Below, piece by piece: positions 1 to 64,000 of a DNA stretch of 64,000 nucleotides. A program made the position numbers and the translations under genes. How positions within the stretch are numbered: the stretch's first letter is position 1; each line of letters begins with the position of its first letter. The notes beneath the pieces are model-generated. The model worked only from the letters and a program-made list of their open reading frames with translations. It did not search any database and was not told the DNA's origin. The DNA comes from Pararhodobacter zhoushanensis (lineage in GTDB: Bacteria; Pseudomonadota; Alphaproteobacteria; Rhodobacterales; Rhodobacteraceae), in contig NZ_REEZ01000010.1 of NCBI RefSeq assembly GCF_003990445.1, positions 62,001-126,000 on the forward strand, in the 5' to 3' direction.

Positions 1-974
1 TGGAATACATCGCCCGCCACACCCTGCCCCGGCGCGGGATTCTGGCGCGGGGCGATGAGATCCTGGTGACGCTGGGCGCGCAGAACGCCCTGTGGCTGAC
101 CGCGCAACTGCTGCTGAACCAGCGCCGCAATGCGGGGATCGAGGAACCGGGCTATCCCGGTCTGCGCGACATCCTGAACCAGACCCGTTGCAAGGTGACC
201 GGCATCCCCGTGGGGCCGCGCGGGCTGGAGCCGGATGCGCTGCCCGAGGGGATGGATGTGCTGTTCTGCACCCCGTCGCACCACTGCCCCACCGGCGCGA
301 CCATGCCGCTTGAGGCCCGCCACGCGCTGCTTGAGGTCGCCAATGCGCGCGGGCTTCTGGTGATCGAGGATGACTATGAATTCGAGATCAGCCACGACCG
401 CGCGCCCCTGCCCGCACTGAAATCGCTGGACCGCGAGGGGCGGGTGATCCACATCGGCAGCTTCTCGAAATCCATGTTCCCGGGGCTGCGGCTGGGCTTT
501 CTGGTCGGCCCGGCCGAGTTCATCCGCGAGGCCCGCGCCCTGCGCGCCACGGTGCTGCGCCACCCGCCGGGCCTGCTGCAGCGCGCCGCCGCGCATTTCC
601 TGTCGCTGGGCCATTACGACGCCATGCTGCGCCGCCTGACCCGCGCCTTCGCCGCGCGCCGGGCGGTGATGCTGGAAGCGGTGCGCGCTGAAGGGCTGAC
701 GATTGCAGGCGCGGCGGGGGATGGTGGATCAAGCCTGTGGATGCGCACGCCCGACGGCGTCAGCGCGACCGAACTGTCACAGGCCCTGCGCGCGGATTCG
801 GTCCTGATCGAACCGGGCGGGCCGTTCTTTGGCGAATCGCTGGGAAATGACCGGTGCTACCGCATCGCCTATTCCTCGATCACACAGGACCGCATTGCCG
901 AGGGCATCGCCCGCATTGCCCGCCGCACCCGCGCCATGACCCCACAGGGCCAGCGCAAAAGCCGTGCGGGCTGA
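1..974 (+). CDS. MocR-type GntR-family regulator, C-terminal part (5' end outside window)
   Basis: The open frame enters from the left edge (first in-frame codon at base 3) and stops at 972-974, leaving 323 residues. These match the aminotransferase-fold (class I) effector domain of MocR/PdxR/TauR-type GntR regulators. Visible landmarks are the PTGATMP loop, the IEDDYEFEI segment with the PLP-contacting Asp, and SFSKSMFPGLRLGF with the Schiff-base Lys. The winged-helix DNA-binding half must lie upstream. The family senses PLP adducts. TauR, which activates taurine genes, belongs to it, and a sulfonate locus begins about 2.2 kb downstream, so a TauR-like role is possible but not shown. A true aminotransferase is less likely because of the YEFE-type active-site context. 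Confidence 0.82.
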   Translation, partial: EYIARHTLPRRGILARGDEILVTLGAQNALWLTAQLLLNQRRNAGIEEPGYPGLRDILNQTRCKVTGIPVGPRGLEPDALPEGMDVLFCTPSHHCPTGATMPLEARHALLEVANARGLLVIEDDYEFEISHDRAPLPALKSLDREGRVIHIGSFSKSMFPGLRLGFLVGPAEFIREARALRATVLRHPPGLLQRAAAHFLSLGHYDAMLRRLTRAFAARRAVMLEAVRAEGLTIAGAAGDGGSSLWMRTPDGVSATELSQALRADSVLIEPGGPFFGESLGNDRCYRIAYSSITQDRIAEGIARIARRTRAMTPQGQRKSRAG

Positions 975-995
975 GTTGCTAAAAAGGAAGACACG

Positions 996-1490
996 GTGAG
1001 TTTTGCAGAAAGCTATCTGGGCCAGCTGCGCGCCCATGTCGGCAGCCGTCCGCTGCTGGTGATCGGCGTGCGCGTGCTGATCGAGGATGACGCGGGCCGC
1101 ATCCTGATCCTGAAACGCAGCGATACCGGCGACTGGGGCCTACCCGCCGGCTCGCTGGAACTGGGCGAGTCGCTGATGGACGCGATCCACCGCGAGGCCA
1201 AGGAAGAAACCAACGCCACGCTTGAAGATGTGCAGGTGTTCGGCGTGTCCTCGAACCCGTCGGTTGAATGCTACACCTACCCCAATGGCGACCAGATCCA
1301 GAACGTCTCGATTCTGGCCACAGCGCGGCTGGCGGCGGGGACGGTGATTGGCTCGAACGATGGCGAGGCGGATGCGTTCCGCTTTGTGGCGCCCGAGGCC
1401 ATCGAGCAGGCCAGCTTCAGCCCGCCCGAGTTCCCCGCCTTTGGCTATTTCCGGGCATGGCGGGAAACCGGGCAGTTCCAGTTCGTCTAG
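996..1490 (+). CDS. Nudix hydrolase
   Basis: This 164-residue protein starts at GTG 996, with AAGGA about 8 bases upstream. It carries a complete Nudix box at residues 52-71 (G-x5-E-x7-RE-x2-EE), the Mg2+ site that hydrolyses nucleoside-diphosphate-linked compounds. The N-terminal extension before the Nudix beta-strands (residues 1-20) and the overall size resemble ADP-ribose or dinucleotide pyrophosphatase-like members, but substrate cannot be assigned. It follows the MocR gene by 21 bases and may be co-transcribed with it. Its last four bases overlap the 3' end of the convergent carboxymuconolactone-decarboxylase-like gene. Confidence 0.85.
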   Translation: MSFAESYLGQLRAHVGSRPLLVIGVRVLIEDDAGRILILKRSDTGDWGLPAGSLELGESLMDAIHREAKEETNATLEDVQVFGVSSNPSVECYTYPNGDQIQNVSILATARLAAGTVIGSNDGEADAFRFVAPEAIEQASFSPPEFPAFGYFRAWRETGQFQFV

Positions 1491-1876
1491 GCCGCGTCGC
1501 GCTGGGCAAAGACCTCTTTCGCGGCAAAGAGCCCGTTCAGCGCGGCCGGAAACCCGGCATAGACCGCCATCTGCATCAGGATCTCGACGATCTCGTCGCG
1601 GGTCAGACCCACGTTCAAACCCGCCGCGATATGCACCTTGAGCTGCGGTTGCGCCGTGCCCAGCGCGGCGAGGGCTGCAATGGTGGCAATCTCCCGCGCG
1701 CGCAGGTCCAGACCGGGGCGGGTGTAGATGTCGCCAAAGGGGAACTCCAGCAACAGCGTGGCAAAGTCAGGGGCGATATCGGCCAGCGAACCGATGACCG
1801 CCTCACCGGCTTCGCCGTCGATTTGCGCCAGCGCCTGCGTGCCGCGTTCCAGCCGGGTTTGTGGTTGAACGGTCAT
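1487..1876 (-). CDS. Carboxymuconolactone decarboxylase-family protein (AhpD-like fold)
   Basis: This is a 129-residue all-helical protein. The core, residues 52-120, contains the family pattern REIATIAALAALG followed by LKVHIAAGLNVGLTRDEI and AVYAGFPAALNGL. It has no cysteine at all, so it cannot have the CxxC-based AhpD peroxidase activity. It is closer to gamma-carboxymuconolactone decarboxylase and related small-molecule enzymes, and its substrate is unknown. It lies downstream of, and overlaps by 74 bases, the MerR regulator gene on the same strand, so it is probably translationally coupled and controlled by that regulator. Regulator plus CMD-family gene is a common bacterial pair. Confidence 0.85.
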   Translation of the reverse strand: MTVQPQTRLERGTQALAQIDGEAGEAVIGSLADIAPDFATLLLEFPFGDIYTRPGLDLRAREIATIAALAALGTAQPQLKVHIAAGLNVGLTRDEIVEILMQMAVYAGFPAALNGLFAAKEVFAQRDAA

Positions 1877-2240
1877 AGATTTTCAGCCTCTCTTCATCCT
1901 CGGCATAGCCGCCGATCTTGGCATCGAGGACGGTCAGACAGGTTTGCAATTCAGCCAGCCGGGCGCGCACGTCGTCACGATGCGCCTCAAGCAGGGCGCG
2001 GCGTTGCGGGCCGGTGTGCGGGCCTTCATCGCGCAGGGCCGCATAGCGCAGCATCTCGCGGATTGGCATGCCGGTGGTCTTGAGCCGCGACAGGAACGTG
2101 ATCCACGTCAGGATCTCGGCGTCATAATCTCGGTGCCCCGAGGCATCGCGGTCGGCATAGGGCAACAGCCCGATCCGCTCGTAATAGCGGATCGTGTGGA
2201 CACTGAGGTTTGAGAGTCTGGCAAGGTCGGCAATCTTCAT
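1803..2240 (-). CDS. MerR-family transcriptional regulator
   Basis: The start at 2240 gives the canonical MerR N-terminus (MKIADLARLSNLSVHTIRYY), a winged helix-turn-helix. It is followed by ERIGLLPYADRD and the wing, then a coiled-coil dimerisation helix near residues 75-115. Total length is 145 residues. The frame is open further upstream but that part would be out of family. The C-terminus has one Cys and no metal-binding cysteine cluster, so a small-molecule rather than metal effector is likelier. A MerR-type promoter with a 19-base spacer lies immediately upstream (2269-2299). The last 74 bases overlap the downstream CMD-family gene. Confidence 0.88.
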   Translation of the reverse strand: MKIADLARLSNLSVHTIRYYERIGLLPYADRDASGHRDYDAEILTWITFLSRLKTTGMPIREMLRYAALRDEGPHTGPQRRALLEAHRDDVRARLAELQTCLTVLDAKIGGYAEDEERLKIYDRSTTNPAGTRHAGAGANRRRSR

Positions 2241-2268
2241 GCGTCTGTCTTTCGTCTCGACGCCGGTA

Positions 2269-2299
2269 CAGATACGGGTTCGAGTGTACTCTAGGTCAA
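2269..2299 (-). promoter_or_regulatory. MerR-type promoter with overlong spacer and dyad operator
   Basis: Read on the minus strand, TTGACC (2299-2294) is followed after 19 bases by TATCTG (2274-2269). The spacer contains the dyad TAGAGT-AC-ACTCGA. A 19-20 base spacer holding a dyad is the signature of promoters that MerR-family proteins untwist. It sits 29 bases upstream of the MerR gene start, so autoregulation of the MerR-CMD pair is the natural reading. Confidence 0.7.
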
Positions 2300-2307
2300 G
2301 CGCTAAG

Positions 2308-3060
2308 TTAGCCTGCCAGAAACCGCGCGCGCCAGTCATCACTAACGGCGTCGGCAAGCCGCGCGGTGCCCGGTGCGACGCCGCGCGCGCGGGCGGGGTT
2401 CTGGCCGATGTGGCCGAGCACGCGGGCAAGGGTTGCCTGCGGATCGGCGGAGAGGTCTTCATAGCTCAGGCGCAAGGGCACGATGCCCTGCTGTGCGAAC
2501 CAGTCGTCCCACTCGGCAGTCAGCCGCTCTCCCTGGGCCAAGGCCGCAGCGATGCGGGCGCGGTCAAAGACCGGCTCGGCGGGCGGGGCGAGGCGCTCCA
2601 GCTCCGATCCATCCGCCCTGCGGTGCCAGAGCCCGGTCTGCTCGGCCCGCACGCGCGAAATTGCCTGCCCCAGCGTATCGGCCCGGCGCAGATGCACATA
2701 GCGCGGCGCGCCGAAGGCCGCGTTGAGGCGGTCGGCATCGGTGGCGTGGCCGGGGAACAGGCGGTCCAGTTGGGTCATGGCGGTGGCAACGCTGCCGCGT
2801 TGCAGGCGCAGGCCGAAGACGCCGGTTCCAGCCTCGCCCACGCGCCGGATCGCGGCAAAGACGGTGCGCAGGGTGGGCAGGCTGTCGTCGCCGGGCACCA
2901 CGTTCAGCCCGACCTCCGCTGCCCAGTCAGAGACCGAAGGCCCGTGAAAATACGACTCGGGGGCGCCTGCGGCCCCGCTGGCGGCCAGCAGACTGCACAT
3001 AAGGGTGCTGCCGCTGCGCGGCGCGGTGCACAGGATGTACGAGGGCGCGGGTTGCTTCAT
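2308..3060 (-). CDS. Stf0-like sulfotransferase
   Basis: The protein resembles Stf0 (trehalose 2-sulfotransferase-like) enzymes, which transfer sulfate from PAPS to carbohydrate or lipid acceptors. The 5'-phosphosulfate loop is at the N-terminus: YILCTAPRSGSTLMCSLLAASG, preceding ESYFHGPS, which is typical of Stf0. I chose ATG 3060, giving 250 residues, because it places this loop near residue 10 as in the family. An upstream ATG at 3126 would add 22 hydrophobic residues that do not fit. The acceptor is unknown. The gene lies just upstream of the divergent sulfonate-degradation operon, although PAPS-dependent sulfation is a different branch of sulfur metabolism. Confidence 0.8.
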   Translation of the reverse strand: MKQPAPSYILCTAPRSGSTLMCSLLAASGAAGAPESYFHGPSVSDWAAEVGLNVVPGDDSLPTLRTVFAAIRRVGEAGTGVFGLRLQRGSVATAMTQLDRLFPGHATDADRLNAAFGAPRYVHLRRADTLGQAISRVRAEQTGLWHRRADGSELERLAPPAEPVFDRARIAAALAQGERLTAEWDDWFAQQGIVPLRLSYEDLSADPQATLARVLGHIGQNPARARGVAPGTARLADAVSDDWRARFLAG

Positions 3061-3220
3061 CCCATAGGAATAGCAAAGCCACCCTGCCAAGAGAACCACC
3101 AGCTTCCGCATTCTGGCTCTATTCATCGCCCCCGGCTGGCCCTAACCTTTACCCCTGCCTTCCCGCAGTGTGACCGTTAACCGACGCCGCGCTGCGTTTT
3201 TTGATTCAAGGACCATACCG

Positions 3221-4996
3221 ATGCGAATGACCACCGAGGAAGCCTTTGTCAAAGTGCTCCAGCGCCACGGGATCGAGCATGCCTTTGGCATCATCGGCTC
3301 GGCCTTCATGCCGATCTCTGACCTGTTCCCCCGCGCCGGGATCACCTTCTGGGATTGCGCGCATGAGGGGTCGGGCGGGATGATGGCCGATGGCTATACG
3401 CGCGCCTCGGGCAAGATGAGCATGATGATCGCGCAGAACGGGCCGGGGATCACCAACTTTGTGACGGCGGTGAAAACCGCCTACTGGAACCATTCGCCGC
3501 TGCTGCTGATCACCCCGCAGGCCGCCAACAAGACCATCGGTCAGGGCGGCTTTCAGGAAGTCGAGCAGATGGCGCTGTTCAAGGACATGGTCGCCTATCA
3601 GGAAGAGGTCCGCGATCCGTCGCGCATCGCCGAGGTGCTCAACCGCGTGATCCTGAACGCGCACCGCCATTCGGCCCCGGCGCAGATCAACATCCCGCGC
3701 GATTACTGGACGCAGGTGATCGACATCGAGCTGCCCGCCGTGGTGGACTTCGAGCGGCCGGCCGGCGGTGCCTCGGCTGTCGCGCAGGCCGCCAAGCTGC
3801 TGTCGGACGCCAAATTCCCGGTGATCCTGAACGGCGCGGGCGTGGTGCTGGGCGGGGCGATCCCGGCCTCGATGGCGCTGGCCGAGCGGCTGGATGCGCC
3901 GGTCTGCGTCGGCTACCAGCACAACGACGCCTTCCCAGGCTCGCACCCGCTGTTCGCCGGGCCCTTGGGCTATAACGGCAGCAAGGCGGGCATGGAGCTG
4001 ATCGCGCAGGCCGATGTGGTGCTGTGCCTTGGCACCCGGCTGAACCCGTTCTCGACCCTGCCGGGCTATGGGATGGACTATTGGCCCAAGGACGCGAAGA
4101 TCATTCAGGTCGATATCAACCCCGACCGGATCGGCCTGACCAAGAAGGTCGCCGTGGGGATCATCGGCGACGCCAAGGCGGTGGCCAGCGAGATCCTGGC
4201 ACAGCTGGGCGATCACGCGGGCGACGCGGGGCGCGAAGACCGCAAGGCGGCCATCGGGCAGAAGAAATCCGCCTGGGCACAGCAGCTGGCCTCGATGGAC
4301 CACGAGGATGACGACGTCGGCACCAGCTGGAACCAGCGCGCCCGCGACGCAAAACCGGCCTGGATGAGCCCGCGCATGGCGTGGCGCGCGATCCAGTCGG
4401 CGCTGCCGAAAGAGGCGATCATCTCCAGCGACATCGGCAACAACTGCGCCATCGGCAACGCCTATCCCAGCTTTGACGAGGGGCGCAAATATCTGGCACC
4501 GGGGCTGTTCGGACCCTGTGGCTATGGCCTGCCCTCGATCGTCGGCGCCAAGATCGGCTGCCCCGATGTGCCGGTCGTCGGCTTTGCGGGCGATGGCGCG
4601 TTTGGCATCGCGGTGACGGAGCTGACGGCGATCGGCCGGCCCGAGTGGCCCGCGATCACCATGGTGGTCTTCCGCAACTACCAATGGGGCGCGGAAAAGC
4701 GCAACTCGACCCTGTGGTACGATGACAACTTCGTCGGCACCGAGCTGGACGAGGGCGTGAGCTATGCGGGCATCGCCAGCGCCTGCGGGCTGCAAGGCGT
4801 GCAGGCCCGGACGATGGACGAGCTGACGGCGGCGCTGGCCAAGGCGGTGGATGATCAGATGAACCACGGCAAGACCACGCTGATCGAGGCACTGATCAAT
4901 CAGGAACTGGGCGAGCCGTTCCGCCGCGATGCGATGAAAAAGCCGGTGGTGGTGGCGGGGATCGACCCGGCGGACATGCGGCCGCAAACGCGATGA
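3221..4996 (+). CDS. xsc: Sulfoacetaldehyde acetyltransferase
   Basis: This 591-residue thiamine-diphosphate enzyme converts sulfoacetaldehyde plus phosphate to acetyl phosphate plus sulfite, the key step of taurine and isethionate dissimilation. The N-terminal TPP-activating Glu lies in DCAHEGSGG. The C-terminal TPP/Mg motif begins GDGAFGIAVTELTAIG and ends at FRNYQWG. IGQGGFQEVEQM and the overall sequence point to Xsc rather than acetolactate synthase. ATG 3221 is preferred over the upstream in-frame GTG-type start because AAGGA lies 8 bases before it and the protein then begins in the normal family register. The stop overlaps the start of the exporter gene (ATGA), and the supporting pta gene is nearby. 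Confidence 0.93.
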   Translation: MRMTTEEAFVKVLQRHGIEHAFGIIGSAFMPISDLFPRAGITFWDCAHEGSGGMMADGYTRASGKMSMMIAQNGPGITNFVTAVKTAYWNHSPLLLITPQAANKTIGQGGFQEVEQMALFKDMVAYQEEVRDPSRIAEVLNRVILNAHRHSAPAQINIPRDYWTQVIDIELPAVVDFERPAGGASAVAQAAKLLSDAKFPVILNGAGVVLGGAIPASMALAERLDAPVCVGYQHNDAFPGSHPLFAGPLGYNGSKAGMELIAQADVVLCLGTRLNPFSTLPGYGMDYWPKDAKIIQVDINPDRIGLTKKVAVGIIGDAKAVASEILAQLGDHAGDAGREDRKAAIGQKKSAWAQQLASMDHEDDDVGTSWNQRARDAKPAWMSPRMAWRAIQSALPKEAIISSDIGNNCAIGNAYPSFDEGRKYLAPGLFGPCGYGLPSIVGAKIGCPDVPVVGFAGDGAFGIAVTELTAIGRPEWPAITMVVFRNYQWGAEKRNSTLWYDDNFVGTELDEGVSYAGIASACGLQGVQARTMDELTAALAKAVDDQMNHGKTTLIEALINQELGEPFRRDAMKKPVVVAGIDPADMRPQTR

Positions 4997-5739
4997 TCCT
5001 GCCGTTCGGCTTGAGCCCCGGGACCGCTGCCTTCATGGCGGCGGTCGTTTTCATCGCCGCCTTTGTGCGCGGGTTCTCGGGCTTTGGCTATCCGGTTCTG
5101 CTGGTCGCGGCGGGCGCGCTGGTCACCAATCCGGTGCCCTTGGTGCCGGTCGGGCTGCTGGGCGATATGCTGATCGGCGTCACGCTCTGGCGCTCGGCAC
5201 GGCCCTATGTGGACTGGCCGACGATGATCCGGCTGATCATCGGCGCGGCGGTCGGGCTGGTGCCGGGGATCTGGCTGCTCGGCCTGATCGACGACGACAC
5301 GGCGCGGCTGGTGGTCAGCGGCATGGTGCTGCTGGCGGCGCTGGTCATGCTGGGCGGCTGGACGCTGCCGGGCCGCGCCGGGCCGTCGATGACCATCGGT
5401 GCGGGTTTCGTGTCTGGGCTGGTGACGCCGGCGGGCGTGGCCGGACCGCCGGTGGTGACGCTGGCGGCGGCGCTGGGGCTGGCACCGCTGGTATTTCGCG
5501 CGACCTTGCTGGCGTATTTCATCACGCTCAACGTGTTGGCCATGGGACAGTTCGGACTGGCCGGGCGGCTGGACCGCGAGACCGCGATCGCCGCCGCCCT
5601 GTCGGTGCCGCTGGTGCTGCTGGGCAGTTGGTGGGGCGCGCGCAAGGCCGTCGGCGCGAACCCGGCGCGGTTTCGCACACTGACCATCGGGGTGTTGATG
5701 GCGATGGCGGTGATCGGGTTGGGGCGGGCGTTGCTATGA
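4993..5739 (+). CDS. TauE/SafE-family sulfite exporter
   Basis: This 248-residue polytopic inner-membrane protein has about eight hydrophobic helices. It includes the family pattern AAFVRGFSGFGYPVLLVAAGAL in the first repeat and FVSGLVTPAGVAGPPVVTLAAAL in the second. TauE/SafE carriers export small organosulfur or sulfite anions. The start overlaps the xsc stop by four bases, which implies co-translation. Removing the sulfite made by Xsc is therefore the likely job, as established for similar xsc-linked exporters in sulfonate-degrading bacteria. Substrate is inferred from context. Confidence 0.85.
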   Translation: MILPFGLSPGTAAFMAAVVFIAAFVRGFSGFGYPVLLVAAGALVTNPVPLVPVGLLGDMLIGVTLWRSARPYVDWPTMIRLIIGAAVGLVPGIWLLGLIDDDTARLVVSGMVLLAALVMLGGWTLPGRAGPSMTIGAGFVSGLVTPAGVAGPPVVTLAAALGLAPLVFRATLLAYFITLNVLAMGQFGLAGRLDRETAIAAALSVPLVLLGSWWGARKAVGANPARFRTLTIGVLMAMAVIGLGRALL

Positions 5740-5753
5740 GCGGGACCGGCGCA

Positions 5754-5818
5754 GGGGGGCGTCGCCCCCCTCTTGGCCTGCGGCCAATTCACCCCCCAGG
5801 ATATTTAGAGACAGATGA
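5754..5818 (+). repeat. Intergenic two-hairpin repeat, copy A (subtype I)
   Basis: Hairpin 1 is GGGGGGC (5754-5760), loop GTC, GCCCCCC (5764-5770). Hairpin 2 is TTGGCC (5773-5778), loop TGC, GGCCAA (5782-5787). A C-rich strip then leads into the tail AGGATATTTAGAGACAGA (5798-5815). It lies between the convergent 3' ends of the sulfite exporter gene and pta. The same elements recur at six other places in this window, and the copy at 63886 is nearly identical. No poly-T run follows hairpin 1. Confidence 0.85.
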
Positions 5819-5828
5819 GGGCGCGCGG

Positions 5829-6698
5829 TCAGGGTTTGTTAACCATGGTCAGGGTGACGAGGGTGGCGGCAACAATGTCCGCGACGGTTGCCCCGCGCGA
5901 CAGGTCGCAGATCGGTTTGGCGAAGCCTTGCAGGAAGGGGCCCAGCGCCTGCGCGCCGCCCAGTTCCTGCATCAGTTTATAGGCGATGTTGCCCGAGTTG
6001 AGATCGGGGAAGATCAGCGTGTTGGCCGGGGGCGCGTCATAGCCCTTCTTGGCGGCGATGCTGGCGTTGAGGGCAGCGTCGGCCTGCACGGGGCCGGGAA
6101 AGCCGGTGGCCTGCGCCGCCGCGCGGACGGTATCGACGGACGGGCCTGCGCCCGACGCACCGGTGGAATAGCTGAGCAGCGCCACATGCGCTGCGCCGAA
6201 AAGCCCGCGCGCGGTGGTGGCACTGGCGCGGGCGATGTCGGCCAGTTGCGCGGCATCCGGACTGGTGTTCACGGCACAATCGGCAAAAACCAGCTCGCGG
6301 CCATCCGGCAGCAGCATCAGGAAAAAGCTGGACGGGGTCTGCACGCCCTCGGCCATGCCGACAGCCAGCGCCGCCGCCTCGATCACCCGGCGCGTCGCAT
6401 TGGCGGCACCCGCGACCATCGTGTCGGCCTCACCGGCCGCGACCATGGCGGCGGCGCGGATCAGGGGCTTGTCCAGCATCCGAAGCGCCAGCGCTGGTTT
6501 CAGGCCGGGGCGGTTGGCCAGAAGGTGCTCGACATAGGCCTCGGCCGGGCGCGCGTCGGCCAGCGTCACCACCTGCGCCAGACCCTCGCTCTGCAACCGG
6601 GCGGCGGCCTGCGCGATGCGCGGGTCGTCCATCTCGGGCAGCACGACGCGGAACTGCCCGGCGCGCGCCGTAGCAAGGGCCTGATCCAGAACGCTCAT
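5829..6698 (-). CDS. pta: Phosphate acetyltransferase
   Basis: This 289-residue protein consists only of the PTA_PTB catalytic domain, the short form found with xsc, not the roughly 700-residue enterobacterial form. It converts acetyl phosphate to acetyl-CoA. Recognisable segments are ADTMVAGAANATRRVIEAA and FADCAVNTSPDAAQLADIA, and the C-terminus carries the family's LIFPDLNSGNIAYKLMQ. ATG 6698 has GGAGG seven bases upstream and is preferred to the ATG at 6710. The gene converges on xsc-exporter and is divergent from citrate synthase with only 38 bases between starts, which suggests coordinated control of the pathway that consumes Xsc's acetyl phosphate. Confidence 0.93.
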   Translation of the reverse strand: MSVLDQALATARAGQFRVVLPEMDDPRIAQAAARLQSEGLAQVVTLADARPAEAYVEHLLANRPGLKPALALRMLDKPLIRAAAMVAAGEADTMVAGAANATRRVIEAAALAVGMAEGVQTPSSFFLMLLPDGRELVFADCAVNTSPDAAQLADIARASATTARGLFGAAHVALLSYSTGASGAGPSVDTVRAAAQATGFPGPVQADAALNASIAAKKGYDAPPANTLIFPDLNSGNIAYKLMQELGGAQALGPFLQGFAKPICDLSRGATVADIVAATLVTLTMVNKP

Positions 6699-6736
6699 TT
6701 TATCCTCCACGCCATGTTCACCGGGAGACTGCCGAT

Positions 6737-7870
6737 ATGACCGACACCGTCAAGATCAACCGCGGCCTGAAGGGCGTTTACTTTGAACGCTCGCGGATTT
6801 CAGACATCGACGGGCGCGCCGGGTCGCTGACCTATCGCGGCTATTCGATCCACGATCTGGCGACGCAGGCTACGTTTGAAGAGGTCTGCTATCTGCTGAT
6901 CCACGGCGAGTTGCCCGATGCCGCGCAGCTGGCCGACTTCGACGCCGCGCTGAGGGCCGCGCGGGTGCTGCCCGAGCCGGTGTTCGACATCATCCGCGCT
7001 ACCGCGCATGGCCATCCGATGGATGTGCTGCGCACCGCTGTCTCGGCACTGGCGGCGCTGGAGCCCGACAGTCACGACGCCTCGGACGCCGGGTTCCTGC
7101 GCAACGGCATCCGGCTGACCGCGCAGGTGCCGATGATCATCGCCGCGCAAGAGGCGATCCGCAACGGGCGCACGCCGGTGCTTCCCGACATGAGCCTGAG
7201 CCACGCGGCGAACTGGCTGTGGATGCTCAAGGGCGAGCGACCCAGCGAGGATGCGGCGCGGCTGGCGGATGTGGATTTCATCCTGCATGCCGAGCATGGC
7301 TCGAACGCCTCGTCCTTTGCCGCGCGGGTCACGGTGGGGACTGAGGCCAATCTGCACGGCGCGATGGTCACGGCGCTGAGCACGCTGGCTGGTCCCGCGC
7401 ATGGCGGGGCGGCTGAGGACGTAATGAAGATGGTGCATGAGATCGGCACGCCCGAGAACGCCGCCGCCTATGTCGCCGCCAAGCGTGCGGCGAAAGAGCC
7501 TGTCACCGGGTTCGGGCACCGCGTCTACCGCGCCGAAGATCCGCGCGCGCGCCACATGCGCGAAGGGGTGCGCAAGCTGGGTGAGGAGATGGGCGCGCCG
7601 GGATGGTACGCGATCCTGCAAGCCGTGGTCGACGCGATGTCGCCCTATGCGCGCCACGGGCTGAATGTGAACGTCGATTTCTATTCAGGCGTGATCTATC
7701 AGCTGCACGAGATCCCGATGGATCTGTATGTGCCGATCTTCGCCATCGGGCGGATGCCCGGCTGGTTGGCGCAGTGTCTTGAGCAGCGGCGCTCGAACAT
7801 CCTGATCCGGCCGCTGACCCTGTATGATGGCGCGGCCCCGCGCGACTGGGTGCCGTTGGCCGCGCGTTAA
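6737..7870 (+). CDS. Citrate synthase / 2-methylcitrate synthase family
   Basis: This 377-residue protein has the three catalytic residues of the family: His222 in GPAHGGAAEDV, His261 in FGHRVYR and Asp314 in NVNVDFYSG. The length and the compact N-terminus fit the short bacterial citrate/methylcitrate synthase type rather than the roughly 430-residue NADH-regulated form. It condenses acetyl-CoA (or propionyl-CoA) with oxaloacetate. Divergent transcription from pta, 38 bases apart, suggests that it draws off the acetyl-CoA generated from C2 sulfonates. Sequence alone does not separate citrate from methylcitrate synthase. Its TAA overlaps the stop codon of the convergent multicopper oxidase gene. 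Confidence 0.88.
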   Translation: MTDTVKINRGLKGVYFERSRISDIDGRAGSLTYRGYSIHDLATQATFEEVCYLLIHGELPDAAQLADFDAALRAARVLPEPVFDIIRATAHGHPMDVLRTAVSALAALEPDSHDASDAGFLRNGIRLTAQVPMIIAAQEAIRNGRTPVLPDMSLSHAANWLWMLKGERPSEDAARLADVDFILHAEHGSNASSFAARVTVGTEANLHGAMVTALSTLAGPAHGGAAEDVMKMVHEIGTPENAAAYVAAKRAAKEPVTGFGHRVYRAEDPRARHMREGVRKLGEEMGAPGWYAILQAVVDAMSPYARHGLNVNVDFYSGVIYQLHEIPMDLYVPIFAIGRMPGWLAQCLEQRRSNILIRPLTLYDGAAPRDWVPLAAR

Positions 7871-9246
7871 GTGATGCGCAGAAAGCCGGTCAGGCCGGTT
7901 TTCTGGTGCTCGATCACATGGCAATGAAACGCCCAGTCGCCGGGATTGTCGGCGACGAGGGCGACGTCCATCGTCTCGCGCTCGTGCAGCATGGCGGTGT
8001 CGACCCAGTTGCTGGCGATCTCGCGCCGATCCGAGCGCAACGGCAAGAAAGCAAGGCCGTGCAGGTGGATCGGATGGTCGTTGGGGCTCTCGTTGCGCAG
8101 GCGCAGGATATAGGTGCGACCGCGTTCGAGGGTAGCAAGCGGCCCGCCATCGGCGGCATCGCCGGGCCACGAGACGCGGTTGATCGACCAGAAGGTATAG
8201 CCGAGCGTGCCGCAGAAGCCGTTGTTCACCGCGCCATCGCCGGGCGACCAGCCGAAGACGAATTCCAGCACCTCGGCATTGGCCAGATCGGGCGTAGGCA
8301 GCGGGTTGGGGGCGAGCGGGCGCAGATCGGCCAGCGCGCGGCGATTGTCGGTGCCGGTGGCGCGCAGGATGACCAGGGTGCGCAAGCCGCCGGGCTGGTC
8401 GTTGAACACGGTGAGGGTCTGACCCTCGCTGGCGGGCATGCGGATGGCGAGATCCGCGCGTTGGCCGGGGCCGAGGATCAGCGGGGCCTCAGCCGTCGGA
8501 AAGGCGACGGGGACCAGCAGCGGGTGGCCGTCGAGGGCGATCACCTGCCCTTCGGCCCCCGGCAGTTGCAGGCGGTAGACGCGGGTGGTGTCGGTGGCGA
8601 CCAGCCGCAGGCGGACCAGCCCGCCGGCGGGCGCGTCATAGACCGGCTCTTGCGCCCAGTTGGCGGTCATCACCGTGCCATGGGTGCCACCGCGCGCCGC
8701 GCCGCGCGCGGTGAAGAGGTCGATGAACTGACTGTCCTCGCCCAGCCGCCAATCGCGCAGGTTTACCGGCAGATCGAGGTCGAAACCGGGATCCTCGGCC
8801 TCGTCCACGATCAGCACGCCGGTCAGGCCACGGGCCATCTGGGCCATGGTGTTGCAATGCGGGTGATACCAGTAGGTGCCGGCGTCAGGCGGGGTGAAGT
8901 CATAGCGGTAGGTATCGCCCTGCCCCATCGGCATCTGCGTCAGATAGGGGACGCCGTCCATCGCGTTGGGAATGCGCAGCCCGTGCCAGTGCATCGCGGT
9001 GTAGTCGTCCAGCGTGTTGGTGACATCGGCGACGAAGGGCTGGCCCTGCCGCAAGCGCAACACGGGCGGCGGCGCGTCAGGGGACAGGCTGACCATGGCT
9101 TCGGTCGGGTTGGCTTCGAGTGCATAGCGGGCGCTCTGGATCGTCAGCGCGACCGGCGAGGCCTGCGCGCGGCTGGCCAGCCCGAGGCCCGACAAGCCCC
9201 CGGCAGCAAAGAGGCCCGAAGTCATCAGAAACTGGCGGCGGTTCAT
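7867..9246 (-). CDS. Multicopper oxidase, Tat-exported
   Basis: This 459-residue periplasmic oxidase starts with a twin-arginine signal (MNRRQFLMTSGLFAAGGLSG, processed near SRAQA). The four copper-binding motifs are present: HWHGLRIP, YHPHCNTMAQ, DHPIHLHGLAF and FHCHVIEHQKTGL. The position of the type 1 axial ligand after the last motif appears to be Leu rather than Met, a feature of higher-potential laccases. There is no Met-rich insert like that of CueO, so a Cu(I) oxidase role is not evident. Two adjacent ATGs (9249, 9246) are possible, with GGAG just upstream. The convergent neighbour shares the stop region. Confidence 0.9.
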   Translation of the reverse strand: MNRRQFLMTSGLFAAGGLSGLGLASRAQASPVALTIQSARYALEANPTEAMVSLSPDAPPPVLRLRQGQPFVADVTNTLDDYTAMHWHGLRIPNAMDGVPYLTQMPMGQGDTYRYDFTPPDAGTYWYHPHCNTMAQMARGLTGVLIVDEAEDPGFDLDLPVNLRDWRLGEDSQFIDLFTARGAARGGTHGTVMTANWAQEPVYDAPAGGLVRLRLVATDTTRVYRLQLPGAEGQVIALDGHPLLVPVAFPTAEAPLILGPGQRADLAIRMPASEGQTLTVFNDQPGGLRTLVILRATGTDNRRALADLRPLAPNPLPTPDLANAEVLEFVFGWSPGDGAVNNGFCGTLGYTFWSINRVSWPGDAADGGPLATLERGRTYILRLRNESPNDHPIHLHGLAFLPLRSDRREIASNWVDTAMLHERETMDVALVADNPGDWAFHCHVIEHQKTGLTGFLRIT

Positions 9247-9425
9247 CATGGGGACTCCGGCATCGTTTACCCGAGTCTTTCTATCAATGATGGCCCCGCT
9301 CCGCATCCCCGCGTTTTGCCGCAGCGTCCTGTCGCGCCGGGGTTGCGCGGGCTTGCCTTGGTCGCCCTGCCGGGCCTATCCAGTCAACGGGAAGGCGCAG
9401 CGCCGCGCCGGGAGGATTTAGCACC

Positions 9426-10307
9426 ATGAACACGACGCAACCCAATCCGCTCAAGGCGGCGATGTGGATGGGCGGGGCGATCGTGTCCTTTGTCTTGATG
9501 GCGGTTTCCGGGCGCGCCGTGCAGGTCGAGCTGAACACGTTCGAGCTGATGTTCTGGCGCTCGCTGATCGGGTTCTTCATTGTCGTGGCGATCATCAAGA
9601 TCCGCACCGGCGACCTGTCGCTGATCCGCACCCAGCACTGGGGCCTGCATGTCACGCGGAATGTGTTCCACTTCTTTGGCCAGAACATGTGGTTCTACGG
9701 GTTGATGCTGATCCCGTTGTCACAGCTGGTGGCGCTGGAATTCACCAACCCGATCTGGGTGGTGCTGCTGGCCCCGTTCTTTCTGGGCGAGCGGCTGACC
9801 GGCATGAAGATGGTGCTGACGCTGATCGGCTTTGTCGGCGTGCTGGTGGTGGCGCAACCGGGCGTGCAGCCGCTGCATCTGGGACATCTGGCCGGAATTC
9901 TGGCAGCGATCGGCTTTGCGATAAATCTGATCTTTACCCGCAAGATCATGCTGCATGATCAGGTGTTGTGCGTGTTGTTCTGGATGACGACCAGCCAGAC
10001 GATCATGGCGCTGGTGCTGATGCTGGCAACGGGTTTCCAACTGCCCAGCTTGGCCCTGCTGCCGTGGCTGGCGGTGATCGCCGTCACCGGGCTGACCGCG
10101 CATTTCTCGCTGACCTCGGCGCTGGGGCTGGCCCCGGCGACCATCGTCGCACCGATGGAGTTCGCCCGGCTGCCCATCGTCGCGCTGGTCGGCGTCTGGT
10201 TGTATGGCGAGACGCTGGATCCGATGGTGTTTCTGGGTGCGGCGATTATTTTTTCAGCGAATTTCTTGAACTTGCGCCTCAGCACGCGGCGTCGCGCACA
10301 AACGTAG
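9426..10307 (+). CDS. EamA/DMT-family transporter
   Basis: This 293-residue inner-membrane protein has two EamA repeats of about five helices each, beginning near residues 13 and 153. Typical segments are ELMFWRSLIGFFIVVAIIK and LEFTNPIWVVLLAPFFLGERL. ATG 9426 follows GGGAGG by about 10 bases. DMT carriers of this group export or import metabolites such as amino acids, S-adenosylmethionine or riboflavin, and the substrate cannot be told from sequence. It is transcribed away from the multicopper oxidase gene and appears monocistronic. Confidence 0.87.
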   Translation: MNTTQPNPLKAAMWMGGAIVSFVLMAVSGRAVQVELNTFELMFWRSLIGFFIVVAIIKIRTGDLSLIRTQHWGLHVTRNVFHFFGQNMWFYGLMLIPLSQLVALEFTNPIWVVLLAPFFLGERLTGMKMVLTLIGFVGVLVVAQPGVQPLHLGHLAGILAAIGFAINLIFTRKIMLHDQVLCVLFWMTTSQTIMALVLMLATGFQLPSLALLPWLAVIAVTGLTAHFSLTSALGLAPATIVAPMEFARLPIVALVGVWLYGETLDPMVFLGAAIIFSANFLNLRLSTRRRAQT

Positions 10308-10392
10308 GGCGCGGAAACTTCTGGATCACCTTTGGCCTTGCGTTAGGATGACTCAACCCGACGAGGCACGTCCGCGGCCACAAGAATCGGGT

Positions 10393-10449
10393 TTGCATGG
10401 CGTAAAAGCCGTGTATAAAACTGATCTATTGGTCAAGATATATGACCAA
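10393..10449 (+). promoter_or_regulatory. TRAP-operon promoter region with perfect GntR-like palindrome
   Basis: TTGCAT (10393-10398) and TATAAA (10414-10419) form a promoter-like pair with a 15-base spacer (16 if TTTGCA is used). Directly downstream is the perfect inverted repeat TTGGTCA (10429-10435), 7-base spacer, TGACCAA (10443-10449). TGGT/ACCA half-sites are typical of FadR/FCD-subfamily GntR repressors. The position over the presumed transcription start suits repression. It lies 24 bases upstream of the substrate-binding-protein start codon. No matching regulator gene is in this window. Confidence 0.55.
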
Positions 10450-10473
10450 ATGTTACAAGTTAGGGAGGACTAC

Positions 10474-11580
10474 ATGGATCGTCGCTCATTCCTGCGGACG
10501 TCGACTGTCGGCGGCGCCGCTGCGGCAGCCAGCACGTTGGCAGCCCCCGCGATTGCGCAAGGCCGCATCACCTGGCGCATGGTCACGACGTGGCCGCGCA
10601 ACTTCCCCGGTCTGGGCGTGGGCGCACAGCGCCTTGCCGACCGGATCACCGCCGCGTCGGATGGCCAGCTGACCGTCGAGGTGTTCTCGGCCGGTGAGAT
10701 GGTGCCTGCGCTGCAATCGCTGGACGCGGTCATCGACGGCACCGCCGAGATGAGCCACGGCGCTGCCTATTACTGGCAGAACAAGTCCACCGCGCTGTCG
10801 TTCTTCACCGGTGTGCCCTTCGGCATGACCTCGCGTGAACTGACCGCATGGGTCCGCTATCTGGGCGGTCAGGAACTGTGGGACGAGGTCTATGACCAGT
10901 TCGGCGTTCAGGGCTTCCTGTCGGGCGACACTGGCACGCAGACGGGCGGCTGGTTCAAGAACGAACTGACCTCGCTGGCCGACATTCAGGGCATGCGCTT
11001 CCGCACGCCGGGTCTGGGCGGTCAGGTCTGGCAGCGCATGGGCGCGTCGGTCACCAACATGGCTGGCGGCGAGATCTTCCAGGCGCTGCAATCGGGTGCG
11101 CTGGACGCGGCTGAATTCGTCGGACCGTACAACGATCTGGCGCTGGGCTTCTATCAGGTCTGCCAGCACTACTATACCTCGTCGTTCAACGAGCCGGGTC
11201 TGGCCACCGAGATCGTCGTGGACAAGGCCAAGTATCAGGCCCTGCCCGCAAACCTGCAGGCCATCGTCAAGGACGTGGCGCAGGCCGAGTACGATCAGGT
11301 TGCCTCGGACTTCTACGCCAACGACCCGCGCGCCCTGCGTACGCTGGTCGAGGATCACGGCGTCATCCTGCACTCGGAATTCCCCGACGACATCATGCAG
11401 GCCGCTGCCGATGCCGCCAAGGAAGTGCTGGGTGGCGTGATCAACTCGGATGACGACCTGACCAGCCGCGTCGGTCAGAGCTTCCTTGACGCCGTGCGCC
11501 TGCTGCGCACCCGGACCGAGGGCACCGATCAGGTGTTCACCACGGCCCGCTCGCGCTTCATGGACTACTCGGACCTCTGA
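10474..11580 (+). CDS. TRAP transporter substrate-binding protein (TakP-like)
   Basis: This 368-residue DctP-family binding protein has a Tat-type signal at residues 1-30 (MDRRSFLRTSTVGGAAAAAS, processed near AIAQG). The mature start WRMVTTWPRNFPGLGVGAQ and the segment VEVFSAGEMVPALQSLDAV resemble TakP, the alpha-keto acid binder of Rhodobacter sphaeroides, and related mannitol/chloroaromatic-type TRAP proteins. An alpha-keto or hydroxy acid ligand is therefore a fair guess, but not proven. ATG 10474 has AGGGAGG six bases upstream. The frame remains open upstream to 10348 but lacks a signal-compatible start. Both membrane subunits follow. Confidence 0.9.
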   Translation: MDRRSFLRTSTVGGAAAAASTLAAPAIAQGRITWRMVTTWPRNFPGLGVGAQRLADRITAASDGQLTVEVFSAGEMVPALQSLDAVIDGTAEMSHGAAYYWQNKSTALSFFTGVPFGMTSRELTAWVRYLGGQELWDEVYDQFGVQGFLSGDTGTQTGGWFKNELTSLADIQGMRFRTPGLGGQVWQRMGASVTNMAGGEIFQALQSGALDAAEFVGPYNDLALGFYQVCQHYYTSSFNEPGLATEIVVDKAKYQALPANLQAIVKDVAQAEYDQVASDFYANDPRALRTLVEDHGVILHSEFPDDIMQAAADAAKEVLGGVINSDDDLTSRVGQSFLDAVRLLRTRTEGTDQVFTTARSRFMDYSDL

Positions 11581-11599
11581 TCCGGGCTTTCCCTTGCTC

Positions 11600-11675
11600 T
11601 TGCACCCGGAGCAATCCGGGTGCAAAGGCCAGCCTTGCGAGGGCCCCGGAACGAGAGATCGCACCGGGGCCCTCG
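11600..11675 (+). promoter_or_regulatory. Tandem stem-loops between binding-protein and permease genes
   Basis: Two perfect inverted repeats occupy the 125-base gap: TTGCACCCGG (11600-11609) with CCGGGTGCAA (11616-11625), and CGAGGGCCCCGG (11638-11649) with CCGGGGCCCTCG (11664-11675). Neither has a following T-run, so they are more likely mRNA-stabilising or partial-attenuation structures than complete terminators. This arrangement fits the usual excess of binding protein over permease. Confidence 0.65.
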
Positions 11676-11705
11676 ACCGTAACAGGCAAACCTCAGGAGG
11701 CCCCC

Positions 11706-12257
11706 TTGAACGGTCTGTCCGCCCTCATGCGTGCGATCAACGGTGTAAACCGGCTGATCGGCAACGTCTTTTCATGGCTCGCCCTGGCGATTGTCCTCAT
11801 TTGCTTCTGGGTTGTCGTCGAACGCTATGTGTTTTCGAATACCCGACTCTGGATGCAGGACCTGTACCCTTGGCTGAACGGCGTGATGTTCTGCTCGGTC
11901 GCGGCCTATGCGCTTTACGCCAATGATCACGTGCGGGTGGATATCTTCTACCGGCCGGCGTCGAACGTGAAAAAGGCGTGGATGGATCTGGTCGGGGTGC
12001 TGATTTTCCTGTTCCCCTTCACCTGGGTGGTCTGGACCTATTGCTACACCTTCGTTGCGCGGTCGTGGGGCTTGCACGAAGGCTCGGCCAATCCGGGCGG
12101 CGCACCGGGCCTCTATCTGGTCAAGGGCTTCATTCTGGTCTTTGCCGTGACCGTCGCCTTGCAAGGTCTCTCGATGCTGATCCGTTCGATCCTGATCCTT
12201 CGCGGTCGCGAAGATCTGGTACCGCCCGCCTACCGCTATGAACCTGTGCCGGAGTGA
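11706..12257 (+). CDS. TRAP transporter small permease subunit (DctQ family)
   Basis: This 183-residue inner-membrane protein has four predicted transmembrane helices: VFSWLALAIVLICFWVVVER, LNGVMFCSVAAYALYA, LVGVLIFLFPFTWVVWTYCY, and a last one around VKGFILVFAVTVALQGLSML. It starts at TTG 11706, with AGGAGG five bases upstream; the ATG at 11727 is less well placed. It forms the membrane complex with the large subunit whose gene follows directly. The segment between helices 1 and 2 contains RYVFSNTRLWMQDLYPW, a conserved DctQ feature. Confidence 0.9.
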   Translation: MNGLSALMRAINGVNRLIGNVFSWLALAIVLICFWVVVERYVFSNTRLWMQDLYPWLNGVMFCSVAAYALYANDHVRVDIFYRPASNVKKAWMDLVGVLIFLFPFTWVVWTYCYTFVARSWGLHEGSANPGGAPGLYLVKGFILVFAVTVALQGLSMLIRSILILRGREDLVPPAYRYEPVPE

Positions 12258-12262
12258 CCCCC

Positions 12263-13651
12263 ATGGATCCTGTTCTCATTGGTGAACTCCTCGCCGGACT
12301 GATGTTTCTGGGCGTCATCGGCTTTCTCATGTTGGGTTTCCCCGTCGCCTTTACGCTGGCGGGCACCTCAATCCTGTTCGGCCTGCTGGGCAACTGGCTG
12401 GGCGTGTTCGACATGTCGAACTTCAGCGCACTGGCGGGCCGCTATACCGGCTACATGACCAACGAAGTGCTGGTCGCGGTGCCGCTGTTCATCTTCATGG
12501 GCGTGATGCTGGAACGCTCGAACATTGCCGAGCAACTGCTGTCGACCATGGGCAAGCTGTTCGGCAGCCTGCGCGGCGGTCTGGGCATTTCGGTCGTCGT
12601 GGTGGGTGCGCTGCTGGCGGCCTCGACCGGGGTTGTGGGGGCCACGGTGGTCACCATGGGCCTGATCTCGCTGCCCGCGATGATGCGGGCCGGCTATGAC
12701 CCCAAACTGGCGTGCGGCACGATCTGTGCCTCGGGCACGCTGGGTCAGATCATCCCGCCCTCGACCGTGTTGATCTTCATGGGCGACATGATCGCGGGCA
12801 TGCACGCGCAGGCGCAGATGAGCATGGGCAACTTCGCCCCAAGCGCCGTGTCGGTCGGCGACCTGTTCGCGGGCGCGTTCATTCCGGGCCTGCTGCTGGT
12901 CGTGGTCTATATCGTCTACATCCTGTTCAAAGCCTGGTCCGATCCCAAAAGCTGCCCGGCCATCCCGATGTCCGCCGAAGAGCGGGCAGGCCTGCCGCGT
13001 GAGATTGTCGTGGCTCTGGTGCCGCCGCTGCTGCTGATCGTCGCCGTGCTCGGCTCGATCCTTGGCGGTGTCGCCACCCCGACCGAGGCTGCTTCGGTGG
13101 GTGCCGTCGGCGCGACCCTGCTGGCCACGCTGCGCGGGCGTCTGCACCGCTCGATCTTTCTGGAAACCGTGCGCAGCACCGCCAAGATCACCGCGATGAT
13201 CTTTGTGATCCTGTTCGGCGCTTCGGTCTTCTCGGTCGTGTTCCGCCAGATGGGCGGCGACGATCTGGTGCACGAGTTCCTGACCGGCATTCCGGGCGGC
13301 GCTCTGGGCGCGATGATCGCCGTCATGGTGGTGATGTTCATCCTGGGCTTCATTCTGGACACGTTCGAGATCATCTTCATCGTCCTGCCGATCACCGCGC
13401 CGACCCTGCTGATGCTGGGCGTCGATCCGATCTGGCTGGGTGTGATGATCGGGGTGAACCTGCAGACCAGCTTCCTGACGCCGCCGTTCGGCTTTGCGCT
13501 GTTCTATCTGCGCGGCGTGGCCCCGGCGACGGTGAGCACCGGCATGATCTACAAAGGTGCCGTGCCTTTCGTGATCCTGCAGATCATCGCCATTGCCGTG
13601 TTGTTCGTGTTCCCCGGTCTGGTGACCTGGCTGCCGTCGATCTTGTACTGA
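12263..13651 (+). CDS. TRAP transporter large permease subunit (DctM family)
   Basis: This is a roughly 462-residue protein with 11-12 hydrophobic helices, the Na+-coupled transport subunit of the TRAP system. Family landmarks are TGYMTNEVLVAVPLFIFMGV, GGLGISVVVVGALLAASTG, ASGTLGQIIPPSTVLIFMGD and LQTSFLTPPFGFALFYLRG. ATG 12263 is preferred with GGAG eight bases upstream; a GTG at 12254 that overlaps the small-subunit stop is the alternative. A GC-rich inverted repeat just after the stop (about 13661-13688) may end the operon. Confidence 0.92.
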   Translation: MDPVLIGELLAGLMFLGVIGFLMLGFPVAFTLAGTSILFGLLGNWLGVFDMSNFSALAGRYTGYMTNEVLVAVPLFIFMGVMLERSNIAEQLLSTMGKLFGSLRGGLGISVVVVGALLAASTGVVGATVVTMGLISLPAMMRAGYDPKLACGTICASGTLGQIIPPSTVLIFMGDMIAGMHAQAQMSMGNFAPSAVSVGDLFAGAFIPGLLLVVVYIVYILFKAWSDPKSCPAIPMSAEERAGLPREIVVALVPPLLLIVAVLGSILGGVATPTEAASVGAVGATLLATLRGRLHRSIFLETVRSTAKITAMIFVILFGASVFSVVFRQMGGDDLVHEFLTGIPGGALGAMIAVMVVMFILGFILDTFEIIFIVLPITAPTLLMLGVDPIWLGVMIGVNLQTSFLTPPFGFALFYLRGVAPATVSTGMIYKGAVPFVILQIIAIAVLFVFPGLVTWLPSILY

Positions 13652-13706
13652 CACCGGCTCCGGCCCGCCCCTGACCGGGTGGGCCGGGCCCAAAGATCGG
13701 AGCGCC

Positions 13707-14633
13707 ATGCTCGCCGTCTTTTCGCAGACCCTTCCGTTCTTTGCCGTGATCGGCCTGGGCTATGGCGCGGGCCGCAGTGGTTTTTTCCCGCCCGAGGCCA
13801 CGGCCTGGCTGACCAAGTTCGTGTTTTATTTTGCCCTGTCGGCATTGCTGCTCGGTTTCTCGGCCAGCATGTCGATCGGCGACATCTTCGATCCCCGCGC
13901 GGCGGCCGCCTATCTGTGGGGCTGCGGGGTCGTGTACCTTATCGCGCTGGCCGTCGCCTTCATCCGCCTGCGCCCGCTGCCCGAGGCCGTGATGGAAGCG
14001 CAGACCGCCATCATCGGCAACACCGGGTTTCTGGGCGTGCCGATGCTGGTGCTGCTCTTGGGGCCTGAAGCCGCAGGCACGGTATTGCTGGTACTGTCCA
14101 TCGACCTGATCGTTTTCTCCAGCCTTCTGACCGTCGTGATCACGCTGGGGCGGGAGGGGCGTGTTTCACCGGCGCTGCCGCGTATCATTCTGATTGGGCT
14201 TGCGAAAAACCCGATGGTCGTGGCCATGGCCGCAGGCCTCTTGTGGTCCGCCACCGGCTTTCCCCTGCCCGGCCCCATCGCCGCCACCACTGCCCTGCTG
14301 GGTGCCGCTGCGACACCCGGCGCGCTGTTCGCCATCGGCGCGTCGCTGACCGGCAAACGGGCCGAGCGGCTGACCGTTGCCGGCTGGCTGAGCTTTGCCA
14401 AACTGGTGCTGCATCCGCTGGCCGTGGGCTTCGCCGCCCTGTGGATTTTCCACGTCGAATCCTTCGCGGCGGGGGTGCTGATCAGCGCCGCCGCACTGCC
14501 GGTAGCGGGCAATGTGTATATCCTTGCCCAACACTACGGGGTCGCTGTGGCACGTGTTTCGGCCTCGATCCTGATCTCGACGGCGCTGAGTGTGCTCACT
14601 GTTCCGCTGGTGATTGCCCAATTCACGGGCTGA
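13707..14633 (+). CDS. AEC-family transporter (auxin-efflux-carrier fold)
   Basis: This 308-residue inner-membrane protein is predicted to have about ten helices in two inverted halves. The N-terminal FFAVIGLGYGAGRSGFFPPEA and the IIGNTGFLGVPMLVLLLGPEA motif are typical of bacterial AEC carriers, which move malonate, malate or amino acids. The C-terminus ends in a run that resembles LSVLTVPLVIAQF. It follows the TRAP operon by 55 bases and could be read through from it, but it is not a TRAP component. The substrate is unknown. Confidence 0.85.
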   Translation: MLAVFSQTLPFFAVIGLGYGAGRSGFFPPEATAWLTKFVFYFALSALLLGFSASMSIGDIFDPRAAAAYLWGCGVVYLIALAVAFIRLRPLPEAVMEAQTAIIGNTGFLGVPMLVLLLGPEAAGTVLLVLSIDLIVFSSLLTVVITLGREGRVSPALPRIILIGLAKNPMVVAMAAGLLWSATGFPLPGPIAATTALLGAAATPGALFAIGASLTGKRAERLTVAGWLSFAKLVLHPLAVGFAALWIFHVESFAAGVLISAAALPVAGNVYILAQHYGVAVARVSASILISTALSVLTVPLVIAQFTG

Positions 14634-14670
14634 AGCATGAACCTGATGTGAAATTGGCGTGCCACGGGCG

Positions 14671-14700
14671 CTTGCAGGCCCTTATACCCCTCCCTATATA
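14671..14700 (+). promoter_or_regulatory. Heat-shock (RpoH-type) promoter of dnaK
   Basis: CTTGCA (14671-14676), a 17-base spacer and CTATATA (14694-14700) match the alphaproteobacterial sigma-32 pattern (CTTG, then CYTATNT). The element lies 112 bases upstream of dnaK. No CIRCE-like inverted repeat is visible here. Confidence 0.65.
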
Positions 14701-14812
14701 GCCCTTCGAAGCCGGGACATTGCCCTAGTGGGTGGCCCGGTTCAGGGATCGGGGACGCGAAGCCTGACAGGATCGCCTCTCCACAACATCGCCGAAGGAA
14801 AGAGGAAGCATC

Positions 14813-16732
<1,920 letters not shown>

Positions 16733-16747
16733 CGCTCGGTGATCCAA

Positions 16748-16780
16748 GGGGCCCCGGCCGGCAACGCCGGACCGGGGCCC
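16748..16780 (+). terminator. GC-rich stem-loop between dnaK and dnaJ
   Basis: GGGCCCCGG (16749-16757) pairs with CCGGGGCCC (16772-16780), with an inner GGC/GCC stem. The T-run after it is weak (CTTT), so partial termination or mRNA protection is likelier than a full stop. dnaJ starts 25 bases later. Confidence 0.6.
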
Positions 16781-16804
16781 TGCCTTTGAAAGTGAGGTCC
16801 ATGG

Positions 16805-17953
16805 ATGGCCAAGCGCGATTATTACGATGTTCTGGGTGCGTCCAAAGGCGCCTCGGCTGAAGAGCTGAAGAAAGCCTATCGCACCAAGGCCAAAGAACTT
16901 CACCCCGACCGCAACAAAGACGATCCCACCTCGGAAGCGCAGTTCAAGGAAGTGAACGAAGCCTACGAAGTGCTCAAGGACGCCGACAAGAAGGCGGCCT
17001 ATGACCGCTATGGTCATGCGGCCTTCGAGGGTGGCATGGGGCAACAACGGGGCGCTCGTCCCGGCGGTGCTGGTGGTGATTTCGGCTCCAGCTTCTCGGA
17101 TGTGTTCGAGGATCTGTTCGGTGATTTCATGGGCGGTCGCAACGCCGGCGGTGCGCGTCAGCGTGCCAGCCGTGGCAGCGACCTGCGCTATAACCTGCGG
17201 ATAACGCTGGAAGAAGCCTTCAGCGGCTCGCAAAAATCGATCCGCGTTCCGACCCTTTCTGCCTGTGACGAATGCAGCGGCACCGGGGCTGAGGGTGGCG
17301 CCGAGCCGGTGACCTGTCCGACCTGTTCGGGCATGGGCAAGGTCCGTGCGCAGCAGGGTTTCTTCACGGTCGAGCGGACCTGCCCGACCTGTGGTGGGCT
17401 CGGTCAGATCGTCAAGAACCCGTGCAAGGTCTGCAAAGGTGCAGGCCGGGTCGAGAAAGAGCGCTCGCTCAGCGTCAACATCCCCGCCGGCGTCGAAACC
17501 GGCACGCGCATTCGTCTGTCGGGCGAAGGCGAGGCTGGGCTGCGCGGCGGTCCTGCGGGCGATCTTTATATCTTCATCGAGGTGCGCGAGCACCCGATCT
17601 TCCTGCGCGACGGGCTGGACCTGCATTGCCGGGTGCCCGTCAGCTTCACCACAGCCGCTCTGGGCGGCGAGGTCGAGGTGCCGACCATCGACGGTGGCCG
17701 CAGCCGGGTGAAGGTGCCAGCGGGCTCGCAGGCGGGCAAGCAGATGCGTCTGCGCTCGAAGGGCATGCCGTCGCTGCGCGGTGGCGGGGCTGGCGACATG
17801 ATGATCGAGTTGAGCGTCGAAACGCCGGTGAACCTGACGTCGCGGCAAAAAGAACTGCTGCGCGAGTTCGAAGGGCTGTCGCAGGACAACCACCCGGAAG
17901 GCAGCAGTTTCTTCACCAAGGTGAAAAGCTTTTGGGATGGTATGAAGGGGTGA
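16805..17953 (+). CDS. dnaJ: Co-chaperone DnaJ (Hsp40)
   Basis: This 382-residue type I Hsp40 has the J-domain at residues 1-70 with the HPD motif in [11 protein letters not shown], which stimulates DnaK ATPase. A Gly/Phe-rich segment follows. Four zinc-binding CxxCxGxG repeats are present: [24 protein letters not shown] and CKVCKGAG. The C-terminal substrate-binding domains are complete. It is preceded by dnaK, its functional partner, and followed by a strong intrinsic terminator. Confidence 0.98.
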
Positions 17954-18006
17954 AACCCGAGGCTCCTGCCGAGGGCCTGTTCCAGGTTTAAGCTTGCACG
18001 ATCCCA

Positions 18007-18034
18007 AAACGGCGGCCCCTTCGGGCCGCCGTTT
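18007..18034 (+). terminator. Intrinsic terminator after dnaJ
   Basis: AAACGGCGGCCC (18007-18018), loop CTTC, GGGCCGCCGTTT (18023-18034) is a perfect 12-base-pair stem followed by CGCTTT. It ends the dnaK-dnaJ unit before radC. Confidence 0.85.
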
Positions 18035-18077
18035 CGCTTTAACCCTTCCTCAACCAGAATCACCGCAGTCTGGGCCC

Positions 18078-18827
18078 ATGTCGCGCCCCGCCTCCTTGTC
18101 AGAGCCTCCGCTCCCCCTCTTCACCGCGCCCGAGCCGGTGAACCCTGGCAGGCTTCCCTCGTACATCAAGGACCACCGCAAGCGCCTACGCGCCCGTTTC
18201 CTTGAGGGCGGGGCTGCGGCAGTCCCCGATTATGAACTGTTGGAACTGATCCTTTTCGGGGCGATCCCACGCGGCGATGTCAAACCGCTGGCGCGGACGC
18301 TGATCGACCGTTTCGGCGGACTGGCGGGCGTAATTACTGCACCGCAAGCGCAGTTGCTGAAAGTCGACGGGGTGGGTGACTGCGTGCTGGTCGCGCTGAA
18401 ACTGGCCGAGGCTGCGGCGACGCGCCTGACCCGCGCCAAGCTGCTGAATCGCCCGGTGATTTCCTCTTGGGATGCCTTGCTCGACTATTGCCACACCACC
18501 ATGGCGCATCACCCGGTCGAGCATGTGCGCGTGCTCTATCTGGACCGCAAGAACTGCCTGATCGCGGATGAGGAACAGGGGCGCGGCACCGTCGATCATG
18601 TGCCGCTCTACCCGCGCGAGGTGCTGCGCCGTGCGCTGGATCTGGACGCCTCGGCGCTGATCCTGGTGCATAACCATCCGTCGGGCGACCCCACGCCAAG
18701 CGCGCAGGACATCGCGCTGACCGACTGCATCCGCACCGGGGCCGAGGCGCTGTCGCTGGTGCTGCACGATCACCTGATCATCGGCAAATCGCGCGAGTTC
18801 AGCTTCAAGGCAGAGGGGTTGCTGTAA
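18078..18827 (+). CDS. radC: RadC family protein (JAMM/MPN+ domain)
   Basis: This 249-residue protein has an N-terminal helix-hairpin-helix region (YELLELILFGAIPRGDVKPL, then LKVDGVGDCVLVALKL) and a C-terminal JAMM metalloprotease-like domain. The metal-site motif is complete as HNHPSGDPTPSAQD (His-x-His-x7-Asp with upstream Glu). Despite the historical name, a DNA-repair role is not supported for the family and its real function is unsettled. ATG 18078 gives the usual family length; the frame remains open upstream through the dnaJ terminator, which argues against an earlier start. Confidence 0.9.
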   Translation: MSRPASLSEPPLPLFTAPEPVNPGRLPSYIKDHRKRLRARFLEGGAAAVPDYELLELILFGAIPRGDVKPLARTLIDRFGGLAGVITAPQAQLLKVDGVGDCVLVALKLAEAAATRLTRAKLLNRPVISSWDALLDYCHTTMAHHPVEHVRVLYLDRKNCLIADEEQGRGTVDHVPLYPREVLRRALDLDASALILVHNHPSGDPTPSAQDIALTDCIRTGAEALSLVLHDHLIIGKSREFSFKAEGLL

Positions 18828-18872
18828 TCCAGCGCGGGTGCGTCGTGCCTCTAGCCGCCCCTTCCAAAGCGA

Positions 18873-18899
18873 AAGGCCCGGCGCAAAACGCCGAGCCTT
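18873..18899. terminator. Bidirectional terminator between radC and the convergent envelope-protein gene
   Basis: AAGGCCCGGCG (18873-18883), loop CAAAA, CGCCGAGCCTT (18889-18899) form an 11-pair stem with one mismatch. The A- and T-rich flanks suit both convergent genes. Confidence 0.75.
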
Positions 18900-18941
18900 G
18901 GTACAGCTGTCAGTCGATCATCGGGGCCATGGCCCGGCGGG

Positions 18942-20168
18942 TCAGTTCAGCGCGATCTCCAGCTCAGGCAAGACACCCGGCAGCACGATAAAACCGCCCG
19001 TTCCGTCGCAATCAGGCATGGTGATCTGAACCTGACGCACCTGGGCCGAGGCCGTGCCGTGCAGTTCTACCGTATTGGCCTGAAGCGTCTGGCCGCAGCT
19101 GGTGGGGGTGATCGGCGCTTCGATCTCAAGCGAGACCTGACCCGTGCGCGGCGTTTCCCCGCGCGGATAGGAATAGACCTGCGCCAGATGCGCGCCCTCA
19201 ATATCGGGATCGCCCAGAACCGTCATGAAGCCCTGATCCGGCACACCCGGTTCGCGCGGGGCATTTGCGTTGACATGACCCGGGTCGCCATAGGCCGCGC
19301 CGAACTCATAGGCGTTCAGCACCAGCATCGCCGGACCCTGCCACTGCAACACAACGCGCTCCATCGAGGCCAGATCCGGCACGGTGGTGCTATCGGTCTG
19401 TACGCGACCGTCGGCGAAAGTGACGCTCACCGTCGCCTCTGACGACAGGGCGGGAAGTTGCAGCATCATCTGTCCGTCGTCGCCCACGCGGCTGTCGAAG
19501 GACAGCCCGGCGTGGGTGACCGAAACAGCCGCGCCGTTGTCGCAAGGGGCGTAGACGCTGGCATCCAGCATCGCGCCGGGCGCGGGGGTAACGACCAGCC
19601 AGACGGCGCAGGCGGCGAGTTCGGCCTGCAGCTCGGGATCGAGCGGCAGCACGTCATCCGCCACCGGCGTCTGGGCGGGGGACAGATCACTCAGCAGAAC
19701 AGGGTTGTCGGCCTCAGCCACAGGCAGCGTATCGGCGAAGGATTGCGTGTCAGATTGCGTGTCGGCGGCGACCGGGGCTGGCGCGCCGTCGATCGAGGGC
19801 AGGATACTGGCGCGCGACAGGTCCATGTCGGGCTGAGTGCCGGCCTGAGCCGTGACAGGGGCGGCAGGTGCCTGTGTGGGGGCCTGTGCGCCCATCAGGG
19901 AGGGCGTCTCGGCCACATCTGCCGGAAGGATGGCCTCGGCGGCCTCAGGGGCTTGCGCAAGCTCAACCACGGGCGCAGGCGCCTCGGATGACAGCGCTGC
20001 GAGCGACGGCGCAGTCCCGGTCGGCGCGGGCACAACGGATGCCGAGGTGAGGCTTGGCACCGCAGGTTCGGCGAGAGAAAGCTCGCGCGATTGCTGGAAT
20101 TTGGTTCCTGCCGTGACAGCCGCCCCGAGGGCGACGGCGGCAATGGCGACGATGCGCACTCTTTTCAT
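18942..20168 (-). CDS. Envelope protein of unknown function, gene next to secA
   Basis: I do not recognise a defined domain in this 408-residue protein. It opens with a positively charged start and one hydrophobic helix (MKRVRIVAIAAVALGAAVTA), a signal anchor or signal peptide. Residues about 35-175 are Pro/Ala-rich and low in complexity, a likely periplasmic linker. Residues about 180-400 are compact and beta-rich by composition, with four cysteines (LAACAVWLV, YAPCDNG, TSCGQTL, MPDCDGTG), compatible with two disulfides. It converges on radC and lies downstream of secA on the same strand, 200 bases away. Related proteins near secA are, as I recall, sometimes loosely labelled translocase; nothing here supports that activity. 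Confidence 0.75.
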   Translation of the reverse strand: MKRVRIVAIAAVALGAAVTAGTKFQQSRELSLAEPAVPSLTSASVVPAPTGTAPSLAALSSEAPAPVVELAQAPEAAEAILPADVAETPSLMGAQAPTQAPAAPVTAQAGTQPDMDLSRASILPSIDGAPAPVAADTQSDTQSFADTLPVAEADNPVLLSDLSPAQTPVADDVLPLDPELQAELAACAVWLVVTPAPGAMLDASVYAPCDNGAAVSVTHAGLSFDSRVGDDGQMMLQLPALSSEATVSVTFADGRVQTDSTTVPDLASMERVVLQWQGPAMLVLNAYEFGAAYGDPGHVNANAPREPGVPDQGFMTVLGDPDIEGAHLAQVYSYPRGETPRTGQVSLEIEAPITPTSCGQTLQANTVELHGTASAQVRQVQITMPDCDGTGGFIVLPGVLPELEIALN

Positions 20169-20323
20169 GACCGACTCCGACTCAATGTACTGACAGTTGC
20201 GTTATCGGGGTCAATCCGGGCAGCTTTGGGGCGGCTGAGCGGTGGTTTGAGGGCCAAATCGGGCCGGAAGTGACTATCATCGTTAACGAATTTGCAACGC
20301 CCTGTCCGGCACGGACCACGCAA

Positions 20324-20346
20324 AAGGGGCCGCGATGCGGCCCCTT
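20324..20346 (-). terminator. Intrinsic terminator of secA
   Basis: On the minus strand, AAGGGGCCGC (20346-20337), loop ATC, GCGGCCCCTT (20333-20324) is followed by TTG. This is a ten-pair stem with a T-run, 22 bases past the secA stop. Confidence 0.85.
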
Positions 20347-20368
20347 GCATAGCGATGAAAGAGCCGTG

Positions 20369-23104
<2,736 letters not shown>

Positions 23105-23285
23105 CTATTCTCCGCTCGCCATTGTGTGACCGGCTGACTAAACCGACGGGGTTGCCGGTCGGCGGCTGCTTTTCTAAACAGGGCGCGGCTGGTCAGCCCT
23201 TCAAATATACCGTTCCGGCATGTAAGGGCCGACCATGTTGGTGTCAATCACAGCGGCCCTCAGGGCCGCGATTCAGGAGCCTTGC

Positions 23286-24134
23286 ATGTTCAAAATCGCT
23301 CGATTTGCCGCGGTAACCGCGATCTTTACCGCCCTGGCCGTGCCCGCGGTGGCGCAAGATGCCTCGACGGTGATCGCCCGCGTCGGCGGCACAGAGATCA
23401 CGCTGGGCAACGCTATCGCCCTGCGCGCCCAACTTCCCGAACAATTTGCGCAGGTGCCCGACGCCACGCTCTTCCCGGCCATCGTGCAGCAGTTGATCGA
23501 GCAGGAACTGCTCGCACAGGCGCAGGCCGACAACCTGTCGCCGCGCGATCAGCTGATGCTGCAGAACGAAACCCGCAACTTCCTTGCCAATGCCGCGCTG
23601 GTCGAGGCCGCCACGGCTGCCGTCACCGATGAAAGCGTGCAGGCCGCCTATGACGCCTTCGCCGCCGAATATGCGCAGGGCGAGCCGGTGACCGAATACA
23701 ACGCCGCCCACATCCTCGTGCGCACCGAGGAAGAGCGCGATCAGGTGGTCGCCGCGCTGGCCGAAGGCCGTGAGTTTGCCGACGTGGCGCGCGAGTTCTC
23801 CATCGACGGCTCGTCGCAACAGGGCGGCGATCTGGGCTGGTTCCCCGCCGGCGTGATGATCCCCGAATTCCAGGCCGCTGTCGAAGGGCTGGAGCCCGGT
23901 CAGGTCTCCGAGCCGGTGCAAACCCGCTTTGGCTGGCACGTCATCACCCTGCTGGGCACCCGCACCGCCGAGGTTCCGGCGCTTGAGGATGTCCGCGACG
24001 ATCTGGTCACCCAGATCCAGCGCGAAGCGACCACCGCCCGCGTCGAGCAACTGCGCGAAGGCGCAGAGGTCGAGAACCTGGCCGAAGGCATGGATCCCGC
24101 GCTGCTGAGCCAATCGTCGCTGCTGGACGAGTGA
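23286..24134 (+). CDS. Periplasmic peptidyl-prolyl isomerase, parvulin type
   Basis: This 282-residue protein has an N-terminal Sec signal (MFKIARFAAVTAIFTALAVP, cut near AVAQ-DAS), a SurA/PrsA-like helical N-domain and a parvulin rotamase domain at about residues 137-230. The rotamase segment includes AAHILVRTEEERDQVVAAL, GGDLGWFPAGVMIPEF and TRFGWHVITLLG. It would catalyse proline isomerisation on exported proteins. ATG 23286 has AGGAG seven bases upstream, and an upstream GTG-type start would spoil the signal peptide. It is divergent from secA. Confidence 0.92.
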   Translation: MFKIARFAAVTAIFTALAVPAVAQDASTVIARVGGTEITLGNAIALRAQLPEQFAQVPDATLFPAIVQQLIEQELLAQAQADNLSPRDQLMLQNETRNFLANAALVEAATAAVTDESVQAAYDAFAAEYAQGEPVTEYNAAHILVRTEEERDQVVAALAEGREFADVAREFSIDGSSQQGGDLGWFPAGVMIPEFQAAVEGLEPGQVSEPVQTRFGWHVITLLGTRTAEVPALEDVRDDLVTQIQREATTARVEQLREGAEVENLAEGMDPALLSQSSLLDE

Positions 24135-24163
24135 CGCGCCAGCGCGTAGCGTAGCGCCGAAAC

Positions 24164-24194
24164 CGGCCCGCACCCTTTCGGGGGCTGCGGGCCG
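24164..24194 (+). terminator. Stem-loop between the parvulin gene and argJ
   Basis: CGGCCCGCA (24164-24172) pairs with TGCGGGCCG (24186-24194) across a 13-base loop. A short pyrimidine-rich stretch follows. The argJ start is 26 bases further on, so this may be a partial terminator. Confidence 0.55.
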
Positions 24195-24220
24195 TCTGTC
24201 TTTCCAGGAGTTCGGTCCCG

Positions 24221-25567
24221 ATGGCGACGAAGAAGAAGTACAAGCAGAAGATCCAAAAGTGGAAGTCCCGCGCCAAGGCTTTGAAAACGCGCCTTGCCAC
24301 GGTGCCGGTTGCTGCCCCAGCGACCAAAGTGACCGTCGTCTCGCCGCTGGCCCCCAAGAACGGCTTCCCCATGCTGCCCGCCATCGCCGGCGTCGAGTTC
24401 GCCACCGCACAGGCCGGCGTGCGCTACAAGAACCGCACCGATGTGATGCTGGCGCGCCTTGCGCCCGGCTCGGTCGTCGCGGGCACCTTTACCCGCTCGG
24501 CCACCCGCTCGGCGGCAGTGCTCGATTGTCAGGCCAAGGTCGGCGTCACCGACGGGGCGGATCAGGGCGCGGCCATTCTGGTGAACTCGGGCAATTCCAA
24601 TGCGTTCACCGGCGCGCGCGGCTGGACATCGGTCAACGCGCTGTCGGCCTCGGTCGCGGCCAAGCTGGGCCTGCCTGAATCGCGCGTCTTCACGTCTTCG
24701 ACGGGCGTGATCGGCGAACCGCTGCCGCATGAGCGCATCGATGCGGCGCTGGACGCGCTGGTCGATGGTCTGTCGCCTGACGGTATCCCCGATGCTGCCC
24801 GCGCCATCATGACGACCGACACCTACCCGAAGGGCGCGATGGCCGAGGTCGAGATCGGCGGCCAGACCGTGCGCATCGCCGGGATCGCCAAAGGCTCGGG
24901 CATGATCGCGCCGGATATGGCGACGATGCTGGTCTATATCTTCACCGACGTGAAGATCGCCCAGAAGGCGCTGCAAACCGTTGTCAGCCGCCTGACCGAC
25001 CGCAGCTTCAACTGCATCACCGTCGACAGCGACACCTCGACCTCGGACACGCTGCTGATCGCGGCGACGGGTCAGGGTCCGGCGCTGACCAACATGCGCT
25101 CGGCCGAGGCCAAGGCCTTCGAGCGCGCGCTCGGCGACGTGATGATGAACCTTGCGCATCAGGTCGTGCGCGACGGTGAAGGGGCAACCAAGTTCGTCGG
25201 CATCACCGTCAGCGGCGCCCAAAGCAACGAAGACGCCAAGCTGTGCGCGCTCAGCATCGCCAACTCGCCGCTGGTCAAGACCGCGCTGGCGGGCGAAGAT
25301 CCGAACTGGGGCCGCATCGTCGCCGCCGTCGGCAAATCCGGCGCGGCGGCTGACCGGGACCGGCTGGGCATCACGTTTGGCGACATCACCGTGGCCTCGG
25401 GCGGTCTGGTCGATCCGGGCTACAAGGAAGCCGAAGGCGCGGCCTATATGAAAAACCCCGAGCTTGAGATCGGCGTCGATCTGGGGCTGGGCAAAGGCAC
25501 CGCCAAGGTCTGGACCTGCGATCTGACCCACCGCTATATCGACATCAACGCCGATTACCGCTCGTAA
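24221..25567 (+). CDS. argJ: Glutamate N-acetyltransferase / amino-acid acetyltransferase ArgJ
   Basis: This 448-residue bifunctional enzyme transfers acetyl from N-acetylornithine to glutamate in the cyclic arginine pathway. The self-cleavage site is in APDMATMLVYIF, with Thr235 becoming the N-terminal nucleophile of the beta chain. SGNSNAFTG and SSTGVIGEPLP are standard family segments. The first ~35 residues are an unusual Lys-rich extension (MATKKKYKQKIQKWKSRAK) ahead of the normal start around TVVSPLAPKNGFP. The ATG at 24221 has AGGAG nine bases upstream, so the extension is probably translated. Confidence 0.95.
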   Translation: MATKKKYKQKIQKWKSRAKALKTRLATVPVAAPATKVTVVSPLAPKNGFPMLPAIAGVEFATAQAGVRYKNRTDVMLARLAPGSVVAGTFTRSATRSAAVLDCQAKVGVTDGADQGAAILVNSGNSNAFTGARGWTSVNALSASVAAKLGLPESRVFTSSTGVIGEPLPHERIDAALDALVDGLSPDGIPDAARAIMTTDTYPKGAMAEVEIGGQTVRIAGIAKGSGMIAPDMATMLVYIFTDVKIAQKALQTVVSRLTDRSFNCITVDSDTSTSDTLLIAATGQGPALTNMRSAEAKAFERALGDVMMNLAHQVVRDGEGATKFVGITVSGAQSNEDAKLCALSIANSPLVKTALAGEDPNWGRIVAAVGKSGAAADRDRLGITFGDITVASGGLVDPGYKEAEGAAYMKNPELEIGVDLGLGKGTAKVWTCDLTHRYIDINADYRS

Positions 25568-25600
25568 GCCACGCGGTTAACACCGTGTAAACCGCGCCCC

Positions 25601-25653
25601 ATCATCTTGTCGCAAATACTCTCGGGGGGTCCGGGGGGCTGAAGGCCCCCCGG
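25601..25653 (-). repeat. Intergenic hairpin repeat, copy B (inverted)
   Basis: Read on the minus strand this is GGGGGGC, loop CTTCA, GCCCCCC, then CCCCCC and the tail GAGAGTATTTGCGACAAGATGA. It sits between argJ and the mutT homologue. Relative to copy A the tail is divergent (AGTATTT for GGATATTT, GACAAGA for GACAGA) but has the same order and spacing. It lacks the second hairpin. Confidence 0.7.
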
Positions 25654-25675
25654 CCTCTCCACCCGGAGATCCCCT

Positions 25676-26074
25676 ATGAAAATCGTCCTCGTCTCCGCCG
25701 TCGCGCTGATCGACGCCGATGGTCGCGTGCTTCTGGCCCAGCGACCGGCGGGCAAATCCATGGCCGGGCTGTGGGAGTTTCCCGGCGGCAAGGTCGAACC
25801 CGGCGAGTCGCCGGAAGCCGCGCTGATCCGCGAGCTGCATGAGGAACTTGGCATCAACACCTGGGCATCGTGCCTGGCACCGCTGACCTTTGCCAGCCAC
25901 GCCTACCCGGAATTTCACCTGCTGATGCCCCTCTTCGCCTGCCGTCGCTGGGAGGGAATCGCCACCCCGCAAGAGGGGCAGGTCCTGAAATGGGTCCGTG
26001 CCGACGCGCTGCGCGAGTATCCGATGCCACCGGCAGATATCCCGCTCATCCCCATCTTGCGCGACTGGCTTTGA
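25676..26074 (+). CDS. mutT: MutT-type 8-oxo-dGTP diphosphatase
   Basis: This 132-residue Nudix hydrolase contains the complete Nudix box GGKVEPGESPEAALIREL continuing HEELGI at residues about 37-59. It also has the MutT-like LLAQRPAGKSMAGLWEFPGG upstream, and ends IPILRDWL as MutT proteins of this group do. The role is removal of oxidised guanine nucleotides, inferred from similarity. ATG 25676 is 13 bases after a CCGGAGATC ribosome site. It is separated from argJ by repeat copy B. Confidence 0.9.
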   Translation: MKIVLVSAVALIDADGRVLLAQRPAGKSMAGLWEFPGGKVEPGESPEAALIRELHEELGINTWASCLAPLTFASHAYPEFHLLMPLFACRRWEGIATPQEGQVLKWVRADALREYPMPPADIPLIPILRDWL

Positions 26075-26232
26075 CGTTTTGCGAAACAATTCGCTTAATA
26101 GTCACAATTAGTAGACAATGTGGAAACCTGGAAACAAACAGGTTCTGCGATAAAGCGGCGAATTGCGGTGTTTTTCTGGCAAAATCGTCGTGAATGTGTC
26201 AATTTCAGGGCATGGGACAAGAGGAATGCACC

Positions 26233-26370
26233 GTGCTGAAGACCATTATGATCGGCCGTTATTTAAGCATCCAAGGCCAGTTCGTCGGCACCACGCCTAC
26301 CGGGTTGATGGTGGTCAGGGTTGGCGAAAAGACCTTTGCCGGGCGCCCTGTTCAAAAGCGGATTGCCTGA
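26233..26370 (+). CDS. Small 45-residue protein of unknown function
   Basis: A short frame starts at GTG 26233, with AAGAGGA seven bases upstream, and ends at TGA 26370; the in-frame ATG at 26212 is a less well-placed alternative. The product begins MLKTIMIGRYLSIQGQFVGT and ends FAGRPVQKRIA. It has a beta-rich pattern of a short hydrophobic strand, a turn, VVRVGEKTFAGRPV. I recall similar 40-50 residue proteins in Rhodobacteraceae with no known role. The upstream 158 bases are AT-rich for this genome and a strong terminator follows, so it looks like an independent transcript. Confidence 0.65.
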   Translation: MLKTIMIGRYLSIQGQFVGTTPTGLMVVRVGEKTFAGRPVQKRIA

Positions 26371-26390
26371 ACGTGTGAGTAGCGAGTAAC

Positions 26391-26421
26391 GGGCGTGTAC
26401 CCTCAGGGTGCGCGCCCTTTT
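26391..26421 (+). terminator. Intrinsic terminator after the 45-residue protein gene
   Basis: GGGCG...ACCC (26391-26402) pairs with GGGT...CGCCC (26406-26417), closed by TCA, and a five-T run follows immediately (to 26421 or so). The stem has two internal mismatches. Confidence 0.75.
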
Positions 26422-26433
26422 TCCGGTCATTAA

Positions 26434-26447
26434 TTTCAAACTTGAAA
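26434..26447. promoter_or_regulatory. Palindromic candidate operator upstream of kynU
   Basis: TTTCAA (26434-26439), spacer AC, TTGAAA (26442-26447) is a perfect 6+6 inverted repeat, 46 bases before the kynureninase start and just after the previous terminator. It is AT-rich against the local composition. The protein that would bind is unknown. Confidence 0.4.
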
Positions 26448-26492
26448 CATAAACCGCCGGGCGATAGCCTTCACCCCAACAAGGGAGTCGCC

Positions 26493-27689
26493 ATGCCTAC
26501 CGATTTCGCCGCCACCCGCGCTCAGTTCGACCTGCCTGAGGGGATCTTGTATCTCGACGGCAATTCTCTGGGCCCCCTGCCGCGAAACGTCGCCGAACGG
26601 CTTGCCCGGACAGTGACGCAGGAATGGGGCACGATGCTGATCACCGGCTGGAACAAGGCCGGCTGGATGGACCTGCCCACGCGCATCGGTGACCGCATCG
26701 CGCGGATCATCGGCGCCGAAGCCGGTCATGTGGTGCTGGGCGACACGCTGTCGATCAAGGTCTATCAGGCGCTGGCCTCGGCGCTTGAGATGAACCCCAG
26801 GCGCAAGGTAATCCTGTCGGACACCGGCAACTTCCCGTCGGATCTTTACATGGCCGAAGGGCTGTGCCGGACGCTGGGCGACGGATATGAGCTGCGCACC
26901 GTCGCGCCCGAAGAGGTCGCTGACGCCATCGACGACAGCGTCGCCGTGCTGATGCTGACCGAGGTCGACTACCGCACCGGCCGCCGCCACGACATGCCCG
27001 CGCTGACCGCAAAGGCCCACGACGTCGGCGCGCTGGCGATCTGGGATCTGGCGCATTCGGCCGGGGCGACGGATGTTAAAGTCGCCGAGGGCGGCGCGGA
27101 TTTCGCGGTTGGTTGCACGTACAAATACCTTAATTCCGGCCCCGGTGGCCCGGCCTTCATCTATGTCGCGCCGCGCCATGCCGAGACCGTGCGCCCGGCG
27201 CTGTCGGGCTGGATGGGACACGAGGCACCCTTTGCCTTTGACCTGAGCTATCGCCCCGGCAGCGGCATTGAGCGCATGCGCGTCGGCACCCCGCCGATCC
27301 TGCAACTGGCGGCGCTGGACGCCGCGCTGGATGTCTGGGAGGGCGTCGAGATCGCCGACCTGCGCGCCCGCTCGATCGAGTTGTGCGAGGCCTTCATCGC
27401 CGGTGTCGAGGCGCGCTGCCCGATGCTGACGCTGGGCTCGCCCCGCGATCCGCGGCAGCGCGGCAGTCAGGTGAGCTTCCGCCACCCCGAAGGCTACGCG
27501 ATCATGCAGGCGCTGATCGCGCGCGGCGTGATCGGCGATTTCCGCGCGCCGGACGTGCTGCGCTTTGGCTTCACGCCGCTCTATATCGGGCTGGACGAGG
27601 TCAATGCCGCGGTCGGGATACTGGCCGAGATCATGGCAACGGATGCCTGGGACACGCCGGAATTCAAGACCCGGGCGAAAGTGACATGA
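26493..27689 (+). CDS. kynU: Kynureninase
   Basis: This 398-residue PLP enzyme cleaves kynurenine to anthranilate and alanine. The N-terminal YLDGNSLGPLPRNVAERLAR is diagnostic. The aldimine Lys is in FAVGCTYKYLNSGPGGPAF, and the PLP-contacting Asp in AIWDLAHSAG. ATG 26493 has AAGGGAG nine bases upstream; an upstream TTG is not credible. The companion tryptophan 2,3-dioxygenase gene follows 281 bases later, but kynurenine formamidase, the middle step, is not in this window. Confidence 0.96.
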   Translation: MPTDFAATRAQFDLPEGILYLDGNSLGPLPRNVAERLARTVTQEWGTMLITGWNKAGWMDLPTRIGDRIARIIGAEAGHVVLGDTLSIKVYQALASALEMNPRRKVILSDTGNFPSDLYMAEGLCRTLGDGYELRTVAPEEVADAIDDSVAVLMLTEVDYRTGRRHDMPALTAKAHDVGALAIWDLAHSAGATDVKVAEGGADFAVGCTYKYLNSGPGGPAFIYVAPRHAETVRPALSGWMGHEAPFAFDLSYRPGSGIERMRVGTPPILQLAALDAALDVWEGVEIADLRARSIELCEAFIAGVEARCPMLTLGSPRDPRQRGSQVSFRHPEGYAIMQALIARGVIGDFRAPDVLRFGFTPLYIGLDEVNAAVGILAEIMATDAWDTPEFKTRAKVT

Positions 27690-27706
27690 GACCGGGCCGG
27701 GTGATC

Positions 27707-27836
27707 GGGGGGGCTGCTCGCCCCCCCGTCGCCATTGTCTCTCGGACCAATGGCGTTCCAATGGCGACCCCCTCGCCCAAGGGGGACGTACGCGCCCCCC
27801 TTGGGGAACCCCCCGTGGATATTTTCGGACAGATGA
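27707..27836 (+). repeat. Intergenic repeat, copy C (subtype II, with nested insertion)
   Basis: Hairpin 1 is G7C (27707-27714), loop TGCTC, GC7 (27720-27727). Hairpin 2 is CCCAAGGGGG (27776-27785), loop ACGTACGCG, CCCCCTTGGG (27796-27805). The tail GTGGATATTTTCGGACAGATGA runs 27815-27836. Between the hairpins lies a second inverted repeat, GTCGCCATT (27728-27736) with AATGGCGAC (27760-27768), absent from copy D. The whole fills the gap between kynU and kynA. Confidence 0.85.
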
Positions 27837-27970
27837 TGGTGCTGCCGCCGCTCTGTCGGCCCGGCGGCTGGGTTGTGTTGTGGAAGCGATTGGCGATGAT
27901 GGGAAAGTTGAACGCGCGCGGCTGGGCTTGAGTCCGCCCCTGTCCCGTTCACCGTACCGGAGTCTGTCTT

Positions 27971-28807
27971 ATGACCGAAGCTTACGATCCCGCCCGCGAA
28001 GGCGCGCAAATGGCCTTTGATGGCCGCATGTCTTACACCGATTATCTGGGTCTGGACGCGATCCTGACCGCCCAGCATCCGCGCTCGACCGCGCATGACG
28101 AGATGCTGTTCATCATTCAGCACCAGACCAGCGAACTGTGGATGCGGCTGGCGCTGCACGAGATCAGCGCCGCACGCGGTCACTTGCAGGAGGGCAACAC
28201 CCGGCTGGCGTTCAAGATGTTGAGCCGTGTCGCGCGGATTTTCGAGCAGTTGAACAACGCCTGGGATGTGCTGCGCACGATGACGCCGAGCGAATACACC
28301 GAATTTCGCGATGCGTTGGGGGAATCCTCAGGCTTTCAGTCGTGGCAGTATCGGCTGATCGAGTTCACCGTCGGCAACCGCAATGTCGCGTTGCTCAAGC
28401 CGCACGCCCATCGCGAAGACCTGACGCAAGCGCTGGAGGCAGAACTGGCGCGGCCGTCGCTGTATGACGTCGCGGTGCGGGTGTTGGCGAAGGCCGGGTT
28501 TGCCATCTCTGACGACGTTCTGAACCGTGACCTGCGCCAGCCCTGGCGCGCCGATGAGAGCGTGCAGGCCGCGTGGCGCGAGGTTTATTGCGATCCGCAA
28601 AAACACTGGGAACTGTACGAACTGGCCGAGAAACTGGTTGATTTCGAAGACTATTTCCGCCGCTGGCGCTTTAACCACGTCACCACGGTCGAGCGCGTCA
28701 TCGGCTTCAAGCGCGGCACTGGCGGCACCGCGGGCGTGATGTATCTGCGCCGGATGCTGGAGGTCGAGCTGTTCCCCGAGCTGTGGCATCTGCGGACCGA
28801 GCTTTAA
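27971..28807 (+). CDS. kynA: Tryptophan 2,3-dioxygenase
   Basis: This 278-residue heme dioxygenase opens tryptophan to N-formylkynurenine. Typical segments are [23 protein letters not shown] with the active-site His and Arg, and [21 protein letters not shown] with the proximal heme His. ATG 27971 follows CGGAGTCTG. It forms a catabolic pair with the upstream kynureninase. The intervening region carries repeat copy C and no gene for the formamidase step. Confidence 0.95.
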
Positions 28808-28835
28808 CTACACGGGGTTTTGGCTGGCACCTTGC

Positions 28836-28871
28836 GGTCAGGGGCGGCATTATAGGGCAAAGCCCCTGACC
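28836..28871 (+). terminator. Stem-loop after kynA
   Basis: GGTCAGGGGC (28836-28845) pairs perfectly with GCCCCTGACC (28862-28871) over a 16-base loop. It has no T-run. Its position, 29 bases after kynA and 18 before the next gene, suits a 3' mRNA structure or weak terminator. Confidence 0.5.
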
Positions 28872-28889
28872 TGAGCCTGTGAGTCTGCC

Positions 28890-29510
28890 ATGATTGATCT
28901 GTCCCGCCGCGCCGTTCTGGGTGGCCTCGCCCTTCTTCCGGTGTCCGGCTGCGTGTCGAGCAACGCAGACCCGGTGGTCGAGCCGCTTGACTATGGCATG
29001 CGGCTGGACGGCGGTTTCACGATCCCGGCGGTTCAGACCGAGGATATCGCGGCCGGGCAGCTGCGTCAGGTCGTCCCCTTCATGATCGACTATCCGCGCG
29101 ATTCAATCGTGATCATCGCCGACGAGCACGCGCTTTATCTGGTCCTGCGCGGCGGCTTTGCCCTGCGCTACAGCATCGCTGTGGGGCGCGCGGCACTGGG
29201 CTGGCACGGTAACGCCGAAATCTACCGGGGACAGCCCTGGCCGGATGCCACAGCTGCGCCCTTGCCAACCCTGGTCGACGAGGGCACAGCGGTCACCGAA
29301 CCCGCCGGGCCGTCGGCCCCACTGGGCGCGCGCGCGCTTTATCTGCGGTCGCGCGGTACCGGTGCGGACGAAGGGCTGAGCATCCACGGTACGCCGCTTG
29401 CCGCGACCGCCGGGCGCGGCGATGCCGCCGGCTATTACCGCATGATCAATCAGGAAATTATCGACCTGTACGAGCGCGTCGGCGAAGGCACGCTGGTGAC
29501 AATTCTTTAA
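28890..29510 (+). CDS. YkuD-fold lipoprotein lacking the catalytic cysteine
   Basis: This 206-residue protein has an N-terminal signal with lipobox LPVSGC (Cys21 would be lipidated), preceded by SRR, and a YkuD/L,D-transpeptidase domain from about residue 60. The IHGT motif (His166-Gly167) and the downstream RMINQEIIDLYERV are in place. However, the active-site motif S-G-C-x-R reads A-G-Y-Y-R, so the nucleophilic Cys is replaced by Tyr182. A cross-linking L,D-transpeptidase reaction is not expected. It may bind peptidoglycan or act as a scaffold. It stands alone between kynA and a convergent TetR gene. Confidence 0.85.
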   Translation: MIDLSRRAVLGGLALLPVSGCVSSNADPVVEPLDYGMRLDGGFTIPAVQTEDIAAGQLRQVVPFMIDYPRDSIVIIADEHALYLVLRGGFALRYSIAVGRAALGWHGNAEIYRGQPWPDATAAPLPTLVDEGTAVTEPAGPSAPLGARALYLRSRGTGADEGLSIHGTPLAATAGRGDAAGYYRMINQEIIDLYERVGEGTLVTIL

Positions 29511-29528
29511 CCGTCACCCTGTCGCGCC

Positions 29529-30131
29529 TCAGGCCCGCAGACCACGTCCGAACAGCTGCGCCATCCGGTTGAAGGCGGCGCAGAGCGCGTCGTAGCCGCT
29601 GGCGCTGGACTTCAGCCCGCTCAGTGCGGCGACGATGGTTTCGGCCAAGGCGTCGGCATTGCCGCCATAGGGGGCAAGGGTGATGCGCCCGGCGTCGGCT
29701 TCGGATTGCAGCCACGCGCGCAGCAGGGCGCGGATGCGGGCCTCGCCTTGCTCGACCACATCGGCTGCGACGGCGAAATTTGCATCCAGAAGTTCTTCTC
29801 CATGCGGCGAATCGAACAGTATGGCCGTTTCGGGGCCGACCTTGGCCTCGAACACCGCGGCCAGCGCCTGCTCAGGCGCAAGCCCCGGCTGCAAGGCCTG
29901 CGCGACCCGGCCAATGGATACCTCGAAATGCACCATGACCAGTGACCGGAAGATATCGGGTTTGTTGCGGTAATGCAGATAGAGCGCGGCGCGCGATACC
30001 CCGACGCCGCGCGCGATGTCCTCCATCGAGGTGCGGCGGTAGCCGTAGCGCGCGAAAACCTCAACCGCCCCGGTCAGAATGGCGACGCGGCGCGGGTCGG
30101 TTTCGCCAATCTGTAAAACATTGCTTGGCAT
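29529..30131 (-). CDS. TetR-family transcriptional regulator
   Basis: This 200-residue regulator has the TetR helix-turn-helix at residues about 17-60 (GAVEVFARYGYRRTSMEDIA, then GVSRAALYLHYRNKPDIF), and a C-terminal ligand-binding domain without a recognisable ligand. ATG 30131 is preferred to one at 30167 because AGAGG lies just upstream of it. It is divergent from a molybdenum hydroxylase operon and probably controls it. TGACA/TGTCA repeats occupy the intervening 103 bases. Confidence 0.9.
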   Translation of the reverse strand: MPSNVLQIGETDPRRVAILTGAVEVFARYGYRRTSMEDIARGVGVSRAALYLHYRNKPDIFRSLVMVHFEVSIGRVAQALQPGLAPEQALAAVFEAKVGPETAILFDSPHGEELLDANFAVAADVVEQGEARIRALLRAWLQSEADAGRITLAPYGGNADALAETIVAALSGLKSSASGYDALCAAFNRMAQLFGRGLRA

Positions 30132-30142
30132 AGGCTGACCTC

Positions 30143-30209
30143 TGACAGTCCCTGTCGATTTTGTCAATTTTGCCGATTTACACTATGACACTTTCCGTAC
30201 ATATTGTCA
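30143..30209. promoter_or_regulatory. Candidate TetR operator cluster between the TetR gene and the hydroxylase operon
   Basis: TGACA or TGTC(A) half-sites occur at 30143, 30153, 30162, 30186 and 30205. The pairs GACAG-TCC-CTGTC (30144-30156) and TGACA...TGTCA (30186-30209) are inverted. The region is AT-rich and lies between divergent starts at 30131 and 30235. Confidence 0.4.
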
Positions 30210-30234
30210 CAAACCCGGCTCTGGAGGCTCTCCC

Positions 30235-30705
30235 ATGGCAATACCCCTGACGATCAACGGCATCGCCCGCAGCATCGACGCGCCTGACGACACCCCGCTG
30301 CTGTGGGTTCTGCGCGACGAGCTGGGCATGACCGGCACCAAATTCGGCTGCGGCGTCGGCGCCTGCGGTGCCTGCACCGTGCAGATCGACGGCGAGGCGA
30401 TGCGCAGCTGTCAGGTGACGCTGGCCGATGTCTGGGGCGCGGTGACGACGATCGAGGGGCTGGGCACGCCCGAGGCTCCACACGCGCTGCAGGCCGCATG
30501 GGTGCGGCATCAGGTGGCGCAATGTGGGTACTGCCAGTCGGGACAGATCATGCAGGCGGCTGACCTGTTGTCCCATACCCCCAACCCCACCGACGACGAC
30601 ATCGACCAGGCGATGGCGGGCAACCTGTGCCGCTGTGGCACCTATGGCCGGATCCGCGCCGCGATCCATGACGCGGCCAGCGTGATGCAGGAGGAGGCAC
30701 AATGA
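30235..30705 (+). CDS. Molybdenum hydroxylase [2Fe-2S] subunit (IorA-like)
   Basis: This 156-residue protein carries both iron-sulfur clusters of the xanthine-oxidase family small subunit. The plant-type site is [22 protein letters not shown] in pattern form C-x4-C-x2-C-xn-C, and the C-terminal site is [11 protein letters not shown] followed by [11 protein letters not shown]. It passes electrons from the Moco subunit. It is coupled to the large subunit by an ATGA overlap (30702-30705). The lack of an FAD subunit gene matches isoquinoline 1-oxidoreductase-like two-subunit enzymes, where a cytochrome or quinone system probably accepts electrons. Confidence 0.92.
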
Positions 30706-32933
30706 GCCGTCTGGGAAAAGTCACCCGCCGGGCGTTTCTGATCGGCAGCGCAGCCGTTGCCGGGGGCGTCGCCTTTGGCGTCTACGCGGTCACGCGCCCC
30801 GCCGAGAACCCGCTGCACCCGCGCGAGGGCGCAACACTCAATCCCTATCTGATCATCGACGCTGAGGGCATCACGGTGGTCACTGGCCGGGCCGAAATGG
30901 GTCAGGGCGCGCAGACAACGCTGGCGGCCTGTCTGGCGGAAGAGCTGGATGTCGACTGGGATAGCGTCCGACTGATGCACGGGCCTAAGGCGGCGGCCTA
31001 TTACAACGGGGCGATGCTGGAAGGGGTGCTTCCCGGTCCGGATTACGCGCGACCCGACTGGCAGCGCTCATTGGGTGAGACGCTGGGCGTAATCGCCAAA
31101 CCGCTGGGCGTGCAGGTGACCGGCGGCTCGACCAGCATGCGTGACGGCTACGAGCGGTTGCGCCGCGCCGGGGCCAGCGCGCGGGAGGCGCTCAAGGCGG
31201 TGGCGGCGGACCGGCTGGGGGTCAGCATGGACCGCCTGAGCACCGAGAGCGGCGCGGTGGTTGCGCCCGACGGCACGCGGGTGCCCTATGCCGAGCTGGC
31301 CGAAGCGGCGGCGATGATCGACGCGCCGCAGGTCGAGCCGCGTCCGCGGTCCGAGTGGCGGCTGCTGGGCACCGCCCTGCCCCGCCCGGATATGCTCGCC
31401 AAGGTCACCGGCACCGCCGGTTTTGGCGTGGATACCCGCCTGCCGGGGATGAAATTCGCCAGCGTCCGGCGCTCGCCCCGGCTGGGTGGGGCGATGACCC
31501 GCTATGACCCCGCGCCTGCGCTGGCGATTGCGGGCGTCGAGCAGGTGATCGACATCGGCGATGGCGTGGCTGTGGTGGCGCGCAACACATGGGCGGCGAT
31601 GCAGGGCGCGCGGGCCGTGATCTGCGAATGGGGAGAGGCACCCTATCCGGCGACCAGCGAGGGGATGACGGAACGGCTGCTGGCCGCGTTCAACGACGAC
31701 CCCGACAGCACCATGCGCGACGATGGTGATGCCGATGAGGCCGCGGGCACGGTGATCGAGGCCGAATACCGCATGCCGTTTCTGGCCCATTCGACGATGG
31801 AGCCGATGAACGCGACGGCGCTGTTTGCGGACGGAAAACTGGAGCTGTGGTCGCCCAATCAGGGACCGTTCGTGCAGGCCCGCGTGGCCGGTGAGGCGAT
31901 TGGCATCGACGGTGACGACGTGAGTGTGAACACGACCTTCATGGGCGGCGGTTTCGGGCGGCGGATCGAGGCGGATTATGCCGGTATCGCCGCCAAGGTC
32001 GCCCATGCGCTGCCCGGCACGCCGGTGAATGTCACCTGGTCGCGCGAAGAGGACATGACGCATGACTTCTACCGCCCCGCCGCGATCACCCGGGTCAGGG
32101 GCGCGGTGGTTGACGGGCAGGCGGTGCTCATGGACGCGCAGGTCTCGTCTCCCGGTCTGATGGCGCAGGCGGGCGGACGGATGATGGGCATGGGGATGAT
32201 GGGGGCGGATCGGTCCATCGTCGAGGGGATGTTCGATCAGCCCTACCGCATCCCCAACTACCGCGTGCGCGGCTACCGGGCGGATCTGGATGTGCCGATG
32301 GGTTTCTGGCGCTCGGTCGGCGCCAGCCACAACGGCTTCGCGCATGAAAGCTTCATCGACGAGCTGGCGCGTGCTGCCGGGCGCGATCCGATGGACTTCC
32401 GGCTGGAACTGGTGCGCCCGGAAAGCGCCACGGCAGCGGGTGTGCTGGAGGCGGTGCGCGAGATGTCGGGCTGGGACCAGCTGCGCGCGGCGGGAACCGG
32501 CATGGGCGTCGCGCTGGTCTGGAGCTTTGGCACCCCGGTCGCTCAGGTGATCGAGGTGGTGCAGGAGGGCGATGCGATCCGCATCGCGCGCGGCTGGATC
32601 GCCTGCGATCCGGGCATCGCGCTGGACCCGGGCATCCTGCAGGCGCAGATGGAGGGGGCGATGATCTACGGGCTGTCGGCTGCGGTGCACGGACAGATCA
32701 CCTTTGCCGACGGGATGGTCGAGCAGCAGAACTTCCCTGATTACGACGCCCTGCGCATGTCCGGCGCGCCGCGTATCGAGACGCGCATCCTGCAGGCCAA
32801 CCCGCATCTGGGCGGGGCGGGGGAACCCGGCACACCGCCTGCGGCGGCGGCGCTGGCCAATGCATTGTTTTCACTGACCGGCGAGCGGGCGCGCACGTTG
32901 CCGCTGGAGGGTCAGTTCCGGTTTGTGCTTTAA
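30702..32933 (+). CDS. Molybdenum hydroxylase Moco subunit (IorB-like)
   Basis: This 743-residue molybdopterin cytosine-dinucleotide subunit resembles isoquinoline 1-oxidoreductase beta chains. It starts with a Tat-like signal/anchor ([20 protein letters not shown]), so the complex may lie on the periplasmic face of the membrane. The N-terminal [19 protein letters not shown], central [20 protein letters not shown] and C-terminal [20 protein letters not shown] (with the active-site Glu) are the Moco signatures. The substrate is an aldehyde or N-heterocycle by family inference. It is probably regulated by the divergent TetR protein. Repeat copy D follows. Confidence 0.92.
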
Positions 32934-32954
32934 CGAGTTGAGTCTGTTGGTATC

Positions 32955-33040
32955 GGGGGGCTGCTCGCCCCCCGAACCCCCTCGCCAAAGGGGACGCACG
33001 CGCCCCCTTTGGAAACCCCCGTGGATATTTAGAGACAGAA
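32955..33040 (+). repeat. Intergenic repeat, copy D (subtype II)
   Basis: Hairpin 1 is GGGGGGC (32955-32961), loop TGCTC, GCCCCCC (32967-32973). Hairpin 2 is CCAAAGGGG (32985-32993), loop ACGCACGCGC, CCCCTTTGG (33004-33012). The tail GTGGATATTTAGAGACAGA runs 33021-33039. It separates the 3' ends of the convergent hydroxylase and rsmD genes, ending six bases before the rsmD stop. Confidence 0.88.
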
Positions 33041-33045
33041 AATGA

Positions 33046-33606
33046 TCAGGGCGCGCGCAGCAGGGTGATCCAGGTCTCGCCATAGCGGCGTTGGTCGAGG
33101 GTCTCGAAGCCTTCGGGGGCGAGCTGCGGGGCGTTTTCTTCCCAGACGATGGTGGCGGCGGGCGCGATCCAGTCATTGGTAAGCGCCGAGGTCAGCGCCT
33201 TTGCGCCAAGCCCCATGCCATAGGGCGGATCGAGGAAGATCAGCCCGAACGCCGGGCCCCGGTTGGGGCCCAGATCAGTGGCATTGCGGCGGTAGAGACG
33301 CGTGGTGCCCATCGCGCGCAGTTTTTCGATGTTGGTGCGGATCAGGGCGCGGGCGGCGGCGCCGTCATCGACCAGCGTGACGGTGCTGGCGCCGCGCGAC
33401 AGGGATTCCAGCCCCAGCGCGCCGGTGCCAGCGAAGAGGTCGAGCACGCGCTGGCCCTGCACCAGATCGCCCCATTTGCCCTGCGTGAGCATGTTGAACA
33501 GCGCCTCGCGGACGCGGTCCGAGGTCGGGCGCAGATGGGCGGCGGCATCGCCCGCGCCGACCTCGGCCAGCGTCAGGCCCCGGTGCGTGCCGCCGACGAT
33601 CCTCAT
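33046..33606 (-). CDS. rsmD: 16S rRNA (guanine-966-N2)-methyltransferase RsmD
   Basis: This 186-residue SAM-dependent methyltransferase has the N-terminal MRIVGGTHRGLTL and LRPTSDRVREALFNML, typical of RsmD, and the SAM loop VLDLFAGTGALGLESLSRGA. The catalytic motif is IFLDPPYGMG (DPPY). It modifies G966 of 16S rRNA during 30S assembly. ATG 33606 overlaps the stop of the upstream reductase (ATGA), marking the start and suggesting co-translation. The frame is open upstream but outside the family. Confidence 0.94.
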   Translation of the reverse strand: MRIVGGTHRGLTLAEVGAGDAAAHLRPTSDRVREALFNMLTQGKWGDLVQGQRVLDLFAGTGALGLESLSRGASTVTLVDDGAAARALIRTNIEKLRAMGTTRLYRRNATDLGPNRGPAFGLIFLDPPYGMGLGAKALTSALTNDWIAPAATIVWEENAPQLAPEGFETLDQRRYGETWITLLRAP

Positions 33607-34805
33607 GCCAGAAGCGTTTTCAGCTCGGTCGCCGGGTCGGCCAGCGCGGCGGGATCGGGCGTCTTGCCCGCTTCCAGCAGGCGTTTGCCGACCATATAGC
33701 CGCGCGGGTCGTTCATCGCATCGACGGCGAGGAAGGTGTCGCCGCGATAGTACCAATGGCTGCGCGCCGCACCGACTTCGCGCGTGACGATGCGGTCATA
33801 GCCGGTGTTCAGCCCGGCGATCTGTAGCTTGACGTCATACTGATCCGACCAGAACCACGGGCTGGGCACATAGGCCTTCTCTGCCCCCAGCATGTTGGCC
33901 GCGACGGCCTCGGCCTGGTCGATGGCGTTTTGTACGCTCTCCAGACGGATGCGGGTGCCGCGATAGACGAAGCTGGCGCAATCGCCCGCCGACCAGATCG
34001 ACGGGTCCGAGGTGCGGCCGTGCTCATCGGTGCGGATGCCGTTGTCGATGGTCAGTCCGGCAGCCTCGGCCAGCGCCGCGCCCGGCGTGATGCCGATACC
34101 GACGATGGCGAAGTCGATGTCGATGTGGCTGCCGTCGGCCAGATCCGCGCCGTTAACGCGGGTGTCCCCGGTGAGGCGGGTCAGGCCCAGCCCCTCGCGG
34201 ATCGTCACGCCGTGGGACGTGTGCAGGGCGCGCATGTAATCGGCGGTTTCAGGGGCAGCGACGCGACCGAGGATGCGCGGCGCGGCCTCGATCACCGTGA
34301 CCTGCAGGCCCTTCTGCGCGGCCACGGCGGCCGCTTCCAGCCCGATATAGCCGCCACCAACGACCAACAGCCGCTTGCCGGGCGCAAATTCGGGGGCCAT
34401 CGCGTCGATGTCCGACAGCTTGCGCACGCCGTAGACGCCCTCAAGCGCGCCGCCGATGGCGGCGGGCAGGTGGCGCAGATCGGCGCCGGTGGTCAGGGCG
34501 AGTTGGGTGTAGGGGATCGCCTGGTCACCCAGCCACACCGTCTTGGTCGCGGGGTCGATGCGCGAGACCGGGGTGCCCAGCTTCAGGGTGATGTTCTGCT
34601 CGGCATAATAGGCCTCGGACCGCAGAAAGAGCCGATCCAGCGTCATCTCGCCCAGCAGGTATTTCTTGGACAGCGGCGGGCGTTGATAGGGCGGCGCGAT
34701 TTCGTCCCCGATCAGCGTCAGCTCATCCGCGTAGCCAAGTCCGCGCAGCTTGGCGACCAGCGACGATCCTGCCTGCCCTGCCCCGATCACGACGATTCCC
34801 GCCAT
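33603..34805 (-). CDS. FAD-dependent NAD(P)H:ferredoxin/rubredoxin reductase
   Basis: This 400-residue flavoprotein resembles rhodocoxin/putidaredoxin reductases. It has the FAD Rossmann motif IVVIGAGQAGSSLVAKLRGLG at the N-terminus, a PPYQRPPLSKKYLLGE signature, the NAD(P) Rossmann motif VVGGGYIGLEAAAVAAQ at mid-length and the second FAD motif SIWSAGDCASF. It would deliver electrons to a [2Fe-2S] ferredoxin serving a P450 or dioxygenase. No such partner is adjacent. ATG 34805 has GGGAGAGG upstream. It is coupled to rsmD by a four-base overlap, an unusual pairing. Confidence 0.9.
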   Translation of the reverse strand: MAGIVVIGAGQAGSSLVAKLRGLGYADELTLIGDEIAPPYQRPPLSKKYLLGEMTLDRLFLRSEAYYAEQNITLKLGTPVSRIDPATKTVWLGDQAIPYTQLALTTGADLRHLPAAIGGALEGVYGVRKLSDIDAMAPEFAPGKRLLVVGGGYIGLEAAAVAAQKGLQVTVIEAAPRILGRVAAPETADYMRALHTSHGVTIREGLGLTRLTGDTRVNGADLADGSHIDIDFAIVGIGITPGAALAEAAGLTIDNGIRTDEHGRTSDPSIWSAGDCASFVYRGTRIRLESVQNAIDQAEAVAANMLGAEKAYVPSPWFWSDQYDVKLQIAGLNTGYDRIVTREVGAARSHWYYRGDTFLAVDAMNDPRGYMVGKRLLEAGKTPDPAALADPATELKTLLA

Positions 34806-34922
34806 TGCCCTCTCCCTCAATTTCATTCCATCGCTTCATACTGGAAGCGGCGCTGGGGTGGTATATATCTTAGGCTGCCGACCAAACCCAGACCCGTTCC
34901 GACACATCAGGAGAGACTGCAT

Positions 34923-35408
34923 ATGACGATTTCCGTTGGGGATACGCTGCCCGAAGCCACGCTCATCGCGATGGGCGATTCCGGCCCGGCCGAGGTCAGC
35001 GTCAAAGACCTGACCGCGGGCCGCAAGGTGGTGATCTTTGCCGTACCCGGCGCGTTCACGCCGACCTGTCATTCGGCGCATGTGCCCAGCTTCATCCGCA
35101 GCATGGATGCGCTCAAGGCCAAGGGTGTGGACGAAGTGGTCTGCGTTTCGGTCAACGACGCCTTCGTGATGAAGACCTGGGGTGAGGCAACCGGCGCGAC
35201 CGAGGCCGGGATCACCATGCTGTCGGACGGCGCGGGCGATCTGACCGGCAAGCTGGGGCTGAGCTTTGACGCCCCCGCGATTGGCCTGATGGGCCGTTCC
35301 AAGCGGTATGCGATGATGGTCGAGGATGGCGTGGTCAAAGTTTACCACCCCGAGACCGGCAAGGGCTGCGAAATCTCCGGTGGCGAGGCGATGGTCGAGG
35401 CGCTCTGA
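34923..35408 (+). CDS. Peroxiredoxin (Prx5/AhpE-type)
   Basis: This 161-residue thiol peroxidase has the peroxidatic Cys49 in VPGAFTPTCHSAHVPSF, the PxxxTxxC motif of the Prx5 group. A second Cys lies near the C-terminus in TGKGCEISGG, where an atypical two-Cys resolving residue could be. It reduces H2O2 and organic peroxides, probably using glutaredoxin or thioredoxin. ATG 34923 follows a GGAGAG site. It is divergent from the FAD reductase gene and ends at a strong terminator. Confidence 0.95.
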   Translation: MTISVGDTLPEATLIAMGDSGPAEVSVKDLTAGRKVVIFAVPGAFTPTCHSAHVPSFIRSMDALKAKGVDEVVCVSVNDAFVMKTWGEATGATEAGITMLSDGAGDLTGKLGLSFDAPAIGLMGRSKRYAMMVEDGVVKVYHPETGKGCEISGGEAMVEAL

Positions 35409-35428
35409 GCCCTTGACCGCCGTGTGAC

Positions 35429-35454
35429 AAAGGCCGCCCCGAGGGGCGGCCTTT
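35429..35454. terminator. Terminator after the peroxiredoxin gene
   Basis: AAAGGCCGCC (35429-35438) pairs with GGCGGCCTTT (35444-35453), the inner bases closing the loop, and T residues follow. It also lies just beyond the convergent mscS stop at 35465 and may serve both genes. Confidence 0.85.
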
Positions 35455-35464
35455 TGCGTTTCGC

Positions 35465-36346
35465 TCAGCTCTCGGCTTCCAGCATCCTGGGCGCTTCGCC
35501 GCCCGCCATCACCAGCGTGCGATAGGGGAAAGGGATCTCGATCCCGGCCTCATCCAGCGCCTCTTTGACCTTGCGCTTCATGTCGGCCTGATAGGCGAAA
35601 TAGACCGAAGCATCGACCCAGACCCGCACCAGAAAATCGACCGAACTGTCGCCCAGATTGTTCACCTGAATGAAGGGCTCAGGGTCGGACTTGGACCGGG
35701 GATCGGCCATGATGGTCTGCAGGATCGTCGTTTCGGCCAGTTTCAGGTCCGAATCATACGACACGCCAAAGGTCCAGTCGGCGCGGCGGGTCGGATAGAC
35801 CGAGTAGTTCTCGATCGTGTTGCCCCAGACCTCGGAATTGGGAATGATGATCTGCGTGTTGCCGATCGAGGCCAGCTCGGTGAAATTCAGCGAAATGTCT
35901 TTGACGGTGCCCATCTTGTCCGAAATCTGCACGAAATCGCCGACCTTGATCGGGCGGAACATGATGATCATCACCCCGGCGGCGATGTTCGACAGCGTCC
36001 CTTGCAGCGCCAGACCAATCGCCAGACCGGCAGCACCCAGAGCGGCGACCAGCGAGGTCGTCTCAAGCCCGAAGCGGTTGAGGACAAAGATCACCGTAAA
36101 GGCAAGAATCACGTAGCGGACAATGTTGCCCAGAAAGCTGAACAGGGTGAAATCGAGCGTTTTGTGCTTCTCACCCAACCCGCGGATCCGGCGCGAGGCC
36201 CAGCCGCCGATGGCAAAACCGATGAACAGGATGGCGACGGCGGCAACCACGCTGCCCAGCACCGACGCCAGGAAATCAACAGTAAGGACATCGCCGACGG
36301 TTACCCCGTCGGCGATGCTCAGTGACATGAAGTCTGAAAAATTCAT
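35465..36346 (-). CDS. MscS-family mechanosensitive channel
   Basis: This 293-residue protein has three transmembrane helices: about residues 25-48 ([21 protein letters not shown]), 70-92, and the pore-lining 97-130 with the Ala/Gly-packed helix [24 protein letters not shown] beta domain follows, with [12 protein letters not shown]. It has the size of the E. coli MscS protein and would release solutes on hypo-osmotic shock. ATG 36346 overlaps the stop of the pterin dehydratase gene (ATGA). It is the last gene of a minus-strand run. Confidence 0.92.
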
Positions 36347-36642
36347 GTAAACGCATCCATTTTTTGTGCCAGTTTCAGATCGAGCTCAGTTAGCCCATCG
36401 ACGTCATGTGTCGACAGCGTGACCTCTACTGTTTTGTAAACATTCGACCATTCCGGGTGGTGATCCAGCTTTTCGGCCCAGATCGCGGCTTTGGTCATGA
36501 AGCCGAAAGCCTCAACGAAATTCTTGAAGGTGAAGGTCTTGCTGATCGCGTCGCGCTTGGCGTCATGGGCCCAGCCTGCGGCGGTCAGTGCCGTCAGCGC
36601 AGCGTCGCGCTCGGCCCCCTCCAGTTTGCTCGGTCTCGCCAT
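36343..36642 (-). CDS. phhB: 4a-hydroxytetrahydrobiopterin dehydratase (pterin carbinolamine dehydratase)
   Basis: This 99-residue protein matches the PCD/DCoH family. The active-site motif is [11 protein letters not shown] ([E/D]xHHPxW), and [21 protein letters not shown] precedes it. It dehydrates the carbinolamine left by aromatic amino-acid hydroxylases. ATG 36642 shares its A with the upstream GST stop (TGATG) and has GGGAGG upstream. The next gene, mscS, begins within its stop codon. No phenylalanine hydroxylase gene is in the window. Confidence 0.92.
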
Positions 36643-37232
36643 CAGCTGATCCCTCCCATCACTTTTTTCCACGCCGGACGCGTTTTGATGCGCTCAAAAT
36701 AGGCCGAAAAGCTGGGCGTTGTGGGCAGCGTTCCAAACTGCATGCCCCAACCAATCTGCGAGCCGGCATAGACATCGACGGCTGTAAAGCGGTCGCCTGC
36801 GAAATAGGGGCTCTTCGACAGATGCTGATCCAGCGTTGCGACCACGTCGGCCAGCGAACCATAGCCCGCCGCGCGCTTGCGTTCGTCCGGCACCACGAAG
36901 CCCATCGCATTGTTGGTCACAGCGGATTCGACAGGCCCGGCGGCAAAGAACATCCAGCGGTAATAGGCAGCGCGTTCGCTGGCCGTGGGCGCAAGGCCCG
37001 CCTTGGGGAATGCCTCGGCCAGATAGGTGCAGATCGCCGCGACTTCGGTGACGACGGCCCCGTCATGCACCAGCGCCGGCACCTTGCCCATCGGGTTGAT
37101 CGCCAGATAGTCGGGCGATTTCATCGACGTGTGATACTCGAGCACATGCATGGTGTACGGCTCGCCGATTTCTTCCAGCATCCAGTGTGCGATCAGCCCG
37201 CGCGATTGCGGGTTGGTGTAAAACTCGATCAT
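36642..37232 (-). CDS. Glutathione S-transferase family protein
   Basis: This 196-residue GST has a thioredoxin-like N-domain ([25 protein letters not shown], then [24 protein letters not shown] with the cis-Pro and gamma-glutamyl contact) and an all-helical C-domain including [15 protein letters not shown]. The catalytic-position residue after TNPQ is Ser, typical of bacterial beta/theta-like enzymes. It is coupled by overlaps to genes on both sides. The substrate is unknown. Confidence 0.9.
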
Positions 37233-38383
37233 TGATCCCCTCCAGACTGCGGCCCGCGCCGGAACGGCGCATAGGCCTCCAAGATGCGCATTTCATCCCC
37301 GACTGCGGCGGTTTCCGCCTGCAGATAATCGTCAACCGCCTGCCGGAACCGATCATCGGGGAACCAATGCAGCGAATGCACGGCACTCGGCAGATAGCCG
37401 CGCGCCAGCTTGTGTTCTCCCTGCGCGCCTGCCTCGACCCGGCTCAGCCCGTTGGCCAGCGCCCAGTCAATCGCCTGATAGTAGCACAGCTCGAAATGCA
37501 GACAGGGGTGATCCTCGGTGCAGCCCCAGTAGCGGCCAAAGAGCGTTTCCGAGCCAATGAAATTCAGCGCCCCGGCAATGGGTTGGCCGTCACGCTCGGC
37601 AAGGATCAGCAAGGTGTCGTCGCGCATCGTCTCCTGGATGCGGTCAAAGAACGCGCGGGTCAGATAGGGCGTGCCCCATTTGCGGCTGCCGGTGTCTTGA
37701 TAAAATTCCCAGAAGGCATCCCAATGCTCGGGCCGCAACGCGTCGCCGGTCAGCGCGCGGATCTCGCCGCCAAACGCCTGCGCCTGCGCGCGTTCGCGGC
37801 GGATCGTCTTACGCTTGCGCGAACTGAGCGCGGCCAGAAACCCGTCGAAATCGCCGTAGCCCTCATCCTGCCAATGGAATTGCTGGGTCAGGCGGTGAAG
37901 CCAGCCCTCCTCGACGCCGACCGCTGCCTCATCCTCGGTGCAAAAGGTGATGTGGGCCGAGGACAGGTTGTTCGCCCCCGTCACCTCGGCAAGGGCGCGC
38001 AGCAGGATCGGGCGCAGTTCCTCAGCCCCCAGCAGCCTCGCACCCGTCGCAGGGGTGAAGGGGACTGCCGATTGCAGCTTGGGATAATACCGCCCACCCG
38101 CGCGCTGCCAGGCATCGGCGAAGGCATGGTCAAAGATGTATTCGCCCTGACTGTGGCCCTTGGCGTAAAGCGGCATCGCGGCCAGCAAGCGGCCATCCTG
38201 CCGGATCGTCAGGTGTTTTGCTTCCCAGCCACTGCGGCCCCCGACCGAACGTGAGTCCTCCAGCGCCGCCAGAAAGCGATGCGTGGTAAACGGGTCAAGC
38301 GGGCGGGCGCCGTCTTGTGCGCACAGCCCGTCCCAGTCTTCCGCTGCGACTTGGCTGATGGCGTCGATGATCGCGATATCCAC
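37229..38383 (-). CDS. GNAT/FemAB-like protein (DUF482, peptidogalycan-biosynthesis type)
   Basis: This 384-residue protein belongs to the family once labelled peptidogalycan biosynthesis (COG3146), built on a GNAT-like fold. Signature stretches are PFTTHRFLAALEDSRSVG, SRKRKTIRRERAQAQAFGGEI and FYQDTGSRKWGTPYLTRAFF. The conserved C-terminal segment GAQGEHKLARGYLP is also present. GTG 38383 is chosen because AAGGAG lies 5-7 bases upstream. The catalysed reaction is not known. The stop overlaps the GST start. Confidence 0.85.
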   Translation of the reverse strand: MDIAIIDAISQVAAEDWDGLCAQDGARPLDPFTTHRFLAALEDSRSVGGRSGWEAKHLTIRQDGRLLAAMPLYAKGHSQGEYIFDHAFADAWQRAGGRYYPKLQSAVPFTPATGARLLGAEELRPILLRALAEVTGANNLSSAHITFCTEDEAAVGVEEGWLHRLTQQFHWQDEGYGDFDGFLAALSSRKRKTIRRERAQAQAFGGEIRALTGDALRPEHWDAFWEFYQDTGSRKWGTPYLTRAFFDRIQETMRDDTLLILAERDGQPIAGALNFIGSETLFGRYWGCTEDHPCLHFELCYYQAIDWALANGLSRVEAGAQGEHKLARGYLPSAVHSLHWFPDDRFRQAVDDYLQAETAAVGDEMRILEAYAPFRRGPQSGGDQ

Positions 38384-38452
38384 GGCGTCTCCTTGGCCTT
38401 TGGCCAAAGCTGGGCGACGGAGGGCCGGAGTCAAGTCCGGCCCCGGTCGCAT

Positions 38453-39232
38453 TTAGGACTGCGCGGCGGGGTATCCCTCAAAGGTGATGTTCTGGGCGAT
38501 GCGCCGCGCCGCCGCCTCTTCCTCGGTCGAGCGGATGGTCCAGCACAGCACCGCAGCCCCCTGGACTTTCAGCGCGGCCACGCGCGGGCGATCCAGATCG
38601 CGCCAGTGGTGCGAGATGAAGCTGGCCTCGACCGCGTCGAAATCGGCAATCGCGGCCAGCGCTTCGCGGTGCGCGTTCAGCTCTGGCCCCATGTCGGCCG
38701 GGAAATCGGACGCCGGGAAGGCATAGGTGGTCAGCCCGCGCGGGATTTCAGGCGCCAGCCGCGCCATATGCGCCACGGACGAGGGATTGAACGACATCAG
38801 CGCAACCGGCCCGTCGTAGCCTTGCAGCGCATTGGCGGCAGCGGCTTCGAGCACGCCATCGGTCGGCCCCATGACCCCGGACTGATCCTTGATCTCGATC
38901 AGCAGCGGCACGCGACCGGCAACCTCAGCCAGCACCTGACGCAGGGTCGGGATCGGCTCGGGCGACGAGCGCACGCGGATGCGCTGAAGCTCGGCGGCTG
39001 AACGGCCCGCGACGGGGCCGGTGTCATAGGTCAGCCGGTCCAGATCGTCGTCATGAAACACCATCGCCTGACCATCGGCGCTGGGTTGCAGGTCGATCTC
39101 GATGCCATAGCCCTCACGGATCGCCGCCCGGATCGCGGGCAGCGAGTTTTCGGGGCGGCGCGATCCTGCGTCATGGAACGCGCGATGCGCGATTGGCAGG
39201 CGCAGGAAGTCAGGGTGCAAGCTGGGGCGCAT
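38453..39232 (-). CDS. Glycerophosphodiester phosphodiesterase family protein
   Basis: This 259-residue protein has a GDPD TIM-barrel. It includes LPIAHRAFHDAGSRRPENSL (first active-site His-Arg and Glu), IEIDLQPSADGQAMVFHDDDLDR (metal-binding Glu/Asp and second catalytic His), and LLIEIKDQSG (Glu, Lys). The first motif reads HRAFH rather than the usual HRG. It would hydrolyse glycerophosphodiesters to glycerol 3-phosphate plus alcohol. No signal peptide is present, so it acts in the cytoplasm. ATG 39232 shares its A with the RidA stop (TGATG). Confidence 0.9.
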   Translation of the reverse strand: MRPSLHPDFLRLPIAHRAFHDAGSRRPENSLPAIRAAIREGYGIEIDLQPSADGQAMVFHDDDLDRLTYDTGPVAGRSAAELQRIRVRSSPEPIPTLRQVLAEVAGRVPLLIEIKDQSGVMGPTDGVLEAAAANALQGYDGPVALMSFNPSSVAHMARLAPEIPRGLTTYAFPASDFPADMGPELNAHREALAAIADFDAVEASFISHHWRDLDRPRVAALKVQGAAVLCWTIRSTEEEAAARRIAQNITFEGYPAAQS

Positions 39233-39696
39233 CAGGCGATCTCGAAAATCGCCTCGATCTCGACCGCGACCCCCATTGGTAGCGACGGGGCACCGACGGC
39301 GGCGCGGGCGTGGCGACCGGCCTCTCCCAGCACCGCGACCATCAGGTCCGACGCCCCGTTGATCACCTTGGGCTGGTCGGTGAAATCGGCGGTGCAATTG
39401 ACGAAACCGGTCAGCTTGACCAGACGGCTCAGCCTCGACCAGTCGCCGCCCAGCGCGGATTTCGCCTGCGCCAGCAGTGACAGCGCACAGGCGCGCGCGG
39501 CCTGGGCACCCTGTTCGGTGCTCAGATCGGCGCCCAGTTTGCCTGTGATCAGGCCGCCTTCGGACTGGCTGATCTGCCCCGAGACGAAAATCTGGTTACC
39601 GCTGATAACCCACGGCACGTAATTTGCGGCGGGGGCTGGGGCTGATTTCAACTCGAGACCCAATTCGGCAAGGCGAGCTTCGATGGCATGGGGCAT
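39232..39696 (-). CDS. RidA/YjgF-family protein
   Basis: This 154-residue protein is of the longer RidA-like subgroup. It contains SAPAPAANYVPWVISGNQIFVSGQ and the C-terminal VGAPSLPMGVAVEIEAIFEIA. Members deaminate reactive enamine/imine intermediates. The usual active-site Arg is not clearly placed in this subgroup, so deaminase activity is uncertain. It is the first gene of a coupled minus-strand series running to the mscS gene. Confidence 0.9.
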   Translation of the reverse strand: MPHAIEARLAELGLELKSAPAPAANYVPWVISGNQIFVSGQISQSEGGLITGKLGADLSTEQGAQAARACALSLLAQAKSALGGDWSRLSRLVKLTGFVNCTADFTDQPKVINGASDLMVAVLGEAGRHARAAVGAPSLPMGVAVEIEAIFEIA

Positions 39697-39796
39697 GGCG
39701 CGGTCTCCTGATGGGATGCGCGGACAAAAGCACGTTTATCGCGCAACGGAAAGCCCCGGACAGCGCATGGGCGCCATGACAGGGATCGCGCGCCTC

Positions 39797-39880
39797 ACCC
39801 CCATCGAGGGGGTTCGGCGCGCGCGGGGCCAGCCCCGCGCCCCGCCCAAGGGGCCTTGGCCCCCTTGGGAAACCCCGTCA
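39797..39880 (+). repeat. Intergenic hairpin repeat, copy E (degenerate, no tail)
   Basis: Three inverted repeats are in series: ACCCCC/GGGGGT (39797-39802 and 39808-39813), GCGCGGGG/CCCCGCGC (39821-39828 and 39833-39840), and CCCAAGGGG/CCCCTTGGG (39845-39853 and 39861-39869). AAACCCCGTCACC follows, which matches the start of the tail region of copies C and D but lacks GGATATTT. It lies between the HlyD-type gene and ridA. Confidence 0.6.
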
Positions 39881-39922
39881 CCGCAAGAGTGCCAACGCCG
39901 CACAGGCCGCGATGTCTTCCTT

Positions 39923-41215
39923 TCAGGGTTCGCGCAGGGCCCGGGCAAAATGCTCACGAAGGGGGTCGATCAGATAGGCCAGCGGCGTCCGTTCGCCGGT
40001 GGTGAGGAATGCCTGAACGGACATCCCCGGAACGAGTTCGCGGTCCGCAAGGATCTCCAGCGATTCCGCCGTAGGACTGAGGGAGACGCGGAAATGGCGG
40101 ATGCCCGTCCGTTCGTCGATGAACGTGGCGGCGGAAACATTGGTCACGACGGCAGGCAGATCGGGCAGGTTCCGCTCGGCAAGACCCGGAAAGCGCAGGG
40201 TGGCGGTCTGACCTATCACCACATGGTCGATCTCATCCGGGCTGACGCGCACCATCAGACTGGGCGGCGCGGAATGGGCAAAAATCTGCATGACCACCTC
40301 TGCCGGGCGAACCACCGCCTCGGCTGCCGGGACGGTGAGATCATGCACCACACCTGCGGTCGGCGCGCGAAGATCCAGGGCGTCAAGCCGGGCGCGCAAT
40401 GCCGACCGGCGCGCCTGAAGTTCGATAAGCTGCATGCCGGTATCGGCGAAGGCCTGCTCTGCCTCTTCCCGCCGGACGGCAGCCAGGGCACCCGTTTGCA
40501 GAGCAATCTCCGAAATCTGCCCGCGCAGCTCGGCATCCCGCGCGACCATGGCGGCCCGCGACCCCGCCAGCCGCGCCGCCGAACGGGCCAGAGCGCTGAC
40601 CTGTTCGGCCCGAGCCAGACCGCTGGCGCGCAGGGTGCGCAGCGTCTGCAACTCTTCGTTCAGCAAGGCTTGCTCGGTATCCATCTGCGCGCGGCTCTCG
40701 GTCAGGCCGGTCAGCTCAGCCTCGGTCTGGTGGCGGCGTTGGACCAGCTGGGCCTGTTGGCGCTCAAGCGTGTCCCGGCGCGCATCGAACAACCGCCGCT
40801 GCGCTTCCAGAGCCGCAATAAACGCGCGGTCCTGCATCCGGTCAGGCGGAACCTGCGGAAAGCTGCCTGTATCGCGTTCGGCGCGCAGGCGCATCAGGCG
40901 CGCTTCGAGCTCGCGCACCTGCGTGTCGATGAAGCGCAGCTCATTGCTCAGAGGTTCGCCGTTCAACCGGATCAGAAGCTGCCCGGCGGTGACGGCGTCA
41001 CCTTCACGGACCAACAGTTGCGCCACCACACCGCCATCGGGATGCTGAACCGGGTGCCGGGCCGGGGTTGAATCCACCTCACCATTGGCGACGACAGCCG
41101 ACGAAATGGACGCCCGCGCAGCCCAGCCGAAAATACCGACCAGCAGCATCAGACAGGCCATGCCCCCCAAGGCGATCGCACGCCCTGCCCCCAGTTCCGA
41201 AACCGAGGCGCTCAT
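39923..41215 (-). CDS. HlyD-family type I secretion adaptor
   Basis: This 430-residue membrane-fusion protein has an N-terminal transmembrane helix (GMACLMLLVGIFGWAARASIS), a split lipoyl/barrel domain (VDSTPARHPVQHPDGGVVAQL, rejoined at LRAPTAGVVHDLTVPAAEAV), a long coiled coil at about residues 90-290 and a C-terminal beta domain. It spans the periplasm linking the ABC exporter to a TolC-like outer-membrane channel, which is not encoded here. The start overlaps the ABC exporter's stop (ATGA). Confidence 0.92.
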   Translation of the reverse strand: MSASVSELGAGRAIALGGMACLMLLVGIFGWAARASISSAVVANGEVDSTPARHPVQHPDGGVVAQLLVREGDAVTAGQLLIRLNGEPLSNELRFIDTQVRELEARLMRLRAERDTGSFPQVPPDRMQDRAFIAALEAQRRLFDARRDTLERQQAQLVQRRHQTEAELTGLTESRAQMDTEQALLNEELQTLRTLRASGLARAEQVSALARSAARLAGSRAAMVARDAELRGQISEIALQTGALAAVRREEAEQAFADTGMQLIELQARRSALRARLDALDLRAPTAGVVHDLTVPAAEAVVRPAEVVMQIFAHSAPPSLMVRVSPDEIDHVVIGQTATLRFPGLAERNLPDLPAVVTNVSAATFIDERTGIRHFRVSLSPTAESLEILADRELVPGMSVQAFLTTGERTPLAYLIDPLREHFARALREP

Positions 41216-42903
41216 GACTCTCTCCCAGCTGGCACGACCGCGACATGGTTGCGGACCATTTGACGAAGAATGATGTCGCGCGGGCCAAAGCCGGTCTGCA
41301 CACCACCATCGAGCACCAGAAGGTCATCACATTCCGAAATCGAGGCGGGGCGAAGCGCGGTGATAACAATCACCGCGCCGCGCGCCTTCAGCTCACGAAT
41401 TGCGGTGTTGAAGGCGGCCTGCGCGTCGGCATCGAGATGGGCATTGGGTTCGTCCAGCACCACCAGTGCCGGGTCGCCATAATAGGCGCGCGCCAGCCCT
41501 ATGCGCTGCAGCAAGCCGCCCGGCAGGTGCGCCGCGTCCGGCTCGGCCGGAGTTTCATAGCCCGAGAACAGGGCGGCGATGCCCGGATGCGCGCCAGCCA
41601 AGCGGGCCGCGGCTTCGATCCGGGTCGGGTCCGCATCGGGCGCGTGACGCGAGATCGTCTCGGCCAGCGTGCCCGGCAAGAGCCCGAAGCGCTGAGGCAG
41701 GAAGCCGATGCGGTTAATGGGCACCTTGGACAGTGGCACCTGCCCCAGCCGCAACACGCCGGCGGAAGGCGGGACCGATCCGGCCAGCACGCGCGCGAAC
41801 AGGCTCTTGCCCGAGCCGCCCGGTCCAATCACACCGAGCGCGCGGCCCGGCGACACTTCGAACCCGTGGAGGCGCAGCACGGCTTCTCGCCGGCCCTGCG
41901 GCACCACGACCAGACCACGCACGCTGAGCGCGCCTTCAAAAGGCCCGAGCACCGGCTCGACCGGGCGCCCCGTGGCGCGCAAGAACGCGTCAAGGCGCCG
42001 CCATCCGGTCAGGGCGGCGTGCAGCGTGCTCCAATGGGCCGCCAGTTGCTCGACCGGGGCCAGCGCCCGGCCCAGCAGGATCGACGCACCGACCATCAGC
42101 CCCGGTGAGAGCTGCTCATGCAGGACCAGCCAAGCCCCCAGCGCCAGCGTTGCCGATTGCAGGAACAACCGGAACGTCCGCGCCAAAGCCGACGAGCGCA
42201 CCGAGCCATCCGCCGTCCGCAAAAGCGCCGCCAGCGCGTGATCGCGGTGGCCGAGCCAGCGGGCGATGACATCGGGGGTCAGGCCGGCAACGCGATCACT
42301 GCCCTCATTCTCAATCGCGGATTGCAGCTGGTCGGCGGCGGCCCCCTCATGCCGGGCGTCGCCAAGCAGTCGGCGCTGGGCAAGATGCCCGGCAAAGGCC
42401 TGAACGGCCAGCACGACACTGCCGCCCACCGCCAGCCAACCCAAGGCCGGATGCACGGCATACAGGATGGCCAGAAACACCAGCGTCCATGGCAGATCAA
42501 ACGCCGCCTGCGCCACGGTCGAGCCCAGGACGCGCTGCACCGTATCCAGATCCTGCATCGCCATAGCTGCGCGGGGATCGGGCGGGTCGCGCAGGCGGGC
42601 ACGCAAGCTTGCTTCGAACACGCGTTGTTCCAGCGCATGCCGGGTGCGCGCGCCGATGCGGACCATCACCTGCGCACGCGCCGTGTCGATCCCGGCCATC
42701 ATCGCATACACAAAGGCAACCAGTGCAAAGAGTACGATCAAGGTGGCGGTCGAGCGCCCGGTCAGCACGCGGTCATAAACCTGCAGCATGAATATCGGAC
42801 CGGTCAGGATGAGCAGATTTGACACCGCGCCGAAAACCAGCACCGCCAGCCAGAGCCCGCGCAAGTCTGCTGTCCAGTTACCGGCTGTGATCCGGTTCGG
42901 CAT
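41212..42903 (-). CDS. Type I secretion ABC transporter with degenerate ATPase motifs
   Basis: This 563-residue fused membrane/ATPase half-transporter is of the PrtD type. The membrane domain starts LWLAVLVFGAVSNLLILTGP and includes QVYDRVLTGRS. Walker A is intact (GPGGSGKS, about residue 358), as are the Q-loop (FLPQRFGLLPG) and Walker B (LVVLDEPNAHLD). However, the signature LSGGQ is replaced by LPGGL in HLPGGLLQRIGLAR, and the H-loop reads VITALRP with no His where HRP is expected. Weak or altered ATPase activity is therefore possible. ATG 42903 is chosen. The only RTX-type candidate substrate in the window lies about 8 kb away. Confidence 0.9.
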   Translation of the reverse strand: MPNRITAGNWTADLRGLWLAVLVFGAVSNLLILTGPIFMLQVYDRVLTGRSTATLIVLFALVAFVYAMMAGIDTARAQVMVRIGARTRHALEQRVFEASLRARLRDPPDPRAAMAMQDLDTVQRVLGSTVAQAAFDLPWTLVFLAILYAVHPALGWLAVGGSVVLAVQAFAGHLAQRRLLGDARHEGAAADQLQSAIENEGSDRVAGLTPDVIARWLGHRDHALAALLRTADGSVRSSALARTFRLFLQSATLALGAWLVLHEQLSPGLMVGASILLGRALAPVEQLAAHWSTLHAALTGWRRLDAFLRATGRPVEPVLGPFEGALSVRGLVVVPQGRREAVLRLHGFEVSPGRALGVIGPGGSGKSLFARVLAGSVPPSAGVLRLGQVPLSKVPINRIGFLPQRFGLLPGTLAETISRHAPDADPTRIEAAARLAGAHPGIAALFSGYETPAEPDAAHLPGGLLQRIGLARAYYGDPALVVLDEPNAHLDADAQAAFNTAIRELKARGAVIVITALRPASISECDDLLVLDGGVQTGFGPRDIILRQMVRNHVAVVPAGRES

Positions 42904-43012
42904 AACGCACCCCAACTGACGGGGATGCGAGGTTGCCCTTGCCGTTGTCCCCTTTTACACCAACGTTGCGCACAAAGTGCTAGTATTCGGTAAACACCGG
43001 CAGGAGAACGCG

Positions 43013-43798
43013 ATGGCGATGGCGATGGCGACACGCGAACATGGGGGGCTGATGGCTCTGGTGCTGGTCGGGCTGGTTGCCGGCTGCGCCAGCCCAACGG
43101 TCGCGCCCGGTTTCAACGATCCGTTCGAGAGCACGAACCGCGCTTGGTTCGAGCACAACATGGCCCTGAGTGGCGCCCTGACCGGCGGCGACGAACCGGC
43201 ACCGGCCGTCGCTCCTGTCACGGACGCGACCACCGTGGTCGCCCCGGCGCCGCCCCGCTCGAGCCGGTTTCGCCGCATCGTCGGTAATTTCGGCGGGAAT
43301 CTGGGCCAACCCTCGGTGATCCTGAACGATCTGCTGCAAGTGCGCCCGGACCGGGCCTTCGAAAACACCGTCCGCTTTGTGATCAACACCACCGTGGGTC
43401 TGGGCGGGCTGTTCGACCCTGCCGGGCATATGGGCATCCATGGTCGCAGCACCGATTTCGGCGAAACGCTGCACCGGTGGGGTGCCGGAGAAGGGGCCTA
43501 CATGGTGTTGCCGCTCTTTGGTCCCTCGACCGAGCGCGACACCGCCGGGCTGGTCGTCGACGCCTTCATCAACCCGCTGCGGTTTGTCCTGCCTCAGCCC
43601 GAATCGAGCCTGACCTCGATCGCGCGCATTGGCGGCAGACTGGCCGATGCGGCCGAGTATTCGGACATACTCGACGCGAATGTGATCAATACCGCCGACC
43701 CCTATGCCCAGGCGCGGCTTCTCTACTTGCAGACGCGGCGGTATCATCTTGGGATTGAAGCTGAGGACGAGATCATTGACCCCTATGCCGACTTTTAA
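43013..43798 (+). CDS. mlaA: MlaA (VacJ)-family lipoprotein
   Basis: This 261-residue outer-membrane lipoprotein has a signal with lipobox LVAGC. It carries the MlaA signature FNDPFESTNRAWFEHN, the QPSVILNDLLQVRPDRAFEN stretch, and FGETLHRWGAGEGAYMVLPLFGPS. MlaA removes mislocalised phospholipids from the outer leaflet in retrograde transport. An unusual Pro/Ala/Thr-rich insert is present at about residues 55-85. ATG 43013 has CAGGAG upstream, and the next two ATGs in the ATGGCG triplet repeat are alternatives. It overlaps the mlaC-like gene by 14 bases. Confidence 0.92.
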   Translation: MAMAMATREHGGLMALVLVGLVAGCASPTVAPGFNDPFESTNRAWFEHNMALSGALTGGDEPAPAVAPVTDATTVVAPAPPRSSRFRRIVGNFGGNLGQPSVILNDLLQVRPDRAFENTVRFVINTTVGLGGLFDPAGHMGIHGRSTDFGETLHRWGAGEGAYMVLPLFGPSTERDTAGLVVDAFINPLRFVLPQPESSLTSIARIGGRLADAAEYSDILDANVINTADPYAQARLLYLQTRRYHLGIEAEDEIIDPYADF

Positions 43799-44393
43799 GC
43801 CAACCCGCCGCTCGTTGCTGGCCGCTATGGCCGCAGCCACCGCGCTGCCCTTGCTGCCCCGCACCGCTGCGGCGATGACCCAGGGACAGGCGAGCGAGCT
43901 GATCACCAGCGTGATGCGCGACGTTCACGGGATCATCAACTCGGGCGCGTCGGAAGCACGGATGATCGGGCAGTTTGCTGATCTGTTCGACCGTTACGGC
44001 GACGTGCCGGTGATTGCGCGCTCGGTTCTGGGGCCGCCCGCGCGCAGCGCCAGTGCGGCGCAGATGGCGGCGTTCACCACGGCGTTCCGCGACTACCTGT
44101 CGCGCAAATATGGCCGTCAGTTCCGCCGGTTCGTCGGCGCCTCGGTCGAGGTGACGGGTGCGCGCGCGGTGCAAAGCTTTTATGAGGTCATCACCACGAT
44201 GACCATGCGCGGCGACGCCCCGTTCGAGGTGCGTTGGCAGGTGTCAGACCGCAGCGGGCGCGACCTGTTTTTCAACCTGATCATCGAGGGCGTGAACCTG
44301 CTGGCGGCTGAGCGGCAGGAAATCGGCACCATGCTGGAACGGCGCGGCGGCAATATCGACCAGATGATCGCGGATCTGCGTCAGGCAGGCTGA
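43785..44393 (+). CDS. mlaC: MlaC-type phospholipid-binding protein
   Basis: This 202-residue periplasmic protein has a Tat-like signal (TRRSLLAAMAAATALPLLPR, cut near AAA-MTQ). The mature part matches the MlaC/Ttg2D family: FADLFDRYGDVPVIARSVLG, AFTTAFRDYLSRKYGRQFRRF, WQVSDRSGRDLFFNLIIEGVNLL. It shuttles phospholipid between MlaA and the inner-membrane MlaFEDB complex, whose genes are not here. The start lies 14 bases before the mlaA stop, so translation is coupled. Confidence 0.92.
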   Translation: MPTFKPTRRSLLAAMAAATALPLLPRTAAAMTQGQASELITSVMRDVHGIINSGASEARMIGQFADLFDRYGDVPVIARSVLGPPARSASAAQMAAFTTAFRDYLSRKYGRQFRRFVGASVEVTGARAVQSFYEVITTMTMRGDAPFEVRWQVSDRSGRDLFFNLIIEGVNLLAAERQEIGTMLERRGGNIDQMIADLRQAG

Positions 44394-44411
44394 GGCCACA
44401 GTCAGAAATGA

Positions 44412-44444
44412 AAAACGCCGGGGTCACGCAGACCCCGGCGTTTT
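44412..44444. terminator. Bidirectional terminator between mlaC and the penicillin-binding protein gene
   Basis: AAAACGCCGGGGTC (44412-44425), loop ACGCA, GACCCCGGCGTTTT (44431-44444) is a perfect 14-pair stem with A/T flanks. It suits both convergent genes. Confidence 0.92.
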
Positions 44445-44448
44445 CGTG

Positions 44449-46638
44449 TCAGTTCCCGCCGAGAATGCCGTTCAGGATCCCCAGGACCGCATCGCCCAGA
44501 TTGCCGTTGCCGCCTTGCGTGGCACCGGGCGCGCCACGGGTTGTAGGCGGCTCCAAGGCGGGCGGTTGCGGCACGACCATAGGTAGCGGGTGCAGCGGCA
44601 TGCCGTCGTTGATGCGCACCATGGTCTCGCGCCAGATCTCGGCGGGCAACCCGCCGCCAGTCACGCCTGCAAGCGGGGTGTTGTCGTCATTGCCCATCCA
44701 GACGCCGACGACGTAGTCAGCGGTAAAGCCGACGAACCACGCATCGCGCGCCGAGTTGGTGGTGCCGGTCTTGCCCGCCGCCTGCCGCCCATCGGGTAGC
44801 CGCGCACGGCGACCGGTGCCATAGGGCGCTTCCAGCACCTGCGTCATCATCCAGACCAGACGGTGCGCCGCGTCTTCGCTGATCACCCGCTCACCGATGC
44901 CCGAACCGATGGTCATCAGCGGCGCGCGCTCTCCGGCCAGTGTGAGAGAGGTGAAGCCATACGGCCTGACCGAATTGCCCCCGTTCAGAATCCCTGCAAA
45001 GGCCGAGGTCATGTCGAGCAGCGTCGCTTCACTGGCCCCCAGCGCCAGTGCCGGTCCTTCGGCCAGATCCGAGTGCAGGCCAAAGGCGTTCGCCGCCTGT
45101 CGCACCCGTTCGCGTCCCATGGCTTCGGAAATCCGCACGGCGGGGATGTTCTCGGACCGCGCCAGCGCCTCGGCCAGCGTCATCATCCCCAGGAACCGGT
45201 TGGAATAGTTGCGCGGCGACCACGGACCGGACCCGGGCACGGTGATCGTCAGCGGCGCGTCCTCAACCATGTCATAAGGCTGATAGCCGTCATCCATTGC
45301 CAGCGCATAAACGAAGGGTTTGAACGCCGAGCCGGTCTGTCGCTGCGCTTGCGTGGCGCGATTGAAGCCCCCGGTTATATAGCTGCGCCCGCCCACCATG
45401 CCGCGCACGGCGCCATCGGCAGACATGACGAGCACGGCTGCCTCGGCCTCGGACCCGTCGCGCACGCGGTCGGCGAAGACCTGCCGCACCGCCTCTTCGG
45501 CGGCTTGCTGGATGCGCTGGTCCAGCGTCGTCTGGATCGTCACATCCTCGGTTGTGTCGCGGGTCAGCCAGGCGGGGCCGGATTGCATCACCCAATCAGC
45601 AAAGAACCCGCCCGTCGGGCTTTCCGCCGCCTCGTGCAGGGTCGCCGGATTGGCGCGGGCGTCGGCGTATTGCGCGTCGGTGATGTAGCCTTGTTCATGC
45701 ATCAACCCCAGCACGATACCGGCGCGGGCCTGCGCACGCTCAAGGTTGCGGGTCGGCGCATAGTAGCTGGGTGCGACCAGCAGACCGGCAAGCATCGCCC
45801 CCTCAGCCGGGCGCATCTCGCTGGCGGAATGGCCAAAATACCGCTCGGAAGCCGCCTCGAACCCGCGCGACCCGGCGCCAAGGAAGGCGCGGTTGATATA
45901 GATCGAGAGGATTTCGTCTTTGGTATAGCGCAACTCCAGCGCAAAGGCGTAGGGCAGCTCCTGGATTTTGCGCCAGACCGTGCCTTCGCGGCAGTCGGAT
46001 TCGTATTCGGCCTCGGTCGGCCAGATGTCGGGATCATAGGCGCGGCCCAGGCACAGCAGCTTGGCGACCTGCTGCGTGATCGTCGACCCGCCCGCACCCT
46101 GAAACGGCCCGCGCCCGGCGGCGATGTTGCCGGCGATGGCCCCGGCAATCCCGCGCGGGCTGACGCCGAAGTGCCACCAGAAGCGCCGGTCCTCGGTCGC
46201 GACGATGGCGTTGCGCAGGTTTGGTGACACCTCGGTCGACGGGGTGAAGCCGCCGAAATTTTCACCACGCCAGGCAAAGACCTGACCGTCGGCATCCAGC
46301 ATCGTCACCGAGCCGCGCGCACGACCATCCATCATCGCGACGACGTCGTTCGGCATGGTGGTGTAGAAATAGAAGGTCGCGGCGGCCATCACCAGCACGC
46401 CCAGCGCGGTAACACGCCAGGTGAAACCCCAGATGACGCGCCAGATCAGGCGCAGCAACCCGCCGAACACCCGTGTGAACCAGTTGCCCCCGCGTTTAGG
46501 CGCCCGACGCGGCGGGCGGCGTTTTCCGCCACCGCCACCACCCCCGCCCGAGCGACGCTGACCGCCGTTTTGTGCCCGGGGTGCCGGGGTCCGCTGATCC
46601 GCCACCAGAGGGGGACGTCGAGTGCCGTTGCCTGCCAT
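44449..46638 (-). CDS. Class A penicillin-binding protein (PBP1A-like transglycosylase/transpeptidase)
   Basis: This bifunctional murein synthase is about 729 residues long. A cytoplasmic Gly/Arg-rich tail comes first, then one TM helix (TALGVLVMAAATFYFYT). The glycosyltransferase domain has ATEDRRFWWHFGVSPRG (catalytic Glu), GGSTITQQVAKL and RKIQELPYAFALELRYTKDEI. The transpeptidase domain has the SxxK Ser in TGSAFKPFVYAL, SEN, and KTGT in AGKTGTTNSARDAWF. The C-terminus is Pro/Gly-rich. The start is uncertain (ATG 46638 versus 46686). It is divergent from glnK. Confidence 0.93.
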   Translation of the reverse strand: MAGNGTRRPPLVADQRTPAPRAQNGGQRRSGGGGGGGGKRRPPRRAPKRGGNWFTRVFGGLLRLIWRVIWGFTWRVTALGVLVMAAATFYFYTTMPNDVVAMMDGRARGSVTMLDADGQVFAWRGENFGGFTPSTEVSPNLRNAIVATEDRRFWWHFGVSPRGIAGAIAGNIAAGRGPFQGAGGSTITQQVAKLLCLGRAYDPDIWPTEAEYESDCREGTVWRKIQELPYAFALELRYTKDEILSIYINRAFLGAGSRGFEAASERYFGHSASEMRPAEGAMLAGLLVAPSYYAPTRNLERAQARAGIVLGLMHEQGYITDAQYADARANPATLHEAAESPTGGFFADWVMQSGPAWLTRDTTEDVTIQTTLDQRIQQAAEEAVRQVFADRVRDGSEAEAAVLVMSADGAVRGMVGGRSYITGGFNRATQAQRQTGSAFKPFVYALAMDDGYQPYDMVEDAPLTITVPGSGPWSPRNYSNRFLGMMTLAEALARSENIPAVRISEAMGRERVRQAANAFGLHSDLAEGPALALGASEATLLDMTSAFAGILNGGNSVRPYGFTSLTLAGERAPLMTIGSGIGERVISEDAAHRLVWMMTQVLEAPYGTGRRARLPDGRQAAGKTGTTNSARDAWFVGFTADYVVGVWMGNDDNTPLAGVTGGGLPAEIWRETMVRINDGMPLHPLPMVVPQPPALEPPTTRGAPGATQGGNGNLGDAVLGILNGILGGN

Positions 46639-46820
46639 GCCTGGATCTGCCTGCTGCCGTATCGTTTCTGGTTGGTGGGTTAACATACAGGCAGCGCTGG
46701 CTGTTGTGGAGGGTCAGAAGACAGCCGATTCGCCTTCGTGATGCGCTTAATCTTTCATCAGACATGCCTATTTGGTGAATTTTTCAGCAGAAGTCTGGGA
46801 TTCATGGCGAGTCCTTGCCT

Positions 46821-46836
46821 ACCGCAACATTGCGGT
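46821..46836. promoter_or_regulatory. Palindrome in the glnK upstream region
   Basis: ACCGCAA, spacer CA, TTGCGGT (46821-46836) is a perfect inverted repeat 78 bases before the glnK GTG. A second GC-rich stem (GCGCCC/GGGCGC, about 46871-46887) lies nearer the gene. The first could be a regulator site or a leader hairpin. No convincing sigma-54 promoter was found. Confidence 0.4.
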
Positions 46837-46914
46837 TTGAGCCCGCAGAACCCCGTATGGGCGCAGGACGCGCCCTCATCGGGGCGCCCCTGGGACCGTT
46901 ATAAGGGGGCACAC

Positions 46915-47253
46915 GTGAAGTACATCATTGCAGCAATCAAGCCGTTCAAGCTGGAGGAGGTGCGCGAGGCGCTCACCGCCATCGGCGTTCGCGGGTTGAT
47001 GGTTACCGAGATCAAAGGCTTCGGCACTCAGTCGGGTCACACGGAAATCTATCGCGGCGCCGAATACGCCGTGAACTTTGTTCCGAAAGTTAAGCTCGAA
47101 ATCGCCGTGCCTGACAGCCTGGCCGAGCAAGTCGTCGAGACGCTCTCGCGGACCGCACGCACCGGCAAGATCGGTGACGGCAAGGTCTTCGTGCTGGATC
47201 TGGAACAAGCAACTCGTGTGCGCACCGGCGAAGCCGGCGACGACGCGCTCTGA
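46915..47253 (+). CDS. glnK: Nitrogen regulatory protein PII (GlnK)
   Basis: This 112-residue PII signal protein begins MKYIIAAIKPFKLEEVREAL at GTG 46915, with AAGGGGG upstream. The T-loop GHTEIYRGAEYAVNFVPKVK contains the uridylylated Tyr51 and the C-terminal GKIGDGKVFVLDLEQATRVRTG is conserved. It binds ATP/ADP and 2-oxoglutarate and blocks AmtB when nitrogen is sufficient. It precedes amtB by 29 bases, the standard glnK-amtB operon. Confidence 0.95.
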   Translation: MKYIIAAIKPFKLEEVREALTAIGVRGLMVTEIKGFGTQSGHTEIYRGAEYAVNFVPKVKLEIAVPDSLAEQVVETLSRTARTGKIGDGKVFVLDLEQATRVRTGEAGDDAL

Positions 47254-47282
47254 GTGGCTAGGGAAATAGGGAACAACCTGAG

Positions 47283-48620
47283 ATGAACCTGAAGAAAATC
47301 CTTCCCCTGGCGGCTCTGGTGGCGGTTGTGCCGCTGGCGCTGTATGCCCAGGATGCTGCGGTTGTCGACGTCGACATGACTCCGCCGAACGAAGAAATCG
47401 GCTATATTTTCACCACCTTCATGTTCCTTGTGACCGGCTTCCTGGTCATGTGGATGGCCGCTGGCTTCTCGATGCTGGAAGCGGGTCTGGTGCGGTCCAA
47501 GAACGTCACCATGCAGTCGCTCAAGAACGTCGCGCTCTTCGCGATCGCCGCGATCATGTACTACCTCGTCGGCTATAACCTGATGTACCCAGGCGACGGC
47601 TGGACCATCCCCAACATGCTCGGCGCCTTCTCGATGGCCGTTATGGAGCCCGTCGGCGGCAGCGCAGATACCGACCTGACCTACGCGTCGGTAGGTTCGG
47701 ACTTCTTCTTCCAGCTGATGTTCTGCGCCACGACCGCCTCGATCGTTTCGGGCACCCTGGCCGAGCGCATCAAACTGTGGCCGTTCCTGATCTTCACGGT
47801 CGTGCTGACCGGCTTCATCTACCCGATCCAGGCGTCGTGGAAATGGGGCGGTGGCTTCCTGGATGCGGATTACGGCTTCCTCGACTTCGCAGGTTCGACC
47901 GTCGTTCACTCGGTCGGTGGCTGGTCGGCTTTGGCCGGTGCGCTGATCCTCGGCCCGCGTCTGGGCAAATACAAGGACGGCCGCGTCAACCCGATGCCCG
48001 GCTCGAACCTGACGCTCGCCACCCTGGGTACGTTCATCCTGTGGCTCGGGTGGTTCGGTTTCAACGGCGGCTCGCAGCTGTACATGGACACCGCTGGCAA
48101 CGTTGCTGACATCTCGCGCATCTTTGCGAACACCAACACGGCTGCTGCCGGTGGCGCGCTGGCCGCGCTGATCATGACCCAGCTGATGTACAAGAAGCCT
48201 GACCTCACCATGGTGCTGAACGGCGCGCTGGCTGGTCTGGTGTCGATCACCGCCGAGCCGCTGACCCCCGGTCTGGGTGCTGCAACGCTGATCGGTGCCT
48301 TCGGTGGTATCCTGGTCGTCCTGGCCGTGCCGCTGCTCGACAAGCTGAAGATCGACGACGTCGTCGGCGCGATCCCGGTTCACCTGGTCTGCGGCATCTG
48401 GGGTACGCTGGCCGTGCTGATCACCAACCCCGATGCGACCGTCACCGGTCAGGTCGTTCCGATCATCATCGTGGGTGTCTTCACCTTCGTGGTGGCGGCG
48501 GTTGTCTGGTTCATCCTGAAGGCGACCATGGGCCTGCGCGTCTCGGAAGAAGACGAGATCCTCGGTCTCGACAAAGCCGAGCTGGGCATGGAAGCCTATC
48601 CCGAGTTCTACCGCGGCTGA
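47283..48620 (+). CDS. amtB: Ammonium transporter AmtB
   Basis: This 445-residue protein has a cleavable signal (MNLKKILPLAALVAVVPLAL, cut near YAQ-DAA) and eleven membrane helices. Pore features seen are the phenylalanine gate region FFFQLMFCATTASIVSGTLAER, the first pore His in DFAGSTVVHSVGGWSALAGA and the second in IPVHLVCGIWGTLAVL. It conducts ammonia/ammonium under limiting nitrogen, regulated by GlnK from the upstream gene. Confidence 0.96.
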   Translation: MNLKKILPLAALVAVVPLALYAQDAAVVDVDMTPPNEEIGYIFTTFMFLVTGFLVMWMAAGFSMLEAGLVRSKNVTMQSLKNVALFAIAAIMYYLVGYNLMYPGDGWTIPNMLGAFSMAVMEPVGGSADTDLTYASVGSDFFFQLMFCATTASIVSGTLAERIKLWPFLIFTVVLTGFIYPIQASWKWGGGFLDADYGFLDFAGSTVVHSVGGWSALAGALILGPRLGKYKDGRVNPMPGSNLTLATLGTFILWLGWFGFNGGSQLYMDTAGNVADISRIFANTNTAAAGGALAALIMTQLMYKKPDLTMVLNGALAGLVSITAEPLTPGLGAATLIGAFGGILVVLAVPLLDKLKIDDVVGAIPVHLVCGIWGTLAVLITNPDATVTGQVVPIIIVGVFTFVVAAVVWFILKATMGLRVSEEDEILGLDKAELGMEAYPEFYRG

Positions 48621-48644
48621 TCTCTCCTCATCCGCATGACGGCG

Positions 48645-48673
48645 AAACCCCGGGCCTTGCGCCCGGGGTTTTT
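48645..48673 (+). terminator. Intrinsic terminator after amtB
   Basis: AAACCCCGGGC (48645-48655), loop CTTGC, GCCCGGGGTTT (48661-48671), then more T residues, is a perfect 11-pair stem with a five-T run. It closes the glnK-amtB operon. Confidence 0.93.
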
Positions 48674-48745
48674 CGTTGCCCTTCAGCGCTCATGAAAAAA
48701 CGCGCCCGTTGCGGGGCGCGTTTTTCCTGTCTTGGCGGCTGCCGG

Positions 48746-49780
48746 TCAGCGGCGGATCGTGTCGCCCGGCTCCAGCCGCGGGGTCAGCTCGATCCGGTGG
48801 CCACCGATTACCCCGTCATCATAGCCCTTGCCCGCGATGATATTCGCCGCCTTCTCGCCGATCTCGCGGCGGCAGGCGTCGATGGTCGCCAGCTTCATCG
48901 GCAGCCCGTCCAGAAAATCGGTGCCGTTAAAGCCTGCCAGACCCAGCTTGCCGGGGATGTCATAGCCTTTTTCAAGGCAATAGAGCAGCCCGCCCGCGCC
49001 GATCATGTCATTCGAGTAATAAAGGAAATCCAGATCCGGGTTGCGCGTCAGGATCGCCTCGGTCAGCTCACGGCCCTTTTTCAGCGCCGAGCCGCCCGAA
49101 TAGAACTCGGTATCCACCAGCTCGATGCCATGTTCGGCCAGCCCTTCGGTCAGCCCCTCAAGCCGTTTGCGGGCGCGGTGGTCGTCGGTCATCTTGGTGC
49201 CCAGGAAACCGATCTTGCGATACCCCGCCTTGACGATCGCCTCGGCCATCTGCCGCCCGGCCCCACGATGCGAGATGCCGACGACCGAGTCGATCGGCTC
49301 GCCGTCGCTGTCCATGATCTCGATGATCGGGATGCCCGCATTCTCCATCATGGCGCGCGCCGCATCCGTATGCTCCATTCCGGCGATGATCACGCCCGTG
49401 GGCCGCCACGAGAGCATCTCGTAAAGGACGTTCTCCTCTTTCTCGACCGAGTATTGCGTCACGCCGAACACCGGCTGCAGCCCGCTGTCCTCCAGCGCGG
49501 CCGAGATCCCGCCCAGAACTTCGGGGAACACCATGTTCGACAGCGAGGGCACGATCACCGCCACCAGATTGACCTGCTGCGAGGCCAGACCTCCGGCGAT
49601 CTTGTTGGGCACGTAACCAAGCGCCCGCGCCGAGGCGAGCACCTTTTCGCGCGTCGCAGGTGAGACATCTTCGCGGTTGCGCAGCACGCGGCTGACGGTC
49701 ATCTCACTGACTCCGCACGCTTCTGAGACGTCTCGCAGCGTCAGGGGGCGCCGATGGTCGGCATTGCGCGGTGGGATCAT
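48746..49780 (-). CDS. LacI-family transcriptional regulator
   Basis: This 344-residue repressor has the LacI helix-turn-helix LTLRDVSEACGVSEMTVSRV and hinge LGYVPNKIAGGLASQ, followed by a periplasmic-binding-protein-like sensor domain (VAVIVPSLSNMVFPEVLGGI; LGLAGFNGTDFLDG). The resemblance is to gluconate-type regulators (GntR of the LacI family), but the effector is not certain. ATG 49780 is used. The frame stays open on into the complement of the tRNA gene, which cannot be coding. No sugar operon adjoins it. Confidence 0.9.
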   Translation of the reverse strand: MIPPRNADHRRPLTLRDVSEACGVSEMTVSRVLRNREDVSPATREKVLASARALGYVPNKIAGGLASQQVNLVAVIVPSLSNMVFPEVLGGISAALEDSGLQPVFGVTQYSVEKEENVLYEMLSWRPTGVIIAGMEHTDAARAMMENAGIPIIEIMDSDGEPIDSVVGISHRGAGRQMAEAIVKAGYRKIGFLGTKMTDDHRARKRLEGLTEGLAEHGIELVDTEFYSGGSALKKGRELTEAILTRNPDLDFLYYSNDMIGAGGLLYCLEKGYDIPGKLGLAGFNGTDFLDGLPMKLATIDACRREIGEKAANIIAGKGYDDGVIGGHRIELTPRLEPGDTIRR

Positions 49781-49969
49781 AAATCGGGGGCCTCCCTCCC
49801 CGGGGCGCGTGGCGAGAGGGCCCGCGGCGGCACTAACAGATGACGAATGCTTCACTTCTAAAGCGCCGCTTGTGCAAGTGTCAAAGTTTCCCTGATATCG
49901 CGAACAGGTCCCTTTGCTCGCGCCAAGGCTTGCCATGCCCGACGCAAGACGCCAAAGAGAAGAGACGGT

Positions 49970-50046
49970 GGTCCCGTGGCTCAACTGGATAGAGCAGCCC
50001 CCTCCTAAGGGGCAGGTTGCAGGTTCGAATCCTGCCGGGGTCACCA
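49970..50046 (+). tRNA. tRNA-Arg (anticodon CCU)
   Basis: This 77-base cloverleaf has acceptor GGTCCCG/CGGGGTC (two G-U pairs), D-stem GCTC/GAGC, anticodon stem GCCCC/GGGGC with loop CTCCTAA (anticodon CCT at 50004-50006), T-stem GCAGG/CCTGC with loop TTCGAAT, discriminator A and an encoded CCA. It reads AGG codons. It is a favoured type of integration target, but no integrase or repeated 3' end is visible here. Confidence 0.97.
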
Positions 50047-50080
50047 ATCACCATGGTGTTCCGTCGTGTGCCATGCAGGG

Positions 50081-51187
50081 CTAGGTGGGCACCGTTTGGT
50101 CACTGGTACCGGCCGGGACTACGACGATCTGCGCGGGGTCTAGGGTTTCGATGCCTTGCAGCAGCGCGACTGGTTCGCCATCGATGAACACACGCAACCC
50201 TCCCGCCTGAGCGTCGTACGCGGTGTCGATCACCGGGGCGGGGCCGTCGGCGTCATAGGCGACGGCGAGATGATCCGCGCCGGTGTCGAAATCGCTGATG
50301 ATCGCGGGCGCAGCGGCGTCCATCCATTCGCCCAGTACAAACCTGTCCGCCCCGGCACCACCGCTCGCGATATCGCCCGCGCCCAGAATCAGCACATCGT
50401 CGCCGTCGCCGCCGTTCAGAAAGTCCGTTTCACCGTGGTCATTGCCGCCGGTGAGTGTATCGTCGCCGTCGCCGGCCATCAGCAGATCGCTACCCTCGCC
50501 GCCGTCGAGACGGTCACCGCCCGCGCCGCCTTCGAGTGTATCGGCACCCTCACCGCCATTGAGACGATCCGCGCCGTCGCCCGCAGTGAGCGAGTCGCGA
50601 CCCGAACCGCCGTCAAGAATGTCATCGCCCGTGCCCGCGATCAGGTGATCATCGCCATCGTCGCCGATCAGCGTATCGTCGCCCGCACCGCCAAGGAGCG
50701 TGTCGTCCCCCCCGGCGCCATCGAGCTGGTCAGCGCCCGCGAACCCCTCCAGCCACTCATCGCGCCAGCCGCCGATCAGCGTGTCATTGCCTGCACCGCC
50801 TTCAAGGGGCGCCCCCCCGTCACCCCCGTCAATCACCATATCCTTGGGCGGTACCGGCGGGGTGTCAGTGCTCATATATTCGCGGTCATCCGCATCAAGG
50901 CCTTCATATCCCTCGCGGATCTGCATGGGGCCGATGTCGGCAGCGACGTCGTCATCTGGGAGATCAGGTGGGGCGTCGTCAGCGGCAGGAACAAGATCAC
51001 CGTCAGCCATGGGCGCGGCATCATCGGGGGCGTGGTCCAGCAGATTGCCGTGCTGCGCCTGAGCGGTGTCATCCGCCCCGTCTTGCGGCAGATCGTCGGG
51101 CGACCCGGTGTCATCCTCGGCCCGCGTATACAGATCGGTTGCGCCCGCAGCGACGGCGACCCCGATCAATCCCAAGAGCAGCCACAT
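50081..51187 (-). CDS. RTX-type calcium-binding repeat protein with N-terminal membrane segment
   Basis: This 368-residue protein has an N-terminal hydrophobic helix (MWLLLGLIGVAVAAGATDLY), an acidic Asp/Ala/Pro-rich stretch at about residues 25-120, and a run of roughly a dozen RTX nonapeptides at about residues 135-280 (GGAGNDTLIGG, GGAGDDTLIGDDGDD, GGEGADTLEGGAGGDRLDGG). A short C-terminal domain follows with DFDTGADHLAVAYDADG. It would bind Ca2+ outside the cell. RTX proteins normally use type I secretion via a C-terminal signal and have no N-terminal membrane helix, so the topology here is odd. ATG 51187 is used. Confidence 0.88.
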   Translation of the reverse strand: MWLLLGLIGVAVAAGATDLYTRAEDDTGSPDDLPQDGADDTAQAQHGNLLDHAPDDAAPMADGDLVPAADDAPPDLPDDDVAADIGPMQIREGYEGLDADDREYMSTDTPPVPPKDMVIDGGDGGAPLEGGAGNDTLIGGWRDEWLEGFAGADQLDGAGGDDTLLGGAGDDTLIGDDGDDHLIAGTGDDILDGGSGRDSLTAGDGADRLNGGEGADTLEGGAGGDRLDGGEGSDLLMAGDGDDTLTGGNDHGETDFLNGGDGDDVLILGAGDIASGGAGADRFVLGEWMDAAAPAIISDFDTGADHLAVAYDADGPAPVIDTAYDAQAGGLRVFIDGEPVALLQGIETLDPAQIVVVPAGTSDQTVPT

Positions 51188-51334
51188 CGAGACCCCCTGC
51201 CGCACAAGCGGCCGTTCCGCTATCTGGGCCCCATTGAACCCCGATTTCCTGAACAAACAGCGACCAGCGCCTTTGGGAAAGCCAGATTCTGCAACTGTGG
51301 TTAACACCGCAGGAACCCCGGGCCTTGAATCCAT

Positions 51335-51391
51335 TTGCTCTGGCGGCGGGGATCGCCTATATGCGCGCATCCTTGGCCGTTTTGGGCAAGG
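51335..51391 (+). promoter_or_regulatory. rpsO promoter and leader hairpin (candidate)
   Basis: TTGCTC (51335-51340), 17 bases, TATATG (51358-51363) is a plausible housekeeping promoter. Just downstream, CCTTGGCC (51371-51378) pairs with GGGCAAGG (51384-51391) with one mismatch, in the mRNA leader 69 bases before rpsO. S15 is known to autoregulate by binding its own leader in several bacteria, so this stem is a candidate site. Confidence 0.4.
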
Positions 51392-51459
51392 AGCCTCCAT
51401 GGGCTTGTGCTGGACGACATCCCGGCCTGCGCCTTAACCCTTTTACACAGGAGATCCCG

Positions 51460-51729
51460 ATGTCGATCACCGTCGAAGAAAAACAACGCCTGCTGAAAGA
51501 ATTCGCGACCAAAGAAGGCGACACCGGTTCGCCCGAAGTCCAGGTTGCGATCCTGACCTCGCGTATCACCACCCTGACCGAGCACTTCAAAATGCACAAG
51601 AAGGACAACCACAGCCGTCGTGGCCTTCTGATGATGGTGGCCCAGCGCCGTAAGCTGCTGGACTACGTGAAGGGCAAGGACGAGGCTCGCTATCAGTCGC
51701 TGATCCAGCGTCTCGGCATCCGCCGCTGA
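51460..51729 (+). CDS. rpsO: 30S ribosomal protein S15
   Basis: This 89-residue S15 has the conserved [18 protein letters not shown] and [20 protein letters not shown]. It binds the central domain of 16S rRNA. ATG 51460 has CAGGAG eight bases upstream. Intrinsic termination follows at once. pnp, often next to rpsO, is 3.6 kb downstream here, with three genes between. Confidence 0.98.
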
Positions 51730-51754
51730 CCTGATCCGACCTTGCGTCCAAGAG

Positions 51755-51780
51755 CGCCCGCTGGCAACAGCGGGCGTTTT
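51755..51780 (+). terminator. Intrinsic terminator after rpsO
   Basis: CGCCCGCTG (51755-51763), loop GCAA, CAGCGGGCG (51768-51776), TTTT. A perfect nine-pair stem. Confidence 0.92.
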
Positions 51781-51855
51781 GCGTCCCCCTTTCCGGCCCT
51801 TGACTAACGCAGCGCCGCAGCGCAGCGTCACGCCGAAAACGGGGAGAGAAACCTC

Positions 51856-52515
51856 ATGACCAAGAGTTCGCGTAGTTTTGCCGTTGTCGGACTGGGGGCC
51901 TTTGGCAGCACCGTTGCTGCCGAGCTGGCGCGCTTCGGCAACCGGGTGATCGGCCTCGATCTGGACGAAAGGCGCGTGGCGCAGATGTCCAACACGCTGT
52001 CGAGCGCGCTGATCGTGGACACCACCGACGAAGGCGCTTTGCGCGAGGCCGGGATCGACCGCTATGACGTGGCGCTGGTCGCCGTCGGGCGGGACATTCA
52101 GGCCAGCATCCTGACGGTGATGAACCTCAAGCTGTTGGGGATGGAAACCCTCTGGGCCAAGGCGTCGAACAAGACGCATCACCGCATTCTGGTCAAACTG
52201 GGCGTCGACCGGGTGATCCTGCCGGAACAGGAGATGGGCCGGCATATCGCGCAGATGCTCAACAACCCGGTGTTGCAGGATTATGTGAGCCTGGGCAACG
52301 GGTACAGCGTGGTGAACGTGGTGATCCCGCAGCGCATGGACGGGCGCGAGCTGGCCTCGCTGGGCATCGGCACCACGCATGATCTGCGCCTGCTGGGCCT
52401 GATGCGGGGCAGCGAGTTCTGCCATCCGACCGCTGACATGATGCTCGCGCCCGAGGACAAGCTGATCCTGCTGGGCAAACGCGCCGAGCTGCGCCAGTTC
52501 GGGGACAGCCTGTGA
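51856..52515 (+). CDS. K+ uptake regulatory subunit (KtrA/TrkA, RCK domain)
   Basis: This 219-residue peripheral protein has an RCK-N Rossmann fold (FAVVGLGAFGSTVAAELARF, then VIGLDLDERR, and IVDTTDEGALREAGIDRYD) and an RCK-C domain at about residues 135-219. It binds NAD/ATP and gates the partner channel. A single RCK unit marks the KtrA rather than the double TrkA form. The membrane subunit gene overlaps by GTGA. Confidence 0.92.
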   Translation: MTKSSRSFAVVGLGAFGSTVAAELARFGNRVIGLDLDERRVAQMSNTLSSALIVDTTDEGALREAGIDRYDVALVAVGRDIQASILTVMNLKLLGMETLWAKASNKTHHRILVKLGVDRVILPEQEMGRHIAQMLNNPVLQDYVSLGNGYSVVNVVIPQRMDGRELASLGIGTTHDLRLLGLMRGSEFCHPTADMMLAPEDKLILLGKRAELRQFGDSL

Positions 52516-53885
52516 AACCCCGCAAACCGCGGCACAGGCCCCTTTCCGGGCCGCTGCGACGTCTGTCGCGGCGCCTCTCGCGTGTGCCGCCGCCGCTGAT
52601 TCTGGCGGCGCTTTATGCCACGCTCATTTCGCTGGGCGCGATGGCGCTGAAACTGCCGATCTCGCACCACGTCCCGATCAGCTGGAGCGACGCGATCTTT
52701 ACCGCGACCTCGGCTGTCACGGTGACCGGGCTGGTGGTGTTCGACATCGGCACCACGCTGACGTGGTTTGGTGAATTCGTCGTGGCCTTCCTGATCCAGC
52801 TGGGCGGGCTGGGGCTGATGACCTTTGCCGTGCTGGTGCTGGCTGCGCTGGGCATGCCGATGGGGCTGACCGGACAGGTCTATCTGCGCGAGGATCTTAA
52901 CCACAATTCCATGGATCAGTTGATGAAGCTGGTCACTACGATCCTGAAAGCCGTGCTGATCTGCGAAGTCGCCGGGGCGCTGCTGCTGTCGTTGACCTTT
53001 GTGCCCCGGCTGGGATTGCTGGACGGGCTGTGGACGGCGGCGTTTCACTCGGTCTCAGCCTTTAACAACGCCGGGTTTTCCACCTTTCCTGACGGGCTGA
53101 TCGGCTATGCCATCGACCCGCTGGTCAATACGGTGATCCCCGCGCTCTTTATCATCGGCGGCATTGGCTATGTGGTGCTGCATGACGTGCTGAGCGGCAA
53201 ATCCCCGCGCGCGTGGTCGCTGCACACCAAGATCATGCTTCTGGGCACGGCGATCCTGATCCCATGGTCGATGGCAGCTTTTGCGGCGCTGGAATGGAAC
53301 AACCCCGGCACTCTGGGCCAGTTCGACAGCGTCCCGGCGCGGCTGGTTGTCAGCTGGTTTCAAGGCGTGACCACCCGCACCGCCGGGTTCAACACTACCG
53401 ATATTGCGGCGATCCATGACAGCACGACGCTGCTGTTCATCTCGCTGATGCTGATCGGCGGTGGCCCGGCCTCGACCGCCGGGGGGATCAAGGTGACCAC
53501 CTTTGTGGTGATGATCCTCGCCACGGTCGCCTTCTTTCGCCGCCAGACACAGCTGCACGCTTTTGGCCGGTCAATCGGGCTGGATCAGGTGCTCAAGGTC
53601 ATGGCGCTGACCGCGATCAGTGTGATCGTGGTGTTCTGCGGCGTGTTCCTGATGACGGTCTCGCATGACGGGCATTTCATCGACATCGCGTTCGAAGTGG
53701 CCTCGGCCTTTGGCACGGTGGGCCTGTCGCGCGGCTTCACGGGTGAGTTGAACGAATTTGGCCGCGCGGTGATCGTGGTGATCATGTTCCTTGGCCGGGT
53801 CGGACCGCTGACGCTGGGCTTCTTTCTGGCCACGCGCACGGTGCCGCGTGTTCGCTATCCCGAGGCGCAGGTGCATCTGGGTTAG
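52512..53885 (+). CDS. K+ uptake membrane subunit (KtrB/TrkH family)
   Basis: This 457-residue channel-like transporter has four M1-P-M2 repeats. The selectivity loops are visible as TATSAVTVTGL, SVSAFNNAGF, GVTTRTAGFNT and SAFGTVGLSRG, each with a central Gly. It imports K+, with Na+ coupling in the Ktr group. GTG 52512 overlaps the stop of the regulatory subunit gene. The N-terminal cytoplasmic stretch is Arg/Pro-rich. Confidence 0.93.
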   Translation: MKPRKPRHRPLSGPLRRLSRRLSRVPPPLILAALYATLISLGAMALKLPISHHVPISWSDAIFTATSAVTVTGLVVFDIGTTLTWFGEFVVAFLIQLGGLGLMTFAVLVLAALGMPMGLTGQVYLREDLNHNSMDQLMKLVTTILKAVLICEVAGALLLSLTFVPRLGLLDGLWTAAFHSVSAFNNAGFSTFPDGLIGYAIDPLVNTVIPALFIIGGIGYVVLHDVLSGKSPRAWSLHTKIMLLGTAILIPWSMAAFAALEWNNPGTLGQFDSVPARLVVSWFQGVTTRTAGFNTTDIAAIHDSTTLLFISLMLIGGGPASTAGGIKVTTFVVMILATVAFFRRQTQLHAFGRSIGLDQVLKVMALTAISVIVVFCGVFLMTVSHDGHFIDIAFEVASAFGTVGLSRGFTGELNEFGRAVIVVIMFLGRVGPLTLGFFLATRTVPRVRYPEAQVHLG

Positions 53886-53964
53886 GCAAGCTGTTGCGCA
53901 AGCAACGCATTAACGCTGATTAGGACTTCTGGCGCAGCGGCTCGCATGGTACCGACTCGATAAA

Positions 53965-55107
53965 ATGCCACACAATGATACGCCTTCGTCCGACCTGTCC
54001 TTCCCGTCCGCGACTCCTGAGGGGCATCGCGAACGGCTGAACGCGTCGTCGCGACTGACCGCCCTCGCCCGCAGCGAGCTGATGGACAGTATGCCCGAAG
54101 CCGTGTTTGACCGCGCCGCCCGGCTGGGCAGCCGTATTCTGGGCGTGCCGGTGGTGCTGTTCTCACTGGTCGACGACAACCGCCAGTATTTCAAGGCGGC
54201 GACCGGGCTGTCAGAAGGCCTGAACCAGACCCCGCTCAGCCACAGCTTTTGCCAGTATGTCGTGACCGCCGAAGCGCCGCTGGCGGTGCCGGACGCGCGC
54301 GAACACCCGCTGCTGCGCGACAATGGCGCGGTGCACGATCTCGACGTGATCGCGTATCTGGGTGTGCCGGTACGCGGGAACGATGGGGCCGTGCTGGGCT
54401 CGTTCTGCGCGATTGACGGAAAGCCGCACGACTGGACCGCCGAGCAGCTCAGCGACCTGCGCGACCTTGCCGCCGGGGTCGAGACCGAGCTGGCACTGCG
54501 TCAGGCGCTGGCCGACGGGCAGCTATTGGTCGAAGAGCTGCACCACCGGGTCAAGAACCTGTTCACCGTGGTCAGCGGCATCGTGCGGATGAGCCAGTCG
54601 GCCGGGGAAACCCCGGCAACGCTGCAAAATCGCCTCAAGGCGCTGTCGAGCGCGCATGCCCTCATCGCCCCCGCGATTCACGCCAACCGACCGACGGAAC
54701 TGGGCACCGATCTGCAAACGCTGATCGAAACGCTGCTCTTGCCGCATGTCGCGACGCAAGACCGCGCAACCCTGCGCGGCCCCGAGCAGCAGGTGGGACC
54801 GACCGCCGCCACGCCGCTGACGCTGGCGCTGTATGAGATGGTCACCAACGCCGCCAAATACGGCGCGCTGGCCGATGCCGATGCGCGTCTGACCATCGGC
54901 TGGGTCGATGATGGTGAACAGCTGACAATTCAGTGGGAAGAAAGCGGCCTGCACAAAAGCTCTGAGGGCGAAACCGGCAGCGGCTTTGGCTCGCGCCTGC
55001 TGGGGCTGACCGTCGAGGGGCAACTGGGTGGCAAGCTGAACAGTGTCTGGACCGAGGGCACGCTGGCGCGCACGATCCAGATCCCGCTGACCACGCTGCA
55101 ACGCTGA
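53965..55107 (+). CDS. GAF-domain sensor histidine kinase, HWE/HisKA_2 type
   Basis: This 380-residue soluble kinase has an N-terminal GAF domain at about residues 45-165 (SRILGVPVVLFSLVDDNRQY, and AYLGVPVRGNDGAVLGSFCA). The dimerisation/phosphoacceptor box VEELHHRVKNLFTVVSGIVR holds the His. The ATPase domain has N-box LALYEMVTNAAKYGAL, a WxE motif (QWEESG) and G-box GSGFGSRLL. These are HWE-family marks, common in alphaproteobacterial general stress or light signalling. No response regulator is adjacent. The ribosome site is weak. Confidence 0.9.
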   Translation: MPHNDTPSSDLSFPSATPEGHRERLNASSRLTALARSELMDSMPEAVFDRAARLGSRILGVPVVLFSLVDDNRQYFKAATGLSEGLNQTPLSHSFCQYVVTAEAPLAVPDAREHPLLRDNGAVHDLDVIAYLGVPVRGNDGAVLGSFCAIDGKPHDWTAEQLSDLRDLAAGVETELALRQALADGQLLVEELHHRVKNLFTVVSGIVRMSQSAGETPATLQNRLKALSSAHALIAPAIHANRPTELGTDLQTLIETLLLPHVATQDRATLRGPEQQVGPTAATPLTLALYEMVTNAAKYGALADADARLTIGWVDDGEQLTIQWEESGLHKSSEGETGSGFGSRLLGLTVEGQLGGKLNSVWTEGTLARTIQIPLTTLQR

Positions 55108-55222
55108 GGGCGCAGCAAGGGGCCTTTGATACGCCCCCTTCCCACAAGTCGGTTTTTCCTGTATGGCCCGGCCATCTGAGACGTGACGCTTCGACCCCGG
55201 CGTGATGCGAAGGATAGGGGTC

Positions 55223-55276
55223 GGCGGCAATGGGGCCGCCATAGAACGGGAGACCCGGAGGGCCGGGAGTGCTCCC
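55223..55276 (+). promoter_or_regulatory. Structured pnp leader
   Basis: The 182-base region before pnp contains GGCGGC/GCCGCC (55223-55228 and 55235-55240). Next is a two-part stem GGGAG...CTCCC (55248-55252 and 55272-55276) enclosing CCCGG/CCGGG (55254-55258 and 55263-55267). It ends two bases before the ribosome site TGAGGAAA. Enterobacterial pnp is autoregulated through a leader stem-loop, and a like role is possible here. Confidence 0.45.
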
Positions 55277-55289
55277 TTGAGGAAACTGA

Positions 55290-57428
55290 ATGTTCAATAT
55301 TTCTAAGAAGTCGATCCAGTGGGGCCAGGAAACCCTCACGCTGGAATCGGGCCGAGTGGCCCGCCAGGCTGACGGCTCGGTCATCGCCACGCTGGGCGAG
55401 ACCTCGGTCATGGCCAACGTGACGTTCGCCAAGTCGCCCAAGCCGGGTCAGGATTTCTTCCCGCTGACCGTCCACTACCAGGAACGCACCTATTCCGCAG
55501 GCAAGATCCCCGGTGGCTTCTTCAAACGCGAAGGTCGTCCCAGCGAAAAAGAAACGCTGACCTCGCGCCTGATCGACCGTCCGATCCGTCCGCTGTTCGT
55601 CGAAGGCTTCAAGCACGAAGTGCTGGTTGTCACCACCGTGCTGTCGCATGATCTGGTGAATGAGCCCGACGTCGTCGCGATGATCGCCGCCTCGGCCGCG
55701 CTGACCATCTCGGGCGTGCCCTTCATGGGTCCGATCGCCGCCGCGCGCGTGGGCTTTGTGAACGGTGAATACGTTCTGAACCCCGAATGCGACGACATGG
55801 TCAAGCTGCGCGACAACGCCGAGCAGCGCCTCGATCTGGTTGTGGCCGGCACCGCCGACGCCGTGATGATGGTCGAATCGGAAGCCTATGAGCTGACCGA
55901 AGCCGAGATGCTGGGCGCGGTGAAATTCGCCCATGAAAGCTATCAGCCGGTTATCGACCTGATCATCGACTTCGCCGAAGAATGCGCCAAAGAGCCGTTC
56001 GATTTCGCCGCTCCGAACTACGGCCCGATTCTGGCCCGTATCAAGGAACTGGGCGAGACCCAGATGCGCGCCGCGTTTGCCATCAAGGACAAACAGACCC
56101 GCGTCAACGCGATCTCGGAAGCCCGCGCTGGTATCAAAGCGCAGCTGAACGAAGCCGAGCTGGCCGATCCGACGCTGGATTCGGCGATGAAAAAGCTCGA
56201 AGCCTCGATCCTGCGTGGCGACGTGATCAACGGTGCCCCGCGCATCGACGGTCGCGACACCACCACCGTGCGCCCGATCTTCACCGAGACCTCGGTGTTG
56301 CCGCGGACCCACGGGTCGGCGCTGTTCACCCGTGGCGAAACGCAGTCGCTCTGCGTCGCAACCCTGGGCACCGGCGATGACGAACAGTTCGTTGACGCGC
56401 TGACCGGCACCTACAAAGCCAACTTCATGCTGCACTACAACTTCCCGCCGTATTCGGTCGGTGAAGTGGGCCGCATGGGCTCGCCGGGTCGTCGCGAAAT
56501 CGGCCACGGCAAACTGGCATGGCGCGCGCTGCAGGCCGTGCTGCCCGCCGCGACCGACTTCCCCTACACCATCCGCATCGTGTCCGAGATCACCGAGTCG
56601 AACGGCTCGTCCTCGATGGCCACCGTCTGCGGCAGCTCGCTGTCGATGATGGATGCCGGTGTTCCGCTGAAAGCGCCGGTTGCCGGTGTGGCCATGGGCC
56701 TGATCCTGGAAGAAGGCGGCAAGTTCGCCGTTCTGACCGACATTCTGGGCGACGAGGATCACCTCGGCGACATGGATTTCAAGGTCGCGGGTACCGAGAA
56801 CGGCATCACCTCGCTGCAGATGGACATCAAGATTTCGGGGATCACCTTTGAAATCATGGAGAAAGCCCTGGCGCAAGCCAAGGACGGCCGCCTGCACATC
56901 CTGGGTGAAATGTCCAAAGCGCTGACCGCGCCGCAGGGCTTCAGCCAGTACGCGCCGAAGATCGAAACCATGACCATCCCCACCGACAAGATCCGTGAAG
57001 TGATCGGCTCGGGCGGCAAGGTCATCCGCGAGATCGTTGAAGTGTCGGGTGCCAAGGTCGACATCAACGACGACGGCGTGATCAAGATCGCGTCCTCGGA
57101 CGCGGATGCGATCAAGAAGGCTTACGACATGATCTATTCGATCGTGGCAGAGCCGGAAATCGGCAAGGTCTACACCGGCACCGTGGTGAAGATCGTCGAT
57201 TTCGGCGCTTTCGTGAACTTCTTCGGCAAGCGTGACGGCCTCGTCCACGTCAGCCAGATCGCCAACAAGCGCCTGAACCACCCGTCCGACCTGCTCAAGG
57301 AAGGCCAGGAAGTGAAGGTCAAGCTTCTGGGCTTCGACGATCGCGGCAAGGTCCGTCTGGCGATGAAGATGATCGACCAGGAAACCGGCGAAGAAGTCGC
57401 CGAGACCAAAGGCGAAGGCGCCGAGTAA
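55290..57428 (+). CDS. pnp: Polyribonucleotide nucleotidyltransferase (PNPase)
   Basis: This 712-residue 3'-5' phosphorolytic exoribonuclease has two RNase PH-like domains (first with [20 protein letters not shown]; second with [22 protein letters not shown] and [19 protein letters not shown]). The C-terminal KH domain ([18 protein letters not shown]) and S1 domain ([21 protein letters not shown]) are complete. It acts in mRNA decay. A strong terminator follows. Confidence 0.98.
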
Positions 57429-57450
57429 TCGGCCTGAGTTAAGTGTTTCG

Positions 57451-57484
57451 GCAGCCCCGGTCGCAAGATCGGGGCTGCTGTTTT
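57451..57484 (+). terminator. Intrinsic terminator after pnp
   Basis: GCAGCCCCG (57451-57459) pairs with CGGGGCTGC (57470-57478), followed by TGTTTTCTT. The next gene begins only 22 bases after the T-run, so that gene needs read-through or a promoter within this region. Confidence 0.88.
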
Positions 57485-57505
57485 CTTCTGGCAACCGGAC
57501 GGCAC

Positions 57506-58198
57506 ATGTCTGATCTTCCCACGACCTACACCTTCTACCAGAGCAACATCGACCCGCAGCTGGTCGAGGCGCAGGCGGCGGTGTTCCACCACCTCGGTAT
57601 TCCGCTGGTGCAAGAGCTGGATGACAAGATCGACCATTCCGGCTGGCTGACGCGGACCTTCCGCAACGACGACCTTGGTCCGCTGGCCGTGGTCGCCGAT
57701 ATCGACGCCTTTCCACTCAGCCTTGCTGGTTATCAACACCTGATCGCTGCCGCCGAGGCGGGCAGTGTGGCGGGACTCGCCCAGGTGGCAAACCACAAGA
57801 ATCCCGATCATATCTATGCCGCGCCGATGTTTCTGGCCGCGCGTCGTGACGTCTACAAACGTGCCGGTGCGCCCGAAATGCGGCGCACCGAGCGTTCGGA
57901 TGTGGCGCAGATCCTGACCCTTTGCGCCGAAGAGGCGGGCATTCCGATAGCGCTGATCTACCCCAAGTTCTGCATCGCGCCCCGCTGGAGCCTTGCGCAA
58001 TACGGCGTCTATGGCATCGGCACATTTTATGGCGAGAACGCATTTTTCCACCTGTTCGAGGCGCGCCGCCAGCAATCCCGCGATCTTTTCCTTGCAGTGG
58101 CACAAGGCGTGATCAACGGGCATCATGACTTTGATCGCTACATGGCGATCCTCGATCTCGTCCCGCCCAAACGGAAAAAATTCCTTGGTCTGTTCTGA
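57506..58198 (+). CDS. Uncharacterised protein in a glycosyltransferase cluster
   Basis: This 230-residue soluble protein is not assigned to a named family by me. It opens MSDLPTTYTFYQSNIDPQLV, and at residues 61-69 has VVADIDAFP, a D-x-D after a hydrophobic strand, as in nucleotide-sugar-dependent transferases. Later stretches IYAAPMFLAARRDVYKRAG and ALIYPKFCIAPRWSLAQYGV also look enzyme-like. It ends with a basic tail, PPKRKKFLGLF. A GT2-type and a GT25-type glycosyltransferase follow, so a role in surface glycan assembly is a guess from context. ATG 57506 lacks a strong ribosome site. Confidence 0.75.
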   Translation: MSDLPTTYTFYQSNIDPQLVEAQAAVFHHLGIPLVQELDDKIDHSGWLTRTFRNDDLGPLAVVADIDAFPLSLAGYQHLIAAAEAGSVAGLAQVANHKNPDHIYAAPMFLAARRDVYKRAGAPEMRRTERSDVAQILTLCAEEAGIPIALIYPKFCIAPRWSLAQYGVYGIGTFYGENAFFHLFEARRQQSRDLFLAVAQGVINGHHDFDRYMAILDLVPPKRKKFLGLF

Positions 58199-58230
58199 CG
58201 CCAGTTTCCGATCACAAGGAAGACGCAAGG

Positions 58231-58917
58231 ATGCGTGACGACATCACCGTTTGCATGACCATGGGACGCAGGCCGGATCTGCTGCGTCGCACGCTCGACA
58301 GCCTGCGCCCGGATATCGACGGATTGGCGGTTCTGGCAATCAACGATTTCGGCGACGAGGCGACGAACGAGGTTTTCGCCGAGATCTGCCCACAAGGGCG
58401 GCGGCTCGACCTGGGTGGTCGGGTAGGACACCACCGCGCGGTCGATGCCCTGTATTCAGCGGTGACGACTCCCTACATCTTTCATCTGGAAGACGACTGG
58501 TTGTTCACCCGGCATGGATTTCTTCCTGAAGCGCGGCGCCTGCTGGATTCTGATCCCTCCCTTTCGGCCGTCTGCTTTCGGGGCATGACCGAGTTCGCAG
58601 AGCACGCCGCGCGCGACGAGAGCCGACGCCGCGTGGTAAGCGACGCGGGTGCCTATGTGCGTCTGGACGATCTGCATCGCGAGTGGCACGGCTTTACGTT
58701 CAATCCCCACCTTGCGCGGAAGGCTCTGTGGCAGAGCCTTGGCGGGTTCTCAGGGTTCAAGAAAGAGCGCCACGTCTCGCGTCACGTCCGGTCGTTGGGA
58801 CAGGTCATCGCCTATGCCTCGCCCGGTGCCTGCGCGCATATCGGCGAGGATGACAGTGTCTCGGTGGCGAAGGTGCCGATTGAGAAGCGGCTTAAAAACT
58901 GGTTTCTGCGCAGCTGA
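58231..58917 (+). CDS. Glycosyltransferase family 2-like protein
   Basis: This 228-residue GT-A-fold protein has the N-terminal DDITVCMTMGRRPDLLRRTL strand-loop for nucleotide sugar, and the metal-binding HLEDDWLF (Glu87-Asp88-Asp89) after a PYIF strand. No membrane helix is present. It is shorter than usual GT2 proteins, whose acceptor domain is longer. ATG 58231 follows an AAGGAAGACGCAAGG stretch. It is part of the three-gene set after pnp. Donor and acceptor are unknown. Confidence 0.83.
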   Translation: MRDDITVCMTMGRRPDLLRRTLDSLRPDIDGLAVLAINDFGDEATNEVFAEICPQGRRLDLGGRVGHHRAVDALYSAVTTPYIFHLEDDWLFTRHGFLPEARRLLDSDPSLSAVCFRGMTEFAEHAARDESRRRVVSDAGAYVRLDDLHREWHGFTFNPHLARKALWQSLGGFSGFKKERHVSRHVRSLGQVIAYASPGACAHIGEDDSVSVAKVPIEKRLKNWFLRS

Positions 58918-58981
58918 GGGCCACCTTTACCGGGCTGCGCGTCGCCGCCTGCGACTGAAAACAAATCCCGGGGCTTTTCTG

Positions 58982-59746
58982 ATGCCGACACCGCCGGTCT
59001 ATGTCATCAACCTCGACGGCTCAGCCGACCGTCTGGCCTCGGCCTCGGCGCAGCTGCATGCTGCGGGACTGACCTTTGAACGCGTCCCTGCTTTCGACGG
59101 CCGCGGCCTGACAGTGGCCGAGTTCCCCGACTATGACGCGGCGCGCGCGCGGGCCTATATGGGCCGACCGCTGCGCGGGGGAGAGATCGGGTGCTACCTC
59201 AGCCACTTGCGTGCCGCTCGCCGTGTCGCTGAAAGCGGCGCACTGGTTGGCATCGTGCTTGAGGACGACGTGCAATTATCGCCGGATTTCGCATCCGTAT
59301 TCCCGCAGCTGCTGGATTGGCTGGCGGCGCAGCCGCGAGATTGGGATCTGATCAATCTAGGTGCCAACAAGCATCGGATCTACACCGTTCTCGACCAGAT
59401 TACGGGGCGCGACGGCAGCTATCAGATCACCCGCGCGCACTATTTTCCGATGATGGCATCGGCCTTGCTCTGGAGCCGTGAAGGGGCGCAGGCCTTTGTC
59501 GACGGGCATGACCAGATCTTTGCCCCGGTCGACAATTACTTTCGCCACTGGCTGACGCGCAGTGATCGCGGGTTGGCCGTCTGGCCACCCCTGACGGCCA
59601 CAACCGGCGTCGTTAGCGACATCATGCCCAATGCCAAGCGTTCTGCCGAAGATCGCCACACGTTCTACGGCCTGATCAAGCAGCGCCGGTTGTTGGTGAA
59701 TAAGCTGCTGGCCCTGCGCCACAAACGCGCGCTGGCCCGCCGGTGA
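58982..59746 (+). CDS. Glycosyltransferase family 25 protein (LPS-type)
   Basis: This 254-residue GT25 protein has VYVINLDGSADRLASASAQL at the N-terminus, GGEIGCYLSHLRAARRV at residues 66-82 and the DxD-like IVLEDDVQLSPDF (Glu94-Asp96). These are hallmarks of LOS/LPS beta-galactosyltransferase-like enzymes. ATG 58982 has a poor ribosome site. The frame is open 330 bases upstream in the shadow of the GT2 gene, which is not credible. It probably modifies surface polysaccharide. Confidence 0.9.
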   Translation: MPTPPVYVINLDGSADRLASASAQLHAAGLTFERVPAFDGRGLTVAEFPDYDAARARAYMGRPLRGGEIGCYLSHLRAARRVAESGALVGIVLEDDVQLSPDFASVFPQLLDWLAAQPRDWDLINLGANKHRIYTVLDQITGRDGSYQITRAHYFPMMASALLWSREGAQAFVDGHDQIFAPVDNYFRHWLTRSDRGLAVWPPLTATTGVVSDIMPNAKRSAEDRHTFYGLIKQRRLLVNKLLALRHKRALARR

Positions 59747-59754
59747 TAGACAAG

Positions 59755-59778
59755 CCACGGCGGGATGCCCCGCCATGG
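59755..59778. terminator. Hairpin between the GT25 and DUF2125 genes
   Basis: CCACGGCGGG (59755-59764) pairs with CCCGCCATGG (59769-59778) with one mismatch, loop ATGC. It lies between convergent stop codons and has no T-run. Confidence 0.5.
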
Positions 59779-59788
59779 CCCTGTTCGC

Positions 59789-61309
59789 TCAGAACGGCAG
59801 CGGTGCGCCATTCACGGTGATCGCGCCGCCCGGACGGATCGCCACTTCGGATTGCAGGTGATCCTCGCCGATCGAGCGGCCCAAACCGTTGATCATCATG
59901 CGCACAAAGAACAGCTGGTCAGCGGGCACCAGACCCATCGACTGCAACCGGTTCAGCAGGCGCTCGCCACCGACCAGGTCGAAGGTGAAATCGCCATCGG
60001 CATTGGGACGGTCGCGACCGATCTGGCCCATCAACCCGCCCAGCAGCGTCACCGCACCGTCGCCGGTGAACTCGGAATCCCCGACAGCAAGCCGCAGATC
60101 GTCCAGACGCACGCGCGAGATATCCAGCGGCGGCGTGTCACCCTCGCCGAAATCGGGGCCGATTTCGCGGGTCAGATGGCCGTCTGCACTCAGATCGACG
60201 GTCATGGTCACCGCATCCCCGGCAAACTGGCTTGCGCCCACCATCGCCAGCAGCTCAGGCGAGGGCTGCAACCCGTCCAGCGAAACCATGTACCGGAACA
60301 GCTGGTCATCCGAGGTCACCACCAGTGGCGCACCAAAGGCCATGGTCATCCCGGCAAGCTGCGCCGCGCCCTGCATCGGACCGAAGTTGCCCGACAGCGC
60401 AAAAGCATCTGCCGAGCCGGTGATGTCCGCGCGTCCGTCGGCCACGGTGATCGTGAAGTCGCTGGCGCCGCCCTGCGTGTTCATCGCCAGCGGGGTGGTG
60501 CCCATCGACTGGCGCGAGCTTTGTTGCGACGCCTGCACGGTAAAGTTCAGCGACATCGCCATGCCCGCGTCAAAAGCCGCGCGCAGCATGCCGTCATCGC
60601 CCGACAGCATATCCAGCTCGGTCCCGGTGAAGGTCAGATGCGGTGCGGTCTGCACGCCCGATTGCGTGATCATGCCGCCGGTCTCGTTGGCCGGATCGGG
60701 GTAGACCAGATCATAGCTCACGCTTGCCGCATCAATCGTCAGCTCTGCCGTACCCTCACGCGCGGCGCGCAGCGACGCGTCGAGCGCGTTGATCGTCACG
60801 TCAACCCGCATGGGGTCAGCCGAGGCCTGCGGCGTGCCCTTGATGGTCGCCGGCGGCGCTGCCGACGGCACCAGATGCGCCGTCAACGTCGGAAAATTCA
60901 GATCCAGCGCGGCGTTCTGTTCGGTCAGCATGCCCAGAATCTCGCCGTCATGCGTGACTTCGACGGTGCGGGTCTGGTTGCCGCCGGTCTGGGTGGTAAC
61001 CTGAAACATCGGCGAGGGGATCAACGCCATCAGCTCCCCACGCGGCTGCAACGTCAGCGTATCCATGCTGACGACCACGCCGTTGGGGTCATTGGTCGGG
61101 AAAATCCGCACACCCGATGCCGTCACAGTGTCACCGTTGTTGGCAACCGAGCCCGAGGTGATCGACAGCCCGGCACCCAGAGCCAGTGAATTCAGCCCGG
61201 CCCAGGCCGCTGCAGCAGACATGGTCTGGGCGCCAGCCGGGGCGGTTACGGTCAGAGCCAGCAGAATGGCGGTTGCGGCGACCCGGGGGCGGCCAGTGTA
61301 ATCGAGCAT
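59789..61309 (-). CDS. DUF2125 envelope protein
   Basis: This 506-residue protein has a Sec signal peptide (VAATAILLALTVTAPAGAQ, cut before TMS). The rest is beta-rich with repeated patterns such as LALGAGLSITSGSVANNGDT, VRLDDLRLAVGDSEFTGDGAV and LLNRLQSMGLVPADQLFFVR. It matches DUF2125, common in Rhodobacteraceae and of unknown function, perhaps lipid- or cell-wall-associated by analogy with AsmA-like beta proteins. ATG 61309 is set by the signal peptide. A 250-base divergent region separates it from the SDR gene. Confidence 0.85.
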   Translation of the reverse strand: MLDYTGRPRVAATAILLALTVTAPAGAQTMSAAAAWAGLNSLALGAGLSITSGSVANNGDTVTASGVRIFPTNDPNGVVVSMDTLTLQPRGELMALIPSPMFQVTTQTGGNQTRTVEVTHDGEILGMLTEQNAALDLNFPTLTAHLVPSAAPPATIKGTPQASADPMRVDVTINALDASLRAAREGTAELTIDAASVSYDLVYPDPANETGGMITQSGVQTAPHLTFTGTELDMLSGDDGMLRAAFDAGMAMSLNFTVQASQQSSRQSMGTTPLAMNTQGGASDFTITVADGRADITGSADAFALSGNFGPMQGAAQLAGMTMAFGAPLVVTSDDQLFRYMVSLDGLQPSPELLAMVGASQFAGDAVTMTVDLSADGHLTREIGPDFGEGDTPPLDISRVRLDDLRLAVGDSEFTGDGAVTLLGGLMGQIGRDRPNADGDFTFDLVGGERLLNRLQSMGLVPADQLFFVRMMINGLGRSIGEDHLQSEVAIRPGGAITVNGAPLPF

Positions 61310-61472
61310 GATAAAAACTCCCTTTGAGCCTCGCGGCAAAACAGGGCTGGATTCTGGCGGTGTGCCCGCAACCGTCAAGTGAAAAGCCGTGGCTCGGCGG
61401 GCTCCCGCGTAAAACAGCGCGTTACCCGGGTGAAACATGGCAGGGCGCACGCCGGGTCACAGGCGCACCGCC

Positions 61473-61508
61473 CGATTCAGGGCTCGTTTCAGGGCCCGAT
61501 TCAGGGAT
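61473..61508 (+). repeat. Triple 12-base tandem repeat in the divergent control region
   Basis: Units CGATTCAGGGCT, CGTTTCAGGGCC and CGATTCAGGGAT follow one another (61473-61484, 61485-61496, 61497-61508) in the 250-base gap between the DUF2125 and SDR genes. The spacing, slightly over one helical turn, could suit a regulator. Flanking it, CAGCGCGTTACC and CAGCGCGCTACC occur near 61415 and 61523. Nothing else recognisable is in this gap. Confidence 0.6.
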
Positions 61509-61559
61509 GGTCACGCGGAAATCAGCGCGCTACCAAAGTGGCAAAATCAGGAGATCCGC

Positions 61560-62327
61560 ATGACCAGCAAAACCGACCGCGATGCCGCCGTGCGTGGCAA
61601 ATCCGTTCTCATCACCGGCGCCAGCCGCGGCATCGGTGCCGCCACCGCCCGCCGCTTTGCCGCCGCCGGGGCCAAGCTGGGGCTGGCCGGGCGGCCCTCA
61701 GCCGAGCTGCAGGCCGTCGCGGATGAAACGGGCGCGACGCTGATCCCCTGCGACGTGGCCGAGGCGGCGCAGGTCACCGCAGCGGTGCAGGCCATGGTCA
61801 CCGCCCACGGTCGTCTGGATGTGCTGATCAACAACGCCGGTCTGATCGACCCGATCGCCTTGATCGCGCAGGCCGACCCCGACGCCTGGGGCCGCCAGAT
61901 CGACGTGAACCTCAAGGGCGTGTTCTACGGCCTGCACGCCGCGCTGCCGGTGATGCAAAAGCAGGGCGGCGGCACAATCCTGACCGTCGGCTCGGGGGCT
62001 GCCTATAACGCGCTTGAGGGTTGGAGCGGCTATTGCGCGTCCAAGGCCGGGGCGATCATGCTGACCAAAGCGGCGCATCTGGAGGCGGGCGCGAAGGTGC
62101 GCGTGCTGTCGCTGTCGCCGGGCACGGTGGCCACCGACATGCAGCGCGCGATCAAGTCCTCGGGCGTCAATGCGGTCAGCCAGCTGGACTGGGAGGCGCA
62201 TATTCCCGCCGAATGGCCCGCCGAGGCGCTCATCTGGATGTGCACCAGCGATTCCGACACCTATCGCGGGGCCGAGGTATCGCTGCGCGACGAGGGTATC
62301 CGCAGACGGCTGGGCCTGATCGCATGA
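61560..62327 (+). CDS. Short-chain dehydrogenase/reductase
   Basis: This 255-residue classical SDR has the cofactor motif VLITGASRGIGAATARRFAA, NNAG in VLINNAGLIDPIAL, and the catalytic Ser and Tyr-x3-Lys in LTVGSGAAYNALEGWSGYCASK. The Asp/Arg pattern after strand 2 (LAGRPS) suggests NADP(H). ATG 61560 has AGGAG seven bases upstream. It overlaps by ATGA with an enoyl-CoA hydratase-like gene; the two may act on the same acyl substrate, which is unknown. Confidence 0.9.
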   Translation: MTSKTDRDAAVRGKSVLITGASRGIGAATARRFAAAGAKLGLAGRPSAELQAVADETGATLIPCDVAEAAQVTAAVQAMVTAHGRLDVLINNAGLIDPIALIAQADPDAWGRQIDVNLKGVFYGLHAALPVMQKQGGGTILTVGSGAAYNALEGWSGYCASKAGAIMLTKAAHLEAGAKVRVLSLSPGTVATDMQRAIKSSGVNAVSQLDWEAHIPAEWPAEALIWMCTSDSDTYRGAEVSLRDEGIRRRLGLIA

Positions 62328-62950
62328 TCCGGCGCGAGGATGACGGCGCGCTGACCGTCCTGACGCTGGACCGCCCGGACAAGGCCAACTCGCTGACCCG
62401 CGCGATGATGGTGCAGCTGGTGGCCGAGCTGAAGGACGCAGGCACGCGGCAGCAGGCGGTGATCCTGACCGGCGCGGGCAAGGTGTTCTCGGCGGGCGCG
62501 GATCTGGACGAGGCCCGCGCGGGCCTCGCCACCGATGGCATCTGGGAAGAGCTGAGTGGCACCCTCGCCGCGCTGCCCTGCCTGACGATTGCCGCGCTCA
62601 ACGGCACGCTGGCGGGCGGCGCGTTCGGGATGGCGCTGGCCTGCGACATCCGGCTGGGGGTGCCGGGGGCCAAGTTCTTTTACCCGGTGATGAAGCTGGG
62701 CTTTCTGCCGCAACCCTCAGACCCGGCCCGGATGGCCGCCCTGATCGGACCCGGGCGCGCCCGGATGATCCTGATGGGCGGGGCCAAGGTCGAGGCGACC
62801 GAGGCGCTGAGCTGGGGCCTGATCGACCGCCTTTCATCGCCCGACACCCTCCTCGACGACGCCCGCGCCCTGACCGCAGACGCGTGCGCCGCACCCGCCG
62901 GGCACGCGGGCAGGATCAAGGCGCTGATCCCGCGCGATTGGTCGCACTAG
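62324..62950 (+). CDS. Enoyl-CoA hydratase/isomerase family protein
   Basis: This 208-residue crotonase-fold protein has LTLDRPDKANSLTRAMMVQL and VILTGAGKVFSAGADLDEARA (first oxyanion loop), then LNGTLAGGAFGMALACDIRL (second). It is shorter than the usual 255-270 residues; the C-terminal trimerisation helix is reduced. The position of the second catalytic Glu is occupied by residues around KLGFLPQPSDPARM, so activity may differ from hydration. It is coupled to the SDR by a four-base overlap. Confidence 0.85.
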   Translation: MIRREDDGALTVLTLDRPDKANSLTRAMMVQLVAELKDAGTRQQAVILTGAGKVFSAGADLDEARAGLATDGIWEELSGTLAALPCLTIAALNGTLAGGAFGMALACDIRLGVPGAKFFYPVMKLGFLPQPSDPARMAALIGPGRARMILMGGAKVEATEALSWGLIDRLSSPDTLLDDARALTADACAAPAGHAGRIKALIPRDWSH

Positions 62951-62983
62951 CGCCCGGCGCAGCCAGGCCCTAGATTGACCGTC

Positions 62984-63334
62984 ATGAACCTCTCGCGCGC
63001 CCTTACCCTTTTCGGACTGGTGCTGGTGCTTGTCACCGGCTCGGTGGCAATGGCCACAGCGCGCCACCAGTTGCGCACGGTGGGTGAGGTGGTGATCTGC
63101 TCGGGCTACGGCCTGACCTCGATCAGCATTGACGCGAATGGCAACCCGACGGGGCCACGCATCCTATGCCCCGATTGCGTCCCGGCCTTTGCAGCACTGA
63201 CCGACCCGGCTTTGCCCATCGCCGAGCGCGCCGGAACGCTGAACCCGATCCGCTTTACATCACGCGAGATCGCGGCCCCACCGCCCCCGGCCCCCGTGCA
63301 TAGCTGGTCACGGGCTCCGCCTGTCGCAGCCTGA
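62984..63334 (+). CDS. Small secreted protein, DUF2946-like
   Basis: This 116-residue protein has a signal peptide or anchor (ALTLFGLVLVLVTGSVAMAT). The mature part has EVVICSGYGLTSISIDANG and ILCPDCVPAFAALTDPALP, with a CPDC motif, and a Pro-rich end. VVIC near the start and a CxxC lie where DUF2946 proteins have their conserved cysteines; those are often encoded beside copper genes. It is 41 bases upstream of a PCuAC copper chaperone gene, so a periplasmic copper role is suggested by context. Confidence 0.7.
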   Translation: MNLSRALTLFGLVLVLVTGSVAMATARHQLRTVGEVVICSGYGLTSISIDANGNPTGPRILCPDCVPAFAALTDPALPIAERAGTLNPIRFTSREIAAPPPPAPVHSWSRAPPVAA

Positions 63335-63375
63335 AAACCAATCGTTTTTCAGACCTTTCACAGACAGGATACGCT

Positions 63376-63870
63376 ATGTTCCGCACTCTCTCTCTTGCTG
63401 CCGCTGCAGCAATCTTCGCCATGCCCGCCTTCGCCTGCGAGGGGGTCACCGTTTCCGACCCTTATTTCCGTACCTCGGGCGCCATGGCCCGCAGCGGCGC
63501 TGCCTTTATGGTCCTCAACAACGCCGGCGACAGCGACTGCCAGCTGGTCGGCGCGCGCTCGGACCTCTCGTCACGGCTGGAACTGCACACGCATATCCAG
63601 ATCGGTGACGGCATCATGCAGATGCGCGAAGTCGAAGACGGCTTCCGCATCCCGGCCCACGGCAGTCACGCGCTCGAGCGCGGCGCGGATCATGTGATGT
63701 TCATGGGCCTCACGCATGTGCCCGAGCAAGGCGACGACGTCGAGGTTACGCTGATCTTCGCGGACGGCTCGGAACTGCCGGTCACCGTGGTGGCCGACAA
63801 CGAACGGACGCCGATGCAGGGCCAGATGCAAATGGGCGGCCACGACATGTCGCACGGCGCGTCGAACTGA
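63376..63870 (+). CDS. Periplasmic copper chaperone PCu(A)C
   Basis: This 164-residue protein has a Sec signal (LSLAAAAAIFAMPAFA, cut before CEG). The PCuAC fold carries the H-x(n)-M-x(n)-H-x-M copper site, here LELHTHIQIGDGIMQMREVE followed by HVMFMGLTHV. A Met/His-rich tail (MQGQMQMGGHDMSHG) probably binds extra copper. It delivers Cu(I) to cytochrome oxidase CuA or related sites. The preceding cysteine-bearing small protein is likely in the same operon. Confidence 0.92.
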   Translation: MFRTLSLAAAAAIFAMPAFACEGVTVSDPYFRTSGAMARSGAAFMVLNNAGDSDCQLVGARSDLSSRLELHTHIQIGDGIMQMREVEDGFRIPAHGSHALERGADHVMFMGLTHVPEQGDDVEVTLIFADGSELPVTVVADNERTPMQGQMQMGGHDMSHGASN

Positions 63871-63887
63871 GGTCGGGAGGCCAGCAA

Positions 63888-63953
63888 GGGGGGCCTTGCC
63901 CCCCTCTTGGCCTGACGGCCAATTCACCCCCCAGGATATTTAAGGACAGATGA
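63888..63953 (+). repeat. Intergenic two-hairpin repeat, copy F (subtype I)
   Basis: GGGGGGC (63888-63894), loop CTT, GCCCCCC (63898-63904); TTGGCC (63907-63912), loop TGAC, GGCCAA (63917-63922); then the tail AGGATATTTAAGGACAGATG (63933-63952). It is nearly identical to copy A at 5754. It lies 17 bases after the copper chaperone stop. Confidence 0.88.
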
Positions 63954-63975
63954 TAAGGTTTCGTTAACCCTGTTT

Positions 63976-64000
63976 CATTTTCTGTCTGCAAATATCCACA
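63976..64000 (-). repeat. Intergenic repeat, copy G (inverted tail, cut by window edge)
   Basis: Read on the minus strand this is TGTGGATATTTGCAGACAGA followed by AAATG, the tail of copies C and D in the opposite direction. It faces copy F across about 25 bases centred on GTTAAC. The hairpins of this copy would lie beyond the right edge. Confidence 0.75.

Follow-up and report, generated by a model that had tools for sequence, protein, structure and literature searches.

Much of the biology of REP and BIME repeats rests on RAYT-bearing genomes. DNA uptake sequences of the Neisseriaceae and Pasteurellaceae exist as species dialects, form inverted pairs at gene ends and reach >1000 copies. REP sequences are described in PMC12306157 as extragenic, palindromic stem-loops, 14–40 nt long in E. 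coli, that share a consensus and are present in many copies. For R. sphaeroides, the available sections of PMC7866481 report no recurring MEME motif upstream of differential 3′ ends and those of PMC6238624 describe RNase E sites as favoring AU; neither set of sections mentions the element described here. The corresponding sections of PMC2267715 and PMC2817692 contain nothing on Rhodobacter. By title and abstract, with most subscription journals outside the search, we found no earlier description of such an element in the Rhodobacteraceae.

We analyzed repeats of this kind starting from a 64-kb stretch of DNA (the window) and extended the comparison to the home genome (G000, 4.83 Mb), to genomes of the genus and to the family. 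The elements compare with REP sequences in being extragenic, palindromic and numerous.

Architecture of the elements

Elements of the Rhodobacteraceae share a layout of one to three G/C-rich hairpins, followed by a C-strip and a ~20-nt tail. Single elements are ~50–130 nt long and composites are longer. The tail reads GGATATTT-NNN-GACAGA, then TGA or AAATGA. A tail consensus is present among the elements, while the palindromes have no common one. We use our own labels for the hairpin classes: A and B have a single hairpin after which the C-run is repeated, C has two hairpins, D has a short GCCTCCGGCGG hairpin and E has a G-run hairpin followed by a long hairpin. The copies in the window are listed in Table 1.

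Table 1. Elements in the window, with their parts and neighboring genes (window coordinates)
Feature	Coordinates	Strand	Parts	Neighboring genes	Basis
Element 1, two-hairpin class C	5753..5818	+	hairpins 5753–5771 and 5773–5787; C-strip ~5792–5797; tail GGATATTTAGAGACAGATGA 5799–5818	TauE-family 4993–5739 (+); Pfam PTA_PTB 5829–6710 (−)	sequence, RNA fold, Pfam names
Element 2, single-hairpin class A, second dialect	25602..25653	−	tail GAGTATTTGCGACAAGATGA 25621–25602	antisense between argJ 24221–25567 (+) and 25676–26074 (+), taken from its sequence to be MutT/NUDIX-like
Element 3, class E plus extra three-segment hairpin module	27707..27836	+	tail 27817–27836	upstream 26493–27689 (+), Pfam kynureninase C-terminal domain
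Element 4, class E	32954..33045	+	tail GGATATTTAGAGACAGAAAATGA 33023–33045	molybdopterin-binding-domain gene 30702–32933 (+); Pfam Cons_hypoth95 gene 33046–33606 (−)
Element 5a, class C, left half of tail-to-tail composite	63888..63953	+	tail GGATATTTAAGGACAGATGA 63934–63953
Composite center	63954..63974	.	GTTAACC core; like centers in 20 other composites
Element 5b, right half of composite	63975..64000	−	tail GGATATTTGCAGACAGAAAATGA 63997–63975

The original prediction had placed hairpins with tails at 5754, 27707, 32955, 63888 and 63976 (reverse strand), and all five were found in the sequence. An element is also present at 25601 (reverse strand), as proposed, with a different tail that belongs to a second dialect. 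The proposed copy at 39797 has hairpins and, as claimed, no tail; we did not count it as a member because its hairpins are changed in the sister species G018 and nothing alike occurs at the G003 site. The tail had been written with one free base. This formula is out of register and therefore weak (4 matches at ≤3 mismatches against a chance mean of 1.7), and the number of free bases is three. The hairpins of element 5b fall just beyond the window end and are visible in the flanking contig sequence.

We assessed pairing in the hairpin stems. Stems had been thought constant and only the loops variable, but the stems vary too, with full compensation. In 50 class C elements of the home genome, which comprise 28 distinct inner sequences, 297 out of 297 stem pairs are Watson-Crick (0 G.T, 0 A.C), whereas shuffling the partners gave a mean paired fraction of 0.69 and a maximum of 0.77. 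The CTCACCC subclass is out of register (28/65 paired) and was left out of this count. For 20 elements of other genomes, 113 out of 114 pairs match. Stem-loops formed in six predicted RNA folds. A survey of 1955 pairs contained 4 G.T, 17 A.C and 52 other pairs, and several of its matches are extensions beyond the true stem; the wobble asymmetry was considered as a marker of the transcribed strand and dropped.

A search for hairpin plus C-strip that made no reference to the tail covered 321 kb of the home genome, made up of the window itself and a further thirteen stretches of 17–20 kb, eight of which had been chosen for the known copies in them. All 13 class C matches and all 5 class E matches are followed by a tail; it is exact in 11 class C and all 5 class E cases and belongs to other dialects in 2. 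With a looser class A search, 2 out of 15 matches have a tail. By eye, the 13 tail-less matches are six first hairpins of class E, three reverse strands, the 39797 copy and three others. At gathering scores, Rfam yields only a tRNA in the window, and element 1 has two sub-threshold, chance-like matches.

Elements also occur as composites. All 21 opposite-strand pairs within ≤300 nt are tail to tail, 20 of them spaced 60–72 nt, and 63 out of 105 elements are single. Twenty composites align across both tails and a GTTAAC-like center; their arms come from the same hairpin classes and their outer flanks are unrelated.

Some observations concern element 3. Its 38-bp module is missing at the orthologous site of G018. 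The module is a three-segment hairpin of the form X-X'-X', with the 3′ arm duplicated (window 27728–27768), and is also seen at L067, L085, L123 and L139. A short open frame (MMVLPPLCRPGGWVVLWKRLAMMGKLNARGWA, window 27833–27931) begins at the ATG of the tail itself. By eye, it is open from this ATG in G000, G004, G007, G011 and G013 but not in AAAGATGG dialects, and appears conserved in several genus genomes; from its sequence it is possibly an unannotated small protein.

Abundance and placement relative to genes

The 20-nt tail pattern has 157 matches in the home genome at ≤2 mismatches, and the exact 17-nt pattern GGATATTTNNNGACAGA has 153 there and 161 in G018; reversed controls gave 0. Copies are dispersed genome-wide and are present in many Rhodobacteraceae, which agrees with the extragenic REP/BIME-like family that had been proposed.

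Gene calls were made with a simple custom gene finder and compared with annotated records at a few sites. The intact tail was the search key, so the strand counts cover tail-bearing copies. None of the 105 standard-tail elements of the home genome lies within a predicted gene. They comprise 55 in convergent gaps, 26 tandem sense, 21 tandem antisense and 3 in divergent gaps, against a background of 23 convergent, 91 tandem and 47 divergent gaps >60 nt. The claim that every copy sits at a gene 3′ end is right for the 102 elements that are faced by the 3′ end of a neighboring gene and fails for the 3 between divergent genes. In other Rhodobacteraceae, we counted 37 tandem sense, 36 tandem antisense, 36 convergent and 8 divergent placements among 129 elements, 12 of which have a missing neighbor.

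Annotated plasmids provide copies inside apparent operons. In two Ruegeria, a sense element separates the gene for the molybdopterin-binding subunit of a xanthine-dehydrogenase-type enzyme from the gene for its M subunit, and in Gemmobacter another separates hmgA from fahA; all have tails in further dialects. Among 13 plasmid records with matches, 12 are from Rhodobacterales genera and one is from Streptomyces; two matches (H7 and H12) overlap an annotated gene. Among phages, a single partial match was found.

This placement bears on whether the element is a lineage-specific, non-canonical intrinsic terminator in which hairpin and C-strip are followed by GGAUAUUU as a weak hybrid and antisense copies stop antisense transcription. 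We consider this unlikely. Gene 3′ ends, convergent enrichment and paired elements, each of them behind the 3′ end of its own gene, are what it predicts, yet between tandem genes antisense copies are nearly as frequent as sense ones, both at home (21 vs 26) and elsewhere (36 vs 37), and copies in apparent operons separate subunit genes of one enzyme type or hmgA from fahA. Both points agree with the suggestion, made at the outset, that these are more than plain terminators. Also in its favor, canonical T-run terminators are scarce in these genomes (0–16% of gene ends by class). Because they are so rare, a test of whether canonical terminators and elements exclude each other had no power, and some of its matches were composite centers. 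A second stem, formed by the G-run and the second C-strip, would finish just before the tail, and the two runs are equal in length in 69% of 161 elements of other genomes against 39% when permuted. However, this agreement is species-confounded there and weak at home (58% vs 46%), and the second C-strip pairs with the first G-run in 0 out of 6 predicted RNA folds; we rejected the second-stem model.

Three further observations concern genomic context. Among the 100 places listed of 161 in G018, single elements in the region 0.85–2.0 Mb of C1 are 20 on the minus and 4 on the plus strand; this region was selected once the counts had been seen, and replichores could not be mapped from the weak GC skew, so replication polarity was rejected as an account. 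A gene that we take from its sequence to be an Lrp/AsnC-like regulator (L162, ~10594–11250) is closely flanked by two elements in opposite orientations. Near the kynureninase-like gene in G014 C65 and G016 C300 (L346, L352), long poly-G/poly-C stands at the expected place of the element, and G-run hairpins may break assemblies.

Persistence at junctions and tail dialects

All seven tail-bearing elements compared are present in G018, element 1 included (94–95% DNA identity over one home contig). At 32954–33045, a ~75-bp tract is replaced or strongly diverged between the home genome and G018, and the structure is kept. In G003 (~75% identity), four out of five syntenic element junctions are occupied with orientation unchanged, three of them with another tail dialect, GCATAAAGTGG. 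The exceptions are the composite junction, which is empty, a sixth junction that lacks the neighbor gene and one G003 element without a home counterpart.

We followed three junctions through the genus. Between argJ and mutT, the element is present in 14 out of 19 genomes, antisense every time. After the kynureninase-like gene, it is present in 10 out of 15 genomes viewed, always sense; two of the other five are unreadable because of poly-G and three have other sequence, and four cut or missing matches were left out. After the gene at 33046–33606, it is present in 10 out of 18 genomes with its tail abutting that gene (G005 is doubtful, as it has no C-strip), and the far-side sequence differs by eye from the home neighbor in 5 of these 10. 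Across the occupied sites of the three junctions (14, 10 and 10) dialects differ, with a single orientation per junction. From these sequences, sites and orientation look inherited, and the sequence is not kept; descent would preserve the orientation at a site irrespective of function.

Family-wide, we viewed the argJ-mutT junction in 70 genera of 150 matched. The element is present in 8, home included, and always antisense; two tails are much changed (L203 and L227), and Tabrizicola L045 is an additional case. On an argJ tree of the 47 of these 70 genera in which the C-terminal motif could be parsed, no clustering of the genera with the element was detected (7 changes, a number as low in 190 out of 500 shuffles).

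A RAYT- or IS200-type REP/REPIN mobile palindrome that is still spreading is improbable on this evidence. Copies are numerous, and inverted pairs have near-fixed spacing. Similar elements lie on Rhodobacteraceae plasmids, and presence differs between genera and between G000 and G003, where the composite junction is empty and one element has no G000 counterpart. Set against these are the seven out of seven elements common to the sister species and the four out of five junctions common to the ~75% identical one, which also speak against recent spread as the main story, and the variable sequence of the palindrome. The Y1 (RAYT) transposase, whose linkage had been proposed, had 0 matches to the PF01797 profile in the home genome (99.99% complete) and 0 in 10 out of 12 other genus genomes, a sample with G018 and G003 outside it. 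Y1_Tnp matches were fragments in G011 and a weak one in G010. Finally, GTAG is depleted in the 105 elements (9 vs 49 when shuffled) and occurs 0 times at the stem-tail joint.

Tails come in dialects, two of which are GACAGATGA and AACAAAGATG. In the 19 genus genomes, copies per genome range from 0 to 161 for GGATATTTNNNGACAGA, from 0 to 159 for GGATATTTNNNGANNAAAGATG and from 0 to 148 for GTATTTN1-6CAAGATGA, with reversed controls of 0 in all. Eight genomes have none of GGATATTTNNNGACAGA. Of these, G001, G002, G005, G010 and G012 have 35–159 of GGATATTTNNNGANNAAAGATG, G007 has 6 of GGATATTTNNNGANNAAAGATG and 96 of GTATTTN1-6CAAGATGA, and G016 has 39 of the latter. G008 (92% complete) has zero for all three patterns searched, and the element may therefore be dispensable. 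Dialects are not pure within a genome: G015 combines 4 GGATATTTNNNGACAGA and 0 GGATATTTNNNGANNAAAGATG with 148 GTATTTN1-6CAAGATGA, and the home genome has 153 GGATATTTNNNGACAGA, 3 of the AAAGATG type (the GGATATTTNNNGANNAAAGATG pattern) and 42 GTATTT..CAAGATGA. Beyond the genus, the exact home tail plus TGA occurs in 3 out of 150 family genera sampled, home included, so that conservation of the tail elsewhere holds for the layout and for related dialects and not for the exact sequence. The collection scan with the home tail gave, among the matches listed, Tabrizicola, Fuscovulum, Gemmobacter, Rhodobacter and others; we dropped L034, L042, L043, L071, L079, L105 (non-Rhodobacterales) and L119 (no hairpin).

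The species tail of G001 is found on hairpins of classes A, B, C and E alike (14 elements past the filter, with 10 GAACAAAGA, 3 GCGCAAAGA and 1 CAAGATGA). This matters for a passive, functionless repeat without a reader, whose ancient copies would be kept alike by gene conversion and template-switch correction of palindromes. Perfect Watson-Crick arms with zero wobble, the local tract replacement between sister species and the low or zero copy numbers that the three search patterns gave in some species are all compatible with it. With one tail common to four classes, however, conversion would need to act on ~30 bp alone; moreover, 18/18 class C/E hairpins retain the tail and the same junctions persist over ~75% identity. 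We regard a passive repeat as quite unlikely.

Proposed explanation and comparison with known systems

To account for the observed copy number, layout, stem covariation, location, indifference to orientation between tandem genes, retention in place and dialects, we infer a DNA-level reader, conversion and an RNA barrier. The interpretation that we favor, with moderate confidence and from sequence comparison, is a BIME-like mosaic repeat that is inherited and evolves in concert. Elements at gene 3′ ends, whether single or in tail-to-tail composites, would be passed on by vertical descent, and concerted evolution within each genome would give many loci the same species-specific tail dialect. The tail would be recognized, as double-stranded DNA, by a putative trans-acting protein; copies with intact tails are about equal on both strands, and DNA-level reading by a protein is therefore favored. 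Ectopic conversion among copies may be a helper or an alternative to such reading, and concerted change could come from conversion alone. The hairpins, transcribed in either direction, would be a stable barrier for messages that leave or cross the gene end, by REP-like stabilization or partial termination. The elements may also be 3′-end processing sites or sites for a nucleoid protein, as had been suggested at the outset.

A more tentative possibility, clearly less probable, is that the tail serves as a species-specific address for a putative DNA-binding protein of the Rhodobacteraceae with a role in the nucleoid or in topology at tens to ~200 gene ends. A shift in the specificity of this protein would rewrite tails in place and produce dialects like those of uptake sequences without uptake, and hairpins and tail pairing would be part of the site.

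The elements form an abundant REP-like family whose junctions and orientation are kept and whose tails are species-specific, and no Y1 transposase was detectable in the home genome. This makes it directly testable whether such repeats are parasites or sites for host proteins, and the dialects are natural swap experiments. For annotation, the elements are mistakable for terminators, though some lie within apparent operons.

We compared the elements with described systems. Like intrinsic terminators, they place a G/C-rich hairpin at a gene 3′ end. However, no U-run directly follows the stem, after which come the C-strip and GGATATTT in the standard-tail elements (the tail being the search key), and between tandem genes they show no preference for the direction of the upstream gene (26 sense vs 21 antisense at home, 37 vs 36 in other genomes).

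They resemble REP/BIME as presented in PMC12306157 in being extragenic and palindromic, in having >100 copies near gene ends or inside operons and in forming inverted composites. They are longer than the E. coli units (~50–130 nt for singles vs 14–40 nt), their constant part is an unpaired tail with species dialects and not the palindrome, and no RAYT was found in the home genome. The alternating palindromes at regular spacing of BIMEs are found here in 21 pairs, 20 at 60–72 nt, although 63/105 elements are single. The inverted pair as a unit is shared with REPINs (PMC3116915, in the part available), but here 21 pairs stand alongside 63 singles, with no RAYT at home. Tagged palindromes are also a feature of the GTAG-/CGTC-tagged REPs presented in PMC3733652, whose main text has 0 mentions of Rhodobacter, Paracoccus, Roseobacter or Ruegeria. 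The tag here is instead a ~20-nt 3′ tail, and CGTC, like GTAG, is not enriched in the 105 elements (55 vs 76 when shuffled). With DNA uptake sequences, the elements share species dialects and inverted pairs at gene ends, but they number ~150–200 copies, are attached to hairpins and have a fixed layout.
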